Below are positions 1 through 64,000 of a DNA stretch of 64,000 nucleotides, one piece after another. The stretch lies in the NCBI GenBank assembly GCA_949499105.1, contig CATEFX010000026.1, positions 61,652 through 125,651 on the forward strand. Reading direction: 5' to 3'. Position 1 is the first letter of the stretch; each line of letters begins with the position of its first letter. Below the pieces are notes generated by a model. That model searched no databases. It was not told the DNA's origin and was given only the letters and a program-made list of their open reading frames with translations. This DNA comes from Formosa sp. Hel1_33_131. Lineage in GTDB: Bacteria > Bacteroidota > Bacteroidia > Flavobacteriales > Flavobacteriaceae. The position numbers were made by a program, and so were the translations under genes.

Positions 1-2
1 TT

Positions 3-1208
3 TTATTTTTTGTCACGATCGAAAAACTGCCATTTCACGACGATGTCGTGGATAAAATGCAAATCGCAATGCCAGATTATGATCTACTTACTTTGGATCA
101 AAGACGGCTTCTGTTTGTGAAAAGTATCTTAGAAGAAGACTATCTAAACTATTTAAATATCCCCAAAGGTTTATTGCCTTTTCATCAGTACAAAAACCAT
201 ACGTCTACGGCTTTTGAAGAGCATTTGTTTGAAGCAGAGAAATATGCTTCAATTGATGGTAAGGCACAACTACAGTTTACGGTTTCAAAAGCGCATTTAA
301 AACAATTTGAAACAAAATGGGCGTCTATTCAGCGCATTGTAGAGTCGAAAACGAACACCAAATTTGAACTTTCGTTTTCGTATCAAGAATCCAACACCAA
401 TGTATTGGCGGTTGATCTAAAAAATCAGCCGTATAGGTTAAATGAAAAACTATTTTTCAGACCCTCTGGACACGGCGCATTGATACAAAACTTAAACCAC
501 ATCGATGCAGACATTATTTTCGTTAAAAACATAGACAATGTTGTGGTCGACAAATACTTAGACCAAATTGCGCGCTATAAAAAAGCACTTGCAGGGGTGC
601 TTCTAAAGCTACAGTTTCAGGTGTTTAAATATGCAAAAATTCTTGAGTCTAGTGAGATTTCAGAAGTTCAAATATTAGAAATCGTAGATTTTTTAACTCA
701 ACAATTAAACATTCGTATCAGTTCAGAATTTGATAAATACGCTTACAAATACCAGATTGATTACTTAAAATCAAAAATTAATCGTCCGATCCGTATCTGT
801 GGGATGGTAGAAAACGAAGGCGAGCCTGGCGGAGGTCCATTTTGGGTTAAAGCCGAAAACGGCGAAATATCCTTACAAATAGTTGAAGCTTCTCAGGTGA
901 ATCAAAAACTAAGTCGTCAGAAAACTATTTTGATGAATGCCACTCATTTTAATCCAGTTGATATTGTTTGTGGTATTAAAAATTACAAAGGAGAAACCTA
1001 TGATTTAAAACAATTCATAGATCCAAAAACGTATTTTATTACCACAAAAACAAAGTACGGGAAACAACTAAAAACATTAGAAAAACCGGGTTTATGGAAT
1101 GGTAGCATGGCGCATTGGAATACGGTTTTTGTTGAGGTTCCAGTTATTACATTCAACCCTGTTAAAACGGTTAATGATCTTTTGAAATTTACGCATCAAG
1201 CAAAATAA
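3..1208 (+). CDS. DUF4301 family protein (5' end outside the window)
   Basis: The reading frame is open from the first bases of the window, so the start lies upstream; the GTG at 48 is internal. The translated part (about 400 residues) carries features I associate with DUF4301 proteins: NIPKGLLPFH near the front, FRPSGHGALIQNLN in the middle and DADIIFVKNIDNV after it, with a nucleotidyltransferase-like look. DUF4301 proteins are common in Bacteroidota and have no established function. The gene ends 50 bp before the thiamin riboswitch and is not obviously part of that unit. Family assignment is from recall of conserved motifs; function unknown. Confidence 0.75.
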   Translation, partial: LFFVTIEKLPFHDDVVDKMQIAMPDYDLLTLDQRRLLFVKSILEEDYLNYLNIPKGLLPFHQYKNHTSTAFEEHLFEAEKYASIDGKAQLQFTVSKAHLKQFETKWASIQRIVESKTNTKFELSFSYQESNTNVLAVDLKNQPYRLNEKLFFRPSGHGALIQNLNHIDADIIFVKNIDNVVVDKYLDQIARYKKALAGVLLKLQFQVFKYAKILESSEISEVQILEIVDFLTQQLNIRISSEFDKYAYKYQIDYLKSKINRPIRICGMVENEGEPGGGPFWVKAENGEISLQIVEASQVNQKLSRQKTILMNATHFNPVDIVCGIKNYKGETYDLKQFIDPKTYFITTKTKYGKQLKTLEKPGLWNGSMAHWNTVFVEVPVITFNPVKTVNDLLKFTHQAK

Positions 1209-1243
1209 TTTCAAAAAATCTTTTCAATTTTTGAAATCTAAAC

Positions 1244-1251
1244 TATATTTG
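1244..1251 (+). promoter_or_regulatory. Bacteroidota -7 promoter box for the riboswitch transcript
   Basis: TATATTTG matches the Bacteroidota -7 consensus TAnnTTTG and lies just upstream of the TPP riboswitch, so transcription would begin at its 5' edge. I see no good TTTG -33 element at the usual 17-23 nt distance. Confidence 0.55.
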
Positions 1252-1257
1252 CACTGT

Positions 1258-1345
1258 TCTCAAAAAAGGGGTGCCGATATCGGCTGAGATCATACCCATT
1301 GAACCTAGAACAGGTAATGCTGTTTAGGGATGTGAGTTTCAATTA
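1258..1345 (+). promoter_or_regulatory. TPP (thiamin pyrophosphate) riboswitch, THI box
   Basis: The conserved THI-box segments appear in order: GGGGTGCC near 1268, GGCTGAGATCATACCC at about 1282, GAACCT at about 1301 and the closing TAGGGATGTGAG near 1326. TPP riboswitches lower expression of thiamin synthesis or uptake genes when TPP is abundant. The only gene downstream is the TonB receptor, 105 bp away, so that receptor is predicted to be thiamin-repressed. No clear intrinsic terminator was located in the remaining leader. Confidence 0.93.
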
Positions 1346-1450
1346 AAATTAATTTTAATTGAAGTTTTAATGAAGCAGTTGCTTCAATAATTATATTAAT
1401 CAATTTACAAAGAATAATGACCTCTTTTTATTCGATATTATTTTTATCGT

Positions 1451-3613
1451 ATGAAAAAATCTACGCTATTATCTGCTTTCTTACTAGTCACATTAGTGAT
1501 GGATGCGCAACAGAATCAAGTCAGAATTGACTCCACTCAAACACAAACCCTAGAAGAGGTTTTGGTTCAGTCGGTTCGAGTAAAATCAAACGCACCAATT
1601 ACGCATTCTAACCTTACTAAGACTCAATTAGAACCTCGAAATCTGGGACAGGATCTTCCTATTTTATTAAATTATTTACCCTCGGTTGTGACCACCAGTG
1701 ATGCCGGAGCTGGCATTGGATACACTGGGATTAGAGTTCGCGGGGTCAGTCCTTTATCCACCAACATTACTATTAATGGAATCCCATATACGGATGCAGA
1801 ATCCTTAGGCACCTTTTGGGTTAATTTACCAGACTTCACCTCTTCAGTAGAAAGTTTGCAACTTCAAAGAGGGGTTGGGACGTCTACAAACGGTTCTGGC
1901 GCTTTTGGAGCCAGTATTAACATTTTGACAGACGCCACTTCAAAAAAGCCATCTGCTGAAATCTCAAACTCTTTTGGGAGTTATAATACCAGGCGTCATG
2001 CCGTTAAATTCAGTACTGGAAAAATCAATGACGTTTTTGAAGTTTCAGGGCGTTTGTCTCAAATTAATTCTGACGGCTATGTAGATCGTGCTTTTTCAGA
2101 TCTGAAATCCTATTTTTTACAAGGGACTTACAACAACAATGGGACGCTTATTAAAGCATTGGTTTTTGGGGGTCATGAAAAAACCTATCAGGCTTGGGAG
2201 GGCTTGACTCAAGAACAAATGGACGAAAATCGTCGTCAAAACCCATATACTTTTGAAAATGAAATTGACAACTATAAACAAGCTCATTACCAACTTCATT
2301 GGAATCAAAAATTCAATCAAAAATGGTCCACGAACTTAGGGTTGAATTACACTTTTGGACGTGGCTATTTTGAGCAATATAGAACGGACGATGCGGTTGC
2401 TACTTATGGCGGAATTGTAGAGGCTACGGGGATTGATTTCTATGGAACTGATATTACCGATTTAATTAGAAGACGCTGGTTAGACAATGATTTCTATGTT
2501 ATCAATGCGACTGCAAATTATAGAAACTCAAACCTTGATCTTATATTTGGAGGGTCTTATAGCACGTATGATGGTGACCATTTCGGAGAAGTGATTTGGG
2601 CAAGACAATTTGCAAAAAATGCGTCCATTAGAGATCAATATTATTTTGGGAATGGTCAAAAAACAGACTTTAGCGTATTTGCAAAAGCAACCTATACCCT
2701 GAATTCTAAAATTGATATTTTTGGAGATTTGCAACTTAGAAATATTGGTTATAAAACGTCAGGGCTTACTTCTGATTTAGTAAATATGTTGATTGATGAA
2801 TCCTACAGTTTTTTCAATCCTAAAGTGGGAGTGTCTTACCAATTGGCTACCTATTCCAATCTGTATGCGTCCTATGCAAGAGCGAATAGAGAACCAAGTC
2901 GTGGAGATTTTGAAAGCAATCCGGACGTCAAGGCAGAACAGTTAAATGATTTTGAAATGGGGTGGCGTTACAGTAAAAACAAATTGATGTTAAATATCAA
3001 CTCCTATTATATGCAATATAATGAACAACTCATTTTAACAGGAGCCTTAGATGACGTAGGAGCCCCCGTTAGAACCAACAGTGGCGATAGCTATAGACTT
3101 GGTCTAGAGATAGAAGCTGCGTATGCTATTTCTGATAAATTCACAGTTCAACCAGCATTAACATTAAGCTCAAATAAAAACAAGCAAACCTATGCTCAAG
3201 TGGATGGTGATTTAAAAGATTTTGGAACTACAAATATTTCTTTCTCTCCAGAAATTGTGGCTTCAAATGCGTTTGTTTATAGTCCATTAAAGAGTTTGAG
3301 TTTGAATCTTTTAACCAAATTTGTAGGGGAACAGTTCATGGGGAATACCGACACAGCGACTTCAAAACTAGAGAGTTATTTTGTAAATGATTTCAATGTG
3401 TCTTATAAGTGGAATCCAAAATCAGTCTTTACCTCGGTAGTAGTTTCGGGGCTCATAAATAATATCTTTGATGAAAAATACGTCTCTAATGGCTATTACT
3501 ACACCTATGATGATGATTGGTCAGTCCCTGGTCAATTAACAACAATTGAAGGGGCAGGGTATTATCCACAAGCCACCAGAAATTTCTTAGTTGGATTGAC
3601 TTTGAAGTTTTAG
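1451..3613 (+). CDS. TonB-dependent outer-membrane receptor, probably for thiamin or a precursor
   Basis: A 720-residue protein with a signal peptide (about residues 1-19, ending MDAQ), a plug domain (about 50-160, with RVRGVSPLSTN and the GSGAFGASINI pattern) and a long beta-barrel ending in the aromatic residue of LTLKF, typical of outer-membrane barrels. An LEEVLVQSV stretch near residue 35 could act as TonB box. The substrate is inferred only from the TPP riboswitch in its leader; Bacteroidota commonly have thiamin-regulated TonB receptors. No inner-membrane transporter is adjacent, so it would rely on partners elsewhere. Receptor class is secure; substrate is inference. Confidence 0.88.
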   Translation: MKKSTLLSAFLLVTLVMDAQQNQVRIDSTQTQTLEEVLVQSVRVKSNAPITHSNLTKTQLEPRNLGQDLPILLNYLPSVVTTSDAGAGIGYTGIRVRGVSPLSTNITINGIPYTDAESLGTFWVNLPDFTSSVESLQLQRGVGTSTNGSGAFGASINILTDATSKKPSAEISNSFGSYNTRRHAVKFSTGKINDVFEVSGRLSQINSDGYVDRAFSDLKSYFLQGTYNNNGTLIKALVFGGHEKTYQAWEGLTQEQMDENRRQNPYTFENEIDNYKQAHYQLHWNQKFNQKWSTNLGLNYTFGRGYFEQYRTDDAVATYGGIVEATGIDFYGTDITDLIRRRWLDNDFYVINATANYRNSNLDLIFGGSYSTYDGDHFGEVIWARQFAKNASIRDQYYFGNGQKTDFSVFAKATYTLNSKIDIFGDLQLRNIGYKTSGLTSDLVNMLIDESYSFFNPKVGVSYQLATYSNLYASYARANREPSRGDFESNPDVKAEQLNDFEMGWRYSKNKLMLNINSYYMQYNEQLILTGALDDVGAPVRTNSGDSYRLGLEIEAAYAISDKFTVQPALTLSSNKNKQTYAQVDGDLKDFGTTNISFSPEIVASNAFVYSPLKSLSLNLLTKFVGEQFMGNTDTATSKLESYFVNDFNVSYKWNPKSVFTSVVVSGLINNIFDEKYVSNGYYYTYDDDWSVPGQLTTIEGAGYYPQATRNFLVGLTLKF

Positions 3614-3636
3614 AAAAATTAAATCTATGGATGATC

Positions 3637-3663
3637 AAAAGCGTGCTTCGGTGCGCTTTTTTT
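3637..3663 (+). terminator. Rho-independent terminator of the TonB receptor gene
   Basis: Stem GCGTGC/GTGCGC closed by a TTCG tetraloop, with flanking A and T runs (seven T at 3657-3663). It sits 24 bp after the receptor stop and overlaps the end of the convergent lipoprotein gene. Confidence 0.85.
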
Positions 3664-4120
3664 AGTTGGATATAAAAAGTGTGTTACCACTACTTTCTAC
3701 AAAATAAGCTTTGAGTCCACAGCGTAATGAACTATCTCTTAGCGGTTGACCTGTAGTTAAGCTGTATGTATTGGCGTCGGAACACCCACAAACGCCTTCA
3801 ACTCCGCTAATGGAAAGTATCGAACAATCGTTGAAAATATGATTCGGATCTGCTGCATCAAAGGCAACATAGCCGATGCCTGTATTATTAACGATAATCC
3901 CGCCGTTACCTGCGTTAGGAACATAAACTGGATTGTTAGGAAATGTTAATTGATTATACTGTGAAAGATTAAGATTTAGGGACGTGATGACATTAATATT
4001 GACCAAAAAATTACACGCTGAATCGGAATTGTTACTTTTTGAACACCCGCTGCAAATCAAGATTAGGATACTGTATAATTTTAATTTTTTAAGGTTCTTT
4101 TTCTTAGATTGATACTTCAT
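3662..4120 (-). CDS. Lipoprotein with a degenerate Rieske-like domain
   Basis: The 152-residue protein has a basic N-terminus, a hydrophobic segment and a lipobox-like LICSGC (Cys about 26), so it is probably a lipoprotein. The C-terminal half follows the layout of flavobacterial Rieske-type lipoproteins: YVAFDAADPNH, then a CGCSDANTY segment and a closing LRCGLKAYFVES strand. In true Rieske proteins these places hold C-x-H and C-x-x-H cluster ligands. Here the first reads D-P-N-H and the second C-G-C-S, so the normal 2Cys/2His set is incomplete. It may have lost the cluster. Single gene, convergent with the TonB receptor. Fold assignment is inference. Confidence 0.6.
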   Translation of the reverse strand: MKYQSKKKNLKKLKLYSILILICSGCSKSNNSDSACNFLVNINVITSLNLNLSQYNQLTFPNNPVYVPNAGNGGIIVNNTGIGYVAFDAADPNHIFNDCSILSISGVEGVCGCSDANTYSLTTGQPLRDSSLRCGLKAYFVESSGNTLFISN

Positions 4121-4194
4121 ATTAGTAACGCCGTTTTTTTGTATTATTTTCCTTCACAAATTACGACAAAAATCACAATACGATAAATATTTTG

Positions 4195-4202
4195 TATATT
4201 TG
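4195..4202 (+). promoter_or_regulatory. -7 promoter box of greA
   Basis: TATATTTG matches TAnnTTTG, about 100 bp upstream of the greA start. It is followed by a leader that contains a tight hairpin. Confidence 0.55.
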
Positions 4203-4209
4203 TAAGGCA

Positions 4210-4231
4210 ATCTCGTGAGAACGAGATTTTT
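4210..4231 (+). promoter_or_regulatory. Hairpin plus T-run in the greA leader (possible attenuator)
   Basis: Perfect arms ATCTCGT and ACGAGAT enclose a GAGA loop and are followed directly by a short T-run (4227-4231). It lies right after the predicted transcription start and 73 bp before greA. The shape resembles a weak intrinsic terminator; a regulatory role is inference. Confidence 0.45.
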
Positions 4232-4303
4232 GCGTTTAGTTTTAAATTCTGTTTTAGACTATTCAAAAACCTAAATGAACGACGACTTTAAAAATTATCA
4301 GTT

Positions 4304-4777
4304 ATGAGTAATGTGTCTTACTACACGGCCGAAGGATTAAAAAAATTAAGAAATGAGTTAAAACAACTCAGAGACGTAGAACGCATTAAAGCGTCGCGTG
4401 CCATTGCCGAAGCCAGAGATAAAGGCGATTTAAGTGAAAACGCGGAATACGATGCAGCTAAAGAAGCACAAGGCATGTTAGAAATGCGTATTGCAAAACT
4501 CGAAGATACCCTTGCAGGAGCACGGCTTATTGACGAATCTCAACTCGATTCTTCCAAAGCGTTAGTGTTGTCCAAAGTGAAAATAAAAAATCAGTCCAAT
4601 GGTATGGAACTGGACTATCTCCTTGTTGCTGATGGCGAAGCAGATTTAGCTGCCGGAAAAATTTCAGTAAATTCCCCAATCGGAAAAGGACTGCTAGGAA
4701 AAAGCGTTGGAGATATTGCCGAAATACAAGTGCCTAACGGGACTATTAATTTTGAAATCATGAATATTTCTAGGTAA
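4304..4777 (+). CDS. greA: Transcription elongation factor GreA
   Basis: The 157-residue protein has the normal length and two-domain build of GreA: an N-terminal coiled coil (about 1-75) with the acidic tip in GDLSENAEY (residues 41-49, Asp42 and Glu45), and a C-terminal FKBP-like domain ending GTINFEIMNISR. GreA enters the secondary channel of RNA polymerase and stimulates cleavage of backtracked transcripts. It is followed 22 bp later by a HIT-family gene, so the two probably share a transcript. The leader holds a hairpin with a T-run that might attenuate expression. Confidence 0.96.
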   Translation: MSNVSYYTAEGLKKLRNELKQLRDVERIKASRAIAEARDKGDLSENAEYDAAKEAQGMLEMRIAKLEDTLAGARLIDESQLDSSKALVLSKVKIKNQSNGMELDYLLVADGEADLAAGKISVNSPIGKGLLGKSVGDIAEIQVPNGTINFEIMNISR

Positions 4778-4798
4778 ATTAATTCTTAACTTCAAGCA

Positions 4799-5188
4799 AT
4801 GAGTTCGATTTTCACTAAAATTGTAAATAAAGAAATACCTTGTTATAAGGTAGCAGAAACGAACGACTTTTTAGCATTTTTAGATGTCAATCCGAATGCG
4901 AAAGGGCATACGCTTTGTATTCCCAAAAAAGAAGTCAATAAGATTTTTGATTTAGATTCGTCTACTTATATAGCTTTAATGGCGTTTTCAAGAACGGTGG
5001 CCATTGCCCTCGAAAAAGCGGTCGACTGTAAACGTATCGGGATGACCGTTATTGGGCTCGAAGTGCCTCATGTGCATGTGCATTTAATTCCTTTAAACGC
5101 TATGGACGATGCTCAATTTATTAAAAAAGAAGTAGTGACTCCAGAAGAATTTCAAGCCATCGCTCGCAAAATCAGTTCGTTCTTATAG
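4799..5188 (+). CDS. HIT (histidine triad) family protein
   Basis: The 129-residue protein carries the histidine-triad signature HVHVHLIP (His91, His93, His95), which binds the phosphate of nucleotide substrates, plus the N-terminal SIFTKIVNKEIPCYKV strand typical of Hint-type proteins. HIT proteins hydrolyse nucleotide phosphoramidates or dinucleotides in the cytoplasm; the exact substrate here is unknown. It follows greA closely, and its last 6 bp overlap the convergent sensor kinase gene. Confidence 0.93.
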   Translation: MSSIFTKIVNKEIPCYKVAETNDFLAFLDVNPNAKGHTLCIPKKEVNKIFDLDSSTYIALMAFSRTVAIALEKAVDCKRIGMTVIGLEVPHVHVHLIPLNAMDDAQFIKKEVVTPEEFQAIARKISSFL

Positions 5189-6334
5189 TCGGTTTAAACG
5201 CATTCGAATGGTCGTCCCTCCTCCAATTTCAGACTGAAGCACTTTAATTTTACCTTTGTGGTATTCTTCAATAATTCGTTTCGTGAGAGACAGTCCTAGC
5301 CCCCAGCCACGTTTTTTAGAGGTAAAACCAGTTTCAAAAATTCTATTAAATAGTTTTTTTGAAAGCCCTTTTCCTGTGTCTCGAACGTCTATCAAAACAA
5401 ACGCATCCGAAGCGCCTATAGATATTTCAATATGACCTTCGCCTTTCATGGCATCGATTCCATTTTTGACTAAGTTTTCAATGGCCCAACTGAATAATTC
5501 TGGGTTAAGCGCTGCCAAGAGATGTTCTTCTGGTGCATTCATTTTAAAGGTGATTAATTTACTGCTTCGAGCTTCTAAATAGTCAAAGGATTCTTTAGTT
5601 GCCGATACGAGATTGGTGGTCTTTAGTAATGGAACAGAGCCAATCTTACTAAAGCGTTCAGTAATGGTTTCTAGGCGATGAATGTCTTTTTCAATCTCAG
5701 AAATATAACTAGGGTTTACAGATTCTGTTTTTAAGAGTTCAGTCCACCCAATAAGCGAGGAAAGTGGTGTTCCAATTTGGTGTGCAGTTTCTTTAGCTAT
5801 CCCTGTCCAAAGCTTGTTTTGAGAAGCAGTTCGAGAACTCTTATAGAAAAAATAAACGACGGCACTAAACAATAAAAAAATCAAAACAAGAGCTAAAGGA
5901 TAATACTTGAGTTTGTTTAATAAATCTGAATTCCCATAGTACATTGTTGACAGGACTTTACCTTCATATACGACTGGAATAGGCGTATTTTCTTCACTAA
6001 ATTTTACAGTTAAATTTTTAAGATAGACTTGATTATTTTTAGCAAGTTTTTTGATGTTTTTAGATTGAAAATTTCCATCAGAATCTTCAATAATCATTGG
6101 GGTTGTGGTGTTACTTTGAATGATCTTCAGAGGAAAATCGCTGATATCTCCCTTAAGGTCAATCATTTTTCCAAGTTCCATTTGCGCCTGAGAGAAGTTT
6201 TCCATCTTTATGCGTTCTTCCTCTTTAAATTTTTGAAAAAAGCGATAGGTGTTCCATAAAATCAATGAAATAATCAAGAATGAAATGACAATCGCTACCC
6301 AGCGTAGAAAATGTTGTTTTGAGTAATTTTTCAT
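5183..6334 (-). CDS. Membrane sensor histidine kinase (orphan)
   Basis: Of 383 residues, two predicted transmembrane helices (about 11-30 and 144-164) flank a periplasmic sensor region of about 110 residues. A HisKA domain follows with the phospho-acceptor in KETAHQIGTPLSSL (His185). The ATPase domain has an N box around WAIENLVKNGIDAM and a DTGKGL G1 box near residue 318, then GWGLGLSLTKRII. No response regulator gene is next to it, so it is an orphan kinase in this window. Signal unknown. It is convergent with the HIT gene and divergent from the DUF3127 gene. Confidence 0.9.
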   Translation of the reverse strand: MKNYSKQHFLRWVAIVISFLIISLILWNTYRFFQKFKEEERIKMENFSQAQMELGKMIDLKGDISDFPLKIIQSNTTTPMIIEDSDGNFQSKNIKKLAKNNQVYLKNLTVKFSEENTPIPVVYEGKVLSTMYYGNSDLLNKLKYYPLALVLIFLLFSAVVYFFYKSSRTASQNKLWTGIAKETAHQIGTPLSSLIGWTELLKTESVNPSYISEIEKDIHRLETITERFSKIGSVPLLKTTNLVSATKESFDYLEARSSKLITFKMNAPEEHLLAALNPELFSWAIENLVKNGIDAMKGEGHIEISIGASDAFVLIDVRDTGKGLSKKLFNRIFETGFTSKKRGWGLGLSLTKRIIEEYHKGKIKVLQSEIGGGTTIRMRLNRL

Positions 6335-6429
6335 TGGTTTGTTTTATTCAATTTTAAATATAATGTATTTATGGTAAATTTATTGCTTTATATTATTGCT
6401 TTCTCCTTTTAGTTGGGATCTTAATTTGT

Positions 6430-6437
6430 TAAATTTG
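6430..6437 (+). promoter_or_regulatory. -7 promoter box of the DUF3127 gene
   Basis: TAAATTTG matches TAnnTTTG, 64 bp upstream of the chosen ATG at 6501. Its position inside the longer open frame supports the later start. Confidence 0.45.
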
Positions 6438-6500
6438 TATATATTTATAAAAAGCATTACATTAATTGACATTATTAAAAACAAAATTGAATTTACGAAA

Positions 6501-6878
6501 ATGGAAGTACAAGGAAAAATTAAGCTTATAGGCGAAACACAATCTATTGGGTCAAATGGATTTAGAAAGCGTGAATTGGTTGTTACTACAGACGAACAAT
6601 ATCCACAACACGTTTTAGTAGAATTTGTTCAAGATAAAACAGATTTGCTAAACAATTTTCAAGTTGGACAACAGATTAAAGTTGGAATTAACTTACGCGG
6701 TAGAGAGTGGATAAACCCACAAGGAGAAGCCAAGTATTTTAATGCGATACAAGGTTGGAGAATTGAGAATTTACAACAAGCTCAAGCTCCTGCAAATGCT
6801 GCACCAGTAGCGCCCGCACAAGCTTTTGAACCAGCAACGGATTTAACAGCGGATGAACCGAATGATTTACCGTTTTAA
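6501..6878 (+). CDS. DUF3127 (OB-fold-like) protein
   Basis: The frame is open from 6396, but the family begins MEVQGKIKLIGE, so the ATG at 6501 is chosen, giving 125 residues. The conserved part (about 1-90) has the strand-rich pattern of OB-fold nucleic-acid-binding proteins, including FRKRELVV and NLRGREW. A low-complexity tail of Ala, Pro and Gln ends in the acidic DEPNDLPF. This acidic tip resembles the C-terminus of single-strand DNA-binding proteins, which recruits repair and replication partners. DUF3127 has no proven role; ssDNA binding is inference. aat follows 39 bp downstream. Confidence 0.8.
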   Translation: MEVQGKIKLIGETQSIGSNGFRKRELVVTTDEQYPQHVLVEFVQDKTDLLNNFQVGQQIKVGINLRGREWINPQGEAKYFNAIQGWRIENLQQAQAPANAAPVAPAQAFEPATDLTADEPNDLPF

Positions 6879-6917
6879 CAAACGTTAAAACAATAGACGC
6901 TTCAAAATAAAAAAGTA

Positions 6918-7556
6918 ATGAGGTGGCTAAACAAAACCATTGAATTTCCACCACTAACTGAGGCAAACCCAGAAGGACTTTTGGCAGTTGGTGGTGATTT
7001 ATCACCAGAGCGGGTTTTGTATGCATATCAAAATGGAATTTTCCCTTGGTATGAACTAGATCAACCGCTGTTGTGGTGGGCGCCAGACCCTCGTTTTGTG
7101 TTATATACCAATAAACTAAAAATTTCAAAAAGCACCAAGCAAGTTTTGAGAAATCAATCTTTTGAGGTCACTGTAAATAAAAGCTTTAGAGATGTGATTG
7201 AAGCCTGCGCCAATGTCAAAAGAGTCGCTCAATCTGGTACGTGGATCACTGACAGTATGATTGATACGTATTGTGAGTTACATCGTAGAGGAATTGCCAA
7301 GTCTGTGGAAGTATGGCAAAACAATAAATTAGTAGGAGGCTTATACGGAGTTGAGCTTGATGACACAATATTTTGCGGCGAAAGTATGTTTAGCTACGTA
7401 AGCAATGCGAGTAAAATTGGGTTTATAAATTTAATTCAAAACTCGAAGTATAAACTTATAGATTGTCAAGTGCATACTGATTATTTGGAAAGTTTAGGTG
7501 CAGAACACATTTCAAGATCGAGTTTTATGCAAGAACTACAGTACTTAAAACATTAA
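6918..7556 (+). CDS. aat: Leucyl/phenylalanyl-tRNA-protein transferase
   Basis: A 212-residue protein with diagnostic Aat motifs: PEGLLAVGGDLSPERVLYAY near the front, GIFPWYE (about 40-46), WWAPDPRFVL and the C-terminal FCGESMFS and IDCQVHTDYLESLGA segments. Aat transfers Leu or Phe from aminoacyl-tRNA to proteins with N-terminal Arg or Lys, marking them for ClpS/ClpAP degradation (N-degron pathway) in the cytoplasm. Length is normal. It lies 36 bp before the PPK2 pair, on the same strand. Confidence 0.96.
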   Translation: MRWLNKTIEFPPLTEANPEGLLAVGGDLSPERVLYAYQNGIFPWYELDQPLLWWAPDPRFVLYTNKLKISKSTKQVLRNQSFEVTVNKSFRDVIEACANVKRVAQSGTWITDSMIDTYCELHRRGIAKSVEVWQNNKLVGGLYGVELDDTIFCGESMFSYVSNASKIGFINLIQNSKYKLIDCQVHTDYLESLGAEHISRSSFMQELQYLKH

Positions 7557-7592
7557 TTTAATTGATATAAGATTTAGTAAAAAAACAAGCCT

Positions 7593-8441
7593 ATGCTCAC
7601 CAAAGAAGATTTCGAATCATATTCTGAAATAGAATCATTTAAAAACTTACTAGATTCTAAAATTAGTAATAAAAATTATGATTCGTTAATTAAAACCATT
7701 GACTATGAGTCCGAACTTTTAAAGCTTCAAGCCGAACTAGTAGACCTACAACAGTGGACCGCCAAACACAAAAAACGTGTATGTGTACTTTTTGAAGGTC
7801 GGGATGCGGCTGGTAAAGGGGGGGCGATTCGCCGTTTTACCGAACATCTAAATCCAAGATCCATGCGTGTAGTAGCGCTCACAAAGCCCACAGAAATCGA
7901 AAAAGGACAATGGTATTTTAGACGTTATATCAAAGAATTACCAGAGCCTGGCGAACTTGTGTTTTTTGACCGAAGTTGGTATAACCGAGCGGTTGTAGAG
8001 CCTGTAATGGATTTCTGTACCGATGAAGAATATAATAAGTTTATGGTTCAAGTTCCTGAATTTGAACATATGCTTTATGAAGATGGTGTGATCATTATCA
8101 AGTTTTGGTTTTCAATTTCAAAAGAAGAACAAGAAAAACGATTCAATTCTAGGTTAAAAAACCCGCTTAAGCAATGGAAATTTAGTCCTGTCGACAAAGA
8201 AGGGCAAATAAGATGGGATAAGTACACCTTTTATAAAGAACAAATGTTTAGTAAAACCCACAACTCATTTAGCCCTTGGATTATTATTAAAACAAACAGT
8301 AAAAAACAAGCGCGTTTAGAGAGTATTCGATACGTATTATCGCGTTTTGATTACGATCGAAAAGGGAGTTCAAAGACCACGGTGCTTCCAGATCCAAATA
8401 TTGTACAGCGGTATCATAGAATGATCAATCAAATCGATTAA
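7593..8441 (+). CDS. Polyphosphate kinase 2 family protein (first copy)
   Basis: The 282-residue protein is a single-domain PPK2. It has the Walker A motif GRDAAGKGG (about residues 69-77), the RFTEHLNPR segment and the FFDRSWYNRA lid/Walker B motif (Asp126). PPK2 enzymes use polyphosphate to phosphorylate nucleoside mono- or diphosphates, or run the reverse reaction. The next gene is a paralogue with the same motif positions, pointing to tandem duplication. Substrate preference (NMP or NDP) cannot be told by eye. Confidence 0.93.
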   Translation: MLTKEDFESYSEIESFKNLLDSKISNKNYDSLIKTIDYESELLKLQAELVDLQQWTAKHKKRVCVLFEGRDAAGKGGAIRRFTEHLNPRSMRVVALTKPTEIEKGQWYFRRYIKELPEPGELVFFDRSWYNRAVVEPVMDFCTDEEYNKFMVQVPEFEHMLYEDGVIIIKFWFSISKEEQEKRFNSRLKNPLKQWKFSPVDKEGQIRWDKYTFYKEQMFSKTHNSFSPWIIIKTNSKKQARLESIRYVLSRFDYDRKGSSKTTVLPDPNIVQRYHRMINQID

Positions 8442-8443
8442 TT

Positions 8444-9214
8444 ATGGAGAAATTTACAGCCAAAAACTTAAAAAACCTCAATAGTAAACGCGGTCTTCAA
8501 TTGTTGTTAAGTGACAAGGATATGACGGTTTCAAAAGCATTAAGGATACTAAATCACGAGTCAAAATTAGAGCGTTTACAAGAAGAGTTGATTAAACTTC
8601 AACAATGGGTGGAGGCAAACGGAGAGAAATTAGTTGTAATTTTTGAAGGTCGAGATGCTGCCGGAAAAGGGGGGGCAATTCGACGTGTGACCCAACACTT
8701 AAACCCGAGGGAATTAAATGTGGTCGCACTTCCAAAGCCCACAGATGAAGAGAAAAATCAATGGTACTTTCAGCGTTATGTGAAAAACTTACCTCGAAAT
8801 GGTCAAATTACGTTTTTTGATCGAAGTTGGTATAACCGTGCTGTGGTGGAGCCAGTTAATGGATTTTGCACCAAAAAAGAGTACGAAACCTTTATGAATC
8901 AAGTGAATGAATTCGAGAAAATGATCATTGATTCGGGGGTTCGAATCGTGAAGTTTTATTTCTCTATTTCTAAAGATGAACAATCACGACGTTTTGAAGA
9001 TATCAAGACAAGCCCTGTTAAAAAATGGAAATTCAGTAAAGTAGACCAAACGGCCTTGGAGTTATGGGACGACTATACGGAGTATAAAACTAAAATGTTT
9101 GATAAAACGAATACTGAAATTGCCCCTTGGATAATCATTAGAGCCAATAAAAAAAGTAGAGCACGCGTAGAAGTTATAGAGAAGCTATTGGAGTTAGTCC
9201 CTTACAAAGATTAA
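8444..9214 (+). CDS. Polyphosphate kinase 2 family protein (second copy)
   Basis: The 256-residue paralogue starts 2 bp after the first copy and repeats its key motifs at the same residue numbers: GRDAAGKGG at 69-77 and FFDRSWYNRA with Asp126. It is shorter, mainly at the C-terminus (the first copy has a TTVLPDPNIVQRYHRM tail missing here). The two copies probably have split roles, such as different nucleotide substrates, or form a hetero-oligomer; this is inference. It overlaps the convergent tag gene by 4 bp. Confidence 0.93.
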   Translation: MEKFTAKNLKNLNSKRGLQLLLSDKDMTVSKALRILNHESKLERLQEELIKLQQWVEANGEKLVVIFEGRDAAGKGGAIRRVTQHLNPRELNVVALPKPTDEEKNQWYFQRYVKNLPRNGQITFFDRSWYNRAVVEPVNGFCTKKEYETFMNQVNEFEKMIIDSGVRIVKFYFSISKDEQSRRFEDIKTSPVKKWKFSKVDQTALELWDDYTEYKTKMFDKTNTEIAPWIIIRANKKSRARVEVIEKLLELVPYKD

Positions 9215-9780
9215 ACTTCATTATATCTAAAACACTGTATTTCGTGGTCGTTCACCATCCCAGTAGCCTGCATATGCGCATAGACAACGGTGCTGCCAAC
9301 AAATTTAAATCCACGACCTTTCAGGTCCTTACTTATTTGATCACTCAAAGGCGTATTAGGGGGTGCATTTTTATAATCACTGACCTTATTTTTTATTGGT
9401 TTCCCGTTGGTAAACCCCCAAATATAATGACTAAAACTCCCAAACTCTTTTTGAACTTCAAGAAAGGCTTGCGCATTTGAAATCGCTGCTTTGATTTTTA
9501 ATTTATTTCGAACGATCCCTTTGTCGATAAGTAATGAGTCAAATTTTGTAGAATCGTAATTTGCAATTTTTGTATAATCAAAACCATCAAAGGCATTTCT
9601 GAAATTTTCGCGTTTCCGTAAAATTGTGATCCAACTCAGCCCCGCCTGAAAGGTTTCTAAAATTAAAAACTCAAACAATGTCAGATCATTATATACTGGA
9701 ACTCCCCACTCAAGATCATGGTAGGCCTCATAAAGAGAGTCTCCCACACACCATCCGCAACGTTTTTGTTGATGTTCCAT
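9211..9780 (-). CDS. tag: DNA-3-methyladenine glycosylase I
   Basis: The 189-residue protein matches Tag throughout: the N-terminal RCGWCVGDSLYEAYHDLEWG (zinc-binding Cys and catalytic-site Glu), FEFLILETFQAGLSW and the C-terminal HMQATGMVNDHEIQCF with the zinc-binding His and Cys residues. Tag removes 3-methyladenine from alkylated DNA, starting base excision repair. Length is normal. It lies upstream of, and on the same strand as, a small porin-like gene's 3' side. Confidence 0.95.
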   Translation of the reverse strand: MEHQQKRCGWCVGDSLYEAYHDLEWGVPVYNDLTLFEFLILETFQAGLSWITILRKRENFRNAFDGFDYTKIANYDSTKFDSLLIDKGIVRNKLKIKAAISNAQAFLEVQKEFGSFSHYIWGFTNGKPIKNKVSDYKNAPPNTPLSDQISKDLKGRGFKFVGSTVVYAHMQATGMVNDHEIQCFRYNEV

Positions 9781-9789
9781 GGTTTAAAG

Positions 9790-10332
9790 TTATAAAAAAC
9801 TCATTTCTAAAAAGAAGGAAATGCTAATTAATTTTTCTTGTTCTCTAAATCCAAAGCTTTTTTCTGTGAATTCAATACCAATTAATGCAGAATTCTGTTG
9901 TTGATCATCAAGCACTTCGACCCCCAATCCAACCTTGTAAAGTGATCCTGTTTCAAAGCTGTGCCCCACCCCCAAAAGGCGCCCATAACTAGATCGTAAA
10001 AATACATTTTCGTCCTTTTGCACCACGTTGTATCGGAAACTTAAATGTAAAGGCATAAACATTAAACCTGATTCTGAATGCCAATCGTACTCCAAGTTAA
10101 CGCCAAGAGAACTTCTGGGGTCAAATTTATATCCAATCGTATTGTTTAAGAAAAAGGCATTAAATCTTAAAAACGGCTCACTGTCGTCGTCATCTCCAAC
10201 AACATTGTCTTCATTTATAGTAAGGGTCGTTGCGAATCCCAGCTTATAAAACAAGCCAAATTTTTCAGTAGATTCTTGAGAAGATAAGTTGAGAGATGCC
10301 AGTAAAATGGCAAGGGATACAATAATTTTCAT
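9790..10332 (-). CDS. Secreted or outer-membrane hypothetical protein
   Basis: The 180-residue protein has a signal peptide (about 1-18, ending NLSSQE) and then alternating-polarity strands ending FFLEMSFL, consistent with a small outer-membrane beta-barrel. An acidic DDDDSEP stretch lies near residue 50. I do not recognise the family. It lies 34 bp downstream of truB on the same strand but is probably not related functionally. Confidence 0.65.
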   Translation of the reverse strand: MKIIVSLAILLASLNLSSQESTEKFGLFYKLGFATTLTINEDNVVGDDDDSEPFLRFNAFFLNNTIGYKFDPRSSLGVNLEYDWHSESGLMFMPLHLSFRYNVVQKDENVFLRSSYGRLLGVGHSFETGSLYKVGLGVEVLDDQQQNSALIGIEFTEKSFGFREQEKLISISFFLEMSFL

Positions 10333-10365
10333 GCGTTCGTTTTATGGTTAATTTTAAAAGGATCG

Positions 10366-11061
10366 TTAGCTTAACTTTGAAATGAAATCATCGATAGAAA
10401 TGGCAGATTCAACAGAGAAATCTCCAATTTTTGTACGTCGAAGTGCTGTTAAATGCGCGCCTGACTCCAGTGCCTTCCCAAAGTCATGTGCCAAGGAGCG
10501 TATGTAGGTGCCTTTACTACATGTAATGCTGAAGTCAACCGCAGATCCGTCGATATTAGTGATTTTAAATTCTTGAACGGTCACTTTTCGAGAGTCAATT
10601 TTTACAGTCTGACCAGCGCGTGCAAATTCATACAAGCGTTTCCCGTCTTTTTTTAAAGCAGAAAAAATAGGCGGATACTGATCGATTTCCCCTGTAAATT
10701 TAGTGGTGGTTTGATGAATCAATTCGGGGGTAATATGGGTGGTTGGGTACGTTTGATCTATTTCGGTTTCAAGATCATAGGAAGGGGTGCTACTGCCTAA
10801 AACAAAAGTACCGGTATACGTTTTAATCTGCCCTTGAAAGGTGTCAATCTGCTTCGTCATTTTGCCAGTACAGATGATTAAGAGTCCTGTAGCTAAGGGG
10901 TCCAATGTTCCTGCATGACCCACTTTTATTTTTTTTAGACTAAAGGCTTGTCGAATATGCCATCGCAACTTATTGACCACTTGAAAAGAAGTCCATTCCA
11001 AAGGCTTATCAACCAACAAAACCTGTCCGTCTAAATAATCTTGAGCAGTTTTCATCTTCAA
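10366..11061 (-). CDS. truB: tRNA pseudouridine(55) synthase TruB
   Basis: The 231-residue protein has the TruB signature GHAGTLDPLATGLL (catalytic Asp about 53), the LVDKPLEWTSFQV start and the C-terminal CSKGTYIRSLAHDFG motif. TruB makes pseudouridine 55 in the T loop of tRNAs. It directly abuts uppP (stop of uppP at 11062) in the unit ftsX-DUF3098-uppP-truB, a gene order I associate with Flavobacteriaceae. Confidence 0.97.
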   Translation of the reverse strand: MKMKTAQDYLDGQVLLVDKPLEWTSFQVVNKLRWHIRQAFSLKKIKVGHAGTLDPLATGLLIICTGKMTKQIDTFQGQIKTYTGTFVLGSSTPSYDLETEIDQTYPTTHITPELIHQTTTKFTGEIDQYPPIFSALKKDGKRLYEFARAGQTVKIDSRKVTVQEFKITNIDGSAVDFSITCSKGTYIRSLAHDFGKALESGAHLTALRRTKIGDFSVESAISIDDFISKLS

Positions 11062-11850
11062 TTAAAGGGTTATGATGATGGCTAAAACACCTACGGTTAA
11101 ACAGTAATAGGCAAAATATTTTAGTTGACTATTTTTAACCAATCGGATCATGAGTGTGCAGGCAAAAAGACCTGCCACAAAGGCCGCCAAAAATCCAGCC
11201 GATAAGCTGCTGAAATTCGCGGCACTATAGCTCAAATCACCACTAAGAATGTCTTTAGCGATTTTTCCAAAAATTAGAGGGATTACCATCAAAAATGAAA
11301 ACCGTGCTGCTTTTGATTTGTCATTGCCAAGTAATACAGACGTTGAAATTGTAGCCCCCGAACGCGAAATCCCAGGAAGCATTGCAATTGCTTGCGCAAC
11401 TCCTATGATGAGTGCATCCCAAAAACTCACTTTTTTTGTAGTTTTTTTAGCCCGATCTGCCAAAAACAATAACAAAGCTGTTACAATCAACATAGCACCA
11501 ACAAGAAGAATATTATTCCCAAAAAGGGCTTCTAGCTCCTCCTCAAATAAAATCCCAACAAACCCAGCTGGCAGCATTGAAATCATTATTTTGACAATAA
11601 ATTGGGTTTCATCATTCCATTTGAACTTGAAAAATGCGCTAATTATTGAAGCAATATCTTTTCTAAAGATGACTAAGGTGCTTAAAGCAGTTGCAAAGTG
11701 CAGCACTACGGTAAAGATTAAGCTGTCTTCTGGAATGGAATTATCGCCCAGAAGTACTTTACCAATTTCCAAGTGTCCACTCGAAGATACAGGAAGAAAC
11801 TCGGTTAGTCCTTGGATGATGCCGAGTAAAATGCTATCAAAAATATCCAT
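11062..11850 (-). CDS. uppP: Undecaprenyl-diphosphatase UppP (BacA)
   Basis: A 262-residue polytopic membrane protein with both BacA signatures: GIIQGLTEFLPVSSSGHL at the N-terminus and PGISRSGATI near residue 160. It dephosphorylates undecaprenyl pyrophosphate to recycle the lipid carrier for peptidoglycan and other surface polymers. It sits between DUF3098 (1 bp upstream) and truB with no gap, so translation is probably coupled. Confidence 0.96.
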   Translation of the reverse strand: MDIFDSILLGIIQGLTEFLPVSSSGHLEIGKVLLGDNSIPEDSLIFTVVLHFATALSTLVIFRKDIASIISAFFKFKWNDETQFIVKIMISMLPAGFVGILFEEELEALFGNNILLVGAMLIVTALLLFLADRAKKTTKKVSFWDALIIGVAQAIAMLPGISRSGATISTSVLLGNDKSKAARFSFLMVIPLIFGKIAKDILSGDLSYSAANFSSLSAGFLAAFVAGLFACTLMIRLVKNSQLKYFAYYCLTVGVLAIIITL

Positions 11851-12102
11851 TTATTTTTTGAAATTTTTAAGGATCGCATAAATCTGAATTCCAAACCCAA
11901 TCAAAATAAGGGTAGGAGCAACTCGGATTCTTCGGATGTTAAATATTTCAGGATTAAACACATTTGGATCGTCAGAACCTCCGCCTGACATTAGGATGAA
12001 ACCCAAGGCTATTAGTCCTAAACCAATAAACATCCATTTGTAATTTTGTGTTCCAAAAATAAAATTAGACTTCGTGTTTTCTTTTTGTTTTTGTTTTCCC
12101 AT
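11851..12102 (-). CDS. DUF3098 small membrane protein
   Basis: The 83-residue protein has a Lys/Gln-rich start, then two predicted membrane helices: WMFIGLGLIALGFILMS and VAPTLILIGFGIQIYAIL, joined by a GGGSDDPNVFNPEIF loop. This matches the DUF3098 family found beside ftsX and uppP in Bacteroidota. Function unknown; the setting suggests cell division or envelope synthesis. Confidence 0.8.
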   Translation of the reverse strand: MGKQKQKENTKSNFIFGTQNYKWMFIGLGLIALGFILMSGGGSDDPNVFNPEIFNIRRIRVAPTLILIGFGIQIYAILKNFKK

Positions 12103-12167
12103 AATTAATTAAATTTTTCAATTAAACTTAAGTGTGTTTTAAAATCCTGTAGTAATTGGGTCTGTTG

Positions 12168-13043
12168 TTAATAGAGCTGATCTGTTTTTAGGTTTAAAAA
12201 GCGTTGAGTTGCAAAAAAAGTACTCCACCAAGTAATGAAAATCCCCACCATAAAAACAACAGAAAACAAGATTCCAATTGAGAGTTGGTTCTGAGTCAAT
12301 TCAAATTCGGGAAACGATTTATCTACATAAAACAAGACAACACCGATGCCTAGGATTGCCATAAGTGACCCGATAATTCCAAGTCGAATACTTCGCCAAA
12401 TAAAAGGTCTGCGAATGAATTTTTTGGTCGCGCCTACCATTTGCATCGTCTTGATCGTAAAACGCTTTGAATGGACCGCCAATCTTATGGAGCTGTTTAT
12501 TAAAAGAACTGCGATGGCCGTAAAAATTCCACTAATAATTAAAACCCATAAGCTGAGTCGTTTCACATTGCTATTCATTAGTGAGACCAAGTCTTTGTCG
12601 TATTTGATGTCTTCTACAAAATTTTTTTTCAAGGTGCTTTCAGAAATACTATCGAGGCGTCGCGCCGTGACATACTCGGCTTTAAGGTTCACTTCAATAG
12701 AGTTTTTTAAAGGATTATAGCCCACATCATTTAAAAAGTCTTCGCCATATTCAAGTTTCATGAAATCGGCAGCGGATTCTTTAGAAATAAATTTGGTTTG
12801 CTTTACATAGTTTGAGAACGCTAAGCTTTTTTCAAGCTGTTTAATTTCAACGTCTTTTGAAGTGTCTTCTAAGTAAATCGTAAGAACGACTTGTTCTTTA
12901 AAGTTGTCCGAAACAGACTTGGCATTGAGAACCAGCAACCCTAATAGACCCAATAAAAATAGGACTAAAGCAATGCTAATGACGACCGAAAAATAGGACG
13001 AAATTAAGCGGCGTTTTTGATGTTTTTCGTAAGATGAGCTCAT
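12168..13043 (-). CDS. ftsX: Cell division protein FtsX (ABC permease)
   Basis: The 291-residue protein has the FtsX build: a cytoplasmic N-terminus, a membrane helix (about 17-39), an extracytoplasmic domain (about 45-165) and three C-terminal helices, with MVGATKKFIRRPF between the second and third, typical of this family. FtsX works with the ATPase FtsE to control peptidoglycan hydrolases at the septum. No ftsE is next to it, as is usual in Bacteroidota. It is divergent from leuS. Confidence 0.93.
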   Translation of the reverse strand: MSSSYEKHQKRRLISSYFSVVISIALVLFLLGLLGLLVLNAKSVSDNFKEQVVLTIYLEDTSKDVEIKQLEKSLAFSNYVKQTKFISKESAADFMKLEYGEDFLNDVGYNPLKNSIEVNLKAEYVTARRLDSISESTLKKNFVEDIKYDKDLVSLMNSNVKRLSLWVLIISGIFTAIAVLLINSSIRLAVHSKRFTIKTMQMVGATKKFIRRPFIWRSIRLGIIGSLMAILGIGVVLFYVDKSFPEFELTQNQLSIGILFSVVFMVGIFITWWSTFFATQRFLNLKTDQLY

Positions 13044-13173
13044 TACAATTTTCTTTCAAGTGTAAAAGTATAAAAAAACTTACTTAAAAGGCTAGTTTTT
13101 CCCTTAAAACAAATTAACAGTTCCTTGTCATGCTGTTTCATGAAGCATAGTTTTTTTCTTGCTAAATAAACCG

Positions 13174-13181
13174 TAAATTTG
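13174..13181 (+). promoter_or_regulatory. -7 promoter box of leuS
   Basis: TAAATTTG matches TAnnTTTG, 20 bp before the leuS ATG, in the ftsX/leuS divergent region. No good -33 TTTG at normal spacing. Confidence 0.5.
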
Positions 13182-13201
13182 CCCCTGTTAATGACGTTAA
13201 T

Positions 13202-16195
13202 ATGATGTACAATTTCAATGAAATTGAAGCCAAATGGCAAAAATACTGGGCAGAACAACAAACGTTCAAAGCCGAAAATAATTCAACCAAACCTAAATAC
13301 TATGTTTTGGATATGTTTCCTTACCCAAGTGGTGCAGGGCTCCATGTCGGGCATCCATTAGGGTATATTGCGTCCGATATTTATGCACGCTACAAACGCC
13401 ATAAGGGGTTTAATGTATTGCATCCGCAAGGTTATGATAGTTTTGGATTACCGGCAGAACAGTATGCCATTCAAACGGGGCAACACCCAGCAATTACAAC
13501 CGAGGCCAATATAAAAACCTATCGAAGACAGCTCGATCAAATGGGGTTTTCATTTGATTGGTCTCGAGAAGTTCGTACGTCATCACCAGAGTATTATAAA
13601 TGGACCCAATGGATTTTTATCCAATTATTTAATTCTTATTATAACAATTCTTTAAACAAAGCCGAGTCGATTGATGCTCTTGTTGATGTGTTTTCACTAG
13701 AAGGAAATTCAAATGTAGATGCGGTTTGTGATGATGCAATACCAGTGTTTACTGCCGATGAATGGAACTCATTTTCGAGCGTTCGCCAACAACAATTATT
13801 ACTACAATACCGACTCACATACCTAGCAGAAACAGAAGTAAACTGGTGTCCAGAACTGGGAACCGTATTAGCAAATGATGAAATTGTTAATGGTGTTTCT
13901 GAACGCGGGGGGTATCCCGTAACTCGAAAAAAAATGACCCAATGGAGCATGCGCATCTCCGCCTATGCCGAGCGTCTTTTACAAGGGCTTCATACCATAG
14001 ATTGGACAGATGCCTTGAAAGAGAGTCAGCGTAATTGGATTGGTAAATCCGTGGGGGCTACTGTGGTGTTTGATCTAAAAGATCATGCTTCAACGATTGA
14101 AGTCTTCACGACCCGTCCCGATACTGTTTTTGGTGTGTCTTTTATGACCCTTGCCCCCGAGCATGAATTGGTCAATCAGATTACAACGCCTGCACAAAAA
14201 CCGGCGGTGGACGCCTATGTGTTAGCGACTGCAAAACGCAGCGAACGCGAACGAATGGCCGATGTGAAAACAATTTCCGGCGTGTTTACGGGCGCTTATG
14301 CCGAGCATCCATTTACAAAACAAGCCGTTCCGGTTTGGATTGGAGATTATGTTTTGGCTGGATACGGAACCGGTGCTGTGATGGCAGTACCCTGTGGCGA
14401 CCAGCGTGATTATGATTTTGCAAAACATTTTAATATAGAGATTCCAAATATTTTTGAAGGGGTCGATATCAGCGCTGAAGCATTTACAGATAAAGGAACG
14501 ACTATCATTGCGAACAGCGATTTCTTAACAGGTCTAGAATACAAAGAGGCTTCCAAGCAAGCTATTGACGCTTTAGAAGCCAAAAATCATGGTTTGGGAA
14601 AAATCAATTACCGACTTCGTGATGCGGTGTTCTCGCGACAGCGGTATTGGGGCGAACCCTTTCCGGTGTATTATATTAATGGGTTGCCACAAATGATTGC
14701 GGCAGAACATTTGCCAATTAGTTTGCCCGATGTTGAAAAATATTTACCAACCGAAGAAGGCGAGCCGCCATTAGGTCGTGCAGAAGTTTGGGCGTGGGAT
14801 ACCACCCTGAATGCGGTTGTAGAAAACCATAAAATAGACCACAAAACAATATTTCCATTAGAACTCAATACCATGCCAGGCTGGGCGGGGAGTTCTTGGT
14901 ATTTTAACAGATACATGGACGCACATAATACAACCGAATTTGCAAGTACGGAAGCCTTAAATTACTGGAAAGAAGTCGATTTATATATTGGTGGGAGTGA
15001 GCATGCAACGGGGCATTTGCTCTATGCACGCTTCTGGCAAAAATTTCTCTTTGATTTGGGAGTGGTTCCTGTGGATGAGTTTGCCAAAAAACTCATTAAT
15101 CAGGGAATGATTTTGGGGAACAGTGCGTTTGGTTATGGTTTTGGCCCAGGCTTTTCTTATGAAAAACCTTCAGATTTGACAGATTCATTGAAATGTGGTA
15201 TTAAAATAAAAAAGTATGTTATTCCTAAGCTATCATATGATAAGGGAATTAACGGAGAACTAGATTCTACAACAGAGACTATTGTAAATAATATTATTGA
15301 AGAGTATAAGTCCAAAGGATTTAAAGTGAAATATGTAGGAGATGAATTTAGCGGAACTTTTACTCCATTTAGAATAAGTCTTGATCATTTAAAAGGGGTT
15401 ACAGATTTTTTAGATATAGAAAGTTTAAAACAAGACAGTTTATTTAGTTTTATAAAAGACGCTGATTTTGTTTTAAATGAAAATAATGAATATGTTACCC
15501 ACCGCGAAGTCGAAAAAATGTCTAAATCCAAATACAATGTCGTCAATCCCGATGATATTGTTTCAGATTACGGTGCTGATAGTTTACGACTTTACGAAAT
15601 GTTTTTAGGGCCACTAGAACAATACAAGCCTTGGAACACTTCTGGAATTACAGGCGTTCATAATTTCCTTAAAAAATTATGGAAACTATATGTCAGTGAA
15701 GACGGGTCTAAAGTGACGTCGGCTGTTGCTACTAAAGACCACTTAAAAACACTCCATAAAACCATTAAAAAAGTCACTGAAGACATCGAGAATTTCTCAT
15801 TTAATACGTCTGTGTCTACGTTTATGATTGCAGTCAACGAGTTAACCGCTCAAGGCTGTACCTCTAAAACTATTTTAGAACCACTATTGGTTTTAATAGC
15901 ACCTTATGCGCCTCATATTGCAGAAGAATTATGGGAGCAACTAGGTCATAAAGAATCCATCACAACGGCCGAATTCCCAGAGTTTGATGCCAGTCACTTG
16001 GTAGAAAGTGTCAAAGCGTATCCAATTTCATTTAATGGTAAAATGCGATTTACGTTAGAATTGTCATTGGATTTAAGTAAAGAAGAAATAGAAGCGGCTG
16101 TTATGGGGAATGAAAAAACGCTTGCACAATTAGAAGGGCGCGTCCCGAAAAAAGTGATTGTTGTCCCTGGTAAAATCGTAAACATTGTTGGATAA
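13202..16195 (+). CDS. leuS: Leucyl-tRNA synthetase
   Basis: A 997-residue class I synthetase that charges tRNA-Leu. HVGH (residues 48-51) is the HIGH motif and KMSKS (772-776) the second ATP motif. The editing domain lies between, with TTRPDTVFG. The flavobacterial insertion around residues 150-200, before VNWCPELGT, is present. Two ATGs (13202, 13205) are possible. About residues 643-765, just before KMSKS, are unusual: longer and more diverged than I expect from related LeuRS, with AT-richer codons than the flanks. The reading frame is intact, so the gene is probably functional. Confidence 0.96.
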   Translation: MMYNFNEIEAKWQKYWAEQQTFKAENNSTKPKYYVLDMFPYPSGAGLHVGHPLGYIASDIYARYKRHKGFNVLHPQGYDSFGLPAEQYAIQTGQHPAITTEANIKTYRRQLDQMGFSFDWSREVRTSSPEYYKWTQWIFIQLFNSYYNNSLNKAESIDALVDVFSLEGNSNVDAVCDDAIPVFTADEWNSFSSVRQQQLLLQYRLTYLAETEVNWCPELGTVLANDEIVNGVSERGGYPVTRKKMTQWSMRISAYAERLLQGLHTIDWTDALKESQRNWIGKSVGATVVFDLKDHASTIEVFTTRPDTVFGVSFMTLAPEHELVNQITTPAQKPAVDAYVLATAKRSERERMADVKTISGVFTGAYAEHPFTKQAVPVWIGDYVLAGYGTGAVMAVPCGDQRDYDFAKHFNIEIPNIFEGVDISAEAFTDKGTTIIANSDFLTGLEYKEASKQAIDALEAKNHGLGKINYRLRDAVFSRQRYWGEPFPVYYINGLPQMIAAEHLPISLPDVEKYLPTEEGEPPLGRAEVWAWDTTLNAVVENHKIDHKTIFPLELNTMPGWAGSSWYFNRYMDAHNTTEFASTEALNYWKEVDLYIGGSEHATGHLLYARFWQKFLFDLGVVPVDEFAKKLINQGMILGNSAFGYGFGPGFSYEKPSDLTDSLKCGIKIKKYVIPKLSYDKGINGELDSTTETIVNNIIEEYKSKGFKVKYVGDEFSGTFTPFRISLDHLKGVTDFLDIESLKQDSLFSFIKDADFVLNENNEYVTHREVEKMSKSKYNVVNPDDIVSDYGADSLRLYEMFLGPLEQYKPWNTSGITGVHNFLKKLWKLYVSEDGSKVTSAVATKDHLKTLHKTIKKVTEDIENFSFNTSVSTFMIAVNELTAQGCTSKTILEPLLVLIAPYAPHIAEELWEQLGHKESITTAEFPEFDASHLVESVKAYPISFNGKMRFTLELSLDLSKEEIEAAVMGNEKTLAQLEGRVPKKVIVVPGKIVNIVG

Positions 16196-16457
16196 TATAG
16201 ACTATATCGAAGGTATTGGGCTCATAGCAGCCTGTCTAACGACTTATGCGTTTTTGCCTCAAGTCTACAAAACTTGGAAAACAAAAGATGTGTCGGCGTT
16301 TTCACTGCCAACTTTTTCATTGTTCTTTATCGGAATTGTGTTTTGGTTGGTGTATGGGATTTATAAAGAGAGCTTGTCTATGATTTTAGCGAATACGGTG
16401 ACCTTGGTATCGTCATTCACGCTGTTGGTCTTTATTTATAAATATAGAAAACGTTAA
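16185..16457 (+). CDS. SemiSWEET / PQ-loop small transporter
   Basis: The 90-residue protein has three predicted membrane helices and the PQ-loop signature FLPQVYKTWKTKDVSAFSL in the first. SemiSWEETs are half-size sugar transporters that dimerise in the inner membrane. The frame has no ATG near the front; TTG codons at 16185 and 16188 are the likely starts, which overlap the leuS end by 8-11 bp. Translational coupling to leuS is plausible. Substrate unknown. Confidence 0.87.
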   Translation: MLDNIDYIEGIGLIAACLTTYAFLPQVYKTWKTKDVSAFSLPTFSLFFIGIVFWLVYGIYKESLSMILANTVTLVSSFTLLVFIYKYRKR

Positions 16458-16532
16458 AATAGACGGTCGGTTTTTTAGTTGTTAAAATTGGCGTTATTTT
16501 TGTTGTTGTACGTTAAACTAAAATATTACATT

Positions 16533-17225
16533 ATGGGATCCTATTATCTTTTACTCGGAGCAATCGCTTTGATTAGCTGGTTGGTGAGTTCAACCTTAAA
16601 ACGCAAATTTGCGACCTATTCAAAAATTCATTTACGCAATGGTTTAAGTGGGGCTGAAATTGCCGAAAAAATGCTTTCAGATCATGGCATTCGAAATGTA
16701 AAAGTCGTTTCTGTTGCGGGCAGACTCACCGATCATTACAATCCAAAAGATAGAACAGTCAATTTAAGTGAAGCGGTTTATAATGAACGAAATGCGGCGG
16801 CGGCGGCGGTGGCTGCCCATGAATGTGGACACGCCGTTCAACATGCGCAAGCATATAGTTGGTTACAGTTGCGTTCAACACTAGTACCAGCTGTGAATAT
16901 TTCTTCTAAATTGTCTATGTGGTTGATTATTGGAGGGTTAATTTTAGGCGTCGGTGCTGGAGTCGGATTAGGCTATTGGGTGGTTGTTTTAGGATTTGTA
17001 TTGATGGCGGTTGCAACAGCGTTTAGTTTCATAACATTGCCTGTTGAATATGATGCCAGTAACCGTGCTTTGGCCTGGTTAAAAAATAAAAATATGTTAT
17101 CTCAAGAAGAGTACAAAGGCGCAGAAGATGCCCTTAAATGGGCTGCGCGCACCTACTTAGTGGCGGCACTTGGATCGTTAGCGACTTTAGTTTACTGGGC
17201 GTTGCAGATTTTTGGAAGAGACTAA
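16533..17225 (+). CDS. Membrane zinc metallopeptidase (YugP-like)
   Basis: The frame opens at 16479, but the family starts at the ATG at 16533 (MGSYYLLLG), giving 230 residues. It has an N-terminal helix, a central HECGHAVQH zinc-binding motif (HExxH, about residue 96) and further hydrophobic segments. This is the zinc-dependent membrane protease family related to B. subtilis YugP. The physiological substrate is unknown. It is convergent with the Lrp-type regulator, with only 1 bp between the stops. Confidence 0.9.
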   Translation: MGSYYLLLGAIALISWLVSSTLKRKFATYSKIHLRNGLSGAEIAEKMLSDHGIRNVKVVSVAGRLTDHYNPKDRTVNLSEAVYNERNAAAAAVAAHECGHAVQHAQAYSWLQLRSTLVPAVNISSKLSMWLIIGGLILGVGAGVGLGYWVVVLGFVLMAVATAFSFITLPVEYDASNRALAWLKNKNMLSQEEYKGAEDALKWAARTYLVAALGSLATLVYWALQIFGRD

Positions 17226-17226
17226 C

Positions 17227-17688
17227 CTATATTTTAATTTGCCGATCAATTTGTTGGTCTAATGAAATGAATGTTTCGGTTCTTGATACGCCCGAAATAG
17301 ATTGAATTTCTTTATTTAAGACCGACATTAGGTGTTCATTATCTCGACATAGAATTTTGATTAATACGCTCCAATTTCCTGTAGTATAGTGGCATTCTAA
17401 GACTTCTGGGATTCGTTTGAGTTGTTTGACCGCGTCCGAATTGTTTTTTGCTTTGTCTAGAAAGACCCCAACAAACGCCATAGTCGTATAGCCTAAGACT
17501 TTTGGATTGAGTACAAATTTAGAGCCAGCAATGAGCCCCGAACTTTCTAATTTTCTTAAACGCTGATGAATGGCAGCTCCTGAAATCCCAACCCCACGAG
17601 CAATTTCTAGTACGGGCGTACGCGCATCTTTCATTAATGCTCTTAGAATTGTTTTGTCAATACCATCAATTTCTAATTTTTTACTCAT
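17227..17688 (-). CDS. Lrp/AsnC family transcriptional regulator
   Basis: The 153-residue protein has an N-terminal winged HTH (TPVLEIARGVGISGAAIHQRLRKLESSGLI, about residues 24-53) and a C-terminal RAM-type ligand domain. Members sense amino acids. Downstream of nothing else on this strand, it lies beside saccharopine dehydrogenase, whose stop is 64 bp upstream of this start; lysine-related control is therefore plausible but unproven. Confidence 0.93.
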   Translation of the reverse strand: MSKKLEIDGIDKTILRALMKDARTPVLEIARGVGISGAAIHQRLRKLESSGLIAGSKFVLNPKVLGYTTMAFVGVFLDKAKNNSDAVKQLKRIPEVLECHYTTGNWSVLIKILCRDNEHLMSVLNKEIQSISGVSRTETFISLDQQIDRQIKI

Positions 17689-17717
17689 TATTTACCAAAA
17701 ATTAATAATTTATACAC

Positions 17718-17725
17718 CAAAAGTA
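17718..17725 (-). promoter_or_regulatory. -7 promoter box of the Lrp-type regulator
   Basis: On the minus strand this reads TACTTTTG, matching TAnnTTTG, 30 bp upstream of the regulator's start. No clear -33. Confidence 0.45.
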
Positions 17726-17752
17726 TTTAAAATATTTTAATTTATAACTGTT

Positions 17753-19117
17753 TTAGATACTTAAAGGGTTATATCCTAAGTATTCCATCTCTTTTTCTTT
17801 AAATATGACACCAAAATCTTCTAATTCACTTAAAATAGGTCCATATAGTTCCTTTTTAGTGGGTATTTGTACGCCATAGCTTTGTATTTTGTTGTTTAGG
17901 ATCGCTAAAGTGGCAATACCAACCGGTAATCCTACGGTTTTAGCCATTGCAGTATAGGTTTGGTCATCGCCAGTACACACCATCGTTGCGTCTATTTGAT
18001 GTTTTTTGCCATTTAATTCATACCCAAACTTGTGATACATTACGATCATATCTTTATCTTTTGGGCTAAGACTCCAACTATCTAAAAGAATTTTTTGAAG
18101 AATTTGTGCTGGGGTTGCATTTTTTAAGCCCACTTTTTTATCAGCGTTAAAAATGTCTAATTCTTCTAATTTCTCCCATATAATATCATCTTGATCAATT
18201 TTCAAGTTATATCTTAGTTTTAATTCTACAGAATCTGTAGGACTATACGGTAAAAACGAATTCACAAAATCGCGATAGCTCATATTTTCGCTATCAGCAA
18301 TCGTGTAACTATCATCGGTCATTCCAAGGATCACGAAAATCTGCCAAGCTCTGCTGAATCCAACCCGTCTAATGGTCCCTCGATACAATGTTTTGATCGT
18401 TTCTAATCCGTATACATTCTGATATTTAAGTGAGTCTCTATTGGCATACGCTTCAAACCGTCCGTAACCCTCAACTTCAAGAAATTCAGTCCGTCGAAAC
18501 AATAGGTGATACGGGATGTATTTAAAGTTCCCTTCTTGAAGAAATTTAGCGGCACCTCCTTGGCCTGCTAACACGACATTTCGTGGATTCCATGTAAATT
18601 TATAATTCCAAAGATTAGTATCGCTTTCTGGGGCCATTAGGCCCCCAGTAAAGGACTCAAAAAGAATCATTTTCCCTCCAGATTCTGTAATGCGATCGAT
18701 GACCTGCATGGCACTCATATGATCCACTCCAGGATCTAATCCAACTTCATTTAAAAAGACTAATTTCTCAGTTTTTGCTTCTGCGTTTAAAGCTTGCATT
18801 TCCGGGCTCACATAAGAAGCAGTGACCATATGTTTTTTGAAAGCCAAACAGTCTTTTGCCACTTCAATATGAAATCTAGCAGGAAGCATTGATACTACAA
18901 TATCTGCATTTTTAACGGCTTCTTTTCGAGCCTCTGCATCAAAAATATCAAGTTTTATAGCTCTTGCATTTGAATAATTTCCAATGAGTTTTTTAGCATT
19001 AGAAATCTCTAAATCTCCAATAGTAATTTCTAATTTTTCTGAATTAGATTTATCTAAAAAATACTTTATAAGGTAGGAGGCGGATTTACCTGCTCCGATG
19101 ATTAAAATGTTTCGCAT
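17753..19117 (-). CDS. Saccharopine dehydrogenase family protein
   Basis: The 454-residue protein begins with a Rossmann motif IIGAGKSASYLIKYF and has ADIVVSMLPARFH and NEVGLDPGVDHMSAM, which are typical of the glutamate-forming saccharopine reductase family. Length fits. It would interconvert saccharopine with aminoadipate semialdehyde and glutamate, the reaction of the lysine-degradation route, although some family members act elsewhere. An Lrp-type regulator is immediately downstream. Confidence 0.87.
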   Translation of the reverse strand: MRNILIIGAGKSASYLIKYFLDKSNSEKLEITIGDLEISNAKKLIGNYSNARAIKLDIFDAEARKEAVKNADIVVSMLPARFHIEVAKDCLAFKKHMVTASYVSPEMQALNAEAKTEKLVFLNEVGLDPGVDHMSAMQVIDRITESGGKMILFESFTGGLMAPESDTNLWNYKFTWNPRNVVLAGQGGAAKFLQEGNFKYIPYHLLFRRTEFLEVEGYGRFEAYANRDSLKYQNVYGLETIKTLYRGTIRRVGFSRAWQIFVILGMTDDSYTIADSENMSYRDFVNSFLPYSPTDSVELKLRYNLKIDQDDIIWEKLEELDIFNADKKVGLKNATPAQILQKILLDSWSLSPKDKDMIVMYHKFGYELNGKKHQIDATMVCTGDDQTYTAMAKTVGLPVGIATLAILNNKIQSYGVQIPTKKELYGPILSELEDFGVIFKEKEMEYLGYNPLSI

Positions 19118-19190
19118 ATTGGTTAAGGATTCTTATTTTTGTAATTAGTTTGCCTACTAATGTAGTAAATTGAATACTTTATAAATTGAA

Positions 19191-19577
19191 ATGGATAGAA
19201 AAATATTTATGACCGCGAGCCTTGTCGGAGGAATTGGCGTCGTTCTTGGCGCTTTTGCAGCACATGGATTCAAACCCTTGCTTAGTGCTTCTGCATTTGA
19301 CAGTTTTAATACAGGGATTCGGTATCAGATGTACCATGCATTTTTGTTGTTTTTTATCGGAATCACGACCCATGTCAAACCAAATCAAAAATCGACTTTA
19401 TTTAAACTCATTCTCACGGGTATTTTGTTGTTTTCAGGTTCAATTTATTTCTTATCTACCAACTCGTTAACCGCTTTCGATTTCAAAATTATTGGAATTA
19501 TAACTCCTATCGGAGGCTTATTTTTGATCGCTTCATGGGTCCTTTTATTTATGTATTTTTTGAGAACTAAAAAGTAA
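19191..19577 (+). CDS. DUF423 membrane protein
   Basis: The 128-residue protein has four predicted membrane helices and the DUF423 start GIGVVLGAFAAHGFK followed by GIRYQMYHAFLL. Related to YwdK/YgdD of other bacteria. Function unknown. Divergent from the saccharopine dehydrogenase gene with 73 bp between the starts. Confidence 0.9.
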   Translation: MDRKIFMTASLVGGIGVVLGAFAAHGFKPLLSASAFDSFNTGIRYQMYHAFLLFFIGITTHVKPNQKSTLFKLILTGILLFSGSIYFLSTNSLTAFDFKIIGIITPIGGLFLIASWVLLFMYFLRTKK

Positions 19578-19634
19578 ATTTCTTCCATTTAATAATATTC
19601 GATACTTTTACAGAATTAATTAATTTAAGATACT

Positions 19635-21248
19635 ATGACACAACTATCTACTGTTACGAAAACGATTTCGTTAAAACTCTACGGTATAACGTCTAAAAAC
19701 GTACATTATCAGCTCTCTCCAAGTGTCTTGCATGCCCTTACAATTCAAAAAAATCAAGGAGTCGAAACAGCCTCAGGAGCCTTGGCAATACAAACAGGAG
19801 CATTTACAGGTCGATCGCCTAAAGACCGATTTATAGTTAAAGATGCGATTACTAAAGATCGGGTTTGGTGGGGCGATGTCAACCTTCCATTTTCTTCCAA
19901 AAATTTCGATTTATTGTATGATAAAGTGATCAATTACCTTTCCAAAAAAGAATTATTTGTACGAGATAGCTATGCCTGTTCAGAGCCTGCATACCGCACT
20001 AATATTCGGGTGATTAATGAATACCCTTGGAGTAATTATTTTGCTTATAATATGTTCTTAAGGCCATTAGATACTGAACTGAATTGCTTTGAGCCCGAAT
20101 GGACCGTCATCAATGCGCCTGGGTTTTTGGCAGTTCCAGACCGTGATGGCACACGTCAGCAAAATTTTGCCATTTTAAATTTCACAAAAAAAATAGCGCT
20201 CATTGGTGGTACTGGTTATACAGGTGAAATTAAAAAAGGTATTTTTTCGGCTTTGAATTTTATACTTCCTGTTTTTAAAAATACGTTGCCGATGCATTGT
20301 AGTGCAAATGTTGGAAACGAAGGGGATACAGCCATCTTTTTTGGGCTTTCAGGAACTGGAAAAACAACGCTATCTACCGATCATCACCGGCATTTAATAG
20401 GGGATGATGAACATGGCTGGACGAGCGAAAACACTATTTTTAATTTTGAAGGTGGATGTTATGCAAAAGTTATTAATCTATCTAGGGCAAATGAACCCGA
20501 AATATTCGATGCCATAAAAAAAGGCGCTATTCTCGAAAATGTCATTATGAATAATAAGGGTGAGGTAGATTATTCGGATACCTCAATCACCCAAAATACA
20601 CGGGTGAGTTATCCGATTCATTTTATTGATAACATTCAGCCAAACTCCATTGGGAACACTCCTAAAAATATTTTTTTCTTGACGGCCGATGCTTTTGGGG
20701 TGTTGCCACCAATCTCTAAATTAACGCCTGGTCAAGCTGCTTACCACTTTATTTCCGGTTATACGGCCAAAGTTGCTGGGACAGAAGCAGGTGTTACAGA
20801 GCCAGTTCCGATTTTCTCAGCCTGTTTTGGGGCTCCTTTTATGCCGTTACATCCTACGAAATATGCAGAAATGTTGACTGCTAAAATGAAGGCAACTGGC
20901 GTCCATGTTTGGTTGGTAAATACAGGTTGGACCGGCGGGCCATATGGCGTCGGGACCCGTATGAAATTATCGTTTACACGTGCCATGATAAACGCCGCAA
21001 TGGATGGGTCACTAGAAGCGGCTAACAAAGATAATTACCACATTCACTCGGTTTTTGGAGTGCTTCAGCCTAGAGTGTGCCCCAATGTGCCGACCGAATT
21101 TTTAAGTCCCCGAAAAACATGGAAAAATGATAAAGGTTTTTACAAAACAGCTTATAAATTAGCACAGTCTTTCCAAGCGAACTTCAAACAATTTGAGTCT
21201 TATGCGAACGATGAAATTATGGGTGGAGGACCAAAACATCAATCTTAG
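19635..21248 (+). CDS. pckA: Phosphoenolpyruvate carboxykinase (ATP)
   Basis: The 537-residue protein has all main PckA motifs: GAFTGRSPKDRFIV, the kinase-1a loop GLSGTGKTTLS (about residues 239-249), the metal-binding GDDEHGW and the C-terminal NTGWTGGPYG. It converts oxaloacetate and ATP to PEP for gluconeogenesis. Length is normal. The gene stands alone between DUF423 and a small lipoprotein gene. Confidence 0.97.
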   Translation: MTQLSTVTKTISLKLYGITSKNVHYQLSPSVLHALTIQKNQGVETASGALAIQTGAFTGRSPKDRFIVKDAITKDRVWWGDVNLPFSSKNFDLLYDKVINYLSKKELFVRDSYACSEPAYRTNIRVINEYPWSNYFAYNMFLRPLDTELNCFEPEWTVINAPGFLAVPDRDGTRQQNFAILNFTKKIALIGGTGYTGEIKKGIFSALNFILPVFKNTLPMHCSANVGNEGDTAIFFGLSGTGKTTLSTDHHRHLIGDDEHGWTSENTIFNFEGGCYAKVINLSRANEPEIFDAIKKGAILENVIMNNKGEVDYSDTSITQNTRVSYPIHFIDNIQPNSIGNTPKNIFFLTADAFGVLPPISKLTPGQAAYHFISGYTAKVAGTEAGVTEPVPIFSACFGAPFMPLHPTKYAEMLTAKMKATGVHVWLVNTGWTGGPYGVGTRMKLSFTRAMINAAMDGSLEAANKDNYHIHSVFGVLQPRVCPNVPTEFLSPRKTWKNDKGFYKTAYKLAQSFQANFKQFESYANDEIMGGGPKHQS

Positions 21249-21340
21249 TTTTTGACATTCAAACAATGAACATTTAATCTAAAGTATTTTTTTTCTGTTT
21301 AAAAAATAAAATGTGTAATTTTAGGGTTCACAATGAACCA

Positions 21341-21817
21341 ATGAGATATTTAGTTAGTGTCTTCCTTTTTTGCTCTTTTTTTTCATGTAATTATTTTGAA
21401 AAAAAGAAGCTAGATTCCAATACCATTTTAATGGAAGAATTAAAAACGTTTAATTGGAACGAAGTCGATCGGTATCCGAGTTTCGAAAACTGCACTGATT
21501 CCATCGATTTTCTGATCTCCAAAATGTGTTTTGAGCAAACGATCATGACGCATATTTCTGATTACTTTAGAGTGCAAGATTTGGTGGTGACTCAAAAAGT
21601 GAGTGATACTATAAAAATTAATTTTTTAGTTTCAAACAAAGGGATTATTCATATTTCTAAGATACATTCGCAGGAGCTAACAAAGCTTGAAATTCCAAAC
21701 TTAGATTCGATTATTGGTTACAGTTTAAAGAATTTACCACCATTATATCCCGCAATAAAAAGAAGCCAACAGGTGCAATCTGCCTTCGAACTTCCATTAA
21801 TATTAGTTGTAAACTGA
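21341..21817 (+). CDS. Small lipoprotein, TonB-C-terminus-like
   Basis: The frame opens at 21311, but the ATG at 21341 gives a good lipoprotein signal (MRYLVSVFLFCSFFSC, Cys16) and 158 residues. The second half (FLVSNKGIIHISKI, then SLKNLPPLYPAIKRSQQVQSAFELPLILVVN) has the layout of the C-terminal domain of TonB-like energy transducers, though without an N-terminal transmembrane anchor in the usual sense. Function unknown. It is 7 bp upstream of an outer-membrane barrel gene, probably one operon. Confidence 0.7.
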   Translation: MRYLVSVFLFCSFFSCNYFEKKKLDSNTILMEELKTFNWNEVDRYPSFENCTDSIDFLISKMCFEQTIMTHISDYFRVQDLVVTQKVSDTIKINFLVSNKGIIHISKIHSQELTKLEIPNLDSIIGYSLKNLPPLYPAIKRSQQVQSAFELPLILVVN

Positions 21818-21824
21818 TTCTGAA

Positions 21825-22463
21825 ATGAAAAACAAGCTGATTTCAAAAAAACACTTCCTTCTTCTGATGCTTATTACAACGTTTAATTTTGCATTTGCGC
21901 AATCTGAAACAGAAGTTTTTAGACTGCAAATAGGTTTGGGAGTCAATAGTCCGCTTGGGGCCGATATTGCCCCACAATTTGATGCTAAAATCGTCAATAT
22001 ACCCTCAGTTCAGTTTGGATTGAGATATATGTTTAAACGGAATTTAGGCGCGAAGTTAGATATTCATTACAATCGATTTTCATCGACAGGAACGGATAGG
22101 GCGTTTAAATTAAACTACACCAGAATCAATTTAGAAGGGGTTTATAATGTTTCAGATAAATTAAAATTTTTATCTACCCGATCCCGTATTATGGTTCACC
22201 TTGGGCCTGGTTTAAGCATGTCAAAACCACTCGGAATTTATAGTGCAAATAGCGCTACTTTTTTAAATCTTAATGCTGGAGTTGCGTATGAATTTGCACT
22301 CTCAAAACGGGTGTCGTTATTCTCAGATTTAAATTACACCCATTCGTTTGCGTCCGAAAACGCCTATGATGTTATAATAGATGGATATTCATTTAATGGA
22401 GCGATGATCCAGGTTTCAGTTGGAATTTCAATGGCACTAAGCGGCTGTAAATATTGCGAATAA
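21825..22463 (+). CDS. Outer-membrane beta-barrel protein
   Basis: The 212-residue protein has a signal peptide (about 1-25, ending NFAFAQ) followed by eight or so amphipathic strands such as IPSVQFGLRYMFKR and LNLNAGVAYEFALS, the pattern of the small outer-membrane barrels of Bacteroidota. The ending SGCKYCE is unusual for a barrel, which normally ends in an aromatic residue. Its stop overlaps the ruvC start (ATAATG region at 22461-22465). Confidence 0.75.
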   Translation: MKNKLISKKHFLLLMLITTFNFAFAQSETEVFRLQIGLGVNSPLGADIAPQFDAKIVNIPSVQFGLRYMFKRNLGAKLDIHYNRFSSTGTDRAFKLNYTRINLEGVYNVSDKLKFLSTRSRIMVHLGPGLSMSKPLGIYSANSATFLNLNAGVAYEFALSKRVSLFSDLNYTHSFASENAYDVIIDGYSFNGAMIQVSVGISMALSGCKYCE

Positions 22464-23017
22464 TGACAGAAGAAAAAATTATATTAGGTATTGATCCCGG
22501 CACCACCATCATGGGGTTTGGATTGATAAAAGTCAAAGGAAAAACCATGGAGTTTTTGCAGCTCAATGAGTTGTTACTTCAAAAATATGATGATCATTAT
22601 CTAAAGTTGAAGCTTATTTTTGAACGCACCATTGAACTCATCGACACCTATCATCCCGATGAAATTGCAATTGAAGCGCCCTTTTTTGGTAAAAATGTGC
22701 AAAGTATGTTAAAGCTCGGAAGAGCTCAAGGCGTTGCCATGGCGGCTGGACTCTCTAGAGAAATTCCCATCACAGAGTACTCGCCTAAAAAAATAAAAAT
22801 GGCCATCACAGGAAATGGAAATGCGAGTAAAGAACAAGTGGCCAAAATGCTTCAAAGTCTTTTAGGATTAAAAGAATTGCCCAAAAACTTAGATTCCACC
22901 GATGGATTGGCCGCTGCGGTTTGCCATTTTTATAACCAAGGAAAAATCACCGGCGGGAAAAGTTATACAGGTTGGGGTGCCTTTGTGAAGCAAAACGAAA
23001 GTAGAGTTAAAAAATAA
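22463..23017 (+). CDS. ruvC: Crossover junction endodeoxyribonuclease RuvC
   Basis: The frame opens at 22454, but the ATG at 22463 gives the family start MTEEKIILGIDPGTT and 184 residues. Catalytic acidic residues are visible in GIDPGT, AIEAPFF and STDGLAAAVCH. RuvC resolves Holliday junctions with RuvAB in homologous recombination. The start overlaps the previous stop by one base, suggesting coupled translation. Confidence 0.95.
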   Translation: MTEEKIILGIDPGTTIMGFGLIKVKGKTMEFLQLNELLLQKYDDHYLKLKLIFERTIELIDTYHPDEIAIEAPFFGKNVQSMLKLGRAQGVAMAAGLSREIPITEYSPKKIKMAITGNGNASKEQVAKMLQSLLGLKELPKNLDSTDGLAAAVCHFYNQGKITGGKSYTGWGAFVKQNESRVKK

Positions 23018-23027
23018 ACCGCAAATT

Positions 23028-23558
23028 ATGGACATTGAAACCCTCAAATACCCAATTGGGAAACCAACGATTCCCACCTTAATCGAACCGGCTCATATTC
23101 AAAGATGGATCCAAGACATTAAACAGTTTCCTTCTCACGTCAACAAAGAAGTAGCCTCTCTTACGGACAATGAACTCGGCTATAAATACAGACCCGATGG
23201 TTGGACGATTCAACAAGTTGTTGGACACTGTATAGACAGTCATATGAATAGTGTCATTCGATTTAAATCAGCACTCACTGAAGATCATCCGATTATCAAA
23301 CCTTATGAAGAAGCCAAGTGGGCGGAGTTAACAGACACTTTAAGTTTTAGCATTCAAAGTTCAATAACACTTCTGTCGGGTATTCATCAGCGGTGGGTGT
23401 TTTTATTAGAGCACTTAGAGGACTCACAACTAAAAAGAGCTTATGTGCACCCCGATGGCAATGAACTTGTTACATTACAGGAGGGTTTGGCAATTTATGC
23501 ATGGCATTGTAACCATCATTTACAACACATTATTAATGCGAAAGCATTTAAATATTAA
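23028..23558 (+). CDS. DinB-like / YfiT family putative metal-dependent hydrolase
   Basis: The 176-residue four-helix protein has the DinB-type metal ligands: HCIDSHMNSVIR in the middle and WHCNHHLQHI near the end. It matches the YfiT/BstA group, some of which transfer low-molecular-weight thiols such as bacillithiol. Bacteroidota often make bacillithiol, so a thiol transferase role is possible. It lies between ruvC and hemW, on the same strand with 10-18 bp gaps. Confidence 0.87.
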   Translation: MDIETLKYPIGKPTIPTLIEPAHIQRWIQDIKQFPSHVNKEVASLTDNELGYKYRPDGWTIQQVVGHCIDSHMNSVIRFKSALTEDHPIIKPYEEAKWAELTDTLSFSIQSSITLLSGIHQRWVFLLEHLEDSQLKRAYVHPDGNELVTLQEGLAIYAWHCNHHLQHIINAKAFKY

Positions 23559-23576
23559 CTCATAAACTCCACTTTA

Positions 23577-24701
23577 GTGTCCGGTATTTATATTCATATT
23601 CCATTTTGTAAAAAAGCATGTCACTATTGTAATTTTCACTTTTCGACGAACCAAAATACAAAGTCTGCATTTGTCAAAGCCGTATGTAAAGAGCTCTCGC
23701 TTCGCAAATCTGAACTTGATTCCCAAGTCATACAAACGATCTATTTTGGAGGAGGCACTCCTACAGTTTTAGAGGTTGATGAGTTAGTGTCGATTCTTGA
23801 CGTGATTTATGAAACGTATCAAGTGTCCGAAACCCCAGAAATCACTTTAGAAGCAAATCCCGATGACCTCGATTCTAAAAAAATAAAAGCACTTTCTAAA
23901 ACCAAAATTAACCGATTGAGTATTGGAATTCAATCCTTTCATTCGTCTGATTTATCAGCGATGAACAGGGCACATAATGCTGATGAGGCTAAAAAATGTT
24001 TAGAAATTGCCACGCCCTATTTTGATAATATCACAATCGATTTAATGTTTGGAATGCCCACAATGTCTGACGATCAATGGCGACAAAATTTACAAACTGC
24101 CTTTGGTTTTGGGATTAAACACCTATCCTGTTACGCCCTAACTGTAGAGCCACAAACAGCTTTAGAGCATTTTATTAAAAAGGGAAGTCATCCGCCAATG
24201 GATGATGAGGTTTCGGCCAAACATTTTGAGATTTTACTTGAGGAAACGTCTAAACAAGGTCTGATCCATTATGAAACCTGTAGTTTTGGCCATTCTGAAT
24301 ATTTCTCAAAACACAATACAAGTTATTGGTTAGGGAAACCCTATATGGGGGTCGGCCCTTCGGCACACTCGTTTGATGGGGTCAGAAGAAGCTGGAATGT
24401 GTCTAACAACACCAAGTACATCAAATCCTTAGAGGGAAATACGTTGCCTTTTGAATCAGAGATTTTATCCATTGAAAACAGATTTAACGAATACATCATG
24501 ACGGGGTTACGAACCATGTGGGGGATTTCGTTTCAAAAAGTTGAAACGGAATTTGGTGTGAATATAAAAGAGCAATTACTTCAAAACTCAAAAAAATTAA
24601 GAGCCTCTAATTTTCTCGTTATCGAAGCGAATCATTTGAAAATTACAGATACCGGAAAATTTCTTGCAGATGGAATTGCATCAGATTTGTTTTTAGTTTA
24701 A
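23577..24701 (+). CDS. hemW: Radical SAM heme chaperone HemW
   Basis: The 374-residue protein starts at GTG and shows the HemW start GIYIHIPFCKKACHYCNFHF, with the CxxxCxxC cluster motif, then YFGGGTPT and NRLSIGIQSF. HemW delivers heme to target proteins; it was long annotated as an oxygen-independent coproporphyrinogen oxidase. HemW proteins carry the extra Cys of this motif (CHYCNF), which this one has. Length is normal. Confidence 0.94.
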   Translation: MSGIYIHIPFCKKACHYCNFHFSTNQNTKSAFVKAVCKELSLRKSELDSQVIQTIYFGGGTPTVLEVDELVSILDVIYETYQVSETPEITLEANPDDLDSKKIKALSKTKINRLSIGIQSFHSSDLSAMNRAHNADEAKKCLEIATPYFDNITIDLMFGMPTMSDDQWRQNLQTAFGFGIKHLSCYALTVEPQTALEHFIKKGSHPPMDDEVSAKHFEILLEETSKQGLIHYETCSFGHSEYFSKHNTSYWLGKPYMGVGPSAHSFDGVRRSWNVSNNTKYIKSLEGNTLPFESEILSIENRFNEYIMTGLRTMWGISFQKVETEFGVNIKEQLLQNSKKLRASNFLVIEANHLKITDTGKFLADGIASDLFLV

Positions 24702-24737
24702 TCAAATTCATTAAATTTACGTTTAGCAATTTATTTT

Positions 24738-25508
24738 ATGAAAGCCATTATTTACGCCAACAGCCGCACTTATACGATTTATATCGACCAACCTTTAGAT
24801 ATTTCAATTCCATTGCGCGCTTCAAAAGACAATGTGAACGCTTGGTATTTGCCGCCTCCAAAAATATATCCAGCCAAAGTTAAAGAGTGGACCGGGAGCG
24901 TAGAACAAGGTGCAGCGGTTAATTTTAATACCATTGAGTTTAATCCGCATGCCCATGGAACGCACACGGAATGTGTGGGTCACATCACCAAAGAAGTTCA
25001 CACAATCAATGATTGCTTGACTCAGTTTTTGTTTGTAGCGGAAGTAATTACCGTCGTTCCAGAACCCTTTAATGGCGATCTTGTTATTTCCGAAAAACAA
25101 CTCCGTTATGCCATTGGGAATAAAAAAAGAGAAGCGGTTATTATTAGAACTCTCCCCAATACAAAAGACAAATTGACTCAACAATATGCGCATACAAATC
25201 CGCCGTATCTAACAGAAGCTGCGGCTATTTATTTAAGAGAAAAAGGAGTGAAGCATTTATTGGTGGATACGCCAAGTGTTGACAAAGAAAAAGACGAGGG
25301 TCAATTGTTGGCACATAAGGCATTTTGGGATGTTGACGGAGAAATCCGTATGGATGCGACCATTACGGAGCTGGTGTTTGTTCCTAATTCGGTACTTGAT
25401 GGAAAGTATATTTTGAATATATTAATTGCACCCTTTGAAAATGATGCCTCCCCGAGTAAACCCATTTTGTATAAGTTATACGATAAAGAAACCCCAAAAC
25501 CTCAATGA
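24738..25508 (+). CDS. Cyclase family protein (arylformamidase-like)
   Basis: The 256-residue protein has the metal-binding cyclase/kynurenine formamidase motif HAHGTHTECVGHI (about residues 73-85) and KHLLVDTPSVDKEKDEG. The family includes KynB, which hydrolyses N-formylkynurenine, and other metal-dependent hydrolases. A tryptophan 2,3-dioxygenase homologue is encoded 3.5 kb away, so a kynurenine role is possible, but they are not in one operon. It overlaps the MmcQ gene by 4 bp. Confidence 0.83.
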   Translation: MKAIIYANSRTYTIYIDQPLDISIPLRASKDNVNAWYLPPPKIYPAKVKEWTGSVEQGAAVNFNTIEFNPHAHGTHTECVGHITKEVHTINDCLTQFLFVAEVITVVPEPFNGDLVISEKQLRYAIGNKKREAVIIRTLPNTKDKLTQQYAHTNPPYLTEAAAIYLREKGVKHLLVDTPSVDKEKDEGQLLAHKAFWDVDGEIRMDATITELVFVPNSVLDGKYILNILIAPFENDASPSKPILYKLYDKETPKPQ

Positions 25509-25888
25509 TAACCATAGATGAAATTCAATCCTTCTGTTTAAAAAAAGAGAAAACGACTCAAGAATTCCCTTTTGATGAAAGCACCTTGGTGTATAAAGTA
25601 TTGGGAAAAATATTTGCTTTATGTCCACTGGAAGCCTGGGAACAAGGCAACCCTTCGGTGACCTTAAAATGTGATCCAGACTATGCGGAAGAATTACGGC
25701 ATACCCATGATACAATACAACCAGGATTTCACAGCAACAAAAAACACTGGAACACGATTTATTTGAACAACTGCGGATTTCATCCAGAGCTTCTTCTAGA
25801 ACTCATAGACCACAGTTATGACATGGTGGTTCAAAATATGCCCAAGAAATTAAGTTTACAGCTAAAGCAAAATGATCCTAAACTTTAG
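25505..25888 (+). CDS. MmcQ/YjbR family DNA-binding protein
   Basis: The 127-residue protein matches the MmcQ/YjbR family: DEIQSFCLKKEKTTQEFPFDEST at the front, KVLGKIFALCP, then GFHSNKKHWNTIYL and the LIDHSYDMV end. The fold is a double-wing CyaY-like structure; DNA binding is proposed for the family. Translation is coupled to the upstream cyclase gene by an ATGA overlap. Its end overlaps the convergent dipeptidase gene by 4 bp. Confidence 0.88.
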   Translation: MITIDEIQSFCLKKEKTTQEFPFDESTLVYKVLGKIFALCPLEAWEQGNPSVTLKCDPDYAEELRHTHDTIQPGFHSNKKHWNTIYLNNCGFHPELLLELIDHSYDMVVQNMPKKLSLQLKQNDPKL

Positions 25889-27273
25889 GAGTGCAGCGCT
25901 GTGAAATATTTATAAAATAAAGGAATGGTTTCTATGCCTTTAAAGTAATTAAAAAGCCCAAAATGTTCGTTAGGAGAGTGGATGGCATCACTGTCTAATC
26001 CAAAGCCCATTAAAATTGTCTTACTCTTTAATTCTTTTTCAAATAAAGCAACAATGGGAATGCTTCCACCGCCTCGTTGCGGAATCGGGGACGTTCCAAA
26101 CGTATCTTTATAAGCCATCGCAGCGGCTTTGTAGCCGATGTTATCGATAGGCGTCACATAGCCTTGACCACCATGGTGAGGCGTTACTTTTACCGTCACA
26201 CCATCTGGTGCAATACTTTCAAAGTGAGTTTTGAAAAGGGAGGTAATCTCATGGCAATCTTGATTCGGTACTAAACGCATCGAAATTTTCGCATAGGCTT
26301 TACTCGCAATCACTGTTTTGGCACCTTCGCCTGTGTACCCACCCCAAATGCCATTCACATCTAGTGTAGGGCGAATCGAATTTCGTTCATTAGTCGTGTA
26401 GCCTTTTTCGCCATAGACAGAGCTGATATCTAACGATTTCTTATAATCTTCTAACGAAAAGGGTGCCTTGGCCATTTCGGTGCGTTCTTCTTTAGATAAT
26501 TCTTCGACTTTATCATAAAAACCAGGAATAGTAATGTGGTTGTTTTCGTCGTGTAAGGAAGCGATCATCTTGGCTAATACATTGATCGGATTGGCTACAG
26601 CTCCGCCGTAAATCCCTGAGTGCAAGTCTCTATTTGGTCCAGTTACTTCGACTTCTACATAACTTAAACCACGTAAGCCAGTGGTGATGGATGGGGTGTC
26701 TTTTGCAATCATTCCAGTGTCTGAAATTAAGATCACATCGTTTTTTAATTTTGTGGTGTTATTTTTTACAAATTCTGCTAAGTTGTCACTTCCAACTTCT
26801 TCTTCCCCTTCAATCATAAACTTCACATTACAGGGTAATTGATCCGTGGAGGTCATAAATTCAAGTGCCTTCACATGCATATACATTTGCCCTTTATCGT
26901 CGCAAGCACCTCGTGCAAAAATGGCGCCTTCGGGATGGAGGTCTGTTTTTTTAATCACAGGCTCGAAAGGAGGTGATTCCCAAAGTTCAATAGGATCAGC
27001 GGGTTGTACATCATAATGACCATAAACTAGGATTGTTGGTAATTTAGGATCTATTAATTTTTCACCATAAATAATAGGAAACCCTTTGGTTTGACATATT
27101 TCTACGACATCACAACCAGCAGTTTTTAGACTGTCTGCAACAAAATCAGCGGTTTTAAAGACGTCCTTACTATAGGCAGAATCGGCACTAACCGAAGGGA
27201 TTTTAAGAAGTTCGAAGAGTTCTTGAACAAAGCGGTCTTTATTTGAATCGAGATATGATTGAAGTGATTTCAT
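25885..27273 (-). CDS. M20 family dipeptidase
   Basis: The 462-residue zinc peptidase has M20 metal-site motifs: VYGHYDVQPADP (about residues 84-95), ARGACDDKGQ and MIEGEEEVGSDNL (general-base Glu). A lid or dimerisation domain (about 200-370) interrupts the catalytic domain, typical of M20 dipeptidases acting on X-Xaa. The protein has no signal peptide, so it is cytoplasmic. Single gene. Confidence 0.94.
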   Translation of the reverse strand: MKSLQSYLDSNKDRFVQELFELLKIPSVSADSAYSKDVFKTADFVADSLKTAGCDVVEICQTKGFPIIYGEKLIDPKLPTILVYGHYDVQPADPIELWESPPFEPVIKKTDLHPEGAIFARGACDDKGQMYMHVKALEFMTSTDQLPCNVKFMIEGEEEVGSDNLAEFVKNNTTKLKNDVILISDTGMIAKDTPSITTGLRGLSYVEVEVTGPNRDLHSGIYGGAVANPINVLAKMIASLHDENNHITIPGFYDKVEELSKEERTEMAKAPFSLEDYKKSLDISSVYGEKGYTTNERNSIRPTLDVNGIWGGYTGEGAKTVIASKAYAKISMRLVPNQDCHEITSLFKTHFESIAPDGVTVKVTPHHGGQGYVTPIDNIGYKAAAMAYKDTFGTSPIPQRGGGSIPIVALFEKELKSKTILMGFGLDSDAIHSPNEHFGLFNYFKGIETIPLFYKYFTALHS

Positions 27274-27334
27274 AGTGTAAAAATTTTGAATGTAAAGCTA
27301 CAACAATCCATGTAAATAAATTTCCTCTGTACTA

Positions 27335-27364
27335 TTTGTATTTATAAACTATTGTTTATATTTG
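27335..27364 (+). promoter_or_regulatory. Promoter of tRNA-Leu(UAG)
   Basis: TTTG at 27335-27338, an 18-nt spacer and TATATTTG at 27357-27364 form a full match to the Bacteroidota consensus TTTG-N(17-23)-TAnnTTTG, 24 bp before the tRNA. Confidence 0.8.
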
Positions 27365-27388
27365 CCACCCTATTACTAGGGATGTTTA

Positions 27389-27470
27389 GCGGGCGTGGTG
27401 GAATTGGTAGACACGCTAGACTTAGGATCTAGTGCCGCGAGGTGTGGGAGTTCGAGTCTCCCCGCCCGCA
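27389..27470 (+). tRNA. tRNA-Leu, anticodon UAG
   Basis: An 82-nt cloverleaf: acceptor arms GCGGGCG and CGCCCGC with discriminator A, D-arm TGGTGGAATTGGTAGACA, anticodon stem CTAGA/TCTAG holding the loop with TAG, a short variable arm and T-arm GGGAGTTCGAGTCTCCC. No encoded CCA. The class II variable arm and the anticodon make it tRNA-Leu(UAG). Confidence 0.97.
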
Positions 27471-27476
27471 CTAAAC

Positions 27477-27510
27477 AAAAAAAAGCTTCTCATTTCGAGA
27501 AGCTTTTTTT
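27477..27510. terminator. Bidirectional terminator between tRNA-Leu and ric
   Basis: Arms AAGCTTCTC and GAGAAGCTT with an ATTTC loop, flanked by an A-run and a T-run, so it can stop both the tRNA transcript and the convergent ric transcript (stop at 27527). Confidence 0.88.
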
Positions 27511-27526
27511 GTGAGGTCACATTAAC

Positions 27527-28267
27527 TTAGGCTTGTAACAGTTCGTCTTCAAGCGCAATAGCTCTTTGAAATAAAATGTTATTTTCTTTGTGGATGTGTA
27601 GGTGAAGGTCTTCATCAAACTCTTTAAGTAGGCCATAGGCAACTCGGTAGGTGTTACAGCCATCTGATGGTGTGCTATAATTACTAGATAACGCTGCTAT
27701 TTCTCTGAAGGCTTCCCCTTCAAAATCATGATCTTCATCCATTTTACTTATCGGGTTCTTGATCGTTCCAAATGGGGGTATTGAGTGTTTAATACCGTCT
27801 CGTTTTGCTTTCGATAGTTTCCGAATGTATGGAAACAAAATAAGTTCTTCTTTTTTCATATGCATTACCAATTGACTTGTGGCATCCTTAAAAATTGCAT
27901 TAATTTTTGAGAGTTCAAGGTGCCTTTTTCCGTGGGCGGATTCGATTTTATCCAAATATTCATTTATTACGGGGATCTTTGCTTCTACATACCCGTGGTG
28001 CTTTGTTTCGATATGATCTATAAGATCATCTAGAGGCCAATTGCGATAATCGATGGCTTGTCTATTTTCTTTTTGGTCAAAAAATTCATTTACCGATTGG
28101 ATTAATGTTTTCGCATTGGCGTCAGAAATAGTCTCTTTGTCACAAGCCTCTTCAATCGTTTGCTGCCCACCGCAACAGAAATCAATATGATATTTTTTAA
28201 AAATTTCAGCTGTTTTGTAATTATCAGCGACGATATCGCCGACGATACTTTTTGATGTAATTTTCAT
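27527..28267 (-). CDS. ric: Iron-sulfur cluster repair di-iron protein (Ric/ScdA/YtfE)
   Basis: The 246-residue protein begins with the ScdA N-terminal domain: a short helical domain with HIDFCCGGQQTIEEAC (Cys31 and Cys32). A hemerythrin-like domain follows, with spaced His and Glu ligands including ETKHHGYVE, HMKKEELILFPYI and HIHKENNILFQRA. Ric proteins repair Fe-S clusters damaged by nitric oxide or oxidants. It is the last gene of a minus-strand run with globin, ferredoxin and an Rrf2 regulator, which supports a nitrosative-stress role. Confidence 0.94.
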   Translation of the reverse strand: MKITSKSIVGDIVADNYKTAEIFKKYHIDFCCGGQQTIEEACDKETISDANAKTLIQSVNEFFDQKENRQAIDYRNWPLDDLIDHIETKHHGYVEAKIPVINEYLDKIESAHGKRHLELSKINAIFKDATSQLVMHMKKEELILFPYIRKLSKAKRDGIKHSIPPFGTIKNPISKMDEDHDFEGEAFREIAALSSNYSTPSDGCNTYRVAYGLLKEFDEDLHLHIHKENNILFQRAIALEDELLQA

Positions 28268-28304
28268 AAGGATGTTTTTTATAGTTATTATTTAAAATTA
28301 TTTT

Positions 28305-28616
28305 TCACATAAATCCAAGTAAGAGCAATGCTTCGTCACTCATTAATCGTTTATTCCAAGGAGGGTCCCAGCTAAGTTCAATAATAGCTTCTTTTACGAA
28401 ATCGAGTTCTGAGACGCGTTCTTTTACTTCCTCTACAATCATTTCCGCCATAGAGCAAGAGGGAGAGGTAAGTGTCATTAAAATTTCAACGCGATCTTCA
28501 GCTAATATTTTACAGTCATAAATAAGGCCTAAATCATATACATTTACCGGAATCTCAGGATCGTATACCATTTTTAGTTGATTGATGATTTGATCTTCTT
28601 TGCGTGCGTTTTCCAT
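28305..28616 (-). CDS. MIP18-family metal-sulfur cluster assembly protein
   Basis: The 103-residue protein matches the MIP18/DUF59 family (PaaD/SufT-like): YDPEIPVNVYDLGLIYDC, the TSPSCSMAEMI segment with the conserved Cys, and the ending WDPPWNKRLMSDEALLLLGFM. Such proteins help mature or insert Fe-S clusters. It sits between ric and the ferredoxin gene, consistent with cluster repair under nitric-oxide stress. Confidence 0.9.
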   Translation of the reverse strand: MENARKEDQIINQLKMVYDPEIPVNVYDLGLIYDCKILAEDRVEILMTLTSPSCSMAEMIVEEVKERVSELDFVKEAIIELSWDPPWNKRLMSDEALLLLGFM

Positions 28617-28636
28617 CTCCTTTCGGATTTACGTGT

Positions 28637-28939
28637 TTATATTAGTTCTTTAAAGACGGCTCCGTTAATCTTATTATCGAGGCTTATCTGACATGCCAAT
28701 CTGTTATTTTTTGTTGCATTGTGAACTTTAAGCGTGTGTTTTTCTTGCGCCATTATCATTTGGTCGTCAAACCCTTTTATGATTTCAACAATACAAGTTC
28801 CACATAACCCTCTTCCTTTACATTCGCCAATCTCGGTATAATAACTGTTGACTATAAGCTCCATTAAGCTAGGGTACTCGAGCCAGTGATAGTTTAGAGT
28901 ATGTGTTTTATTATCTATATCTATGACGTTTACGTTCAT
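28637..28939 (-). CDS. [2Fe-2S] plant-type ferredoxin
   Basis: The frame extends to 28969, but the ATG at 28939 lies right after the dioxygenase stop and gives 100 residues. The cluster motif is CKGRGLCGTC plus a distal Cys in RLACQ, the normal C-x5-C-x2-C...C pattern (classic plant-type ferredoxins have C-x4-C-x2-C). It would carry electrons in the cytoplasm. Position between a TDO-family gene and MIP18 suggests it serves a heme or di-iron partner in this cluster; partner unknown. Confidence 0.87.
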   Translation of the reverse strand: MNVNVIDIDNKTHTLNYHWLEYPSLMELIVNSYYTEIGECKGRGLCGTCIVEIIKGFDDQMIMAQEKHTLKVHNATKNNRLACQISLDNKINGAVFKELI

Positions 28940-28940
28940 G

Positions 28941-29876
28941 TCAGAGTCCTTTAAAATCGTCTTCTTCAAAAAAACACGGGTCTCCCCAATTTTTTAATTC
29001 ATCTGTTGACCATAGTGATGGAAAAAAAATACGACGTTGGTTTCTAGGATGCAAATATTTTTTCCAGTCAGAGCTCCCTGTAGCCTCTTTTTTATCGCCT
29101 TTAGAATCTAAATAATAGGCCGCAGTTTCTAAATGTACAATTGGCCATTTAATGTTGTATAAATAGTCAAACGTTCGCATGAGGTTGATGCGTTCTTGTG
29201 ATGGAGCTATATTACATTCTAACCGATCGTTAAGTGTTTTGTTTCTAAGATTTTTAGCAAGTTGAGCAAGACTATTGTTGTATTTTTTTTCAAATTGACG
29301 CAGAGTGAGGGTTTTCTCTCCAGTTTTAGGGTTGATACCCGCAGCTTTCCAATATTGTTGCTCCATTAAGTCTTCGATACGATTTGCTTTGGAGATTTTA
29401 TTTTTATGCGTCACTAAATTTTCTAAAGAAGTGCAGTATAGTTCAATATATCTAAATTGAGCGCTTTGAAAACCACTGGCTGGTGCGAGGGCGTTTCTAA
29501 AGTTATTATAATCATCATAGTCCATACCATGTCGCATGATCGCAAACGAATTGATGAGCATTTGAGTGTATCGATTTATTCGATGTAATTTTGAAATAAA
29601 TATTTTTTCATCTATAGCAGTACTTTCTGTTAACTTTTTTAATTCATTAAGGATAAGTTTTAAAATAAGTTCTGTTAGCTGATGATAAATAATAAAGACT
29701 TCTTCATCCTCAAAGTGTGTTTTGGGGTTTTGTAAAGACAAAAGAGTTTCTAGTTGGATGTAACTCCAGTAGTCTGTTTCCTTGGCGTGTAGCAATCCTT
29801 TTAAGTACGTAGATGGATTTTCTCCTAAATGGGTGTATTTGGCTTCTATTGATTGTTGTAGTTGCGTGTTATCCAT
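28941..29876 (-). CDS. Tryptophan 2,3-dioxygenase family heme protein
   Basis: The 311-residue protein resembles tryptophan 2,3-dioxygenase. Visible conserved parts are TLLSLQNPKT, IIYHQLTEL (distal His65), SGFQSAQFRYIE (134-145), the proximal heme ligand His248 in PIVHLETA, and the TGSSDW loop (266-271). TDO opens the indole ring of tryptophan to N-formylkynurenine. Here it sits in a run with truncated globin, ferredoxin, Ric and Rrf2, with no kmo or kynU beside it, so the substrate could be different. Distant TDO relatives act on other aromatics. Confidence 0.83.
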   Translation of the reverse strand: MDNTQLQQSIEAKYTHLGENPSTYLKGLLHAKETDYWSYIQLETLLSLQNPKTHFEDEEVFIIYHQLTELILKLILNELKKLTESTAIDEKIFISKLHRINRYTQMLINSFAIMRHGMDYDDYNNFRNALAPASGFQSAQFRYIELYCTSLENLVTHKNKISKANRIEDLMEQQYWKAAGINPKTGEKTLTLRQFEKKYNNSLAQLAKNLRNKTLNDRLECNIAPSQERINLMRTFDYLYNIKWPIVHLETAAYYLDSKGDKKEATGSSDWKKYLHPRNQRRIFFPSLWSTDELKNWGDPCFFEEDDFKGL

Positions 29877-30312
29877 TAGATTTAGTAAATGTTAATTGTG
29901 AGAAAAAAATAAGAACGATTACTTTTAAGACTTCTAAAAAAAGATAATAAAAATGAACATAGGAAGCAGCAGGAGGATTCCCGTTTGTAATCATATCTAC
30001 TCGTTGATTCAGAGCTGGAAGTAGATAAAAGGTTTGTATCAGTAATATGATCATCAGACAGATAAGTAAATTTACCAAGTTTTTTTTTCTTAGTGTCCAA
30101 TGTTTTTTGAATAGTGAAATACTTAGTATGACCATAAAAAAGATTTCAACTTTATTTAATGCAAAGAAAATGAGTTTTCCGATACTCATTCCAATAATTA
30201 GAGTAACTCCTTCAACTTGAAACTTTAGCCATGCTTCCATAAACGAAATTGAAAGGACAAAGCCAAGCCATAGGATAGGAGTTGTTATAATTACCTTATT
30301 GTTTAGTGCCAT
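29869..30312 (-). CDS. Small integral membrane protein of the NO-stress cluster
   Basis: The open frame begins at a TTG (30354), but the ATG at 30312 (MALNNKVIITTP) fits better and gives 147 residues. Four predicted membrane helices span most of it; a conserved-looking loop reads LPALNQRVDMITNGNPPAAS. I do not recognise a named family with certainty. The 3' end overlaps the TDO-family gene by 8 bp, so it is coupled to it. It may be a membrane partner for the heme proteins of this cluster; inference. Confidence 0.7.
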   Translation of the reverse strand: MALNNKVIITTPILWLGFVLSISFMEAWLKFQVEGVTLIIGMSIGKLIFFALNKVEIFFMVILSISLFKKHWTLRKKNLVNLLICLMIILLIQTFYLLPALNQRVDMITNGNPPAASYVHFYYLFLEVLKVIVLIFFSQLTFTKSNG

Positions 30313-30350
30313 TTTAGTGTGTATTTTGGATGATTTAACACGATAATTTC

Positions 30351-30716
30351 TCAAAAACTGTTAGAATTTAATTTATACATAAACATTTCAGCCATTTTGG
30401 AAGCCCTCCATTTTGCTTCTTCAGCAACTTTACCTCTAAAGTTTCTGTCTATTGAGTTGTTGAAGTGATCGACCCAACGATCAAAATGGTGCGCTTTGAT
30501 GGGTAGTTTCTTATGAGGCAAAAAGGGGGATCCTTTATAAGCGATTTCGTGCAAAAGTACAGTTTGCCAAAATCGGTACATGGTGTCTAAATGTTTCGAC
30601 CAGTTATCCTTGATAATTCGATTGAAAATCGGCCCTAAAAGATCATCCTCTCGCACTTCAGCGTAGAATGTATCCACCATTAATTCTATGTCTTTTCTGT
30701 TAGTGATATCTGCCAT
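30351..30716 (-). CDS. Group III truncated hemoglobin
   Basis: The 121-residue protein has group III trHb features: Tyr18 in VDTFYAEVREDDLLGPIF (B10 region), RFWQTVLL, the proximal His in AHHFDRWVDHF (about His77), and Trp in the late EAKWRASKMAEMF helix. Group III globins bind oxygen and nitric oxide. In the cluster with Ric and an Rrf2 regulator it most likely takes part in NO detoxification or sensing. Confidence 0.92.
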   Translation of the reverse strand: MADITNRKDIELMVDTFYAEVREDDLLGPIFNRIIKDNWSKHLDTMYRFWQTVLLHEIAYKGSPFLPHKKLPIKAHHFDRWVDHFNNSIDRNFRGKVAEEAKWRASKMAEMFMYKLNSNSF

Positions 30717-30829
30717 TTAAAAAATGATTTATAATAGTTTGGTTGTCATTGAGTTACGAAGTAAAAGGAGGCGAAACAAAGAGTCTTAAGTTTTGAAAGA
30801 GACTGAAGACTCACTGCTTTTGGTGTTGT

Positions 30830-31066
30830 TTATTTTTCATCTCTCCAGAAGTTATTTGCCATGGCAATCGTTTGAAATTCTATAGCCACCACTTGAGAGG
30901 ACGCTATTAATTGTGCGGTGTCTTCTGCATATGTCGGTCTGAGTTTTTTACGAACTTCAGGGTCCGTTTGAATTGCTGCGATTGTTTTTCTAGCAAGTGT
31001 AAATGCAAGTGCTCTGCCTTCTGCGGCTGTGGGGCACTGTAGGCTTTCTAAATAGTCGATAGTCAT
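30830..31066 (-). CDS. Small hypothetical protein in the NO-stress cluster
   Basis: The frame opens at 31138, but the ATG at 31066 is chosen (MTIDYLESLQCP), giving 78 residues. It is soluble and helical, with one Cys (about residue 11) and no recognised domain. It lies between the globin and the Rrf2 regulator on the same strand. Function unknown. An inverted repeat (GAGTCTT/AAGACTC, 30781-30812) lies between its stop and the globin start. Confidence 0.6.
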   Translation of the reverse strand: MTIDYLESLQCPTAAEGRALAFTLARKTIAAIQTDPEVRKKLRPTYAEDTAQLIASSQVVAIEFQTIAMANNFWRDEK

Positions 31067-31068
31067 AA

Positions 31069-31437
31069 TTATTTTAGTTTTAAAATTGAATTTTTTAATT
31101 TGAAACAGTGTGGCGCAAGTGTTGCAGAATTCAACCAAAAACCCATTGTCCTTAAGTGGTTAAGAGTGTTTTTTTTAAGGTCGACGGAGTTTTGAATTCT
31201 AATGAGAGGCTTGGTCTTTTTATTAAGATTGATGGATCTTTTTTCAAATCCCACATCTTTTAAGTTCCCCCCTAAAACACCTATATAGCAGACAACTGGT
31301 TGTTTAAATAATCTAAAGATCGGTAAAATAAGCGCTACTAATGTGAGCTTAGTAATACTGACAGCTTCAGGTCTTGCGATCCAGTTTGCGGACTTTACTA
31401 TTTCAGTTTTATCAAGGGGCAGTTGATTGACTTTCAT
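31069..31437 (-). CDS. Doubtful small ORF downstream of the Rrf2 regulator
   Basis: A 122-codon open frame starts 48 bp after the Rrf2 stop and fills the space up to the next gene. The first half (TKLTLVALILPIFRLFK hydrophobic stretch) could be a membrane segment; the second half is Lys/Asn-rich and does not look like a folded domain. It could be a real lineage-specific protein, a frameshifted remnant, or a 5' leader of the next gene. I recognise no family. Confidence 0.35.
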   Translation of the reverse strand: MKVNQLPLDKTEIVKSANWIARPEAVSITKLTLVALILPIFRLFKQPVVCYIGVLGGNLKDVGFEKRSINLNKKTKPLIRIQNSVDLKKNTLNHLRTMGFWLNSATLAPHCFKLKNSILKLK

Positions 31438-31484
31438 ATAGAGATATTAAGGTCTTTTTATCTTTTTTAGTTTTAATTTTTTTT

Positions 31485-31919
31485 TCATCGTTTTAAAACG
31501 GTTAGTCCTAGATTGAGATCCATTGCGACATCAAGCAGGTTCGATGTGGCAAGGGATTCCATAAGTTGTTTTTGGATATTTACAAATTCATTGTGCATCG
31601 GGCAAGGTTCATTTGCATTACAACTATTAAGACCTAAGACACAATCTTCAAATAAATGATTCCCATCAATTGCTTGTACAATTTGATGGATACTTGTTTT
31701 AGATAAACGTGTTTTATCTATTTCAAACCCGCCGTTTGGACCTTTTGTGGAATTGATGATCATTGCTTTAGAAAGGATTTGTAAAATTTTTGCAGTAAAC
31801 GCAATAGGGGAATTAATCGCAGCAGCAATTTCTTTTAAACTAACTCTTTCATCATGTTGCGATTTTTGTGCGATGTATAGCGTTGCTTTAATCCCGTATT
31901 TACAGCTTTTTGAAAACAT
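31485..31919 (-). CDS. Rrf2 family transcriptional regulator (NsrR-like)
   Basis: The 144-residue winged-helix protein has the Rrf2 start MFSKSCKYGIKATLYIA, the recognition part GPNGGFEI and three Cys in the cluster position: Cys93, Cys100 and Cys106 (DCVLGLNSCNANEPCPMH). This spacing fits [Fe-S]-binding members such as NsrR, which sense nitric oxide. It is the first gene of the minus-strand run with globin, TDO-like protein, ferredoxin and Ric, so it is probably their regulator and autoregulated. Confidence 0.92.
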   Translation of the reverse strand: MFSKSCKYGIKATLYIAQKSQHDERVSLKEIAAAINSPIAFTAKILQILSKAMIINSTKGPNGGFEIDKTRLSKTSIHQIVQAIDGNHLFEDCVLGLNSCNANEPCPMHNEFVNIQKQLMESLATSNLLDVAMDLNLGLTVLKR

Positions 31920-31938
31920 TTTTAATTTTTAATTAACA

Positions 31939-31970
31939 CAAAAATAGTATTTATTTTTATATCGGACAAA
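31939..31970 (-). promoter_or_regulatory. Promoter with operator-like inverted repeat for the Rrf2/NO-stress run
   Basis: On the minus strand TTTG (31967-31970), 20 nt, then TATTTTTG (31939-31946) match the Bacteroidota promoter consensus. An inverted repeat, AAAAATA (31940-31946) and TATTTTT (31952-31958) with a 5-nt gap, covers the -7 box. This could be the Rrf2 site; the low complexity calls for caution. Confidence 0.6.
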
Positions 31971-32084
31971 ATTCTCTTAATATAAATTTTATTATACATT
32001 AAATCTCTATTGAATCATAATAAGTTCAAGTTTTGAGGTCCAAAACTAAATCTAAAAGTACCTCTTTGCGAGATGCTTTTTTTA

Positions 32085-32092
32085 TACTTTTG
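32085..32092 (+). promoter_or_regulatory. -7 promoter box of the HI0933-family flavoprotein
   Basis: TACTTTTG matches TAnnTTTG; a TTTG lies at 32065-32068, spacing 16 nt, slightly short. The box lies inside the open frame upstream of the GTG at 32097, which argues for the GTG start. Confidence 0.5.
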
Positions 32093-32096
32093 TAAA

Positions 32097-33308
32097 GTGA
32101 ATAATTATGATGTTTTAATTGTAGGAGGCGGTGCAGCAGGTTTTTTTGCGGCCATTAACACAGCGACTCAAAACCCAACTCTCAAAATCGCAATTTTAGA
32201 GCGTGGTTCTAACGTACTTTCTAAAGTAAAGATTTCAGGTGGCGGGCGCTGTAATGTAACTCATGCCGAATTTATTCCAGACGAGTTGGTCTTAAATTAT
32301 CCCAGAGGGGAAAAAGAATTAAGAGGGCCTTTTCATAACTATATGACAGGCGATACTATGGAATGGTTTGAAACTCGAGGCGTGTCTTTGAAAATTGAAG
32401 AAGATGGGAGAGTTTTTCCTGTTTCAAATTCCTCTCAAACCATCATCGATTGTTTTTTAGAAGAAATTAAAACACACCAAATCGAACTGTTATTAAATCA
32501 CTCTGTTCAAGGGATTCGATATAAAAATGAAGCTTGGGAACTAGACACTACAAAGGGCGTTTTCACAACCCCTAAACTTTTAATTGCAACGGGGAGTAAT
32601 CCTAAAATATGGAAACTATTAGAAAGTGTTGGCCATCATGTGGTGCCACCGGTTCCTTCGTTATTTACCTTTAATATAAAAGATTCACGCCTGAAAACCA
32701 TCCCCGGAGTGGTGGCTTTGGACGTTCATATTTCTGTAGTAAATAGCAGTTTAGAGTCTGAAGGCCCGTTGTTGGTCACTCACACAGGCTTAAGTGCGCC
32801 TTCCATTTTAAAGCTATCGGCTTATGGCGCTTTGGAATTAGCAGAAAGAGAGTATCAATTTCAAATTAAAGTTAATTTTATTAAAAAAGAATTTTCAGAA
32901 TGTTTGGAGTGCTTATTGGAATTCAAAACGGCATTTCCTAGAAAAACAATTTTGAAATCGTCACAATTTGAGCTTCCGAAACGCTTGTGGGAACAATTAG
33001 TGATGGCTTCCAAAATGCCCATGGATCTTCGCTGGGCTGAGGTTAATAAACTAGAGTTGCAAGCATTAGCCAGCCAACTAACAGAAGCGGTTTTTTCTGT
33101 TGATGGAAAAAGCACCTTTAAAGAGGAGTTTGTGACTGCTGGAGGGGTAGAGCTTAAAGAAGTTAATTTTAAAACGTTTGAAAGTAAGCATCTAAAAAAT
33201 CTATTTTTTGCGGGTGAAGTCTTAAATATCGATGCAGTCACCGGCGGTTTTAATTTCCAAAATGCGTGGACCAGTGCTTTTATCGCGGCACAACAGCTCG
33301 CAAAATAA
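32097..33308 (+). CDS. HI0933-family NAD(P)/FAD-dependent oxidoreductase
   Basis: The protein begins with the FAD-binding motif VLIVGGGAAGFFAAI and continues with the family motif KVKISGGGRCNVTH, then EDGRVFPVSN and the C-terminal AGEVLNIDAVTGGFNFQNAW, which closes the FAD site. About 403 residues from the GTG. The frame allows an ATG at 32073, but a -7 box overlaps that region, so the GTG at 32097 (VNNYDVLIVGGG) is preferred; the transcript would be nearly leaderless. Family members are flavoproteins of uncertain substrate. Confidence 0.9.
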   Translation: MNNYDVLIVGGGAAGFFAAINTATQNPTLKIAILERGSNVLSKVKISGGGRCNVTHAEFIPDELVLNYPRGEKELRGPFHNYMTGDTMEWFETRGVSLKIEEDGRVFPVSNSSQTIIDCFLEEIKTHQIELLLNHSVQGIRYKNEAWELDTTKGVFTTPKLLIATGSNPKIWKLLESVGHHVVPPVPSLFTFNIKDSRLKTIPGVVALDVHISVVNSSLESEGPLLVTHTGLSAPSILKLSAYGALELAEREYQFQIKVNFIKKEFSECLECLLEFKTAFPRKTILKSSQFELPKRLWEQLVMASKMPMDLRWAEVNKLELQALASQLTEAVFSVDGKSTFKEEFVTAGGVELKEVNFKTFESKHLKNLFFAGEVLNIDAVTGGFNFQNAWTSAFIAAQQLAK

Positions 33309-33402
33309 CGTTTAACTGTATGGATTAGCTGCTTGACTTAAGCACTAGCCAAAGCAAATAATTATACACGATATTTCCAAACGTTTTTTATTCAGAATCA
33401 AT

Positions 33403-33603
33403 TTAAATATAATCATCAATATCAAATAAATATTCAACCGTCACTTTAAAAAAACGTGACATTTTTAGTGCTAATGTAACAGAAGGATTAAACTTATTCT
33501 TTTCTATAGCGTGAATAGTTTGTCGAGATACATTTAGTTCTTTTGCTAAACCTGCTTGTGTTAAATTGTGTCTAGCCCTTTCTACTTTTACAAGATTTTT
33601 CAT
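33403..33603 (-). CDS. XRE-type small HTH regulator
   Basis: The frame opens at 33648, but the ATG at 33603 gives the family start MKNLVKVERARHNLTQ and 66 residues. It is a minimal helix-turn-helix, LAKELNVSRQTIHAIEKNKFNP, ending with VTVEYLFDID, typical of the YozG-like regulators. The membrane-protein gene before it overlaps by 4 bp (33600-33603), so the pair is coupled. Confidence 0.9.
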   Translation of the reverse strand: MKNLVKVERARHNLTQAGLAKELNVSRQTIHAIEKNKFNPSVTLALKMSRFFKVTVEYLFDIDDYI

Positions 33604-34055
33604 AAGTACATTCTTCTTTTGATAAAAAATATTATTATGTAAGACCACAGTAAGGGAAATATAAAATAATCCAAAGTCAGTTTTAGGTTCTTATGCAATA
33701 TGTAAATAACAATGGTAGTTATTAATCCAATTATAAAAGTAAGTTGAAAAGATTCTAGGCGTAATTTATTAATATAATCATCTTCTACTTTTTCTTTTGA
33801 AATCATATAAATTAGTATTGCGACTATTGCAAAAAAGTCGATACCATAGCTTAGAGCTCCACCTGAAAAGGCATTAAGAAGTCCTAATAGTCCATTGTTT
33901 GATTGTTCGCCTAATTCGGAAGTATTGATTCCTGATATTCCGTATTTATTAATCGAATTATTAATGAAATTTAAACTTCCATTTAGTGTAGATGCAACGA
34001 TAAAAAGGATTAATCCAAGTTTCTTACACCAATTGGGTAACATTTGTATTTTCAT
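33600..34055 (-). CDS. Membrane protein paired with the XRE regulator
   Basis: The 151-residue protein has four predicted membrane helices and a basic C-terminus (FFIKRRMYL). The pairing of a small XRE regulator with a four-helix membrane protein is common in Firmicutes and Bacteroidota, where the membrane partner may control the regulator; this is inference. I recognise no enzyme motifs. Confidence 0.7.
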   Translation of the reverse strand: MKIQMLPNWCKKLGLILFIVASTLNGSLNFINNSINKYGISGINTSELGEQSNNGLLGLLNAFSGGALSYGIDFFAIVAILIYMISKEKVEDDYINKLRLESFQLTFIIGLITTIVIYILHKNLKLTLDYFIFPLLWSYIIIFFIKRRMYL

Positions 34056-34221
34056 ATTCGATTATTTTCACACAAAAGTAAATAAAGCTTTACATTTAGT
34101 AAAATAAAATAGAAATTATTTCCAATTTAATTAATTTAAAAAGAATTTGATTTGAAGTAGAAATGTTGGATTTAATCAGTAATTCGAAATGGTTGGCAAC
34201 AAATAAATAAAGGGAAGTTAG

Positions 34222-34229
34222 TATCTTTG
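34222..34229 (+). promoter_or_regulatory. -7 promoter box of mvaD
   Basis: TATCTTTG matches TAnnTTTG, 18 bp before the mvaD ATG. The same octamer precedes the next gene (35332-35339). Confidence 0.55.
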
Positions 34230-34246
34230 TCCTTCATGCTAATTTT

Positions 34247-35329
34247 ATGATTGTAAACGAATTCATTCCAAAACCTTATTCGCAGCTACCAGAAAACGGT
34301 GCTGTAGCCTATAGTGCCCCTAGTAATATTGCATTGGTAAAATATTGGGGAAAAAAAGCGCATCAAATTCCTGCGAATCCTTCGATTAGTTTTACGCTTA
34401 ATAACTGTAAAACATCGACCACCCTAAAATTTAAAAAAAAGACCACTGAAGGGTTTTCATTTGACGTGTTTTTGGAAGGCGATTTACAGACGGACTTTAA
34501 ACCCAAAATCGAACAATTCTTTAAAAGAATTGAAGTTTACATTCCATTTTTATCGGCCTATCATTTTACGATTGAAACCTCTAACACCTTTCCTCACAGT
34601 TCTGGAATTGCCTCCTCAGCTTCTGGGATGAGTGCGTTGGCATTGTGTTTGGTTCAAATCGAACAGCAGTTAAACCCAACGATTTCAAAAGAATTTTTCA
34701 ATAAAAAAGCTTCCTTTTTAGCCCGTTTGGGATCTGGAAGTGCTTGTAGAAGTATTGAGGGCGATTTAGTGGTTTGGGGTGCCCATGCGAATATTCAGGG
34801 GAGTTCGGATTTAGTCGGAATTAAATATCCGTATGAAGTTCATGAAAATTTCAAAAACTACCGTGATACGATTCTTTTAGTTGATAAAGGGGAGAAACAG
34901 GTAAGCAGTACCGTGGGGCATAATCTGATGCACAACCATCCTTTTGCCGAACCACGTTTTGCACAGGCACATTCCAATATAGATGTTCTTATGGCCGCCT
35001 TAAAAACAGGCGATTTGACCGCGTTTATAAGTATTGTAGAACGCGAAGCACTTACCCTCCACGCAATGATGATGAGTAGCGATCCGTATTTTATATTGAT
35101 GAAGCCCAACACGCTCGAAATCATAAATAAACTCTGGGCGTTTAGAGCCCAAACAGGACTTCATATTTGTTTTACTTTAGATGCTGGCGCTAATGTTCAC
35201 GTGCTATTTCCCGACAATGAAGCAAAAGAAATTCAAGAATTTATAGCAAATGAGTTGTCAGTACACTGTCAAAACGGGCACTTTATTGAAGACAATGTAG
35301 GACAGGGTGCACAACCAATAAAAATTTAG
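34247..35329 (+). CDS. mvaD: Diphosphomevalonate decarboxylase
   Basis: The 360-residue GHMP-type protein has the MvaD start AYSAPSNIALVKYWGKK, the phosphate loop in HSSGIASSASGMSALAL (about residues 120-136) and GSACRSIEGDLVVW. It converts mevalonate diphosphate to isopentenyl diphosphate with ATP. Together with the mevalonate kinase gene downstream it shows that the organism uses the mevalonate route, as Flavobacteriaceae typically do. Confidence 0.95.
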   Translation: MIVNEFIPKPYSQLPENGAVAYSAPSNIALVKYWGKKAHQIPANPSISFTLNNCKTSTTLKFKKKTTEGFSFDVFLEGDLQTDFKPKIEQFFKRIEVYIPFLSAYHFTIETSNTFPHSSGIASSASGMSALALCLVQIEQQLNPTISKEFFNKKASFLARLGSGSACRSIEGDLVVWGAHANIQGSSDLVGIKYPYEVHENFKNYRDTILLVDKGEKQVSSTVGHNLMHNHPFAEPRFAQAHSNIDVLMAALKTGDLTAFISIVEREALTLHAMMMSSDPYFILMKPNTLEIINKLWAFRAQTGLHICFTLDAGANVHVLFPDNEAKEIQEFIANELSVHCQNGHFIEDNVGQGAQPIKI

Positions 35330-35331
35330 TG

Positions 35332-35339
35332 TATCTTTG
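35332..35339 (+). promoter_or_regulatory. -7 promoter box upstream of the mevalonate kinase gene
   Basis: TATCTTTG again matches TAnnTTTG, directly after the mvaD stop and 44 bp before the next start, suggesting that the kinase also has its own promoter. Confidence 0.5.
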
Positions 35340-35382
35340 GAGTATCATTAACCAGTGAGAGTTTTAAGTTTAACTTAACGCT

Positions 35383-36312
35383 ATGAAAGGACCGCTTTTT
35401 TATTCTAAAATTTTACTCTTCGGAGAGTATGGGATCATCAAAGATTCTAAAGGGCTGTCTATACCCTATAATTTTTATAATGGCGCTTTGAAAATGGATG
35501 CAAATCCAAATCAATCTGCTATCGAATCAAATCTTAATTTAAAGAAATTTATTCAGTATTTATCTGAGATTGACACCCATTTAGTGGCGTTCAATTTAGA
35601 TCAACTACAACTGGATATCAATGCAGGGATGTACTTTGATTCTTCCATTCCACAAGGCTATGGCGTTGGGAGTAGTGGTGCGCTGGTTGCAGCTTTGTAT
35701 GATAAATACGCACAAGATAAAATTACAGTTCTTGAGAACTTAACTCGCGAAAAGTTATTGAAACTTAAAGCTATTTTTTCTGAAATGGAATCTTTTTTTC
35801 ACGGAAAGTCATCGGGATTAGATCCGTTAAATAGTTATTTAAGCATTCCAATTCTCATCAATTCGAAAAATAATATTGAAGCCACGGGCATTCCGTCTCA
35901 AAACACCAATGGAAAAGGAGCGGTGTTTCTTTTAGATAGTGGCATGACTGGCGAAACGGCACCGATGGTTGGGATTTTTATGGAGAAAATGAAGCAAGAA
36001 GGTTTTAGAACCATGCTCAAAAATCAATTCATAAAACATACAGACGCTTGTGTTGACGATTTTTTGAAAGGTGATTTAAAGTCACTTTTCTCAAACACCA
36101 AACAACTTTCTAAGGTTGTTTTAAATCATTTTAAACCGATGATTCCAAAGCAATTCCATACAATTTGGAAAGCAGGTATCGACACCAATGCCTACTACTT
36201 AAAACTCTGTGGATCGGGTGGTGGAGGCTATATTTTAGGGTTTACGGAAGACTTTCAAGCCGCTCAAAAAGTCCTGACAGATTATAAATTAGAAGTCGTT
36301 TATAATTTCTAA
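35383..36312 (+). CDS. GHMP kinase, probably mevalonate kinase
   Basis: The 309-residue protein has an N-terminal KILLFGEYGIIKD, the GHMP phosphate loop GYGVGSSGALVAALYD (about 89-104), GKSSGLDPLNSYL with the likely catalytic Asp, and a C-terminal KLCGSGGGGYILGFT. These fit mevalonate kinase. The context (mvaD upstream, prenyltransferase downstream) supports this; phosphomevalonate kinase cannot be fully excluded. Confidence 0.87.
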   Translation: MKGPLFYSKILLFGEYGIIKDSKGLSIPYNFYNGALKMDANPNQSAIESNLNLKKFIQYLSEIDTHLVAFNLDQLQLDINAGMYFDSSIPQGYGVGSSGALVAALYDKYAQDKITVLENLTREKLLKLKAIFSEMESFFHGKSSGLDPLNSYLSIPILINSKNNIEATGIPSQNTNGKGAVFLLDSGMTGETAPMVGIFMEKMKQEGFRTMLKNQFIKHTDACVDDFLKGDLKSLFSNTKQLSKVVLNHFKPMIPKQFHTIWKAGIDTNAYYLKLCGSGGGGYILGFTEDFQAAQKVLTDYKLEVVYNF

Positions 36313-36321
36313 ATAGTCATT

Positions 36322-37227
36322 ATGCTGTCGCCAACTCAAAAACAAATCATGTTGAAATTTTTTAGCATGTTTTCAGTGGTGAGAGGCTATAATGTGGCCT
36401 TGGTAATAATTGCTCAGTACATTACGGCCGTTTTTATAATGGCTCCTTCACAGTCGCTTTCCCAAGTACTGTTTGATCGTTCTCTTTTTGCATTAATACT
36501 AGCGACTGCGGGTGCGGTTGCCTCCGGGTATATCATCAATAATTTTTATGATAGTGAAAAAGACAGTATCAATCGACCCCATAAATCAATTTTGGAACAA
36601 TACGTTGGCTTAAATACGAAGTTAAGCCTCTATTTTGTGCTTAATTTTTTAGTCGTTATTGCTGCCAGTTATGTATCTTTTAGATCTGTTCTATTTTTTT
36701 CAATTTATATTTTTGCAATCTGGTTCTATTCTCATAAAATTAAAAAAAGACCCATTATAGGGAATTTAATTTCAGCTATTTTAACCATCACTCCCTTTTT
36801 CGCCATCTTTTTGTATTACAAAAACTATAGCAGTTTGATATTTGTCTTTGGGTTTTATTTATTTTTGGTATTATCCATGCGAGAATTGGTCAAGGATTTA
36901 GAAAACTTAAAAGGCGATTTAACCCTAGATTATAAAACAATTCCAGTTGTTTATGGCGAGCGCACTACTAAAATGATGGTCCTTTGTTTAGTGTTCATAA
37001 ATGTTTTAGTGACATGTTATTTAGTGTCCTCTTACGATTTAGGACGGATGGATTATTTCTTTTATGGAAGTATAACCCTTCTTACTTTAGTCGTATTACT
37101 GTTGTTTAAAGCCAAAAGACATCAGCATTATGTGCAAATTCATAATCTATTAAAACTCCTTATTTTATTTGGGGTCTTTAGTATTATATTGTTGAATCCA
37201 AATCTAATTCTGTCTAAGATATTATAA
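36322..37227 (+). CDS. UbiA-family prenyltransferase
   Basis: The 301-residue polytopic protein has a first acidic motif NNFYDSEKDSINRPHKS (about residues 73-89) and a second around RELVKDLENLKGDLTLDYKT, as in UbiA enzymes. These move a prenyl chain to an acceptor. In Flavobacteriaceae such genes next to mevalonate genes are often annotated geranylgeranylglycerol-phosphate geranylgeranyltransferase, but acceptor identity is not visible here. Two ATG starts (residues 1 and 10) are possible. Confidence 0.85.
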   Translation: MLSPTQKQIMLKFFSMFSVVRGYNVALVIIAQYITAVFIMAPSQSLSQVLFDRSLFALILATAGAVASGYIINNFYDSEKDSINRPHKSILEQYVGLNTKLSLYFVLNFLVVIAASYVSFRSVLFFSIYIFAIWFYSHKIKKRPIIGNLISAILTITPFFAIFLYYKNYSSLIFVFGFYLFLVLSMRELVKDLENLKGDLTLDYKTIPVVYGERTTKMMVLCLVFINVLVTCYLVSSYDLGRMDYFFYGSITLLTLVVLLLFKAKRHQHYVQIHNLLKLLILFGVFSIILLNPNLILSKIL

Positions 37228-37261
37228 GCATAAAAATTACACACATTGCCTGCGAATGCGT

Positions 37262-37269
37262 TACATTTG
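37262..37269 (+). promoter_or_regulatory. -7 promoter box of the RluB-like gene
   Basis: TACATTTG matches TAnnTTTG, 13 bp before the ATG at 37283, and lies within the longer open frame, so the ATG at 37256 is less likely. Confidence 0.5.
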
Positions 37270-37282
37270 CAAAAAATTAATC

Positions 37283-38122
37283 ATGGCAAAAGCTCATAAC
37301 CATTCAGATAGACGTGTCGGGAAGTCTAAACCGTCAAAGTTAAAGGCCCCCGAAACTACGTATTCAAAGAAAAAGACAACGCCTTCTAAGCCCAAAGGAA
37401 AAGCAAATGCTAATCCTGATGAGATTCGATTGAACAAATATATTTCAAATTCTGGAATGTGTTCGCGTCGAGAAGCCGATATGCATATCAGTATTGGGAG
37501 TGTGACGGTTAATGGGAAAGTGGTCACTGAAATGGGTTATAAAGTTCTTTTGGCAGATGAGGTTCGGTTTGATGGCGCACGCATCACCCCCGAGAAAAAA
37601 GCGTATGTGTTATTGAATAAGCCTAAAGGATTTGCAACGACTACCAGTGAAGGGAAAGGCCGTACGGTGATGGATTTAGTCGCCAATGCGACCACCTCCA
37701 AAATTAGACCTATTGGTCGACTTGGTAGAAATTCTCTTGGATTAATTTTATTTACCAACGATGAACTTATGCACGCTAAGTTTACGAACTCTAAGCACGG
37801 CGTCGCACGTCTATTTCATGTCGAATTAGATAAACCCCTAAAATTTGAACATTTAAAAAGTATTCAAGAAGGCTTCAAATTGGAAGGTAAATTGGTGTCT
37901 GTTGAGGCCGTAAGTTATATTGCAGGTGCACCCAAAAATGAAATCGGGCTGCAAATCAAAAACACAGGTAATACGTTGATCCGTACTATCTTTGATAATT
38001 TTAAGTATGAAATCGTTAAAATGGACTGTGTGACTGTCGGACCTCTTACCAAAAAAGATTTACCAAGAGGGCATTGGAAACATCTTACCGATCAAGAAAT
38101 CAGTAATTTAATGATGCTTTAA
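37283..38122 (+). CDS. RluB/RsuA-family pseudouridine synthase homologue lacking the catalytic Asp
   Basis: A 279-residue protein with a Lys-rich N-terminus, an S4 RNA-binding domain (NKYISNSGMCSRREADMHI, about residues 51-69) and a pseudouridine synthase fold. The family motif GRLDxxTxGLLLxTNDG reads GRLGRNSLGLILFTND here, so the catalytic Asp is Gly148. The later Arg-rich motif (usually RNRxVRRxxExxG) reads NTLIRTIFDNFKY. The rest is well conserved, including the LPRGHWKHL end. It is probably catalytically inactive as a pseudouridine synthase but may still bind rRNA. Confidence 0.85.
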   Translation: MAKAHNHSDRRVGKSKPSKLKAPETTYSKKKTTPSKPKGKANANPDEIRLNKYISNSGMCSRREADMHISIGSVTVNGKVVTEMGYKVLLADEVRFDGARITPEKKAYVLLNKPKGFATTTSEGKGRTVMDLVANATTSKIRPIGRLGRNSLGLILFTNDELMHAKFTNSKHGVARLFHVELDKPLKFEHLKSIQEGFKLEGKLVSVEAVSYIAGAPKNEIGLQIKNTGNTLIRTIFDNFKYEIVKMDCVTVGPLTKKDLPRGHWKHLTDQEISNLMML

Positions 38123-39454
38123 TTTTTTAAGTGTTGGCTTTTTAAAGAGTTCCCAACCTAAAACACTTAGGACGGGGATGTATTCTAAACACAGAATTAG
38201 CCCATTTTCATTCACACTCGATTGGTTATATGCAAAATAACTAAAAATCAAGGTATAGCTCCATACGCGTACAAATTTATAGTTTGTAAAGGTTGAGAGT
38301 AACAATAGACTTATAATATACCAAGGGTGAACGGTTGTAGATATAAAATAGTAACCACTCAACACCCACAGAATCATTAGAATGAGTTCGGTGGTTTTTG
38401 ATTTATTTTGAATTAGTTGGTAGCCTATTTGAAGTCCTAGGAAACTCACCACGATGATCCCCATACTATGAATTAGCTCTACATCTGATGTCGTTTCTAT
38501 TACCCACTGAAGGGCGTAATAAATACCGGCATTGAATTCAAACTTAGAAAACCAAAGCCCAATAGTTGTGCTGTAGTTTTTAATAAAATCGCCACTTAAA
38601 AAGGGCAGGAAAAGCAGTAGAAAGAGGCCCCCAATTGTCACATAAAAACGAATGCTCTTTTTCCATCCTAATTTGTTTAAGAATAATGGGAGGCTTAAAA
38701 TCGGGACTAACTTCACAGCAATCGAAAGGGCCATTGTAAGCGCCGCCAAATGCCATTTTTTGGAATGAATAAAATACAGCGCCATCATGAAAAATAAAAG
38801 CATCAGCCCTTCAAAATGAAGGTTCCCAGCCAATTCAATAATGACCAAGGGGTTTAACAGAAACCAATATATTTTTTTGGTAGGTAGCTGTAGTTTTTTC
38901 AATAGTTTTTTACCAAAAAAGAGAATGCCTAAATCCGCCCCTATTAAAATTAATCGCAATACAATCACGGACCCCAGAATACTGTGTTTAGAGAGCATTG
39001 CGGCGATGATAAACGGGAGTTGGTGTATAGGTGGGTAATTGGAGAAATGGCCTGCGCTGAGCGCTCCCATGCCCTCAAATAGTAGTCTCATTTGCGGAAA
39101 TAAATCGGGTTGAGAATACACTAAACCATTGGGCGTAAACAAGTAGGGGTTGAGGCCTGCCAAAAGGAGGCGCCCATCCCATATAAAACGATAAAAATCT
39201 TGAGACAAATTGGGGATTGCCATCAAAAAAATTAATCGCAATCCGATGGCTAAATAAGATAAATGACGTTCTTTGGTATTGGGATGTTTTAAAATCAAGT
39301 AATAACACCCAAAAAGAATGCTATATAACCCGAGGAGTTTGGCATGTTCAAAACGCACCAAATCGTATGCCCAAACAGCATAAAAAAGCATGCTCAAGCC
39401 GCCCAAAAGATAGAAGGCTTTTTTTGAATTTATAAATGACCTATTGAATTCCAT
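38108..39454 (-). CDS. Polytopic membrane glycosyltransferase (mannosyltransferase-like)
   Basis: The 448-residue protein has about 11 membrane helices. An early QDFYRFIWDGRLLLAGLNPYL motif contains the D-x-Y-R-x-x-W-D-G pattern of polyprenol-phosphate-sugar-dependent transferases (PIG-M/GT87-like), and YFISTTVHPWYIISLLLL resembles their C-terminal motif. It would transfer a sugar on the outer face of the inner membrane. It is the last gene of the long minus-strand run with the arsenosugar genes, but its membership in that pathway is unproven. It is convergent with the RluB-like gene and overlaps it by 15 bp. Confidence 0.8.
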   Translation of the reverse strand: MEFNRSFINSKKAFYLLGGLSMLFYAVWAYDLVRFEHAKLLGLYSILFGCYYLILKHPNTKERHLSYLAIGLRLIFLMAIPNLSQDFYRFIWDGRLLLAGLNPYLFTPNGLVYSQPDLFPQMRLLFEGMGALSAGHFSNYPPIHQLPFIIAAMLSKHSILGSVIVLRLILIGADLGILFFGKKLLKKLQLPTKKIYWFLLNPLVIIELAGNLHFEGLMLLFFMMALYFIHSKKWHLAALTMALSIAVKLVPILSLPLFLNKLGWKKSIRFYVTIGGLFLLLFLPFLSGDFIKNYSTTIGLWFSKFEFNAGIYYALQWVIETTSDVELIHSMGIIVVSFLGLQIGYQLIQNKSKTTELILMILWVLSGYYFISTTVHPWYIISLLLLSTFTNYKFVRVWSYTLIFSYFAYNQSSVNENGLILCLEYIPVLSVLGWELFKKPTLKKLKHH

Positions 39455-39472
39455 AAGTCGGGGCGTAAGAGG

Positions 39473-40963
39473 TTAAACTTTAGAGGAAATCGATTTAAAA
39501 AATACAAATCCAAATCCTAAAAATAGCATTAGATGAAAAGGGAATAAACCAAAGTCTCCACCTTGGTCGCCGACAATAAATGCGCTATACATTCCGAACG
39601 CAAAATAGAGCATCAAAATACCTTCAAAAATCACATGAACTGAAATGTTTTTCTTGAGGTATTTATTGTTTTTCCAGCTATCAGAAATGGCATTAATATT
39701 AAATTTTGGGGTTCGTACAAAGTCACTTCGCTTTCCAAAATGGCCTTCTAAAACAGCAATTGAATTATGCAATGAGAAGCCCATTGCTATCGAGAAAAAT
39801 GTAAAAAATAGGGCAATGTATTGCACGAAACTTTTTAAACTCGATCCATGTGTTTTCTTATACATAAACCAATAACAAATAAAGAAAATAATAGTGCTTA
39901 TTACAAAAAAGCTCATCACAAAAAAATACATTTTCAAGTGCGCATATTCATTCTTTATATAGAGCATCGGGATACTAAGAATTCCTACGACTAAGACGTT
40001 CAAAAACATAGTACTATTAAGTAAGTGTAACAAACTGTGTAATTTTGTTTTTGATGAGATGTTTTTACTTTTTAGAACACGCCACATCATTTTTTGAAAA
40101 TTCTCGGCGCCTCCTTTGTTCCATCGAAATTGTTGCGATCTAGCGGCACTAATTACGACTGGTAATTCCGCAGGGGTTTCAACATTTTCTAAGTATTTAA
40201 ATTTCCAGTCTTTAAGCTGTGCTCTGTAACTTAAATCAAGGTCTTCAGTCAGGGTGTCGCCTTCCCAATTCCCAGCATCAATGATACAGGTTTTTCGCCA
40301 AACGCCAGCCGTCCCATTAAAGTTAATGAAGTGTCCTTTAGAGTTCCGCCCAACTTGTTCCAGACTAAAGTGTGCATCCAAAGCAAATGCTTGAATTTTA
40401 GTTAAAATGGAATAGTCTCTATTAATATGTCCCCAACGTGTTTGAACAACGCCAACCGCTTCATCTTTGAAAAATGGAATGGTCCTTTTAAGCCAGTCCG
40501 CTTCAGGTAAAAAATCGGCATCAAATATGGCAATGTATTCACCTTTAGCAATAATCAACCCTTCTTTTAAGGCGCCCGCTTTAAATCCGTCTCGATTTGA
40601 TCTTTGAATGTGTTGAATGTCAAACCCTTCTTTTTGTAATGTTTTTATGAGCGTTGCAGTGGATTCGATGGATTCGTCGGTTGAATCATCTAGAACCTGA
40701 AATTCTAATTTGTCTTTTGGATAATCAATAAGTACAATGTTTTTTAAAAGACGATCCATCACGTAAATCTCGTTAAATACGGGGAGTTGTATGGTCACGC
40801 ACGGAATTTCGTCGGCCTTTGAAAAATCAAACTCAGGACAGTTTTCTGTCGGGTTTTTAGAGTTTAAGTAATTGAATAGTAAATTCAATTGCGCTAAAGC
40901 ATACATGAAAATGAGTAGGAGTGCAACAGAATAAATTAAAATGATGATGATTTCTAAAAGCAT
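39473..40963 (-). CDS. Membrane glycosyltransferase family 2 (processive-like)
   Basis: The 496-residue protein has a membrane helix, a GT-A domain with FDADFLPEADWL and the QQFRWNKGGAENF motif (QxxRW), then four or five C-terminal helices. This is the layout of cellulose-synthase-like or ceramide-glucosyltransferase-like enzymes. The donor is probably a nucleotide sugar. The start overlaps the stop of the next GT2 gene by 1 bp, so both are in one operon. Confidence 0.86.
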   Translation of the reverse strand: MLLEIIIILIYSVALLLIFMYALAQLNLLFNYLNSKNPTENCPEFDFSKADEIPCVTIQLPVFNEIYVMDRLLKNIVLIDYPKDKLEFQVLDDSTDESIESTATLIKTLQKEGFDIQHIQRSNRDGFKAGALKEGLIIAKGEYIAIFDADFLPEADWLKRTIPFFKDEAVGVVQTRWGHINRDYSILTKIQAFALDAHFSLEQVGRNSKGHFINFNGTAGVWRKTCIIDAGNWEGDTLTEDLDLSYRAQLKDWKFKYLENVETPAELPVVISAARSQQFRWNKGGAENFQKMMWRVLKSKNISSKTKLHSLLHLLNSTMFLNVLVVGILSIPMLYIKNEYAHLKMYFFVMSFFVISTIIFFICYWFMYKKTHGSSLKSFVQYIALFFTFFSIAMGFSLHNSIAVLEGHFGKRSDFVRTPKFNINAISDSWKNNKYLKKNISVHVIFEGILMLYFAFGMYSAFIVGDQGGDFGLFPFHLMLFLGFGFVFFKSISSKV

Positions 40964-41676
40964 TACTTAAAGCTGTATTTTAATATCCAGGTTAATATCT
41001 TAATTCCTGCAAATATACTACCTTTTACGGTACCAGAAACCTTTGAAACTCCAATTCTGTTTCGATACCTTACGGGGATTTCTTTATAGCTATAGCCTTG
41101 TTTTAATATTTTGAGTTGCATTTCGACCGTCCATCCATAGGTTGGGTCTTCCATATTTAGACTCAATAATTCATTAAACTTAATCGCTCTAAAAGGGCCA
41201 AGATCGGTGAATTTTGATTTAAAAAATAAGCGCATTAAAAATGTTGCCAGCCAATTTCCAAAAATTTGTTGGGGTTGCATCGCGCCCTTTTCACGAAGTT
41301 GTTTGTCGCGGCTCCCAATCACAAAATCGATATCTTTTTTAACAATAGGTGTAATAATTTTAGTGAGTTCTTCCGGGTAATCACTGTAATCACCATCCAA
41401 AAACACCACAATATCCGTATCTATTTTCTGCTGTTTAATGTAGTCAATGCCTTTTAAACAGGCATTACCATAACCACTTTTAAGTTCGGTTAGAACCGTC
41501 GCACCAGCTTGTTCCGCATTTTTTACGGTTGCATCGGTTGAGTTATTGTTAACGACAATGATTTCATTGACAATTTCAGGAAGGTCTTTGATAACTTTTC
41601 CAATAGAATCGGCTTCATTATAAGCGGGAATAATGACTTTTATAATCGGTTTTTCACGATTGGGGTTATTCAACAT
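40963..41676 (-). CDS. Glycosyltransferase family 2 (dolichol-phosphate-mannose-synthase-like)
   Basis: A 237-residue GT-A protein: IKVIIPAYNEADSIGKVI at the start, EIIVVNNNSTDATV, VVFLDGDYSDYPEEL (the metal-binding D-G-D), IGSRDK. It resembles polyprenol-phosphate sugar synthases such as DPM1, which load a sugar onto a lipid carrier. That would give a donor for the downstream membrane transferase (38108-39454). Whether they serve the arsenosugar pathway is inference. Confidence 0.86.
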   Translation of the reverse strand: MLNNPNREKPIIKVIIPAYNEADSIGKVIKDLPEIVNEIIVVNNNSTDATVKNAEQAGATVLTELKSGYGNACLKGIDYIKQQKIDTDIVVFLDGDYSDYPEELTKIITPIVKKDIDFVIGSRDKQLREKGAMQPQQIFGNWLATFLMRLFFKSKFTDLGPFRAIKFNELLSLNMEDPTYGWTVEMQLKILKQGYSYKEIPVRYRNRIGVSKVSGTVKGSIFAGIKILTWILKYSFK

Positions 41677-41681
41677 AAAAC

Positions 41682-43262
41682 TTATTTATCATGGAGTTGA
41701 TCCATCAGATTCATTTCATTACCAAGCAATACATCGCTGCTACCAATCCGTCCTTCTTCGGGGCCATTTTCTAATTTTAAAACTCCTCGAGGACAAACAG
41801 CACTACAAATACCACAGCCAACACAACTTGCACGAACGATATTTTCCCCTTTTTGTGCATAGGCACGAACATCGATTCCTTGCTCACAATAGGTTGAACA
41901 ATTTCCACAAGAAATGCATTGCCCGCCATTGGTGGTAATTCTAAATCTCGATTTGAAACGTTGAATCACTCCCATATAAGCGGCTAAAGGACACCCAAAT
42001 CGACACCAGACTCTATTTCCAAATATGGGATAAAACCCGGTTCCAATCACTCCGGCAAATATGGAACCTATTAAAAAGCCATAGATGTCTTGTAAGGTTT
42101 GAACTTTGATGCCGAAAACGTCGTAAGCTCCTGAAAAATAGCCATACAAAGTCAACCCTGTCATTAGCAACGCAAATACGAGGACACCATGAACTAGCCA
42201 GCGTTCTACTTTCCAAGAAAACAACGATTTACTGGATAGTTGTCGGTAGGGGTCTCCCAAGGTTTCTGCGAGTCCGCCACATCCACACACCCAAGAGCAA
42301 TACCAGCGTTTCCCAAAAAAATAAACCATAACAGGCACCACAACTAAGGTTAATAAAACACCCCAAACTAAAATGAATAAGCCAAACCCGCCACTTTCTA
42401 ATAATTCATTTAGATTCCAACGGAAGAAAAAATCATAATCCAACGGAAAGGCGTTTTTAAAATCATACCACGGCTTTTCAAATCGGACTAAAATTTCTGG
42501 AATTAAAAATGCAAATACAATCTGAAAAAACAAAACCGAGGTGGTTCTTAAGACCTGATATTTATTGTGACGGTATTTAATATACATCCGAACGGCCATG
42601 ACAGACATAATAACGCAATATAAAAACCCATATAAAAACCACTGACTTGCTGGGTTTCCGCTCAAAGACTCACTTATTGGGTCCACCAGATAAATCCAAT
42701 TGACCATATAACTCGGTCTAAAGTATAATACTAAATAAAACGAAATTAAGAACGCAAAAACAAACCATGCAATCCAACCTCTATTGGTCGCACTACTATG
42801 AAATATATGGTTGTTTTTTATTCCTGGAGGGCCTTTTAGTTGGATCGCTGGAAGCATGAATAAAAGGGCGCCAAAAAGGGCGAGTCCAAAACTTAAAAAC
42901 CAGAGCATTATTTTGTTTTGAACCACAAATCCAGTCCCCGACGATTTTACCATTTGATAGGCCAAGCTATGTGGTTTTTCCCAAATAACCATGGACCATT
43001 CTTTGTTTTTTTTGTGAGTATCATTGGCAGACTCAACCGCTTTTGCAATAGAATTTGCGAGGAAAAATGGAGTCGAAAATTCCTGATCAACGACCTTATT
43101 TTTTAAAGTTTCGCTAAATAGAGGACTTGCGATATTTTTTTGAGTTCTAAAATCTTCTAAAGCCTGATTTGTGAGTTTATACTGCCCCATAAACAGCAAG
43201 CTGATGAAAAGCGCAAACACGGCTAAAATGAGTGCTAATCCTAGGGTTCTTATTGTTTTCAT
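41682..43262 (-). CDS. NapH/NosR-like membrane 4Fe-4S protein
   Basis: The 526-residue protein has an N-terminal anchor helix and a periplasmic part (about 30-125), then about six membrane helices. Conserved Cys pairs RWYCSWVCGCGG and VWCRFGCPLAAYMG lie at membrane edges, as in NapH, CcoG and NosR proteins. The C-terminus has two 4Fe-4S motifs: CISCGNCSTYC and CVGCGICSAVCPRG. It would carry electrons across or along the inner membrane. It lies 1 bp after the flavoprotein gene, so the two probably act together. Confidence 0.87.
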   Translation of the reverse strand: MKTIRTLGLALILAVFALFISLLFMGQYKLTNQALEDFRTQKNIASPLFSETLKNKVVDQEFSTPFFLANSIAKAVESANDTHKKNKEWSMVIWEKPHSLAYQMVKSSGTGFVVQNKIMLWFLSFGLALFGALLFMLPAIQLKGPPGIKNNHIFHSSATNRGWIAWFVFAFLISFYLVLYFRPSYMVNWIYLVDPISESLSGNPASQWFLYGFLYCVIMSVMAVRMYIKYRHNKYQVLRTTSVLFFQIVFAFLIPEILVRFEKPWYDFKNAFPLDYDFFFRWNLNELLESGGFGLFILVWGVLLTLVVVPVMVYFFGKRWYCSWVCGCGGLAETLGDPYRQLSSKSLFSWKVERWLVHGVLVFALLMTGLTLYGYFSGAYDVFGIKVQTLQDIYGFLIGSIFAGVIGTGFYPIFGNRVWCRFGCPLAAYMGVIQRFKSRFRITTNGGQCISCGNCSTYCEQGIDVRAYAQKGENIVRASCVGCGICSAVCPRGVLKLENGPEEGRIGSSDVLLGNEMNLMDQLHDK

Positions 43263-43263
43263 A

Positions 43264-44616
43264 TTATGATTTTAGGGTAAAAATTTGTGACCAATTTTTC
43301 TTTTTTAATCGTAGGTTTTTGTGGTGTTCAGCGTTGAACTTTCCTAAGACTTCTTTGTAGTGGGTTTTGTAAAATTCAGGGTCAAAATGGGCGATTTCTA
43401 AGTGTTCAAGCACATAGTCGATCGATTTATTTTGATCTAACCATCGGTTAAAAATTTCGTGCCGCATTCGAATTCCAAAAGTATTTATCCCTAAGAATGA
43501 CTGCGTGGTTTTGTCAAAAGCAATGGTCAAACATTTGGTTTGATCGGGATGCATCCAATGAAAATGCGCTTCATTGGGTTTCCTGTGTCGCTCACTATTC
43601 ACCCAGCCGTAGGTTTGGTATTCAATATCGAAAAACTTGGCGGAGTTAAACCAATGTCCGGGTGCATAGTGTGTTTCTTTTTTACAAATCGTTTGTGCGA
43701 CGGTCTCTCCCATAATACGACCGGTATACCAGACGGCTTCAATGGGTCTTCGTCCCTCGACTGCAATGCGTTGTTCGGCACAATCTCCAATGGCATAAAT
43801 GCCTTTGATGTTGGTTTCTAGATTTCGATCCACCAAAATCCCACGATTGGTTTCTAGTTCCGAATGTTCTAAAAACCCAATATTTGGAGAAACCCCTGCT
43901 GTGAGTCCAACGACATTACAGTCGATTTCTTCACCAGTTTCTGCAATTACAATCGACTTTACCTTTCCATTTGCATCCGAATTTATTTGCTTTAAATTTG
44001 ATTGTAATCGAAGGTCAATTCCGTTTTTTCTAATTTCATGGGTAATCATTTTACTTTCGCCACTTGGTAAAATAGCACTCCAGTAGCTATCTTCTCTCAC
44101 TAAAAAGGTCACTGGAATGTGTCGAGAATGGAACATTTCAGCAAGCTCAATCCCAATAAGACCTCCACCTACGATGACGGCACGTTTACAATCGGTATTA
44201 TTAGGGGCGTAGGTTTCTACAGCCTCTAAGTCTTGTTTATGGTACAAGCTCACAACGCCTTTTAGATCTTGACCTGGCCATCCAAATTTATTCGGTTTAC
44301 TCCCAGTGGCTAAAATAAGTTTGTCAAATTTTAGTTTTTCTCCATCAGAAAATAGAAGTGTTTTTTTAGCGGTATCAACCTGTTCGACATAGCCTTTTTT
44401 GAGTGTAATCTCGTTTTGTTCCCAAAACCAATCTTCATACGGTTGCGTATGTTTAAACTTCATATGCCCCATATAGACATACATAAGCGCTGTTCGAGAG
44501 AAAAAATAATCGGTTTCTGACGAGATGACGGTAATTTTTTTATCGGATAGTTTTCGGATGTGTCTGGCTGCTGTGATTCCAGAAATTCCATTTCCTATAA
44601 TTGCGATGTGTTCCAT
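43264..44616 (-). CDS. NAD(P)/FAD-dependent oxidoreductase
   Basis: The 450-residue flavoprotein has an FAD motif IAIIGNGISGITAARHI at the N-terminus, a central NAD(P) motif AVIVGGGLIGIELAEMF and GIYAIGDCAE for the second FAD contact. It belongs to the rubredoxin-reductase / nitrite-reductase-like group. It forms an operon with the membrane Fe-S protein (1-bp gap), so it may feed electrons into it. The link to the upstream arsenosugar genes (70-bp gap) is by neighbourhood only. Confidence 0.88.
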   Translation of the reverse strand: MEHIAIIGNGISGITAARHIRKLSDKKITVISSETDYFFSRTALMYVYMGHMKFKHTQPYEDWFWEQNEITLKKGYVEQVDTAKKTLLFSDGEKLKFDKLILATGSKPNKFGWPGQDLKGVVSLYHKQDLEAVETYAPNNTDCKRAVIVGGGLIGIELAEMFHSRHIPVTFLVREDSYWSAILPSGESKMITHEIRKNGIDLRLQSNLKQINSDANGKVKSIVIAETGEEIDCNVVGLTAGVSPNIGFLEHSELETNRGILVDRNLETNIKGIYAIGDCAEQRIAVEGRRPIEAVWYTGRIMGETVAQTICKKETHYAPGHWFNSAKFFDIEYQTYGWVNSERHRKPNEAHFHWMHPDQTKCLTIAFDKTTQSFLGINTFGIRMRHEIFNRWLDQNKSIDYVLEHLEIAHFDPEFYKTHYKEVLGKFNAEHHKNLRLKKKNWSQIFTLKS

Positions 44617-44685
44617 ACTAAATAAGTTTTTGGGGATTAGTACTTAAAGACTGATACAAAACCCGAATGGTTTTGGGTTATAAAG

Positions 44686-45390
44686 TTAATGAATATGTTT
44701 TATATAATAGGCTTCTAATTTTTTTGGAGGTGCACCAAAGAATTTCCTCAAGTGGATTACCATAAAATGAAACTGCAACGACCAGATGCCATTCGACTCA
44801 AAACGTCTCGCAGAGGTTGTTAGTGTACGTTGAATGACTTTAAAGGAACCCTGTTTATAAAGTCTATAGATGAACTCATTATCTTCATAAATTATGAAAT
44901 CTTCGTTATAGCCTTTTAGGTGTTCAAAAATGTTTTTTTCTACAAATAAACTTTGATCACCCCCACGACTCACTTTCCAATTAAATTGGGTGAACCAACC
45001 TGTCAATTGCAACCACCAATGGTTGCTATCAAATTTCATTTTAAAACACCCAGTCTTTGTCCCATCATTAATTGCTTCTACAATAGATTGATCAAAATTT
45101 TTCGGAGGAAATGAATCTGCATGCAAAAAATATAGAATGCTGCCTTTGGCTTGAGCAGCTCCAAAATTCATTTGTTTTGCACGCCCTTTTGGGCTGTTTA
45201 ACCCAATCACTTTGGGGTGTTTTTTTGAAAATCCTGAGACTATATTTTGAGATCCATCGCTACTTCCACCATCAATCACAAGAATTTCTGAAATCAATTT
45301 TTCGTTAGAATTTTGATGTAAATAGGCCAAAAAGGCTTCTATGTTTTTAGCTTCATTCAATACAGGGACAATGACACTTATTTTAGTCAT
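44686..45390 (-). CDS. Arsenosugar-associated glycosyltransferase (TIGR04283-type)
   Basis: The 234-residue GT2 protein starts KISVIVPVLNEAKNIEAFL, then VIDGGSSDGSQ, GRAKQMNFGA, LYFLHADSFPP and EDNEFIYRLYKQG. The combination and the setting with ArsM and ArsS match the TIGR04283 family named for arsenosugar biosynthesis. It likely adds a group to the arsenic-bound ribose, but the step is not proven. It overlaps the DUF547 gene by 8 bp. Confidence 0.88.
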   Translation of the reverse strand: MTKISVIVPVLNEAKNIEAFLAYLHQNSNEKLISEILVIDGGSSDGSQNIVSGFSKKHPKVIGLNSPKGRAKQMNFGAAQAKGSILYFLHADSFPPKNFDQSIVEAINDGTKTGCFKMKFDSNHWWLQLTGWFTQFNWKVSRGGDQSLFVEKNIFEHLKGYNEDFIIYEDNEFIYRLYKQGSFKVIQRTLTTSARRFESNGIWSLQFHFMVIHLRKFFGAPPKKLEAYYIKHIH

Positions 45391-46081
45391 TCAGCGCCCA
45401 ATTATAGCTTAAAAACTCAATTTTTGTTTGGGGTGAAATTGCGGTCGTACTGTAGTTATTGAGGTAGGTGATAAAAGCGTTTCCTTTTGGGAAATCAGAT
45501 TTAAACCATTTAAATATCTTTGAAATTTTAATGGTGGCGGGTGCCAGATTATTTTTCGAAGGAGCATTGATAAAATCATGTGCGGCTTGATCCAATTGAT
45601 CATTTAATGTTTTTGCTTCAAACGCGCAATTCGAAAGTTTAGGGCAGGATTCCGATGCGCATACAATCGCAAAATGAATTCGCGAATCTCCCATAGGTCT
45701 CAAAATCTCATGCTCAATCGTATTGAGTGACATCGTTTTTCCATCGATTACAATAAATTTTTGACCCCATGGATCACTTAATTTTTTGATGCTTTTTACG
45801 GGGTAATTATTTAAGATAAGCTGAATTGTAAAGGCGTTATACGCATTGATCCAATAGGCTTTTTTTTCAGAAGTGCTCCAATGGTCTTCAGGCGCGTGAT
45901 GGGCTAAATCGGCAAGGTAATCATCAAGAGATTCTCGGTTATTAAGGAATCCTTTATAATTGACCTTTCCAGTGTCCGAAACATAGAGTTGCAAAATATT
46001 GGTCCATTCTGAATGGTCCATTTTTTGTGCAGTAGAAGTCCAAAAGCACAGGGTTAAAACGTAGATTAAGAGGTGTTTCAT
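45383..46081 (-). CDS. DUF547 protein, secreted
   Basis: The frame opens at 46132, inside arsM, but the ATG at 46081 gives a clear signal peptide (MKHLLIYVLTLCFWTSTAQ) and 232 residues. DUF547 motifs are clear: KKAYWINAYNAFTIQLIL, VNYKGFL and DSRIHFAIVCASESCPKL with the conserved Cys. DUF547 proteins are often found in arsenosugar loci and may be papain-fold enzymes; activity unknown. It is exported. Confidence 0.88.
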   Translation of the reverse strand: MKHLLIYVLTLCFWTSTAQKMDHSEWTNILQLYVSDTGKVNYKGFLNNRESLDDYLADLAHHAPEDHWSTSEKKAYWINAYNAFTIQLILNNYPVKSIKKLSDPWGQKFIVIDGKTMSLNTIEHEILRPMGDSRIHFAIVCASESCPKLSNCAFEAKTLNDQLDQAAHDFINAPSKNNLAPATIKISKIFKWFKSDFPKGNAFITYLNNYSTTAISPQTKIEFLSYNWALND

Positions 46082-46091
46082 TTTATTTAGG

Positions 46092-47060
46092 TTAACAGCA
46101 ACCACCACCATCATAATGAAATGTGGAGTCACTAAAGTAAATGTCGTTTCGATTTAAATTTGCTAAAGCAGCGGCCGTTTTATCACAAATCGCTAAGGGC
46201 TGATTTTTTAATAAAATATGTCCTGCAGTATCGTCAAAGAAGTCGTCTTTGCCGTAATAAATGGCTGCTTTCCCTGTAAAAACACAAGGCCCGTCGGCGG
46301 GCATTGGGTCTTTGATCGCAGCAACTTCGATCGATTCAATATAGATTAATTCCTCGGTATTATAATTCAGAGGATCTAAAATTCGATAGGGTTTTCGGGC
46401 TCTAATTTCAATCGTTCCAAATCCAGCATCGGTCAGCATCTTAACATAATCAGCAATTGGGATGCTGCCGCTCAAACACAAGGCACGAAGGCGTTCGTCT
46501 TCGCGAAGTGTTTCATTCATAGGCTGTTCACATGTGGGGTCGCTCATCACTAATTTTCCGTGTGGTTTTAGGACGCGATACATTTCGGAGATCGCTTTTT
46601 TGAGGTCTTCAACTTTAAAGATATTGAATAAACAATTCTGAGCTGCCACATCAATACTGTTATCTTCTAAAGGTAAGTGTAGAGCGTCTCCTTTTTTCAG
46701 GCTTACAAAGTCTTTATTAAACCAGGGGTTTTGAGCTTCTGCTTCCACAAAGTTTTTTTTGGAGGCTTCCAGCATTTCATCCACCACATCCACGCCGATC
46801 ACACCGTTTTTTTGACGACTGAAATATGCAAATTGAAGCAATTCCATACCGCCTCCAACTCCAACATATAATATTTTGGGATTGTTGGTCAGGTCACGCG
46901 CATGAACTGTGCTTCCGCAACCATAGTTCATTTCTTGCATGATTTTGGGAATTTTCAGACCTGGAAGCTCCCAAACAGGGTTGGTTGTGCAGCAGAGTCC
47001 AATATCGGGACTGAGGGCTGCTTCTTTGTAAACATCGTGGGTAGTATCTAAGTAGCTCAT
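46092..47060 (-). CDS. arsM: Arsenite methyltransferase ArsM of the arsenosugar pathway
   Basis: The 322-residue SAM-dependent methyltransferase has motif I ILYVGVGGGMELLQF (about residue 63) and the pattern GVIGVDVVDEML. Cys residues that can hold As(III) include Cys23-Cys24, Cys48 (NYGCGS) and a C-terminal GGGCC pair. It methylates trivalent arsenic, giving the dimethylarsenic species that ArsS uses. The setting with ArsS, a phosphorylase and two TIGR0428x transferases supports the arsenosugar subtype. Confidence 0.92.
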   Translation of the reverse strand: MSYLDTTHDVYKEAALSPDIGLCCTTNPVWELPGLKIPKIMQEMNYGCGSTVHARDLTNNPKILYVGVGGGMELLQFAYFSRQKNGVIGVDVVDEMLEASKKNFVEAEAQNPWFNKDFVSLKKGDALHLPLEDNSIDVAAQNCLFNIFKVEDLKKAISEMYRVLKPHGKLVMSDPTCEQPMNETLREDERLRALCLSGSIPIADYVKMLTDAGFGTIEIRARKPYRILDPLNYNTEELIYIESIEVAAIKDPMPADGPCVFTGKAAIYYGKDDFFDDTAGHILLKNQPLAICDKTAAALANLNRNDIYFSDSTFHYDGGGCC

Positions 47061-47089
47061 TTTTTTATATTTAGTAAGAGGTGTCTGTT

Positions 47090-48604
47090 TTAAAATTTTA
47101 TTTTCAATAATTGTTTTCTCATATTCCCTTGTCCCAAGATATGAATATTTTCTTTAGATTTTACAGCGGTCTCTGCGATAAAAATTACATCAGAATTTGC
47201 AAATAAAACCTCAGGGATAATTTTTCCGTCTGGATTTATTTTGATAGTGTATAAATTAGTTTTTGAGAATCGTTTATCCTGCTTAACTATTAGTTTTTCT
47301 TTATCCATATTAATGTACCCATTCATTAATATATTTAGTTGATTACCGTTAAAGAAAGGATAGGTTGATGAATCTTTTTTGTTATACTTAGAGTTTATTT
47401 TTTCAGTTTGTCTTAGTTCTAAAACAGTGTCCCAGAGCAGCTCTCCTTCAGGACTTATTTTTCCAATTAAAATATCATCGTACAACTTATCATCTGCTGA
47501 ATTTGGGGTCGTAGTTATAAAAAGAGACACACCTACTATGACTGGTATTGCCGCAATTGGAGTGCCTACAATAATTGGTGCTTGTTGTTCTCTGATGTAA
47601 AATTGACCAACAACATAAGTGTTGAGCTGCTCGTCTATAAAAATGTTTTTTATATCAACGCCTCGATTACCTCTAAATAGCCCTTTAAAATACTTGCTAG
47701 CTTTTTTATTTGAAAACACCGTTTGTTGTTGCGATTTTAAAGAGAATGAATCTAAATCTATAGTGTAGTGTGTGAATCCTTTAAATCCACCTTCTTTGTG
47801 ATTTGAATATAAGCCACTTATAATGTAATCAGTTGCACGAATATCAGAATTAATTAACTCATAAATGCCCGGTTCAATTTGGAGTTCAATACTCTTTTGG
47901 TTGTTTAATTCAATAAGTTTATATGTTTTTTTATCTTTTGAGTAAATTATATTAAAAAGCAAATAGATGTTATTTTGAGCTTGTGAAGCATTTAAGAAAC
48001 GTGTATTTCTATGGGGAATGTTTTTATCTGCAAATATTTTATGTTCATTTAATTCTTCTAACTCATCAGAAAACACTTTTACAAAGGCATACAATGATTT
48101 ATGTTCAATTACAGGGAAACTCAACACAATTTTAGATGAATATTCTAAGTTGATCTCAAAGTCATTTTTCAGAGCACGATACACTTCTAGAGTTGAGTTC
48201 TTATCAACTTTTAAAAGTGATTTCTGTTCAAAAGATTGGGTTTTCAAGTTAATAACATCACATCTCAATGAAATGGATTTATTTTTTTGTTCCTTTATAA
48301 AAACGTGTGCTTTTTCGTTTAATATAAAAACATCTAAAATTTTTGTTTCATTTTGAGTTTTAATTTCAACACGATTCGTAAAATTCATATGGTCATAGAA
48401 CTCAACAAAATAATTCCGAAGTGTACCATTAACCTTGTGTGGTCTTATGGATACAAAATTGCCAATTGAATCACTTGCAGTTAGTTCACTATGATCAATT
48501 AAAAATTGACGATCCTTAAGAATGTTTCCTTTATTTATTTCTTGAGAAGACGTTGTAAGGAAAGTTAAAAAAAATAGTAGGAGAAAAGGGGGCTTGAGGG
48601 ACAT
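47090..48604 (-). CDS. Secreted 504-residue protein of unknown function inside the arsenosugar run
   Basis: It has a signal peptide (about 1-20, ending TTSSQE) followed by a long Lys/Asn/Ile-rich, strand-rich region. A hydrophobic stretch IVGTPIAAIPVIVGVSLFI lies near residue 350. Repeated short strand patterns (LYDDILIGKISPEGELLWD and LYTIKINPDGKIIPEV) suggest a beta-propeller, as in quinoprotein-like repeats. I recognise no family. It sits between arsM (30 bp) and the phosphorylase gene (4 bp) without disturbing the operon. Its AT-rich codons differ from those of its neighbours, which may mean later insertion. Confidence 0.75.
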   Translation of the reverse strand: MSLKPPFLLLFFLTFLTTSSQEINKGNILKDRQFLIDHSELTASDSIGNFVSIRPHKVNGTLRNYFVEFYDHMNFTNRVEIKTQNETKILDVFILNEKAHVFIKEQKNKSISLRCDVINLKTQSFEQKSLLKVDKNSTLEVYRALKNDFEINLEYSSKIVLSFPVIEHKSLYAFVKVFSDELEELNEHKIFADKNIPHRNTRFLNASQAQNNIYLLFNIIYSKDKKTYKLIELNNQKSIELQIEPGIYELINSDIRATDYIISGLYSNHKEGGFKGFTHYTIDLDSFSLKSQQQTVFSNKKASKYFKGLFRGNRGVDIKNIFIDEQLNTYVVGQFYIREQQAPIIVGTPIAAIPVIVGVSLFITTTPNSADDKLYDDILIGKISPEGELLWDTVLELRQTEKINSKYNKKDSSTYPFFNGNQLNILMNGYINMDKEKLIVKQDKRFSKTNLYTIKINPDGKIIPEVLFANSDVIFIAETAVKSKENIHILGQGNMRKQLLKIKF

Positions 48605-48607
48605 TGT

Positions 48608-49420
48608 CTATAACATTTTTATTAATTCTTTAAAGAGTGTAATCATTTTAGGTTCGGCTTTTGCGGCAATTTCAATGATCTCCGAAATATCGACAGCTTT
48701 TAAGTTGTCAGGATCACATTCATCGGTTAAAACAGACACCGCAGCGACTTTTAACTTCAAGTGATTTGCCACAATTATTTCTGGAACGGTGCTCATTCCC
48801 ACGGCATCGGCGCCCATTAGTTTTAACATTTTGTATTCAGCACGGGTTTCTAGCTGTGGGCCAACCACACTTACATAAACGCCTTTGTGTAAGTCAATAT
48901 TATGATTTGCAGCGATTTCTTGAATCGTTTGGTTTATTTTTCCATCATAGGGTGCGCTCATATCTACAAAGCGATCTCCTAATTGTTCCACGCCTTTAAA
49001 CGCTAATGGCGAGCCTCCTTGTAAGTTGATGTGGTCATCGATCAGCATCAGGTCTCCTTTTTTATAATTCAGATTTAAAGCCCCTGACGCATTAGAAACT
49101 AATAAAGTGGACACGCCCAACTGCTTCATGATTCGGACCGGATAGGTAACATCTTGCAGGGTATAGCCTTCATAAAGATGAAACCGCCCTTGCATTACGA
49201 TGACTTTTTTTCCTTCAAGCATGCCGTAAATTAATTTTCCTTTATGAAACTCAACCGTCGCTGTTGGGAAATTTGGAATATGGTTGTAACTCACTTCTTT
49301 AATAATCTCAACATGATTAATGAGTTGTCCTAATCCGGTTCCTAAAATAATCCCAATTTCGGGAGATTCAAAGCCTTTTTCTTTCAGGTAATCGGTCGTT
49401 TCTTCAATAAGTTTTATCAT
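48608..49420 (-). CDS. Purine nucleoside phosphorylase
   Basis: The 270-residue protein has the trimeric PNP motifs: GIILGTGLGQL, the QGRFHLYEGY substrate loop, TLLVSNASGALN and the ADAVGMSTVPEI active-site part. It cleaves purine nucleosides with phosphate. In this locus it could release adenine from the 5'-deoxy-5'-dimethylarsinoyl-adenosine made by ArsS; this is an inference from gene context. It overlaps the TIGR04282-type gene by 4 bp (ATGA). Confidence 0.94.
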   Translation of the reverse strand: MIKLIEETTDYLKEKGFESPEIGIILGTGLGQLINHVEIIKEVSYNHIPNFPTATVEFHKGKLIYGMLEGKKVIVMQGRFHLYEGYTLQDVTYPVRIMKQLGVSTLLVSNASGALNLNYKKGDLMLIDDHINLQGGSPLAFKGVEQLGDRFVDMSAPYDGKINQTIQEIAANHNIDLHKGVYVSVVGPQLETRAEYKMLKLMGADAVGMSTVPEIIVANHLKLKVAAVSVLTDECDPDNLKAVDISEIIEIAAKAEPKMITLFKELIKML

Positions 49421-50025
49421 AATTTTTTTATCTTTTTTAGTAATTCTGGTTGATTTTGTAGGTCTTCAAATGTATCAATGTCATTTAAGGCTTCCAAAAG
49501 TTTAACGTTGAGTTCTTTTAGGTCTTTTAAAGTGGACTCTAGTACTGAGTCGGTTCCCCATTGTTTGTTTTTAAATAGAGACGGATGAAGCTTGGTCATT
49601 CCTAGTAAATAATAGCCACCATCGAGCGACGGCCCTAAAACAACTTCATGGTTTTCTAAGGCTTCAAATGCTTTTTCGAGGTGGATGGATTTTAAATCAA
49701 ACAAATCACTACCAACAATCACTACCTTTTCATAGGAATCCTTAAAAGCAGTTTCAAATGCCATTTGCATCCGCGCGCCTAAGTCGGTTCCTTTTTGCAG
49801 TTTTTTTTGATAGATTGATGCATTCCATAAGTCGTTTTTCTGGATTTCTTCTGAGTAATATACAACTTTATCGCTAGTGGCGGTGCTTAACACCGACTCG
49901 GTATGTTTTAGTAGAATTTTATAAATTTTTAGGGCATCTTCATTTCCAATGGTTTTGGAAAGTCGTGTTTTTACTTTTCCTAACTCAGGATTTCGCACAA
50001 AAACGATGATTATATTTTTATTCAT
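49417..50025 (-). CDS. Arsenosugar-associated transferase (TIGR04282-type)
   Basis: The 202-residue protein has a nucleotidyltransferase / GT-A fold: NIIIVFVRNPELGKVKTRL at the start, GSDLFDL in the middle and ALENHEVVLGPSLDGGYYLLGM, which is typical for DUF2064/TIGR04282 proteins found with arsenosugar genes. It probably makes or transfers an activated group. It overlaps the rhodanese gene by 8 bp. Confidence 0.88.
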   Translation of the reverse strand: MNKNIIIVFVRNPELGKVKTRLSKTIGNEDALKIYKILLKHTESVLSTATSDKVVYYSEEIQKNDLWNASIYQKKLQKGTDLGARMQMAFETAFKDSYEKVVIVGSDLFDLKSIHLEKAFEALENHEVVLGPSLDGGYYLLGMTKLHPSLFKNKQWGTDSVLESTLKDLKELNVKLLEALNDIDTFEDLQNQPELLKKIKKL

Positions 50026-50515
50026 ACACCTTGATTCCTTTTAATAAATACCGGTCCCATTCTTTTGAGTATATATGCACTTTTGATGTGGGTTCTTTAA
50101 GATTATTAAAAACGTCCCTGTCTTTATTAACCCAATCAAAAATCCCGCCATATAAGTTAAAAACCGATGTATAACCCTCATTAAGAAGGCGTTTTCCAAT
50201 AATTTCAGATCGGACTCCAATAGCGCAATACACCACAATCATTTTATTTTTTTCAATGTTCAGACGTCTTATTTTTGAAATCTCAAAATCTTTAAACCCA
50301 ACAGCAATGGCGTTTTCTAGGTGACTTATGTCGTACTCTGCTGGTTCACGAGCATCTAATATAATGGGTTGGGTTTTTAATTCAGTTAGTTCATCGACAG
50401 TGATATAAGGAACAGCATTATCATTAAATTTATTCAGGACATCCTTTATAGATGTCTGACTAAATCCATTGGCCCACAGCAGACATAACCCGATTAAAAT
50501 TAGTTTTTGTTTCAT
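50018..50515 (-). CDS. Secreted rhodanese-like protein
   Basis: The frame opens at 50566, inside arsS, but the ATG at 50515 gives a signal peptide (about 1-20, ending NGFSQ) and 165 residues. The rhodanese domain has ILDAREPAEYDISHL and the active Cys97 in VVYCAIGVRSE. Rhodaneses move sulfur, but a role in thiol-arsenic chemistry is possible here. It starts 2 bp after the ArsS stop. Confidence 0.88.
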   Translation of the reverse strand: MKQKLILIGLCLLWANGFSQTSIKDVLNKFNDNAVPYITVDELTELKTQPIILDAREPAEYDISHLENAIAVGFKDFEISKIRRLNIEKNKMIVVYCAIGVRSEIIGKRLLNEGYTSVFNLYGGIFDWVNKDRDVFNNLKEPTSKVHIYSKEWDRYLLKGIKVYE

Positions 50516-50516
50516 G

Positions 50517-51572
50517 TTAAGCAACGGTTCCTTGGCAACTACTCCCTGCACCTGCAGTACAGCCATAACAGTGCTGCGATATACAAATGGTTCGTTTACT
50601 TAGGAGGTCTTTGTTGAATTCACGGATGTGCTGAACAGAACTATCAACTTTTAATTCTAACATCTGATTAAAATCGCAATCATAAAGCCAGCCGTCCCAA
50701 CTTACTGAAAGCGTGTTGGTACACATCACATTGGCTACGGCAGCGGGATTAAAAGCCGCTACTAAATTATACATATAATCTTCATAATTTTCAGAAGCGA
50801 TTAGATAATCTAAAAAACGACTGATCGGGAGGTTGGTGATCGAGAACAAATTATGAAACTGAATCTCGAAATTTGACAACAATGCCTTTTTGAAATCGGC
50901 TTCCAAAGCCGTTTGATCTCCTGGCAAAAAAGCCCCTGAAGGATTGTAAACCAAATCGAGTTTAAGATCTGATCCTGGCATGCCATAACCCACAGCGTTT
51001 AACATTTTCAAGGCTTTAATAGAGGCATTAAAAACACCATCGCCACGTTGTTGGTCTGTTTTTCCTTCGGTCCAATGAGGCATGGACGATATCACATGAA
51101 CGCCATGTTTTTTGAAAAATTCTGGCAGATCATTGTATTTTTTGTTGGCGGTAATGATGGTCAGATTGGAACGAACAATGACGTCTTTGACACCCACTTT
51201 GGTCGCTTCTTCGACAAACCATCTAAAGTCGGGGTTCATTTCTGGGGCACCGCCCGTCAGGTCTAAGGTGTGCGCGCCGGTCTGTTTAATCACATCCAAA
51301 CACTGTTGCATGGTCTGGCGCGTCATGATTTCTTTTCGATCGGGGCCTGCATCAACATGGCAATGACCACACACTTGATTGCACATATAGCCAACATTGA
51401 TCTGTAGAATCTCTAATGTTTTGGGGCGTAATGGAAATTGATTTTGGGCGGCTAATTTTGTACGAAACGTTGGGAGTTCTTCATCTTTGAAAATGCCATT
51501 GGATAAAATTTCTAATTGTCGTTTGGCGTTTGCAAGTTCATTTTCGCGTTTCTTTAGGGATTTTAATTGCAT
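50517..51572 (-). CDS. arsS: Radical SAM enzyme ArsS (arsenosugar biosynthesis)
   Basis: The 351-residue protein has the radical SAM motif CNQVCGHC (Cys64, Cys68, Cys71) after LEILQINVGYM, the LDLTGGAPEMNP motif, and a Cys-rich C-terminus with CISQHCYGCTAGAGSSC. This layout fits the ArsS family (TIGR04167), which joins the deoxyadenosyl part of SAM to dimethylarsinous acid. It follows the peroxidase-like gene by 3 bp. With arsM and the TIGR0428x transferases in the same run, assignment is strong. Confidence 0.94.
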   Translation of the reverse strand: MQLKSLKKRENELANAKRQLEILSNGIFKDEELPTFRTKLAAQNQFPLRPKTLEILQINVGYMCNQVCGHCHVDAGPDRKEIMTRQTMQQCLDVIKQTGAHTLDLTGGAPEMNPDFRWFVEEATKVGVKDVIVRSNLTIITANKKYNDLPEFFKKHGVHVISSMPHWTEGKTDQQRGDGVFNASIKALKMLNAVGYGMPGSDLKLDLVYNPSGAFLPGDQTALEADFKKALLSNFEIQFHNLFSITNLPISRFLDYLIASENYEDYMYNLVAAFNPAAVANVMCTNTLSVSWDGWLYDCDFNQMLELKVDSSVQHIREFNKDLLSKRTICISQHCYGCTAGAGSSCQGTVA

Positions 51573-51575
51573 CGA

Positions 51576-51911
51576 TTACATGGATAATTTTTTATACTTA
51601 TTCATCATTTGCACACTATGTACTAAGGTGGCGCCACTTTCAATGGCCGCACCGGCATGCACTGCTTCCATCATCTCTTCTTTGGTAATGCCACGTTTTA
51701 ATCCGTCTTGGGTATAGGCATCTATACAGTAAGGGCATTTTACGACATGCGATACCGCTAAGGCAATAAGAGATTTTTCACGCGCGGTTAAGGCCCCTTC
51801 TTCAAATACTTTGCCATAATAGTCAAAGAATTTCTCGCCGAGTTCTTCACTCCACTCTGTAATCGCTCCAAATTTTCGTAAATCGGAGGGCTCATAATAG
51901 GTATTGCTCAT
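51576..51911 (-). CDS. Arsenosugar-associated peroxidase-like protein (carboxymuconolactone decarboxylase fold)
   Basis: The frame opens at 51992, but the ATG at 51911 (MSNTYYEPSDLRKFG) gives the family start and 111 residues. It has an AhpD/CMD fold: VSHVVKCPYCIDAYTQDGLKRG with the Cys59-x2-Cys62 pair, then EEMMEAVHAGAAI. It is the first gene of the arsenosugar run and belongs to the small peroxidase-like family seen beside ArsS genes (TIGR04169). It may reduce a pathway intermediate or handle oxidised thiols. Confidence 0.9.
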   Translation of the reverse strand: MSNTYYEPSDLRKFGAITEWSEELGEKFFDYYGKVFEEGALTAREKSLIALAVSHVVKCPYCIDAYTQDGLKRGITKEEMMEAVHAGAAIESGATLVHSVQMMNKYKKLSM

Positions 51912-52238
51912 GTTTGTTTTTTTTAAGACCGTTTTTATAATTTTTCTAAAATTAGTGAAAAATCCTCGAAATCTATAAATTTTACAATCCATAATGCTGT
52001 TTTATAGCTCTTTAATAACACTACAAAACCACAACAGTCTCTTGATTTTTATTTTATGATTTCCTTTAATAATGCAGCTCATAATTACATAATTCATAAT
52101 TCTGACAGGTTAAATTATAGTTTTCACTATTTTTTAGCACAAATATTATTGAATGTATATTTTATGTAGTGGCTAATAATTTGCGCGTCAAGAGGTCTGA
52201 TTGTTAATATTGGAGGTATAACCTTAAATCTATTTAAA
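51912..52238. other. Divergent intergenic region of the arsenosugar run and a T9SS gene
   Basis: No gene is evident. Three near-tandem copies of CATAATT stand at 52080-52086, 52088-52094 and 52095-52101. No strict TAnnTTTG box was found for the arsenosugar direction. The stretch ATTTTATGTAGTGG near 52160 recurs upstream of the paralogous T9SS gene at 54.9 kb. Confidence 0.5.
52080..52101. repeat. Three near-tandem CATAATT copies
   Basis: Three exact 7-bp copies with 1- and 0-bp gaps, midway between the first gene of the arsenosugar run and the T9SS gene. Could be a regulator site or chance in AT-rich DNA. Confidence 0.4.
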
Positions 52239-53495
52239 ATGAAAAAAATTACTTTATTATTGACAGTTATGACATTTTCTCTTGGATTCGCCCAAAGTCT
52301 CCCTATAGATTTTGCAGATCCTTTAGATGCGAAATTTGTTGGTGCTGGTGGAGCTACATTTAGTGTTACTGCTGACGGCACTAATGCTATTGGACAAATT
52401 ATTGGAGGATCTGATCAGTACAATAGCAGGATTGACTTGGCATTAGATACATATATAGATATGACTACAGCTGCTAAAACGTTTACTTTTAAATTTTACA
52501 CGACTGAAGCTGTCGTAATGGAAGGATTGCTTCAAATTGGCGCTGAAAAGGCTGGTGGATATCCTATAGAATTGCAGTTTACAACTAATGGTGTTATTGG
52601 CTGGGAAACGATCACCCTTGATTTTACAAACGCCACAAACGGATATCCAAATGCTGCAGACCCCGTTGTTTTCGGACAATATGCTCAAATATCGGTTTTT
52701 ACTAATTTCGGAGATACTGGTTTTTCAACGTATTGGATAGATGATATTGCTGGTGCAGCTAATGGAACTGCAGTTCCTCAACCAATAACTTCCCTAAGTG
52801 TAGATTTTGAAACAACGACTGCGTTTGCACCTGATGCTGGAAGTGTTTACACAGATCAGGTCACAAACGATTTAACCACTGGAATTAATTCTTCAGCTAA
52901 TGTGGGTCAGGCATCTCAAGTTAATAATGGACCTTGGGCAAATACTCAATTAGTAGTTACACCATCTTTAGATATGTCAGCTGAAGACAAAGGCTTTTCA
53001 TTAATGGTTAAAGGGCCAAGAGCTGTATCGGTTAAGTTAAAGCTTGAGGGTGGTACTAATAACGAATTAGATGCATCCTACACAACTCCGAATGTTTGGC
53101 AGGAACTTACTTGGGATTTTTCTTCTGACTCTTCAGTAAATCATAACAAAATAGTTCTATTTTTTGATATTTCTGGAGCTACTAGTGCAACTGCTTCGGA
53201 TGATGTCTTTTTGATAGACAATCTTGAGTTTGCAGTTTTTAGTACATTTTCTACATCTAATTACTCCTCAAACGCCGTAAAACTATACCCAAACCCAGCT
53301 AAGGGGATTGTAAACTTCTCAACGGTTTCAAACAAAGCGTTAGAGGTTTCAGTCTATGATTTATTAGGGAAACAAGTATTGCGTGCAGAAAATGTGCAAT
53401 CTCAACTTAATATATCAAGCTTAAACCCTGGAATGTATTTTGTAAATATGACTCAAGGATCTAGTGTTTCTACTAAAAAACTATTAGTAAACTAA
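52239..53495 (+). CDS. T9SS-secreted protein with two jelly-roll-like modules (copy A)
   Basis: The 418-residue protein has a signal peptide (about 1-19, ending LGFAQ), two related beta-rich modules (about 20-180 and 185-330) and a type A T9SS sorting domain (about 345-418) starting LYPNPA and ending KKLLVN. Each module has a W-x-x-[IL]-T-x-D-F strand and an ending [YF]xIDxI/L pair (TYWIDDIAGA; VFLIDNLEF), which resembles carbohydrate-binding jelly rolls. It is about 80 percent similar over its first module to the gene at 55000. Substrate unknown. Confidence 0.88.
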   Translation: MKKITLLLTVMTFSLGFAQSLPIDFADPLDAKFVGAGGATFSVTADGTNAIGQIIGGSDQYNSRIDLALDTYIDMTTAAKTFTFKFYTTEAVVMEGLLQIGAEKAGGYPIELQFTTNGVIGWETITLDFTNATNGYPNAADPVVFGQYAQISVFTNFGDTGFSTYWIDDIAGAANGTAVPQPITSLSVDFETTTAFAPDAGSVYTDQVTNDLTTGINSSANVGQASQVNNGPWANTQLVVTPSLDMSAEDKGFSLMVKGPRAVSVKLKLEGGTNNELDASYTTPNVWQELTWDFSSDSSVNHNKIVLFFDISGATSATASDDVFLIDNLEFAVFSTFSTSNYSSNAVKLYPNPAKGIVNFSTVSNKALEVSVYDLLGKQVLRAENVQSQLNISSLNPGMYFVNMTQGSSVSTKKLLVN

Positions 53496-53530
53496 GTAGG
53501 ATGACTAACTAACTGACCAACTTTAGTTTT

Positions 53531-53560
53531 AAAGAGGCCTCCAATTGGAGGCCTCTTTTT
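53531..53560 (+). terminator. Terminator after T9SS copy A
   Basis: A long perfect palindrome with arms AAAGAGGCCTCCAA and TTGGAGGCCTCTTT followed by T-run, 35 bp after the stop. Confidence 0.9.
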
Positions 53561-53714
53561 ATTTTCATTGTTTTAGGAGTTTGGTTCTGTTCAACGATCG
53601 ATTATTAGGATTTAACTATTTAACTCACTATTTAGCGAAGTGAGTTTCTTATTTGTTATCATTTGGAATTAATAATTTATTTCAAAATTTCATATTTTAA
53701 CGTTAATATTATAT

Positions 53715-53722
53715 TATATTTG
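53715..53722 (+). promoter_or_regulatory. -7 promoter box of the 53752 gene
   Basis: TATATTTG matches TAnnTTTG, 30 bp upstream of the ATG. Confidence 0.55.
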
Positions 53723-53751
53723 AGTTCATCATCAATTTAAAATCATTTATT

Positions 53752-54426
53752 ATGAAAAAAATTACTTTTTTACTAATGCTTTTGACGGTCTCTTTAGGCT
53801 ATTCACATATCTTAATTTTTAATTCTAGCAGTAACGATCTAGCGCATTTAAACCTACCCTCAACGTGCTCTGGAACGACTACTGAGGCTACTGATGGGAC
53901 ATTTTCTGCAGGACTCGACTATGAATTTGTTACCAATGGAGCGGACGTTACGATCACTTTTACGCTATTAGACACGGACAAACAGGGTTTAAGTCCTCAG
54001 TTATTTCGTGCTCCTTCTACATTTACTGATTTTTCTTTCGATGGAACATCATACTCAGTCACACTAACGGACCAAACAGCTGGGGCAACTCTAAGTTTTC
54101 AGTTCAGAGGTGCATATATGGATGCTGGTTTGATTGTCTCAAAAGTTTTTAATTACAAAGTAGGTGAGGGCTGTGTGTTAAGCACTGAAACTCTTGAAAC
54201 AGCTCTTTTTAATGTATATCCGAATCCAGCGAAAAGCGTTATCAATATCTCATCGACGTCCAATGAAGTTTTTGGAGTTTCAGTCTATGACTTATTGGGC
54301 AAGCAAGTCCTGCGTGCAGAAAACGTAAAGTCTCAACTTAATATATCGAGTTTAAATCCTGGATTGTATGTTTTAAATATGACACAAGGATCTAATAGTT
54401 CTACTCAGAAACTATTAGTCAAGTAA
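53752..54426 (+). CDS. T9SS-secreted protein, shorter member
   Basis: The 224-residue protein has a signal peptide (about 1-18, ending GYSHI), a single beta-rich domain (about 20-148) with a pair of Cys (CSGT and GEGC) that could form a disulfide, and a T9SS sorting domain almost identical to those of its two neighbours (VSVYDLLGKQVLRAEN, LNISSLNPG). The central domain shares no visible similarity with the neighbours. Function unknown; it may be a surface adhesin or binding module. Confidence 0.85.
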   Translation: MKKITFLLMLLTVSLGYSHILIFNSSSNDLAHLNLPSTCSGTTTEATDGTFSAGLDYEFVTNGADVTITFTLLDTDKQGLSPQLFRAPSTFTDFSFDGTSYSVTLTDQTAGATLSFQFRGAYMDAGLIVSKVFNYKVGEGCVLSTETLETALFNVYPNPAKSVINISSTSNEVFGVSVYDLLGKQVLRAENVKSQLNISSLNPGLYVLNMTQGSNSSTQKLLVK

Positions 54427-54458
54427 CTAAAATCACTAACCAACCAATTTTAGTTTAT

Positions 54459-54487
54459 AAAAGCCTCCAGTATTGGAGGCTTTTTTG
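54459..54487 (+). terminator. Terminator after the 53752 gene
   Basis: Arms AAAGCCTCCA and TGGAGGCTTT with a short loop and T-run, 33 bp after the stop. Confidence 0.88.
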
Positions 54488-54999
54488 TTTATATAGTTTT
54501 GGGTCGTGGGTTCTATTTTACCACGTATTTATATTTCGACGCTATAAAGTTATCTCTATTTCTGTTTAAGTTATCTGTCATTTTCTTAACGGTAATAAGT
54601 AATTCCTCCTTTTTCTAAGTTCTAAACAGCTCTAGACATCCATAATTGAGATGCAATACAACAAGTCCAGGATGTGCTGGTTACATATAAATCGAGCTCC
54701 TAATTTGATTAAGTGATATTATTTTAACCCTTTTTCGATTAAATGTTTAATAATACCAAAAAAAATCAAACATATAGAACCATACATTACCCCAACATTT
54801 TACGAAAACGTTGTAATTTTTTGTCAATTTTTAAAGAAAGAAATTTTTAAAACGACAATAATAACCCCTGTAAAATGCGAATACATATATTTATTTAACA
54901 AAATTATATCATTGTATGTTTTTTGTAGTGGATTGTTTATGAATTATACATAAACATTAAACTATATTTGATTTCATTATTAACTTAAAACAATTTAAC
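54488..54999. other. Intergenic region upstream of T9SS copy B
   Basis: No ORF of note in about 510 bp. It ends with a promoter region: TTTTTTGTAGTGG near 54920 matches the leader of copy A, and TATATTTG at 54963-54970 is a -7 box. The rest is AT-rich and shows no gene. Confidence 0.6.
54963..54970 (+). promoter_or_regulatory. -7 promoter box of T9SS copy B
   Basis: TATATTTG matches TAnnTTTG, 30 bp upstream of the ATG at 55000, the same distance as for the 53752 gene. Confidence 0.55.
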
Positions 55000-56259
55000 A
55001 TGAAAAAAATTACACTATTATTTACATTCTTAGCGATTTCTTTAGGGCACGCGCAAAGTCTCCCTATTGATTTTGCAGATCCTTTAGATGCAAACTTTAC
55101 GGCCGCAGGCGGTGCTGTATTTTCTGTCACTGCTGATGGAACCAATGCTATTGGTCAAATTATTGGAGGTGCTGCCCAATACGATAGTAGAATGGATTTA
55201 GTCTTAGATACATACATAGATATGACGACTCCTGCTAAAACATTCACGTTTGAATATTATACAACTGAAGATATTGTAATGAATGGACTACTTCAAATTG
55301 GAGCAGAACAAGACGGAGGATTCGCAATTGAAAAAGGATTCGTAACTGACGGAAATATTGGTTGGGAAACAATCACTATTGATTTTTCAGATGCTACTAA
55401 CGGCTATCCAAATGCTGCAGACCCCGTTGTTTTTGGTCAATACGCACAAATCTCAGTGTTTACTAATTTTGCAGATACGGGTGTATCTACATATTGGATA
55501 GATGATATTGCCGGAGCTGCTAATGGAGCTGCTGTGCCACAACCATTAACGTCTTTAGTTGTAGATTTTGAAACAGCGACTACCTTTTTGGGAGATACCA
55601 ATCTTACTTACACGGATCTTGTTGCAAACGATGTAACTGATGGAGCCAACTCCTCAGCAACTGTTGGACAGCTATCAGGTATCAATACAGGACTTTATTC
55701 AAACGCACAATTATTAGTTAGTGAGAATTTTGATATGTCTGCTGGTGACAAAGGTTTTTCGATAATGGTAAAAGGCCCAAGAGCTATTCCAGTTATCAAA
55801 TTTAAGCTTGAAGGTGGTGCTGCTAACGAAAAAGATGCAGCTTACACAACTCCAGGCGTTTGGCAGAAACTTACGTTCGATTTTACTGCTGATACATCAG
55901 TAACACACAACAAAGTGGTCATATTTGTCGATTTTGCAACTGCAGCTAGTGCAGTTCCAGCGGATGATGTTTTTATGATTGATAATCTTGAATTTGACGT
56001 TTTAAGTACACTTTCTGCGAAGAGTTTTTCTTCTAGTTCAGTAAAAATGTACCCGAACCCAGCAAATGATATTTTAAACTTCTCTTCAGCTTCTAAGAAA
56101 GCTTTAAATGTCGCGGTTTACGATTTGTTAGGAAAACAAGTTTTACGTGCAAATGCTATTCAGTCTGAGCTTAATATTTCTAGCTTAAATCCTGGAATGT
56201 ATTTTGTTAACATGACTCAAGGTTCTAGTACTTCTACTAAGAAACTACTAGTAAAATAA
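55000..56259 (+). CDS. T9SS-secreted protein with two jelly-roll-like modules (copy B)
   Basis: The 419-residue paralogue of the 52239 gene has the same layout: signal peptide (ending LGHAQ), two beta-rich modules and a T9SS type A domain ending KKLLVK. Shared stretches include ADPLDA, TYIDMTT, FGQYAQISVFTNF and TYWIDDIAGAANG. Differences are scattered, so it is an older duplication, or one kept similar by gene conversion, rather than a recent copy. It is the last chromosomal gene before the accessory island. Confidence 0.88.
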   Translation: MKKITLLFTFLAISLGHAQSLPIDFADPLDANFTAAGGAVFSVTADGTNAIGQIIGGAAQYDSRMDLVLDTYIDMTTPAKTFTFEYYTTEDIVMNGLLQIGAEQDGGFAIEKGFVTDGNIGWETITIDFSDATNGYPNAADPVVFGQYAQISVFTNFADTGVSTYWIDDIAGAANGAAVPQPLTSLVVDFETATTFLGDTNLTYTDLVANDVTDGANSSATVGQLSGINTGLYSNAQLLVSENFDMSAGDKGFSIMVKGPRAIPVIKFKLEGGAANEKDAAYTTPGVWQKLTFDFTADTSVTHNKVVIFVDFATAASAVPADDVFMIDNLEFDVLSTLSAKSFSSSSVKMYPNPANDILNFSSASKKALNVAVYDLLGKQVLRANAIQSELNISSLNPGMYFVNMTQGSSTSTKKLLVK

Positions 56260-56286
56260 GGGTTTACTAACCAATTTAACTTTTTA

Positions 56287-56316
56287 AAAAGGCCTCCATT
56301 TGGAGGTCTTTTTTTA
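56287..56316 (+). terminator. Terminator after T9SS copy B
   Basis: Arms AAGGCCTCCA and TGGAGGTCTT with a long T-run, 27 bp after the stop. Same GGCCTCC core as the two upstream terminators. Confidence 0.88.
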
Positions 56317-56513
56317 TGCCCTCATCCCACCTACGGTTCATTCATACGAGGTATGAGGAACGAATAACGCGGTATCTCATGAAGTGAAACTAAAAACGAA
56401 TAGACTGCCGCGCCGTAAAAAACGACGAGCAATGACGTAGCGTGTCGTTATTACGAGCCTGCCTTTTGGTAGACAGGCGTAGTGCAGTCATCTTAGGGTT
56501 GTAACCAAAAACA
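56317..56513. repeat. REP-like palindromic region at the left border of the island
   Basis: GC-richer than its flanks and full of inverted repeats: CCTCAT/ATGAGG (about 56320-56355), AACGAC/GTCGTT (about 56420-56450) and GCCTG/CAGGC (about 56458-56478). The pieces CATACGAGG...GCGGTATCTC and GACTGCCGCGCC...GCAATGACG resemble degenerate arms of the CGAGG/CAATGACG palindromes found scattered in Bacteroidota genomes. No gene. Family assignment is from recall. Confidence 0.5.
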
Positions 56514-56543
56514 AAAACGCCAAGACATATGTCTCGGCGTTTT
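56514..56543 (+). terminator. Near-perfect hairpin, terminator-like
   Basis: Arms AAAACGCCAAGAC and GTCTCGGCGTTTT around a short ATAT core with one mismatch; the flanking A and T runs make it a bidirectional terminator candidate. It separates the palindromic region from the ORF remnant. Confidence 0.6.
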
Positions 56544-56574
56544 ATCCGTACCCCTTACGATTCCATTATCGAAC

Positions 56575-56709
56575 CCTTTTTACCAAAACCTTACTGATAT
56601 CTATAATTTAAAAGAACTCCTTTATAACGAGGGTATTGCAGATATAGATGGATTGCCTATTGTCAAACCTGATAATCGTAGTAATTCAGTATTACCTAAC
56701 AGTTATTAA
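56575..56709 (+). pseudogene. ORF tail without a start (remnant)
   Basis: An open frame of about 45 codons ends at TAA 56707-56709 with a protein-like sequence (ELLYNEGIADIDGLPIVKPD) but has no ATG nearby. It looks like the 3' end of a gene cut off at or near the hairpin. It may belong to the same element as the next gene. Confidence 0.4.
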
Positions 56710-56730
56710 ACTATAATAGTATTAAATAGT

Positions 56731-56976
56731 ATGGCGAATAATACAGGAAAGAAATACGGAGGTAGAGAGAAGGGTACGCCTAATAGAATGACAAAAGAGT
56801 TGAGGTCTGTTCTTAAAGACGTATTGTACGAGGAGATAGAAGCGTTACAAGAGCGTTTAGGCGCTTTAAAACCGAAAGAGAGGGTAGAGTTACTTATTAA
56901 GTTAATGCCTTACGCGTTACCCAAAGTAACAAGCGTATCGCATACGACTAATGAACCGTTGGATTGGGGTATTTAA
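56731..56976 (+). CDS. Small phage/element-type protein (DUF5681-like)
   Basis: The 81-residue protein starts GKKYGGREKGTPNRMTKELR, the GGRxKGTPN pattern that I associate with DUF5681-like small proteins near phage terminase genes, followed by a charged helix (ERLGALKPKERVELLIKLMPYALPK). No terminase follows here. It is likely a remnant of a phage or mobile element. It overlaps the convergent membrane gene by 4 bp. Confidence 0.65.
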   Translation: MANNTGKKYGGREKGTPNRMTKELRSVLKDVLYEEIEALQERLGALKPKERVELLIKLMPYALPKVTSVSHTTNEPLDWGI

Positions 56977-57269
56977 TACACATAGTAAAAGTAAAGAACA
57001 AAAAGTACCAACATCAAAATGATATAGATCCAAAAAAAATATTTATCTAAAAATTCTTCAATAAATTCTCCAATAGAAGATGGTAATTTTGAATATAAAT
57101 ATAAAATAGGCGCCCATACTATTACCAAAACCACGACAAATATTGGAAAAAATATAAAGAAGAACATTACTTCTTGAAAAATCATATAATATAAAAAATC
57201 AGAAAACAAACCTAATAAACTTATAAACCCCAATCCTTCGATGTCTTCTTTATGTATTAGTTTTTTCAT
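56973..57269 (-). CDS. Small membrane protein of the nuclease cassette
   Basis: The 98-residue protein has two or three strongly hydrophobic helices (FLYYMIFQEVMFFFIFFPIF, then VVLVIVWAPILYLYSK, then FFWIYIILMLVLFVLYFYYVY) and a short charged N-terminus. The ATG overlaps the TGA of the upstream zinc-finger nuclease gene (57266-57269), so translation is coupled. I recognise no family. In a defence-type operon such a protein could be an effector or an anchor; this is inference. Confidence 0.7.
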   Translation of the reverse strand: MKKLIHKEDIEGLGFISLLGLFSDFLYYMIFQEVMFFFIFFPIFVVVLVIVWAPILYLYSKLPSSIGEFIEEFLDKYFFWIYIILMLVLFVLYFYYVY

Positions 57270-59059
57270 TTATTTTCTGCTTTTTCAGTTAGTATTTTAT
57301 CAATGTATGCTTCTAATCCTTTTTCGTTCTGTAATCCGTCTTTGGATTGATATGCTTTAATTTTAGACACTAACTCATTGTCTAACTCAAATATAGATAA
57401 AATCATTGATAGTATGTCGTTGGTCACTTTTTTGCCATCGTAAGGTTTCTTGCTTACAATATCTGTATCGTATATCTTTTTAAGTGGTTCTTCTCTAACT
57501 CGTATTAACTTAAACCCTTCTTCAAAGAGCATTTCGGATTTAATCTTATCGATATCTCGTTTGTCTTTATGCCAATAAGAACCGTCAAATTCAATACATA
57601 AATTTAGTTTAGGGATGAATATATCTATTGATCTTAATCGTCCTTCTAAACGAGTTTTTAACCCTTTTGGGTCAATATTTTTAAACAGTTTCATTAACTC
57701 GAATGTAATTGTGAGTTCTTGCTTTGATTGGGGTGTCAAGTCACAATATGGACATCCTGTCCCACCATAAATTCTATTAAATGGTCTTGTTCTCCATTCG
57801 TGATCATCTCCTTTTGAGCATTTCCACCAAACCTCTTTGTGAGTAGCCGGAACAATATCATTTGGATTTAAGTTTCCATTTTTGGTTGGATGCCATTCAC
57901 TTGACAGTTTAGGATACAAAGTTTGTAAACTATTAGATTCAGCTACTTTTAATCCTCTGCAAAATGGACATCCATCTCCGGATTCACGACCATCTCTTAA
58001 CGCTCCACGTTTTCTAACAGTAGCATCCCAAACGTGATCGTCTGCTTTCGAGCATTTCCACCACACTCGTTTAGTTGTTAAATAATAAACATCATTTGGA
58101 GTTAAATTTCCATTCAATGAAGGGTGCCATTCTTTTGCTAATTCAGGATTTACAGTTTGAAGACAATTTGATAGCACTACAATTTTACCGCTACACATAG
58201 GACAGCCATCTCCTCTTTGGACTCTTTTACTTATTGTATTTTTCCATTCGTGATCGTTTCCTTTTGAGCATTTCCACCAAACTTTTTTACTGCTGTTAAC
58301 ACCAACATTATTTGGAGTTAAATCTCCATTCTTTGTTGGATGCCATTCTTTTGCTAATTTGGGATTTAGTGTTGCTAAAGAATTTGAATTAACAATAACT
58401 TTTTCAGCACAAACAGCACAATCATAACTGTTACTATTAAGTGCGAGAGGAGATTCATTCCAAACGTGATCATCTCCTTTTTCACACTTCCACCAAACCT
58501 TTTTATTAAATTTTATGCCAACATCCAAAGGAGTTAAATTTCCATTCAATGAAGGATGCCATTTAGCTGCTAATTTGGGATTTAAAGTCTGTAAACTATT
58601 TGATTTTACTATAATATGACCGGAACATATAGCACAACCATTATTTAGTGAATTGCGGTTGCCAATTCTTGCTTCCCATTCGTGATCATCTCCTTTTGAG
58701 CATTTCCACCAAACTTTTTTACTGCTATTTGGAGCAACATTCAAAGGAGTCAAGTCTCCATTCTTTGTTGGATGCCATTCCTTTGCCAAAGAAGGATTTT
58801 TAATTAATAAACTATTTGATTTCACAATTGTTCTTCCGGAACATACTGAACATTTAACTATTCTTTTTTTCTTTTTGTTATATCTTGAATTAGGGGAACT
58901 TTCCCATTCGTGATCATTTCCTTTTGAGCATTTCCACCAAACTAATTTTCCGCTTCCAATAGTTACATCATATGGTGTTAAATCACCATTCTTTGTCGGA
59001 TGCCATTGTTTAGCAACTTCAGGATGAGTTTCAGCAAGTGATTTTTTGTCTTTTCGCAT
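57266..59059 (-). CDS. Six-repeat zinc-ribbon protein with C-terminal Vsr-like nuclease
   Basis: The 597-residue protein has six tandem modules (about 72-78 residues each, residues 1-448), each with [AS]xxWHP, WWKC, HxW and a C-x2-C pair, giving a likely Zn site of Cys, His, Cys, Cys (DUF4379-type treble-clef zinc finger). A nuclease domain follows: RSIDIF (Asp479), then IEFDGSYWHK (Glu490, Asp492, His497) and LIRVRE, the pattern of Vsr-like PD-(D/E)xK enzymes. The repeats probably bind nucleic acid. It starts 3 bp after the upstream nuclease gene and overlaps the membrane gene. Confidence 0.85.
   Translation of the reverse strand: MRKDKKSLAETHPEVAKQWHPTKNGDLTPYDVTIGSGKLVWWKCSKGNDHEWESSPNSRYNKKKKRIVKCSVCSGRTIVKSNSLLIKNPSLAKEWHPTKNGDLTPLNVAPNSSKKVWWKCSKGDDHEWEARIGNRNSLNNGCAICSGHIIVKSNSLQTLNPKLAAKWHPSLNGNLTPLDVGIKFNKKVWWKCEKGDDHVWNESPLALNSNSYDCAVCAEKVIVNSNSLATLNPKLAKEWHPTKNGDLTPNNVGVNSSKKVWWKCSKGNDHEWKNTISKRVQRGDGCPMCSGKIVVLSNCLQTVNPELAKEWHPSLNGNLTPNDVYYLTTKRVWWKCSKADDHVWDATVRKRGALRDGRESGDGCPFCRGLKVAESNSLQTLYPKLSSEWHPTKNGNLNPNDIVPATHKEVWWKCSKGDDHEWRTRPFNRIYGGTGCPYCDLTPQSKQELTITFELMKLFKNIDPKGLKTRLEGRLRSIDIFIPKLNLCIEFDGSYWHKDKRDIDKIKSEMLFEEGFKLIRVREEPLKKIYDTDIVSKKPYDGKKVTNDILSMILSIFELDNELVSKIKAYQSKDGLQNEKGLEAYIDKILTEKAENK
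57770..59040 (-). repeat. Imperfect 216-234 bp coding repeats of the zinc-ribbon gene
   Basis: The six zinc-finger modules are visible at DNA level, for example the recurring GAGCATTTCCACCAAAC and TGGATGCCATTC blocks on the plus strand. Their similarity makes this segment prone to recombination and assembly error. Confidence 0.8.
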
Positions 59060-59062
59060 AAT

Positions 59063-60082
59063 TTAATTCAAACCTTCATTGTCAATGTTTTCAATCTTAT
59101 CTTTAATCAAGTTTTTAGAAACTACTTCATCATACCTAATTATTATCAGTTTAATTCCTAATTTTTGGCAAATTAGTTTCTTTCTTTTATCCCTTTCTTT
59201 TACTCCGATTAGTCCTTTTTTTCCTCCAAATAGTTTAACGGGTTTGTAATGTTGCAATCCATTGTATTCGAATCCAATCTTTTTATTCTTTATAAACACA
59301 TCTAATTCTAAACCTTCTAATTCAGATCCCCTATAATGTTGTATGACATCTGATTTTGGAAAAATTTCTTTTAAGAGTTTAAACATAATTGTTTCATTAA
59401 CCCACATTTCTCCAATTGGTTTGTATCCAAACTCTCCTCTAACGATATTTTCAACTAAAGAGTTTAATTTTCTTTTTAATCTCTCTATCTCTTTATCTAT
59501 TTGATATATTTCAGATCTTATATTTTCAGGGATAAGTCCAAACTCTCCTTTATTTTTTTCTACCTCTTTATTTCTGTAATTTATTAAGTAATCTAAACGT
59601 TCGTTATTCTTGTTGTGTTCTTCGACTGTATCTTGATCAAAATTATTTTCCCATTTTCTTCTCTCAATGTACCACCCAAAGGTTCGTTTAAATTTTCCTC
59701 CGTACATTGGATTGCAAAACTCTTTTGATGGGGTCTTATTATTACAACGGTGACATAGATTTGCTTCATAATCGTATCCATTAATATATCTGTAATACCA
59801 ATTAGTGTGTGAAAAACTTAATTTTTCTTTATCAAAATCCTCATTCCAACGATTCTTTCCGTAGAACTTGTCATATTCATCTTTTAGGTGTTTTATGTGA
59901 TTTTCAATTGAATTTTTAAAACATTTACAAACCTTGAAGTTACCTTTACCATCGCCGAATTCAATTATCCAATTTCCTAATTGATATTTAACATAGGGAA
60001 GTGGCAATCCTTCTTCAAAACCAATACCTTCATATTTTGAGGGTAAATTTTTACTAAATTCTTTTCTAACGGTCATATTCAT
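59063..60082 (-). CDS. Putative PD-(D/E)xK nuclease with Cys-rich N-terminal half
   Basis: The 339-residue protein has Cys52-x-Cys54, then Cys110-x2-Cys113 and Cys123 (LCHRCNNKTPSKEFCNPMYGG), a possible zinc finger. After a charged coiled-coil region (about 185-212), the C-terminal domain shows LELDVF (Asp261), IGFEYNGLQHY (Glu272, Gln277, His278) and an ERDKRKKLICQKLGI helix. This resembles the nuclease domain of phage and homing-type endonucleases. Function is unproven. It is the first gene of the three-gene cassette. Confidence 0.78.
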   Translation of the reverse strand: MNMTVRKEFSKNLPSKYEGIGFEEGLPLPYVKYQLGNWIIEFGDGKGNFKVCKCFKNSIENHIKHLKDEYDKFYGKNRWNEDFDKEKLSFSHTNWYYRYINGYDYEANLCHRCNNKTPSKEFCNPMYGGKFKRTFGWYIERRKWENNFDQDTVEEHNKNNERLDYLINYRNKEVEKNKGEFGLIPENIRSEIYQIDKEIERLKRKLNSLVENIVRGEFGYKPIGEMWVNETIMFKLLKEIFPKSDVIQHYRGSELEGLELDVFIKNKKIGFEYNGLQHYKPVKLFGGKKGLIGVKERDKRKKLICQKLGIKLIIIRYDEVVSKNLIKDKIENIDNEGLN

Positions 60083-60122
60083 AAATATATGTCAATATAA
60101 ATAACTATTAAAATATAATTTA

Positions 60123-60130
60123 TATATTTG
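60123..60130 (+). promoter_or_regulatory. -7 promoter box of the MerR-like regulator
   Basis: TATATTTG matches TAnnTTTG, 25 bp upstream of the ATG and 6 bp before the palindromic operator candidate. Confidence 0.6.
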
Positions 60131-60136
60131 TAAAAG

Positions 60137-60150
60137 TTACATTAATGTAA
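60137..60150. promoter_or_regulatory. Perfect palindrome TTACATTAATGTAA, likely operator
   Basis: A 14-bp perfect dyad in the 74-bp gap between the divergent regulator and nuclease operon, at the expected transcription start of the regulator. Probable binding site of the MerR-like protein for autorepression and possibly control of the nuclease genes. Confidence 0.6.
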
Positions 60151-60155
60151 TATTT

Positions 60156-60977
60156 ATGAAATTAATTGAAAATAATGTATTTGTTGCATCTGATTGGTTT
60201 GATTTAAACTTCTTTGGAGGGTTCGCAAGTTCGTCCGATGCGATTAAAGAAAAGTTGAATTTACAGAACTATAAAGTAGATGATAAACGTCTATCTTCAA
60301 GGGTTTTAAATCATTGGTATAAGTCGGAGATAATTGAAGACAATAGACCAAATGGAAAAGGTTGGAAGAAGTTTAGCATTTCAGAATTAGTATGGGTTCA
60401 GATTGTATTTAAATTGAGAAATATTGGTTTAGATCTTAACAGAATTAAATTAGTTAAACATCATATTGATAAGTTCAATTCAATAGATGAAAACTCAAAT
60501 TGTCTTCTCCTTGACTTTTATATTTTAGTTGCAATGTATTCCGAAACCCCTATAAAATTATTGATTTTTGAAACAGGTCAAGCAGAAATAGTTCGTCAAG
60601 TTGATATCGATATTGCAAATCAAATGGAGATTATCATAGAAGATTTCATAATGATCGACCTCAACAAACTACTTGATAAACTCTTTACCAAGAAAAAAAT
60701 AAAGGCAGATTACTTTGGGCAAAAGGATGCTAACCAAAAATCGGCATTAGTACAACAAATAGAAACATCTGTTTTAAAAGAAAACATCCAATCAGTTACA
60801 GTAAAAGTTAATGACAAAGATTACTCAATTGATGAAAAGTATTTTGTAAAAAACAAAGACAAGGCGAATGCCATTTTTAATATGTTGGATTTTGGAGAAT
60901 TAATTGTAAAAAAACACAATGGGAAATCAACTTATGAATTGACGAATAAAAAGAAAATAAAAAGGGACAACCCCTAA
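60156..60977 (+). CDS. MerR-like HTH regulator of the island
   Basis: The 273-residue protein has a MerR-type winged helix in its first 100 residues: SSRVLNHWYKSEII, a wing GKGWKKFSISELVWV and IGLDLNRIKLVKHHI. The rest (about 105-273) is helical then mixed, with no recognised ligand motif. It is divergent from the nuclease operon and lies beside a perfect 14-bp palindrome. The long C-terminal part suggests an unusual sensor domain. It could also control the recombinase downstream. Confidence 0.75.
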   Translation: MKLIENNVFVASDWFDLNFFGGFASSSDAIKEKLNLQNYKVDDKRLSSRVLNHWYKSEIIEDNRPNGKGWKKFSISELVWVQIVFKLRNIGLDLNRIKLVKHHIDKFNSIDENSNCLLLDFYILVAMYSETPIKLLIFETGQAEIVRQVDIDIANQMEIIIEDFIMIDLNKLLDKLFTKKKIKADYFGQKDANQKSALVQQIETSVLKENIQSVTVKVNDKDYSIDEKYFVKNKDKANAIFNMLDFGELIVKKHNGKSTYELTNKKKIKRDNP

Positions 60978-61011
60978 CGTAGGAATAAGTGTTTCCAAAT
61001 GGGACAACCCC
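60964..61011 (+). repeat. Pair of 11-bp direct repeats GGGACAACCCC
   Basis: Exact copies at 60964-60974 (overlapping the regulator's stop) and 61001-61011, 37 bp apart, just upstream of the recombinase leader ORF. Each has a GGG/CCC dyad. Possible recombinase or regulator sites. Confidence 0.5.
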
Positions 61012-61036
61012 AAGCGAAATACACTTTACGAATTAA

Positions 61037-61177
61037 ATGTTATCTATTGAGTTATGTAAAAAAGTATTAAACGACAAAAATAAAAATTACAGTAATGAAC
61101 AAGTCAAACTAATTAGAGACCATCTTTACAAAATGGCGCTAATTATTGATGAGGTAAAAGACAAAGACAATGATTAA
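61037..61177 (+). CDS. 46-residue protein overlapping the recombinase start
   Basis: The ORF starts ATG TTA TCT and ends TAA 61175-61177, overlapping the recombinase ATG (61170) by 8 bp. The product is charged and helical (MLSIELCKKVLN...IRDHLYKMALIIDEV). Such tiny ORFs occur directly upstream of serine recombinases in Bacteroidota elements; I infer a role in translational coupling or regulation. Confidence 0.65.
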   Translation: MLSIELCKKVLNDKNKNYSNEQVKLIRDHLYKMALIIDEVKDKDND

Positions 61178-62786
61178 TCTAAATGGAAAGAGTGCAATAC
61201 TTTACAGGCGAGTAAGTACAACCGATCAGAAGCAGTTTGGTAATAGTTTAAACGCACAACAAAGCAGTTTAAGGGACTTTTGCAGCAAACATTTAATAAG
61301 TATAGTCAAGGAGTTTCAAGAGGATTATTCAGCAAAGAATTTCAATAGACCTGAATGGAAGAAATTGAACGAATTTGCAAATAAGAATAAGAAAAATATT
61401 GATTATTTACTTGTTGTTGATTGGGATAGATTTTCAAGAAATGTGTATGATGCATTAGGGGTAATAAATGATTTCAAGAATATTGGAATAGAGGTAAACT
61501 GTATTGGTAAATGGATTAACTACAAAGATCCTGCTCAAACAATGATGCAATTAATGTATTTAGGAATGCCCGAAGTTGACAACAAGATACGAAGTCAAAA
61601 AGTACAAATGGGTATGCGACAAGGTTTAAAAGAAGGGCGTTGGAATGTAAAACAACCGATAGGGTACGTTCCTGCTAAAGACGAATTAGGCAAAACCTTA
61701 ATGAAGAAAGATCCTATTAAAGCGCCTTTGATTGAACAGTTATTTTCAACTTATGCAAGAGGTTTATATTCACAAAATGAAATACTCAAAATGGCAAAAT
61801 TTAAACATTTGAAATTGTCAAAAAGTAATTTAAGCAGAATGTTAAAAAATATCATTTATACAGGAATGATAAAAGTGCCTGCAAATGCAGAAGAACCTGA
61901 ACAAATAGTCAATGGATTGCACAAACCAATAGTTTCAAAAGAGATATTTAACAAGGTTCAACGCTTGTTAATTTCGAGGACAAAAAATAACAGTAAGCAT
62001 AATAAGATGAGAGACGATATGTATTTACGTGGACATCTTAAATGTGCTAAATGCGGGGGAAATTTAACAGGCAGTGCATCCACAAGTAAAACAGGTGCAA
62101 AGCACTATTACTACCATTGCAATAGAGCAAAAGGATGCAAAGAAAGTTTTCGAGTTAAAGATGCGCATAATGAATTAATCGAAGTATTTAAAGCAATGAA
62201 ACCACCTGTTGAGGTATGTGATTTATTTGAACTTATTTTAGATGATCATTACAAAACATCCAAACAAAGTCAGTACAACGATATTAAAAGGGTTAAGTCA
62301 GAAATTGAAAGGTTAGTAGTCAAAAAAGATATTTCGTTGGACAAGTTATTGGGCAAGGTAATTTCCGATGAAGTGTACTCAAAATACAATTTAGGTATTG
62401 ATAAAGAATTGACCGAAAAAAGAAACGAATTATTAAACCTGAACGATTATCAAAAGGATTTAAGCGACTACATAAATTTTGGTTTGAAATTGATGCAAAA
62501 TTTAGAGACATTCTTTGAACAAAGTGATGTACATATCAAGAATAAATTATTGAGTTCGATATTTGATGAAAAAATAGAATTTGATGGAGAAAAGTATCGA
62601 ACCCCAAAGTTCAAGGAAGGATTTGGATTTATATATCAGAAAATCAACGAGTTACAAGGTCTAAAAAAAGAAAAAGGAGACAACTTTTCAGATATCTCCC
62701 ATTTAGTACTCAAGGCGGGAATCGAACCCGCACGTCTTGCGACATTGGATTTTGAATCCAACGTGTCTACCAATTCCACCACTTGA
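61170..62786 (+). CDS. Large serine recombinase of the island
   Basis: The 538-residue protein has the resolvase domain with the catalytic Ser16 in LYRRVSTTDQ, and DWDRFSRN. The recombinase domain follows (RWNVKQPIGYVP), then a zinc ribbon with Cys292-x2-Cys295 (KCAKCGGNL) and YHCNRAKGC, and a coiled-coil part. It would integrate and excise DNA between attP and attB sites. The last 26 or so residues (AGIEPARLATLDFE...) are the antisense reading of tRNA-Leu(CAA), so the stop lies in the tRNA gene and the native C-terminus was probably changed by integration. Confidence 0.92.
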   Translation: MINLNGKSAILYRRVSTTDQKQFGNSLNAQQSSLRDFCSKHLISIVKEFQEDYSAKNFNRPEWKKLNEFANKNKKNIDYLLVVDWDRFSRNVYDALGVINDFKNIGIEVNCIGKWINYKDPAQTMMQLMYLGMPEVDNKIRSQKVQMGMRQGLKEGRWNVKQPIGYVPAKDELGKTLMKKDPIKAPLIEQLFSTYARGLYSQNEILKMAKFKHLKLSKSNLSRMLKNIIYTGMIKVPANAEEPEQIVNGLHKPIVSKEIFNKVQRLLISRTKNNSKHNKMRDDMYLRGHLKCAKCGGNLTGSASTSKTGAKHYYYHCNRAKGCKESFRVKDAHNELIEVFKAMKPPVEVCDLFELILDDHYKTSKQSQYNDIKRVKSEIERLVVKKDISLDKLLGKVISDEVYSKYNLGIDKELTEKRNELLNLNDYQKDLSDYINFGLKLMQNLETFFEQSDVHIKNKLLSSIFDEKIEFDGEKYRTPKFKEGFGFIYQKINELQGLKKEKGDNFSDISHLVLKAGIEPARLATLDFESNVSTNSTT

Positions 62787-62788
62787 GC
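62707..62788 (-). tRNA. tRNA-Leu, anticodon CAA
   Basis: An 82-nt cloverleaf on the minus strand: acceptor GCTCAAG / CTTGAGT (first pair G-T), D-arm TGGTGGAATTGGTAGACA, anticodon stem TTGGA/TCCAA with CAA in the loop, T-arm GCGGGTTCGATTCCCGC, discriminator A. No encoded CCA. The 3' end borders the island, consistent with a tRNA target for integration. The recombinase frame overlaps it on the opposite strand. Confidence 0.95.
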
Positions 62789-62800
62789 CTAAGTAGATTG

Positions 62801-62808
62801 CAAAACTA
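62801..62808 (-). promoter_or_regulatory. -7 promoter box of tRNA-Leu(CAA)
   Basis: On the minus strand TAGTTTTG matches TAnnTTTG, 13 bp upstream of the tRNA. This shows the promoter lies on the chromosome side, outside the island. Confidence 0.6.
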
Positions 62809-62873
62809 TAAAATTATTTCTATAATCATATAAAAATAGTCACTTATATCCTTTAAGAGTTCAAATAAAGTTC

Positions 62874-62881
62874 TAAATTTG
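62874..62881 (+). promoter_or_regulatory. -7 promoter box of prs
   Basis: TAAATTTG matches TAnnTTTG, 49 bp before the prs ATG, with TTTA 18 nt upstream as a weak -33. Confidence 0.55.
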
Positions 62882-62930
62882 CAGCTTGAATAAAAAATCA
62901 ATTTAAAGCTCTCAAAAACAGAACGCTATC

Positions 62931-63872
62931 ATGTCTAACGTCATTCCAGAACCAAAAATATTCGCCTGTACCAATACCATGGTCTTAGGGAAAAAAATTG
63001 CGGCGTCCTACGGAATCCCTCTGGGAAATGTAATTACATCGACCTACAGTGATGGCGAATTTCAACCGTCTTTTGAAGAATCTATTCGAGGAACACGGGT
63101 GTTTTTGATTGGTTCTACCAATCCTGGGCCGGAGAATTTAATGGAATTATTGCTGATGTTAGATGCCGCTAAACGCGCGTCTGCCAGACATATTACCGCT
63201 GTCATTCCTTACTTTGGATGGGCACGACAAGACCGAAAAGACAAACCAAGAGTGCCCATTGCTGCTAAATTAGTGGCTAAAATGCTAGAAACAGCGGGCG
63301 CCACTCGGATCATCACGATGGACTTACATGCCGATCAAATTCAAGGCTTTTTTGAAAAACCGGTCGATCACATGTTTGCATCCACCATCTTTTTACCGTA
63401 TTTACAAAGTTTGAATCTGGATAACCTCACCATAGCATCTCCCGATATGGGCGGTTCTAAACGTGCCTATGCCTATTCAAAAGCACTAGGAAGTGATGTG
63501 GTTATTTGTTACAAACAACGGGCCAAGGCCAATATCATTTCTCATATGGAATTGATTGGAAATGTGACTGGAAAAAATGTAGTGTTGGTCGATGATATGG
63601 TTGATACGGCTGGAACCCTCACAAAAGCGGCCGACCTGATGATGGAACGCGGCGCACTCAGTGTAAGAGCCATTTGTACACACCCAATTTTATCGGGGAA
63701 TGCCTACGAACGTCTCGAAAACTCAAAACTAGAAGAACTAATCGTCACCGATTCTATACCACTTTCTCAAGAAAGTTCAAAAATTAGAGTCTTAGGCTGT
63801 GCTAATTTATTTGCCGATGTCATGACTAAAGTGCATCAAAATAAATCGATTAGCTCACAATTTGTAATGTAA
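62931..63872 (+). CDS. prs: Ribose-phosphate pyrophosphokinase
   Basis: A 313-residue protein with PRPP synthetase motifs: SDGEFQPSFEESIRG, PYFGWARQDRKDKPR, the MDLHADQIQGFF part and the PRPP-binding loop NVVLVDDMVDTAGTL. It makes PRPP from ribose-5-phosphate and ATP for nucleotide, His and Trp synthesis. Length is normal. The L25/Ctc gene follows at 39 bp, a common order. Confidence 0.97.
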   Translation: MSNVIPEPKIFACTNTMVLGKKIAASYGIPLGNVITSTYSDGEFQPSFEESIRGTRVFLIGSTNPGPENLMELLLMLDAAKRASARHITAVIPYFGWARQDRKDKPRVPIAAKLVAKMLETAGATRIITMDLHADQIQGFFEKPVDHMFASTIFLPYLQSLNLDNLTIASPDMGGSKRAYAYSKALGSDVVICYKQRAKANIISHMELIGNVTGKNVVLVDDMVDTAGTLTKAADLMMERGALSVRAICTHPILSGNAYERLENSKLEELIVTDSIPLSQESSKIRVLGCANLFADVMTKVHQNKSISSQFVM

Positions 63873-63911
63873 ACAATTAAACAATTAAACAATAAACACT
63901 AAATATAACAA

Positions 63912-64000
63912 ATGAAATCAATTACAATTAACGGATCGAAAAGAGAAAGCGTAGGCAAGAAACCAACTCAAGCCTTACGTAATGCTGGACACGTGCCTTG
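63912..64000 (+). CDS. rplY: Ribosomal protein L25 / general stress protein Ctc (3' end outside the window)
   Basis: The first 29 codons read [17 protein letters not shown], then [12 protein letters not shown], the usual start of the bL25/Ctc family (RxxxGKKxxxxLRxxGxVP). It binds 5S rRNA. The gene is cut by the window end. Order prs-rplY is common in Bacteroidota. Confidence 0.9.

Follow-up and report, generated by a model that had tools for sequence, protein, structure and literature searches.

The genes A, B and C of the 64,000-nucleotide stretch of DNA analysed here (the window) are the cargo of a 6.2-kb island inserted at a tRNA-Leu(CAA) gene, beside a gene that we take to be prs. Two of the three encode predicted nucleases, and we tentatively read the cargo as a sequence-directed, DNA-cutting defence against incoming phage or rival-element DNA. 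The source is a 2.1-Mb genome assembly in 66 contigs, estimated to be 86.6% complete. As originally predicted, A, B and C form a single minus-strand unit, with 3 bp between A and B and a 4-bp overlap between B and C (Table 1).

Table 1. Features of the island and its insertion site, in window coordinates.
Feature	Position	Strand	Remarks
Hairpin terminator, likely that of tRNA-Leu	56514..56543	-	13-pair stem and T tail
Island at tRNA-Leu(CAA), 6.2 kb	56548..62705		near-empty site in G005; left end deduced, accurate to about ten bases
ORF D, 81 aa, backbone protein	56731..56976	+	homologue in sister island L252
ORF C, 98 aa, orphan, putative membrane protein with two helices	56973..57269	-
ORF B, 597 aa, six CHCC (DUF4379) units followed by a Vsr/EDxHD-like predicted nuclease domain	57266..59059	-
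B, predicted nuclease domain, residues about 441-597	57269..57739	-
B, six-unit DUF4379 array, residues 11 to about 440	57740..59029	-	hmmsearch unit borders and direct repeats
ORF A, 339 aa, likely zinc module with four Cys, helical hairpin, Vsr-like domain	59063..60082	-
Perfect 14-bp palindrome in divergent gap, candidate operator	60137..60150	.
REG, weakly MerR-like protein	60156..60977	+
Large serine recombinase, final codons within tRNA gene	61170..62786	+
tRNA-Leu(CAA), insertion site, intact	62706..62788	-	ARAGORN; Rfam RF00005

The tRNA-Leu island and its relatives

The proposed setting, an island with a serine recombinase, is borne out by a recombinase gene that ends inside tRNA-Leu and by a near-empty version of the same site in another genome of the genus (G005). 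In the latter, the matches to window positions 56315 and 62706 lie only 97 bp apart and a similar hairpin, located by eye, ends 13 bases from the GTAC of tRNA-Leu. Because this hairpin adjoins the tRNA gene and its window counterpart is now 6.2 kb away, the inserted piece is placed at about 56548-62705; the left end, set at GTAC 56548, rests on the displaced hairpin and the GTAC, and the right end lies before GTAC 62706. The window hairpin is thus likely the terminator of tRNA-Leu, cut off from it by the island. A repeat search of the window found no long direct repeat flanking the island. The whole island occurs in none of the 17 other genomes of the genus, seven of which have short matches, and the sequence to the right of its left end resembles G012 and, weakly, G016. 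As G012 and G006 hold different sequence at the same tRNA-Leu, the site can be regarded as an insertion hotspot.

The recombinase carries Resolvase, Recombinase and Zn_ribbon_recom domains, all over the Pfam cut-off, and matches the integrase family phrog_95 (E 1.5e-70); ORF D matches phrog_15261 (E 1.3e-4). At E up to 1e-20 the recombinase is found in 14 of 149 family genomes, its own included. Eight related loci were studied, seven from five genomes together with L252, and in these the recombinase gene overlaps a tRNA gene (six loci), abuts one (one locus) or ends with the contig (one locus); the window island, with its recombinase gene ending in a tRNA gene, is likewise a tRNA-integrating serine-recombinase island. 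At two of these loci, L266 and L267, from two other genera, the recombinase sits at tRNA-Leu(CAA) next to a gene resembling that for the presumed prs product of the window. L266 has only a weak REG-like gene (E 1.4e-4), and its cargo includes DUF4365 and DUF4238 proteins, neither of which has a PADLOC match.

The closest counterpart is the sister island L252 of another genus, which like the window island has a recombinase gene ending in a tRNA, a REG homologue (36% identity, E 1.7e-50) and an ORF D homologue (10903-11157, E 2e-24), but differs in its tRNA (tRNA-Asn) and in its cargo genes. These encode McrC (PF10117, E 1.3e-49) and an AAA protein (E 3e-12), together with two methyltransferases, one of the C5 type (E 4.9e-76) and one of the N6/N4 type (E 8.5e-43). 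In PADLOC both methyltransferases match those of type II systems, the AAA protein matches, more weakly, a type II restriction enzyme, and the McrC protein has no match. Because L252 combines the shared recombinase, REG and ORF D with McrBC-like and methyltransferase cargo, islands of this kind can hold restriction-type defence, on the thin evidence of one clear case.

REG was expected to be a divergent, MerR-like regulator; its divergent orientation holds, and its MerR match is weak and falls under the Pfam cut-off. A homologue is present in one of 328 other genomes, and no match was found among plasmids. The 73-bp gap between A and REG contains a 14-bp palindrome, one of seven perfect palindromes of at least 14 bp in the window, which is not common to the sister island, where a different palindrome lies upstream of REG.

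Two predicted nucleases and a changing zinc array

Proteins A and B are both of the nuclease-like kind first proposed, with folds and metal sites that are predicted from models, and candidate nuclease active sites are present in the models of both. The predicted C-terminal domain of A aligns with Vsr (1vsr, 1cw0) and I-Bth0305I (3r3p) and has invariant candidate active-site residues of the Vsr/EDxHD kind; the top structural matches of this region are mitoribosome proteins and FASTKD4, rather than nucleases. In B, six DUF4379 units each score over the Pfam cut-off with an invariant Cys-His-Cys-Cys pattern, and the array is visible in the DNA itself as direct repeats, mostly 216 bp apart. The best matches of these units are mitoribosomal proteins. 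The C-terminus of B matches I-Bth0305I by sequence profile, its predicted fold aligns with Vsr and I-Bth0305I, and residues E490, D492, H497 and D504 are invariant in 25 aligned sequences, so the proposed architecture of six zinc modules joined to a Vsr-like domain is supported. Among the PHROG names given to B are HNH and homing endonuclease. For the nuclease domains of both proteins no curated family model reaches its cut-off, Foldseek alone gives weak E-values for both, and neither protein has a Pfam match to the T5orf172 nuclease domain at E up to 1.

Array turnover was followed in 120 proteins, namely B and 119 of 120 listed relatives (P0071, identical to B, was left out), which are the best of 7,989 scored and so biased to close relatives. 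In 38 of them, B included, the nuclease domain is at least 75% identical to that of B, and their arrays range from 4 to 10 units (4 units in one protein, 5 in three, 6 in seven, 7 in 14, 8 in nine, 9 in three and 10 in one). Across the 703 pairs of these 38 proteins, median identity is 82.6% in the nuclease domain versus 57-59% in the first, last or best-matching internal units. Among eight pairs with nuclease domains 94-96% identical, the internal units are just 54-64% identical in seven, and the remaining pair, P0080-P0159, is in register at 88%. The change is abrupt at the domain border: in 74 non-register pairs with nuclease domains at least 90% identical, identity per ten residues is 0.20-0.50 before the border (0.50 in the ten array residues nearest to it) and 0.99 in the first ten residues of the nuclease, in an ungapped count whose low upstream values partly reflect loop-length differences. 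Four in-register pairs go from 0.73 to 1.00 at the same border, and when the last units are aligned, 24 of the 25 closest pairs listed are 41-74% alike there.

The lineage of B itself has kept its array, since P0073 and P0085 match its six units in register at 72-93%. After the His ligand, eight variable columns, grouped once the table had been seen, have a mean identity of 0.83 in this lineage versus about 0.14 for random units, and the variable columns before the ligand are less kept (0.28-0.78). In 60 other in-register unit pairs, from nine protein pairs, the mean of the same eight columns is 0.56. The conservation in the B lineage fits a reading function and is no proof of one. A universal specificity code is not claimed, as the post-His columns are less kept outside the B lineage (Spearman 0.48, p 0.06, 16 columns).

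Gene neighbours and defence context

The small hydrophobic protein of the original prediction is supported by two hydrophobic stretches in C, which make it a putative two-helix membrane protein; its third-position GC is like that of A and B. No homologue of C was found among 5.8 billion proteins (0 of the 5 word-sharing candidates scored), and four of 396 other family genomes have weak matches to it, in reading frames interrupted by stops. At four loci in the genus the body of B is missing, but its last codons, up to the start of the next gene, are present upstream of a different small gene. Judged by their N-termini, these next genes encode a secreted-type protein of 157 aa (contig C19 of the source genome), a hydrophobic protein of 93 aa (G012) and lipoprotein-like proteins of 144 and 141 aa (G003 and G011). 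The pattern is present in 4 of 18 genomes, the source included, with 0 for the reversed control, and on C19 and in G012 the opposite side carries the 3' end of an ORF D-like sequence. The simplest reading suggests that B-family genes formerly preceded different small genes and were then lost, leaving their tails behind; the tails suggest loss of B and give no indication of the route. On this reading C would occupy a position where the small gene varies, and it may not be a fixed partner of B.

The expected co-occurrence of the three genes in other genomes was not observed. The trio was absent around A relatives (the best 80 of 507 genome loci and the best 80 of 380 viral loci, all confirmed) and from the 396 family genomes, so that within these loci and genomes the neighbourhood is not conserved; close relatives of A and B were seen as proteins only, mostly from short metagenomic contigs, and among these the genes may still co-occur. 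Within this scope a conserved A-B-C system is not supported, and no relative of C was found. The same 396 genomes hold only partial matches to A, in 10 of them, and only weak matches, in four, to the nuclease domain of B, which was the part of B used as the query; among viruses, 15 loci match B weakly. Around A-family genes in the best 80 of the 507 genome loci, where many flanks are short, the DUF4379 unit profile matched none of the neighbouring ORFs. At one locus, L086, the matching ORF is itself a DUF4379 protein. Several viral loci (e.g. L123, L128, L145, L152) carry other B-like nuclease ORFs near A-like ones that match A in the nuclease domain only, and four plasmid loci of B relatives have no annotated A-like partner. 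No A, B or C match was found in the fetched stretches of the eight related recombinase loci.

PADLOC protein models do not place the unit in a known anti-phage system, the only match being to mREase_II (E 0.17, 9.2 bits). Enrichment of the A family among defence genes, which had been suggested as a check, was examined with 150 of 169 neighbour ORFs within 3.5 kb at 27 A-family loci and, as a control, 150 of 152 ORFs at least 5.5 kb away at 23 of those 27 loci. None was found, with 83 PADLOC families near A versus 186 in the control (E up to 1e-6), in a crude count because many models are generic, and Pfam describes the near set as mixed genes. The proposal of a defence or competition module therefore retains its two predicted nucleases, its putative membrane protein, its serine-recombinase island and the restriction-type cargo of L252, and lacks support for a conserved three-gene system.

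Known relatives and competing explanations

I-Bth0305I and Vsr have the same fold as the predicted nuclease domains of A and B, but different DNA-reading parts and low sequence identity to them. Vsr mismatch endonucleases nick T:G mismatches and have a companion cytosine methyltransferase, and no methyltransferase was recognised among the six ORFs of the island. The nearest described architecture, in the accessible part of one report, is that of homing genes in four phage introns (group II) with 3-5 CapR/DUF4379/DUF723-like domains and a C-terminal EDxHD/Vsr-like domain, with thousands of UniProt hits for such proteins (PMC12350094). B has this arrangement of several tandem zinc-type modules of ~60-70 aa followed by an EDxHD/Vsr-like domain, but differs from the genes described there in having six units, no recognised intron and, on a bacterial island, a unit shared with another predicted nuclease; the intron location is a trait of those four phage genes and is not required of free-standing homing genes. 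Similarly, the available text of a second report describes T5orf172 homing endonucleases with repeated CapR, DUF723 or 'DUF4397' zinc fingers (so printed in the text, with DUF723/4379 in one legend) and Odn, bead-like zinc arrays, module swapping and use in phage-satellite conflicts (PMC10448857). B is like these in its bead-like array and module exchange, whereas their nuclease domain is T5orf172 and that of B is Vsr/EDxHD-like, on a chromosomal island. Zinc-array homing nucleases with shuffled modules are already known from phages; what this case adds is the chromosomal island, a Vsr-type cutter whose arrays are swapped, and two predicted nucleases in one unit. No report was found that treats this island or the A family, or that casts DUF4379-Vsr proteins as a bacterial defence, in a search that covered subscription literature in part.

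In the defence reading that we tentatively favour, B would recognise an extended DNA site through its six zinc modules and cleave it through its Vsr-like domain, and incoming phage or rival-element DNA would be destroyed to the benefit of island or host. Host DNA would be spared, at the simplest guess, by lacking the target site. B may descend from homing-type nucleases that the island has recruited; A, a further predicted nuclease with a single zinc module, may help B with a second cut or act independently; C could be a membrane partner or a bystander, and REG may repress the unit from the divergent promoter gap. This is consistent with the residues and folds of the nuclease domains, the modular array that changes abruptly beside a similar nuclease domain, the well-kept post-His columns of the B lineage, the defence slot of L252 (McrC, AAA, two methyltransferases) and the related recombinases at tRNA-Leu(CAA) in L266 and L267. 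The trio not found elsewhere, the best PADLOC E-value of 0.17, the A-family loci without enrichment, the weak Foldseek E-values for both nuclease domains, the weaker variable columns in other in-register pairs and the single further genome with REG all argue against it. It is ranked above plain selfish homing, a possible but less probable explanation in which B would be a free-standing homing endonuclease that cuts the cognate allele lacking the gene and is then copied into it by repair, with A as a second such gene and no defence by either. The described architecture (PMC12350094) and the PHROG names of B point to homing, as do the four plasmid loci, which lack an annotated A-like partner as selfish homing genes would and count against defence. 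The rarity of the B nuclease domain in the family, together with B-tail remnants at four loci in the genus, also fits the gain and loss of homing genes. Against homing stand the tight unit beside a divergent regulator on an island, the restriction genes of L252 in the same setting and the lack of a recognised intron around B, where Rfam at gathering thresholds finds the tRNA alone in 55900-63200, a result that also favours defence.

The mitoribosomal best matches of the DUF4379 units, with the mitoribosome proteins and FASTKD4 at the top for A, make RNA binding possible and so weigh against a DNA-cutting defence. An array that reads RNA, in a unit that cleaves or sequesters phage or host RNA, is nevertheless improbable, given the profile match of B to I-Bth0305I, the alignment of both domains with Vsr and I-Bth0305I, and the zinc modules of related phage nucleases, which are taken as DNA-binding in the accessible part of the source (PMC10448857). 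Least probable is a service in mismatch repair or island maintenance, through Vsr-like nicking or help with integration and excision, against which speak the lack of a recognised methyltransferase in the island and of any A, B or C match in the fetched stretches of the eight related recombinase loci.

If the defence reading is true, homing-type nucleases would have been turned into a chromosomal-island defence, beside a sister island with restriction genes in the same setting. A bolder and doubtful proposal is that the B family is a natural re-targetable zinc-array nuclease, in which whole arrays are swapped onto a fixed Vsr-type cutter, a few variable residues after the His ligand set the reading of each unit, and islands use B and a second nuclease together as a protein-only immune system that reads addresses. 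TAL effectors have revealed a recognition code. If B reads DNA unit by unit, its relatives would form a protein-only nuclease family with 4-10 exchangeable zinc units and a possible recognition code, and the combination of a similar cutter with a changing array would make such a code directly testable by comparing in-register with swapped lineages.

Recombinase end and occupants of the tRNA-Leu site

The final 26 codons of the large serine recombinase gene (61170-62786, plus strand) are supplied by the tRNA-Leu gene (62706-62788) read in antisense, and therefore the integrase gene is completed by insertion. An overlap between the end of the recombinase gene and a tRNA is also seen in six of the eight related loci examined. 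Two other genomes of the genus carry different cargo at the same tRNA-Leu site: the stretch in G012 (L192, 9204-12672) has a 164-aa ORF, which we take from its motifs to be GIY-YIG-like, and that in G006 (L195, 1-972) has an ORF that, judged likewise by motif, presumably resembles a reverse transcriptase. A close relative at this site, G013, shows 97% identity, and its contig (L194) stops at 2653, the base corresponding to 62706, the right junction of the island.

Island surroundings and a viral contig

Immediately left of the island, three neighbouring secreted-type proteins share one C-terminal domain, presumably of sorting type. Between predicted nuclease gene A and the putative regulator gene REG, a box directly precedes the palindrome on the REG side and resembles TAnnTTTG, which we take to be the Bacteroidota promoter motif. 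On a viral contig (L152), an A-like open frame adjoins a B-like one (13986-16460), and further frames of both kinds occur.

Repeated gene ends

Coordinates of repeated and flanking features
Feature	Window	Other loci
B tail (last codons of predicted nuclease gene B)	57255-57307	
Stranded B tails		L246 3021-3073; L247 4035-4090; L249 3544-3588; L251 651-695
3' end of ORF D (island backbone protein)	56799-56976	L246 3543-3620; L247 5590-5641; L248 4449-4488; L250 614-783
Perfect palindrome TTACATTAATGTAA, divergent gap	60137-60150	
Secreted-type proteins	52239-53495; 53752-54426; 55000-56259	

Copies of the ORF D 3' end lie at several sites in the genus (82-96% identity), two of them at the opposite end of a slot whose near end is a B tail. 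The four stranded B tails precede unrelated small genes, and are likely scars left by the loss of B-family genes.
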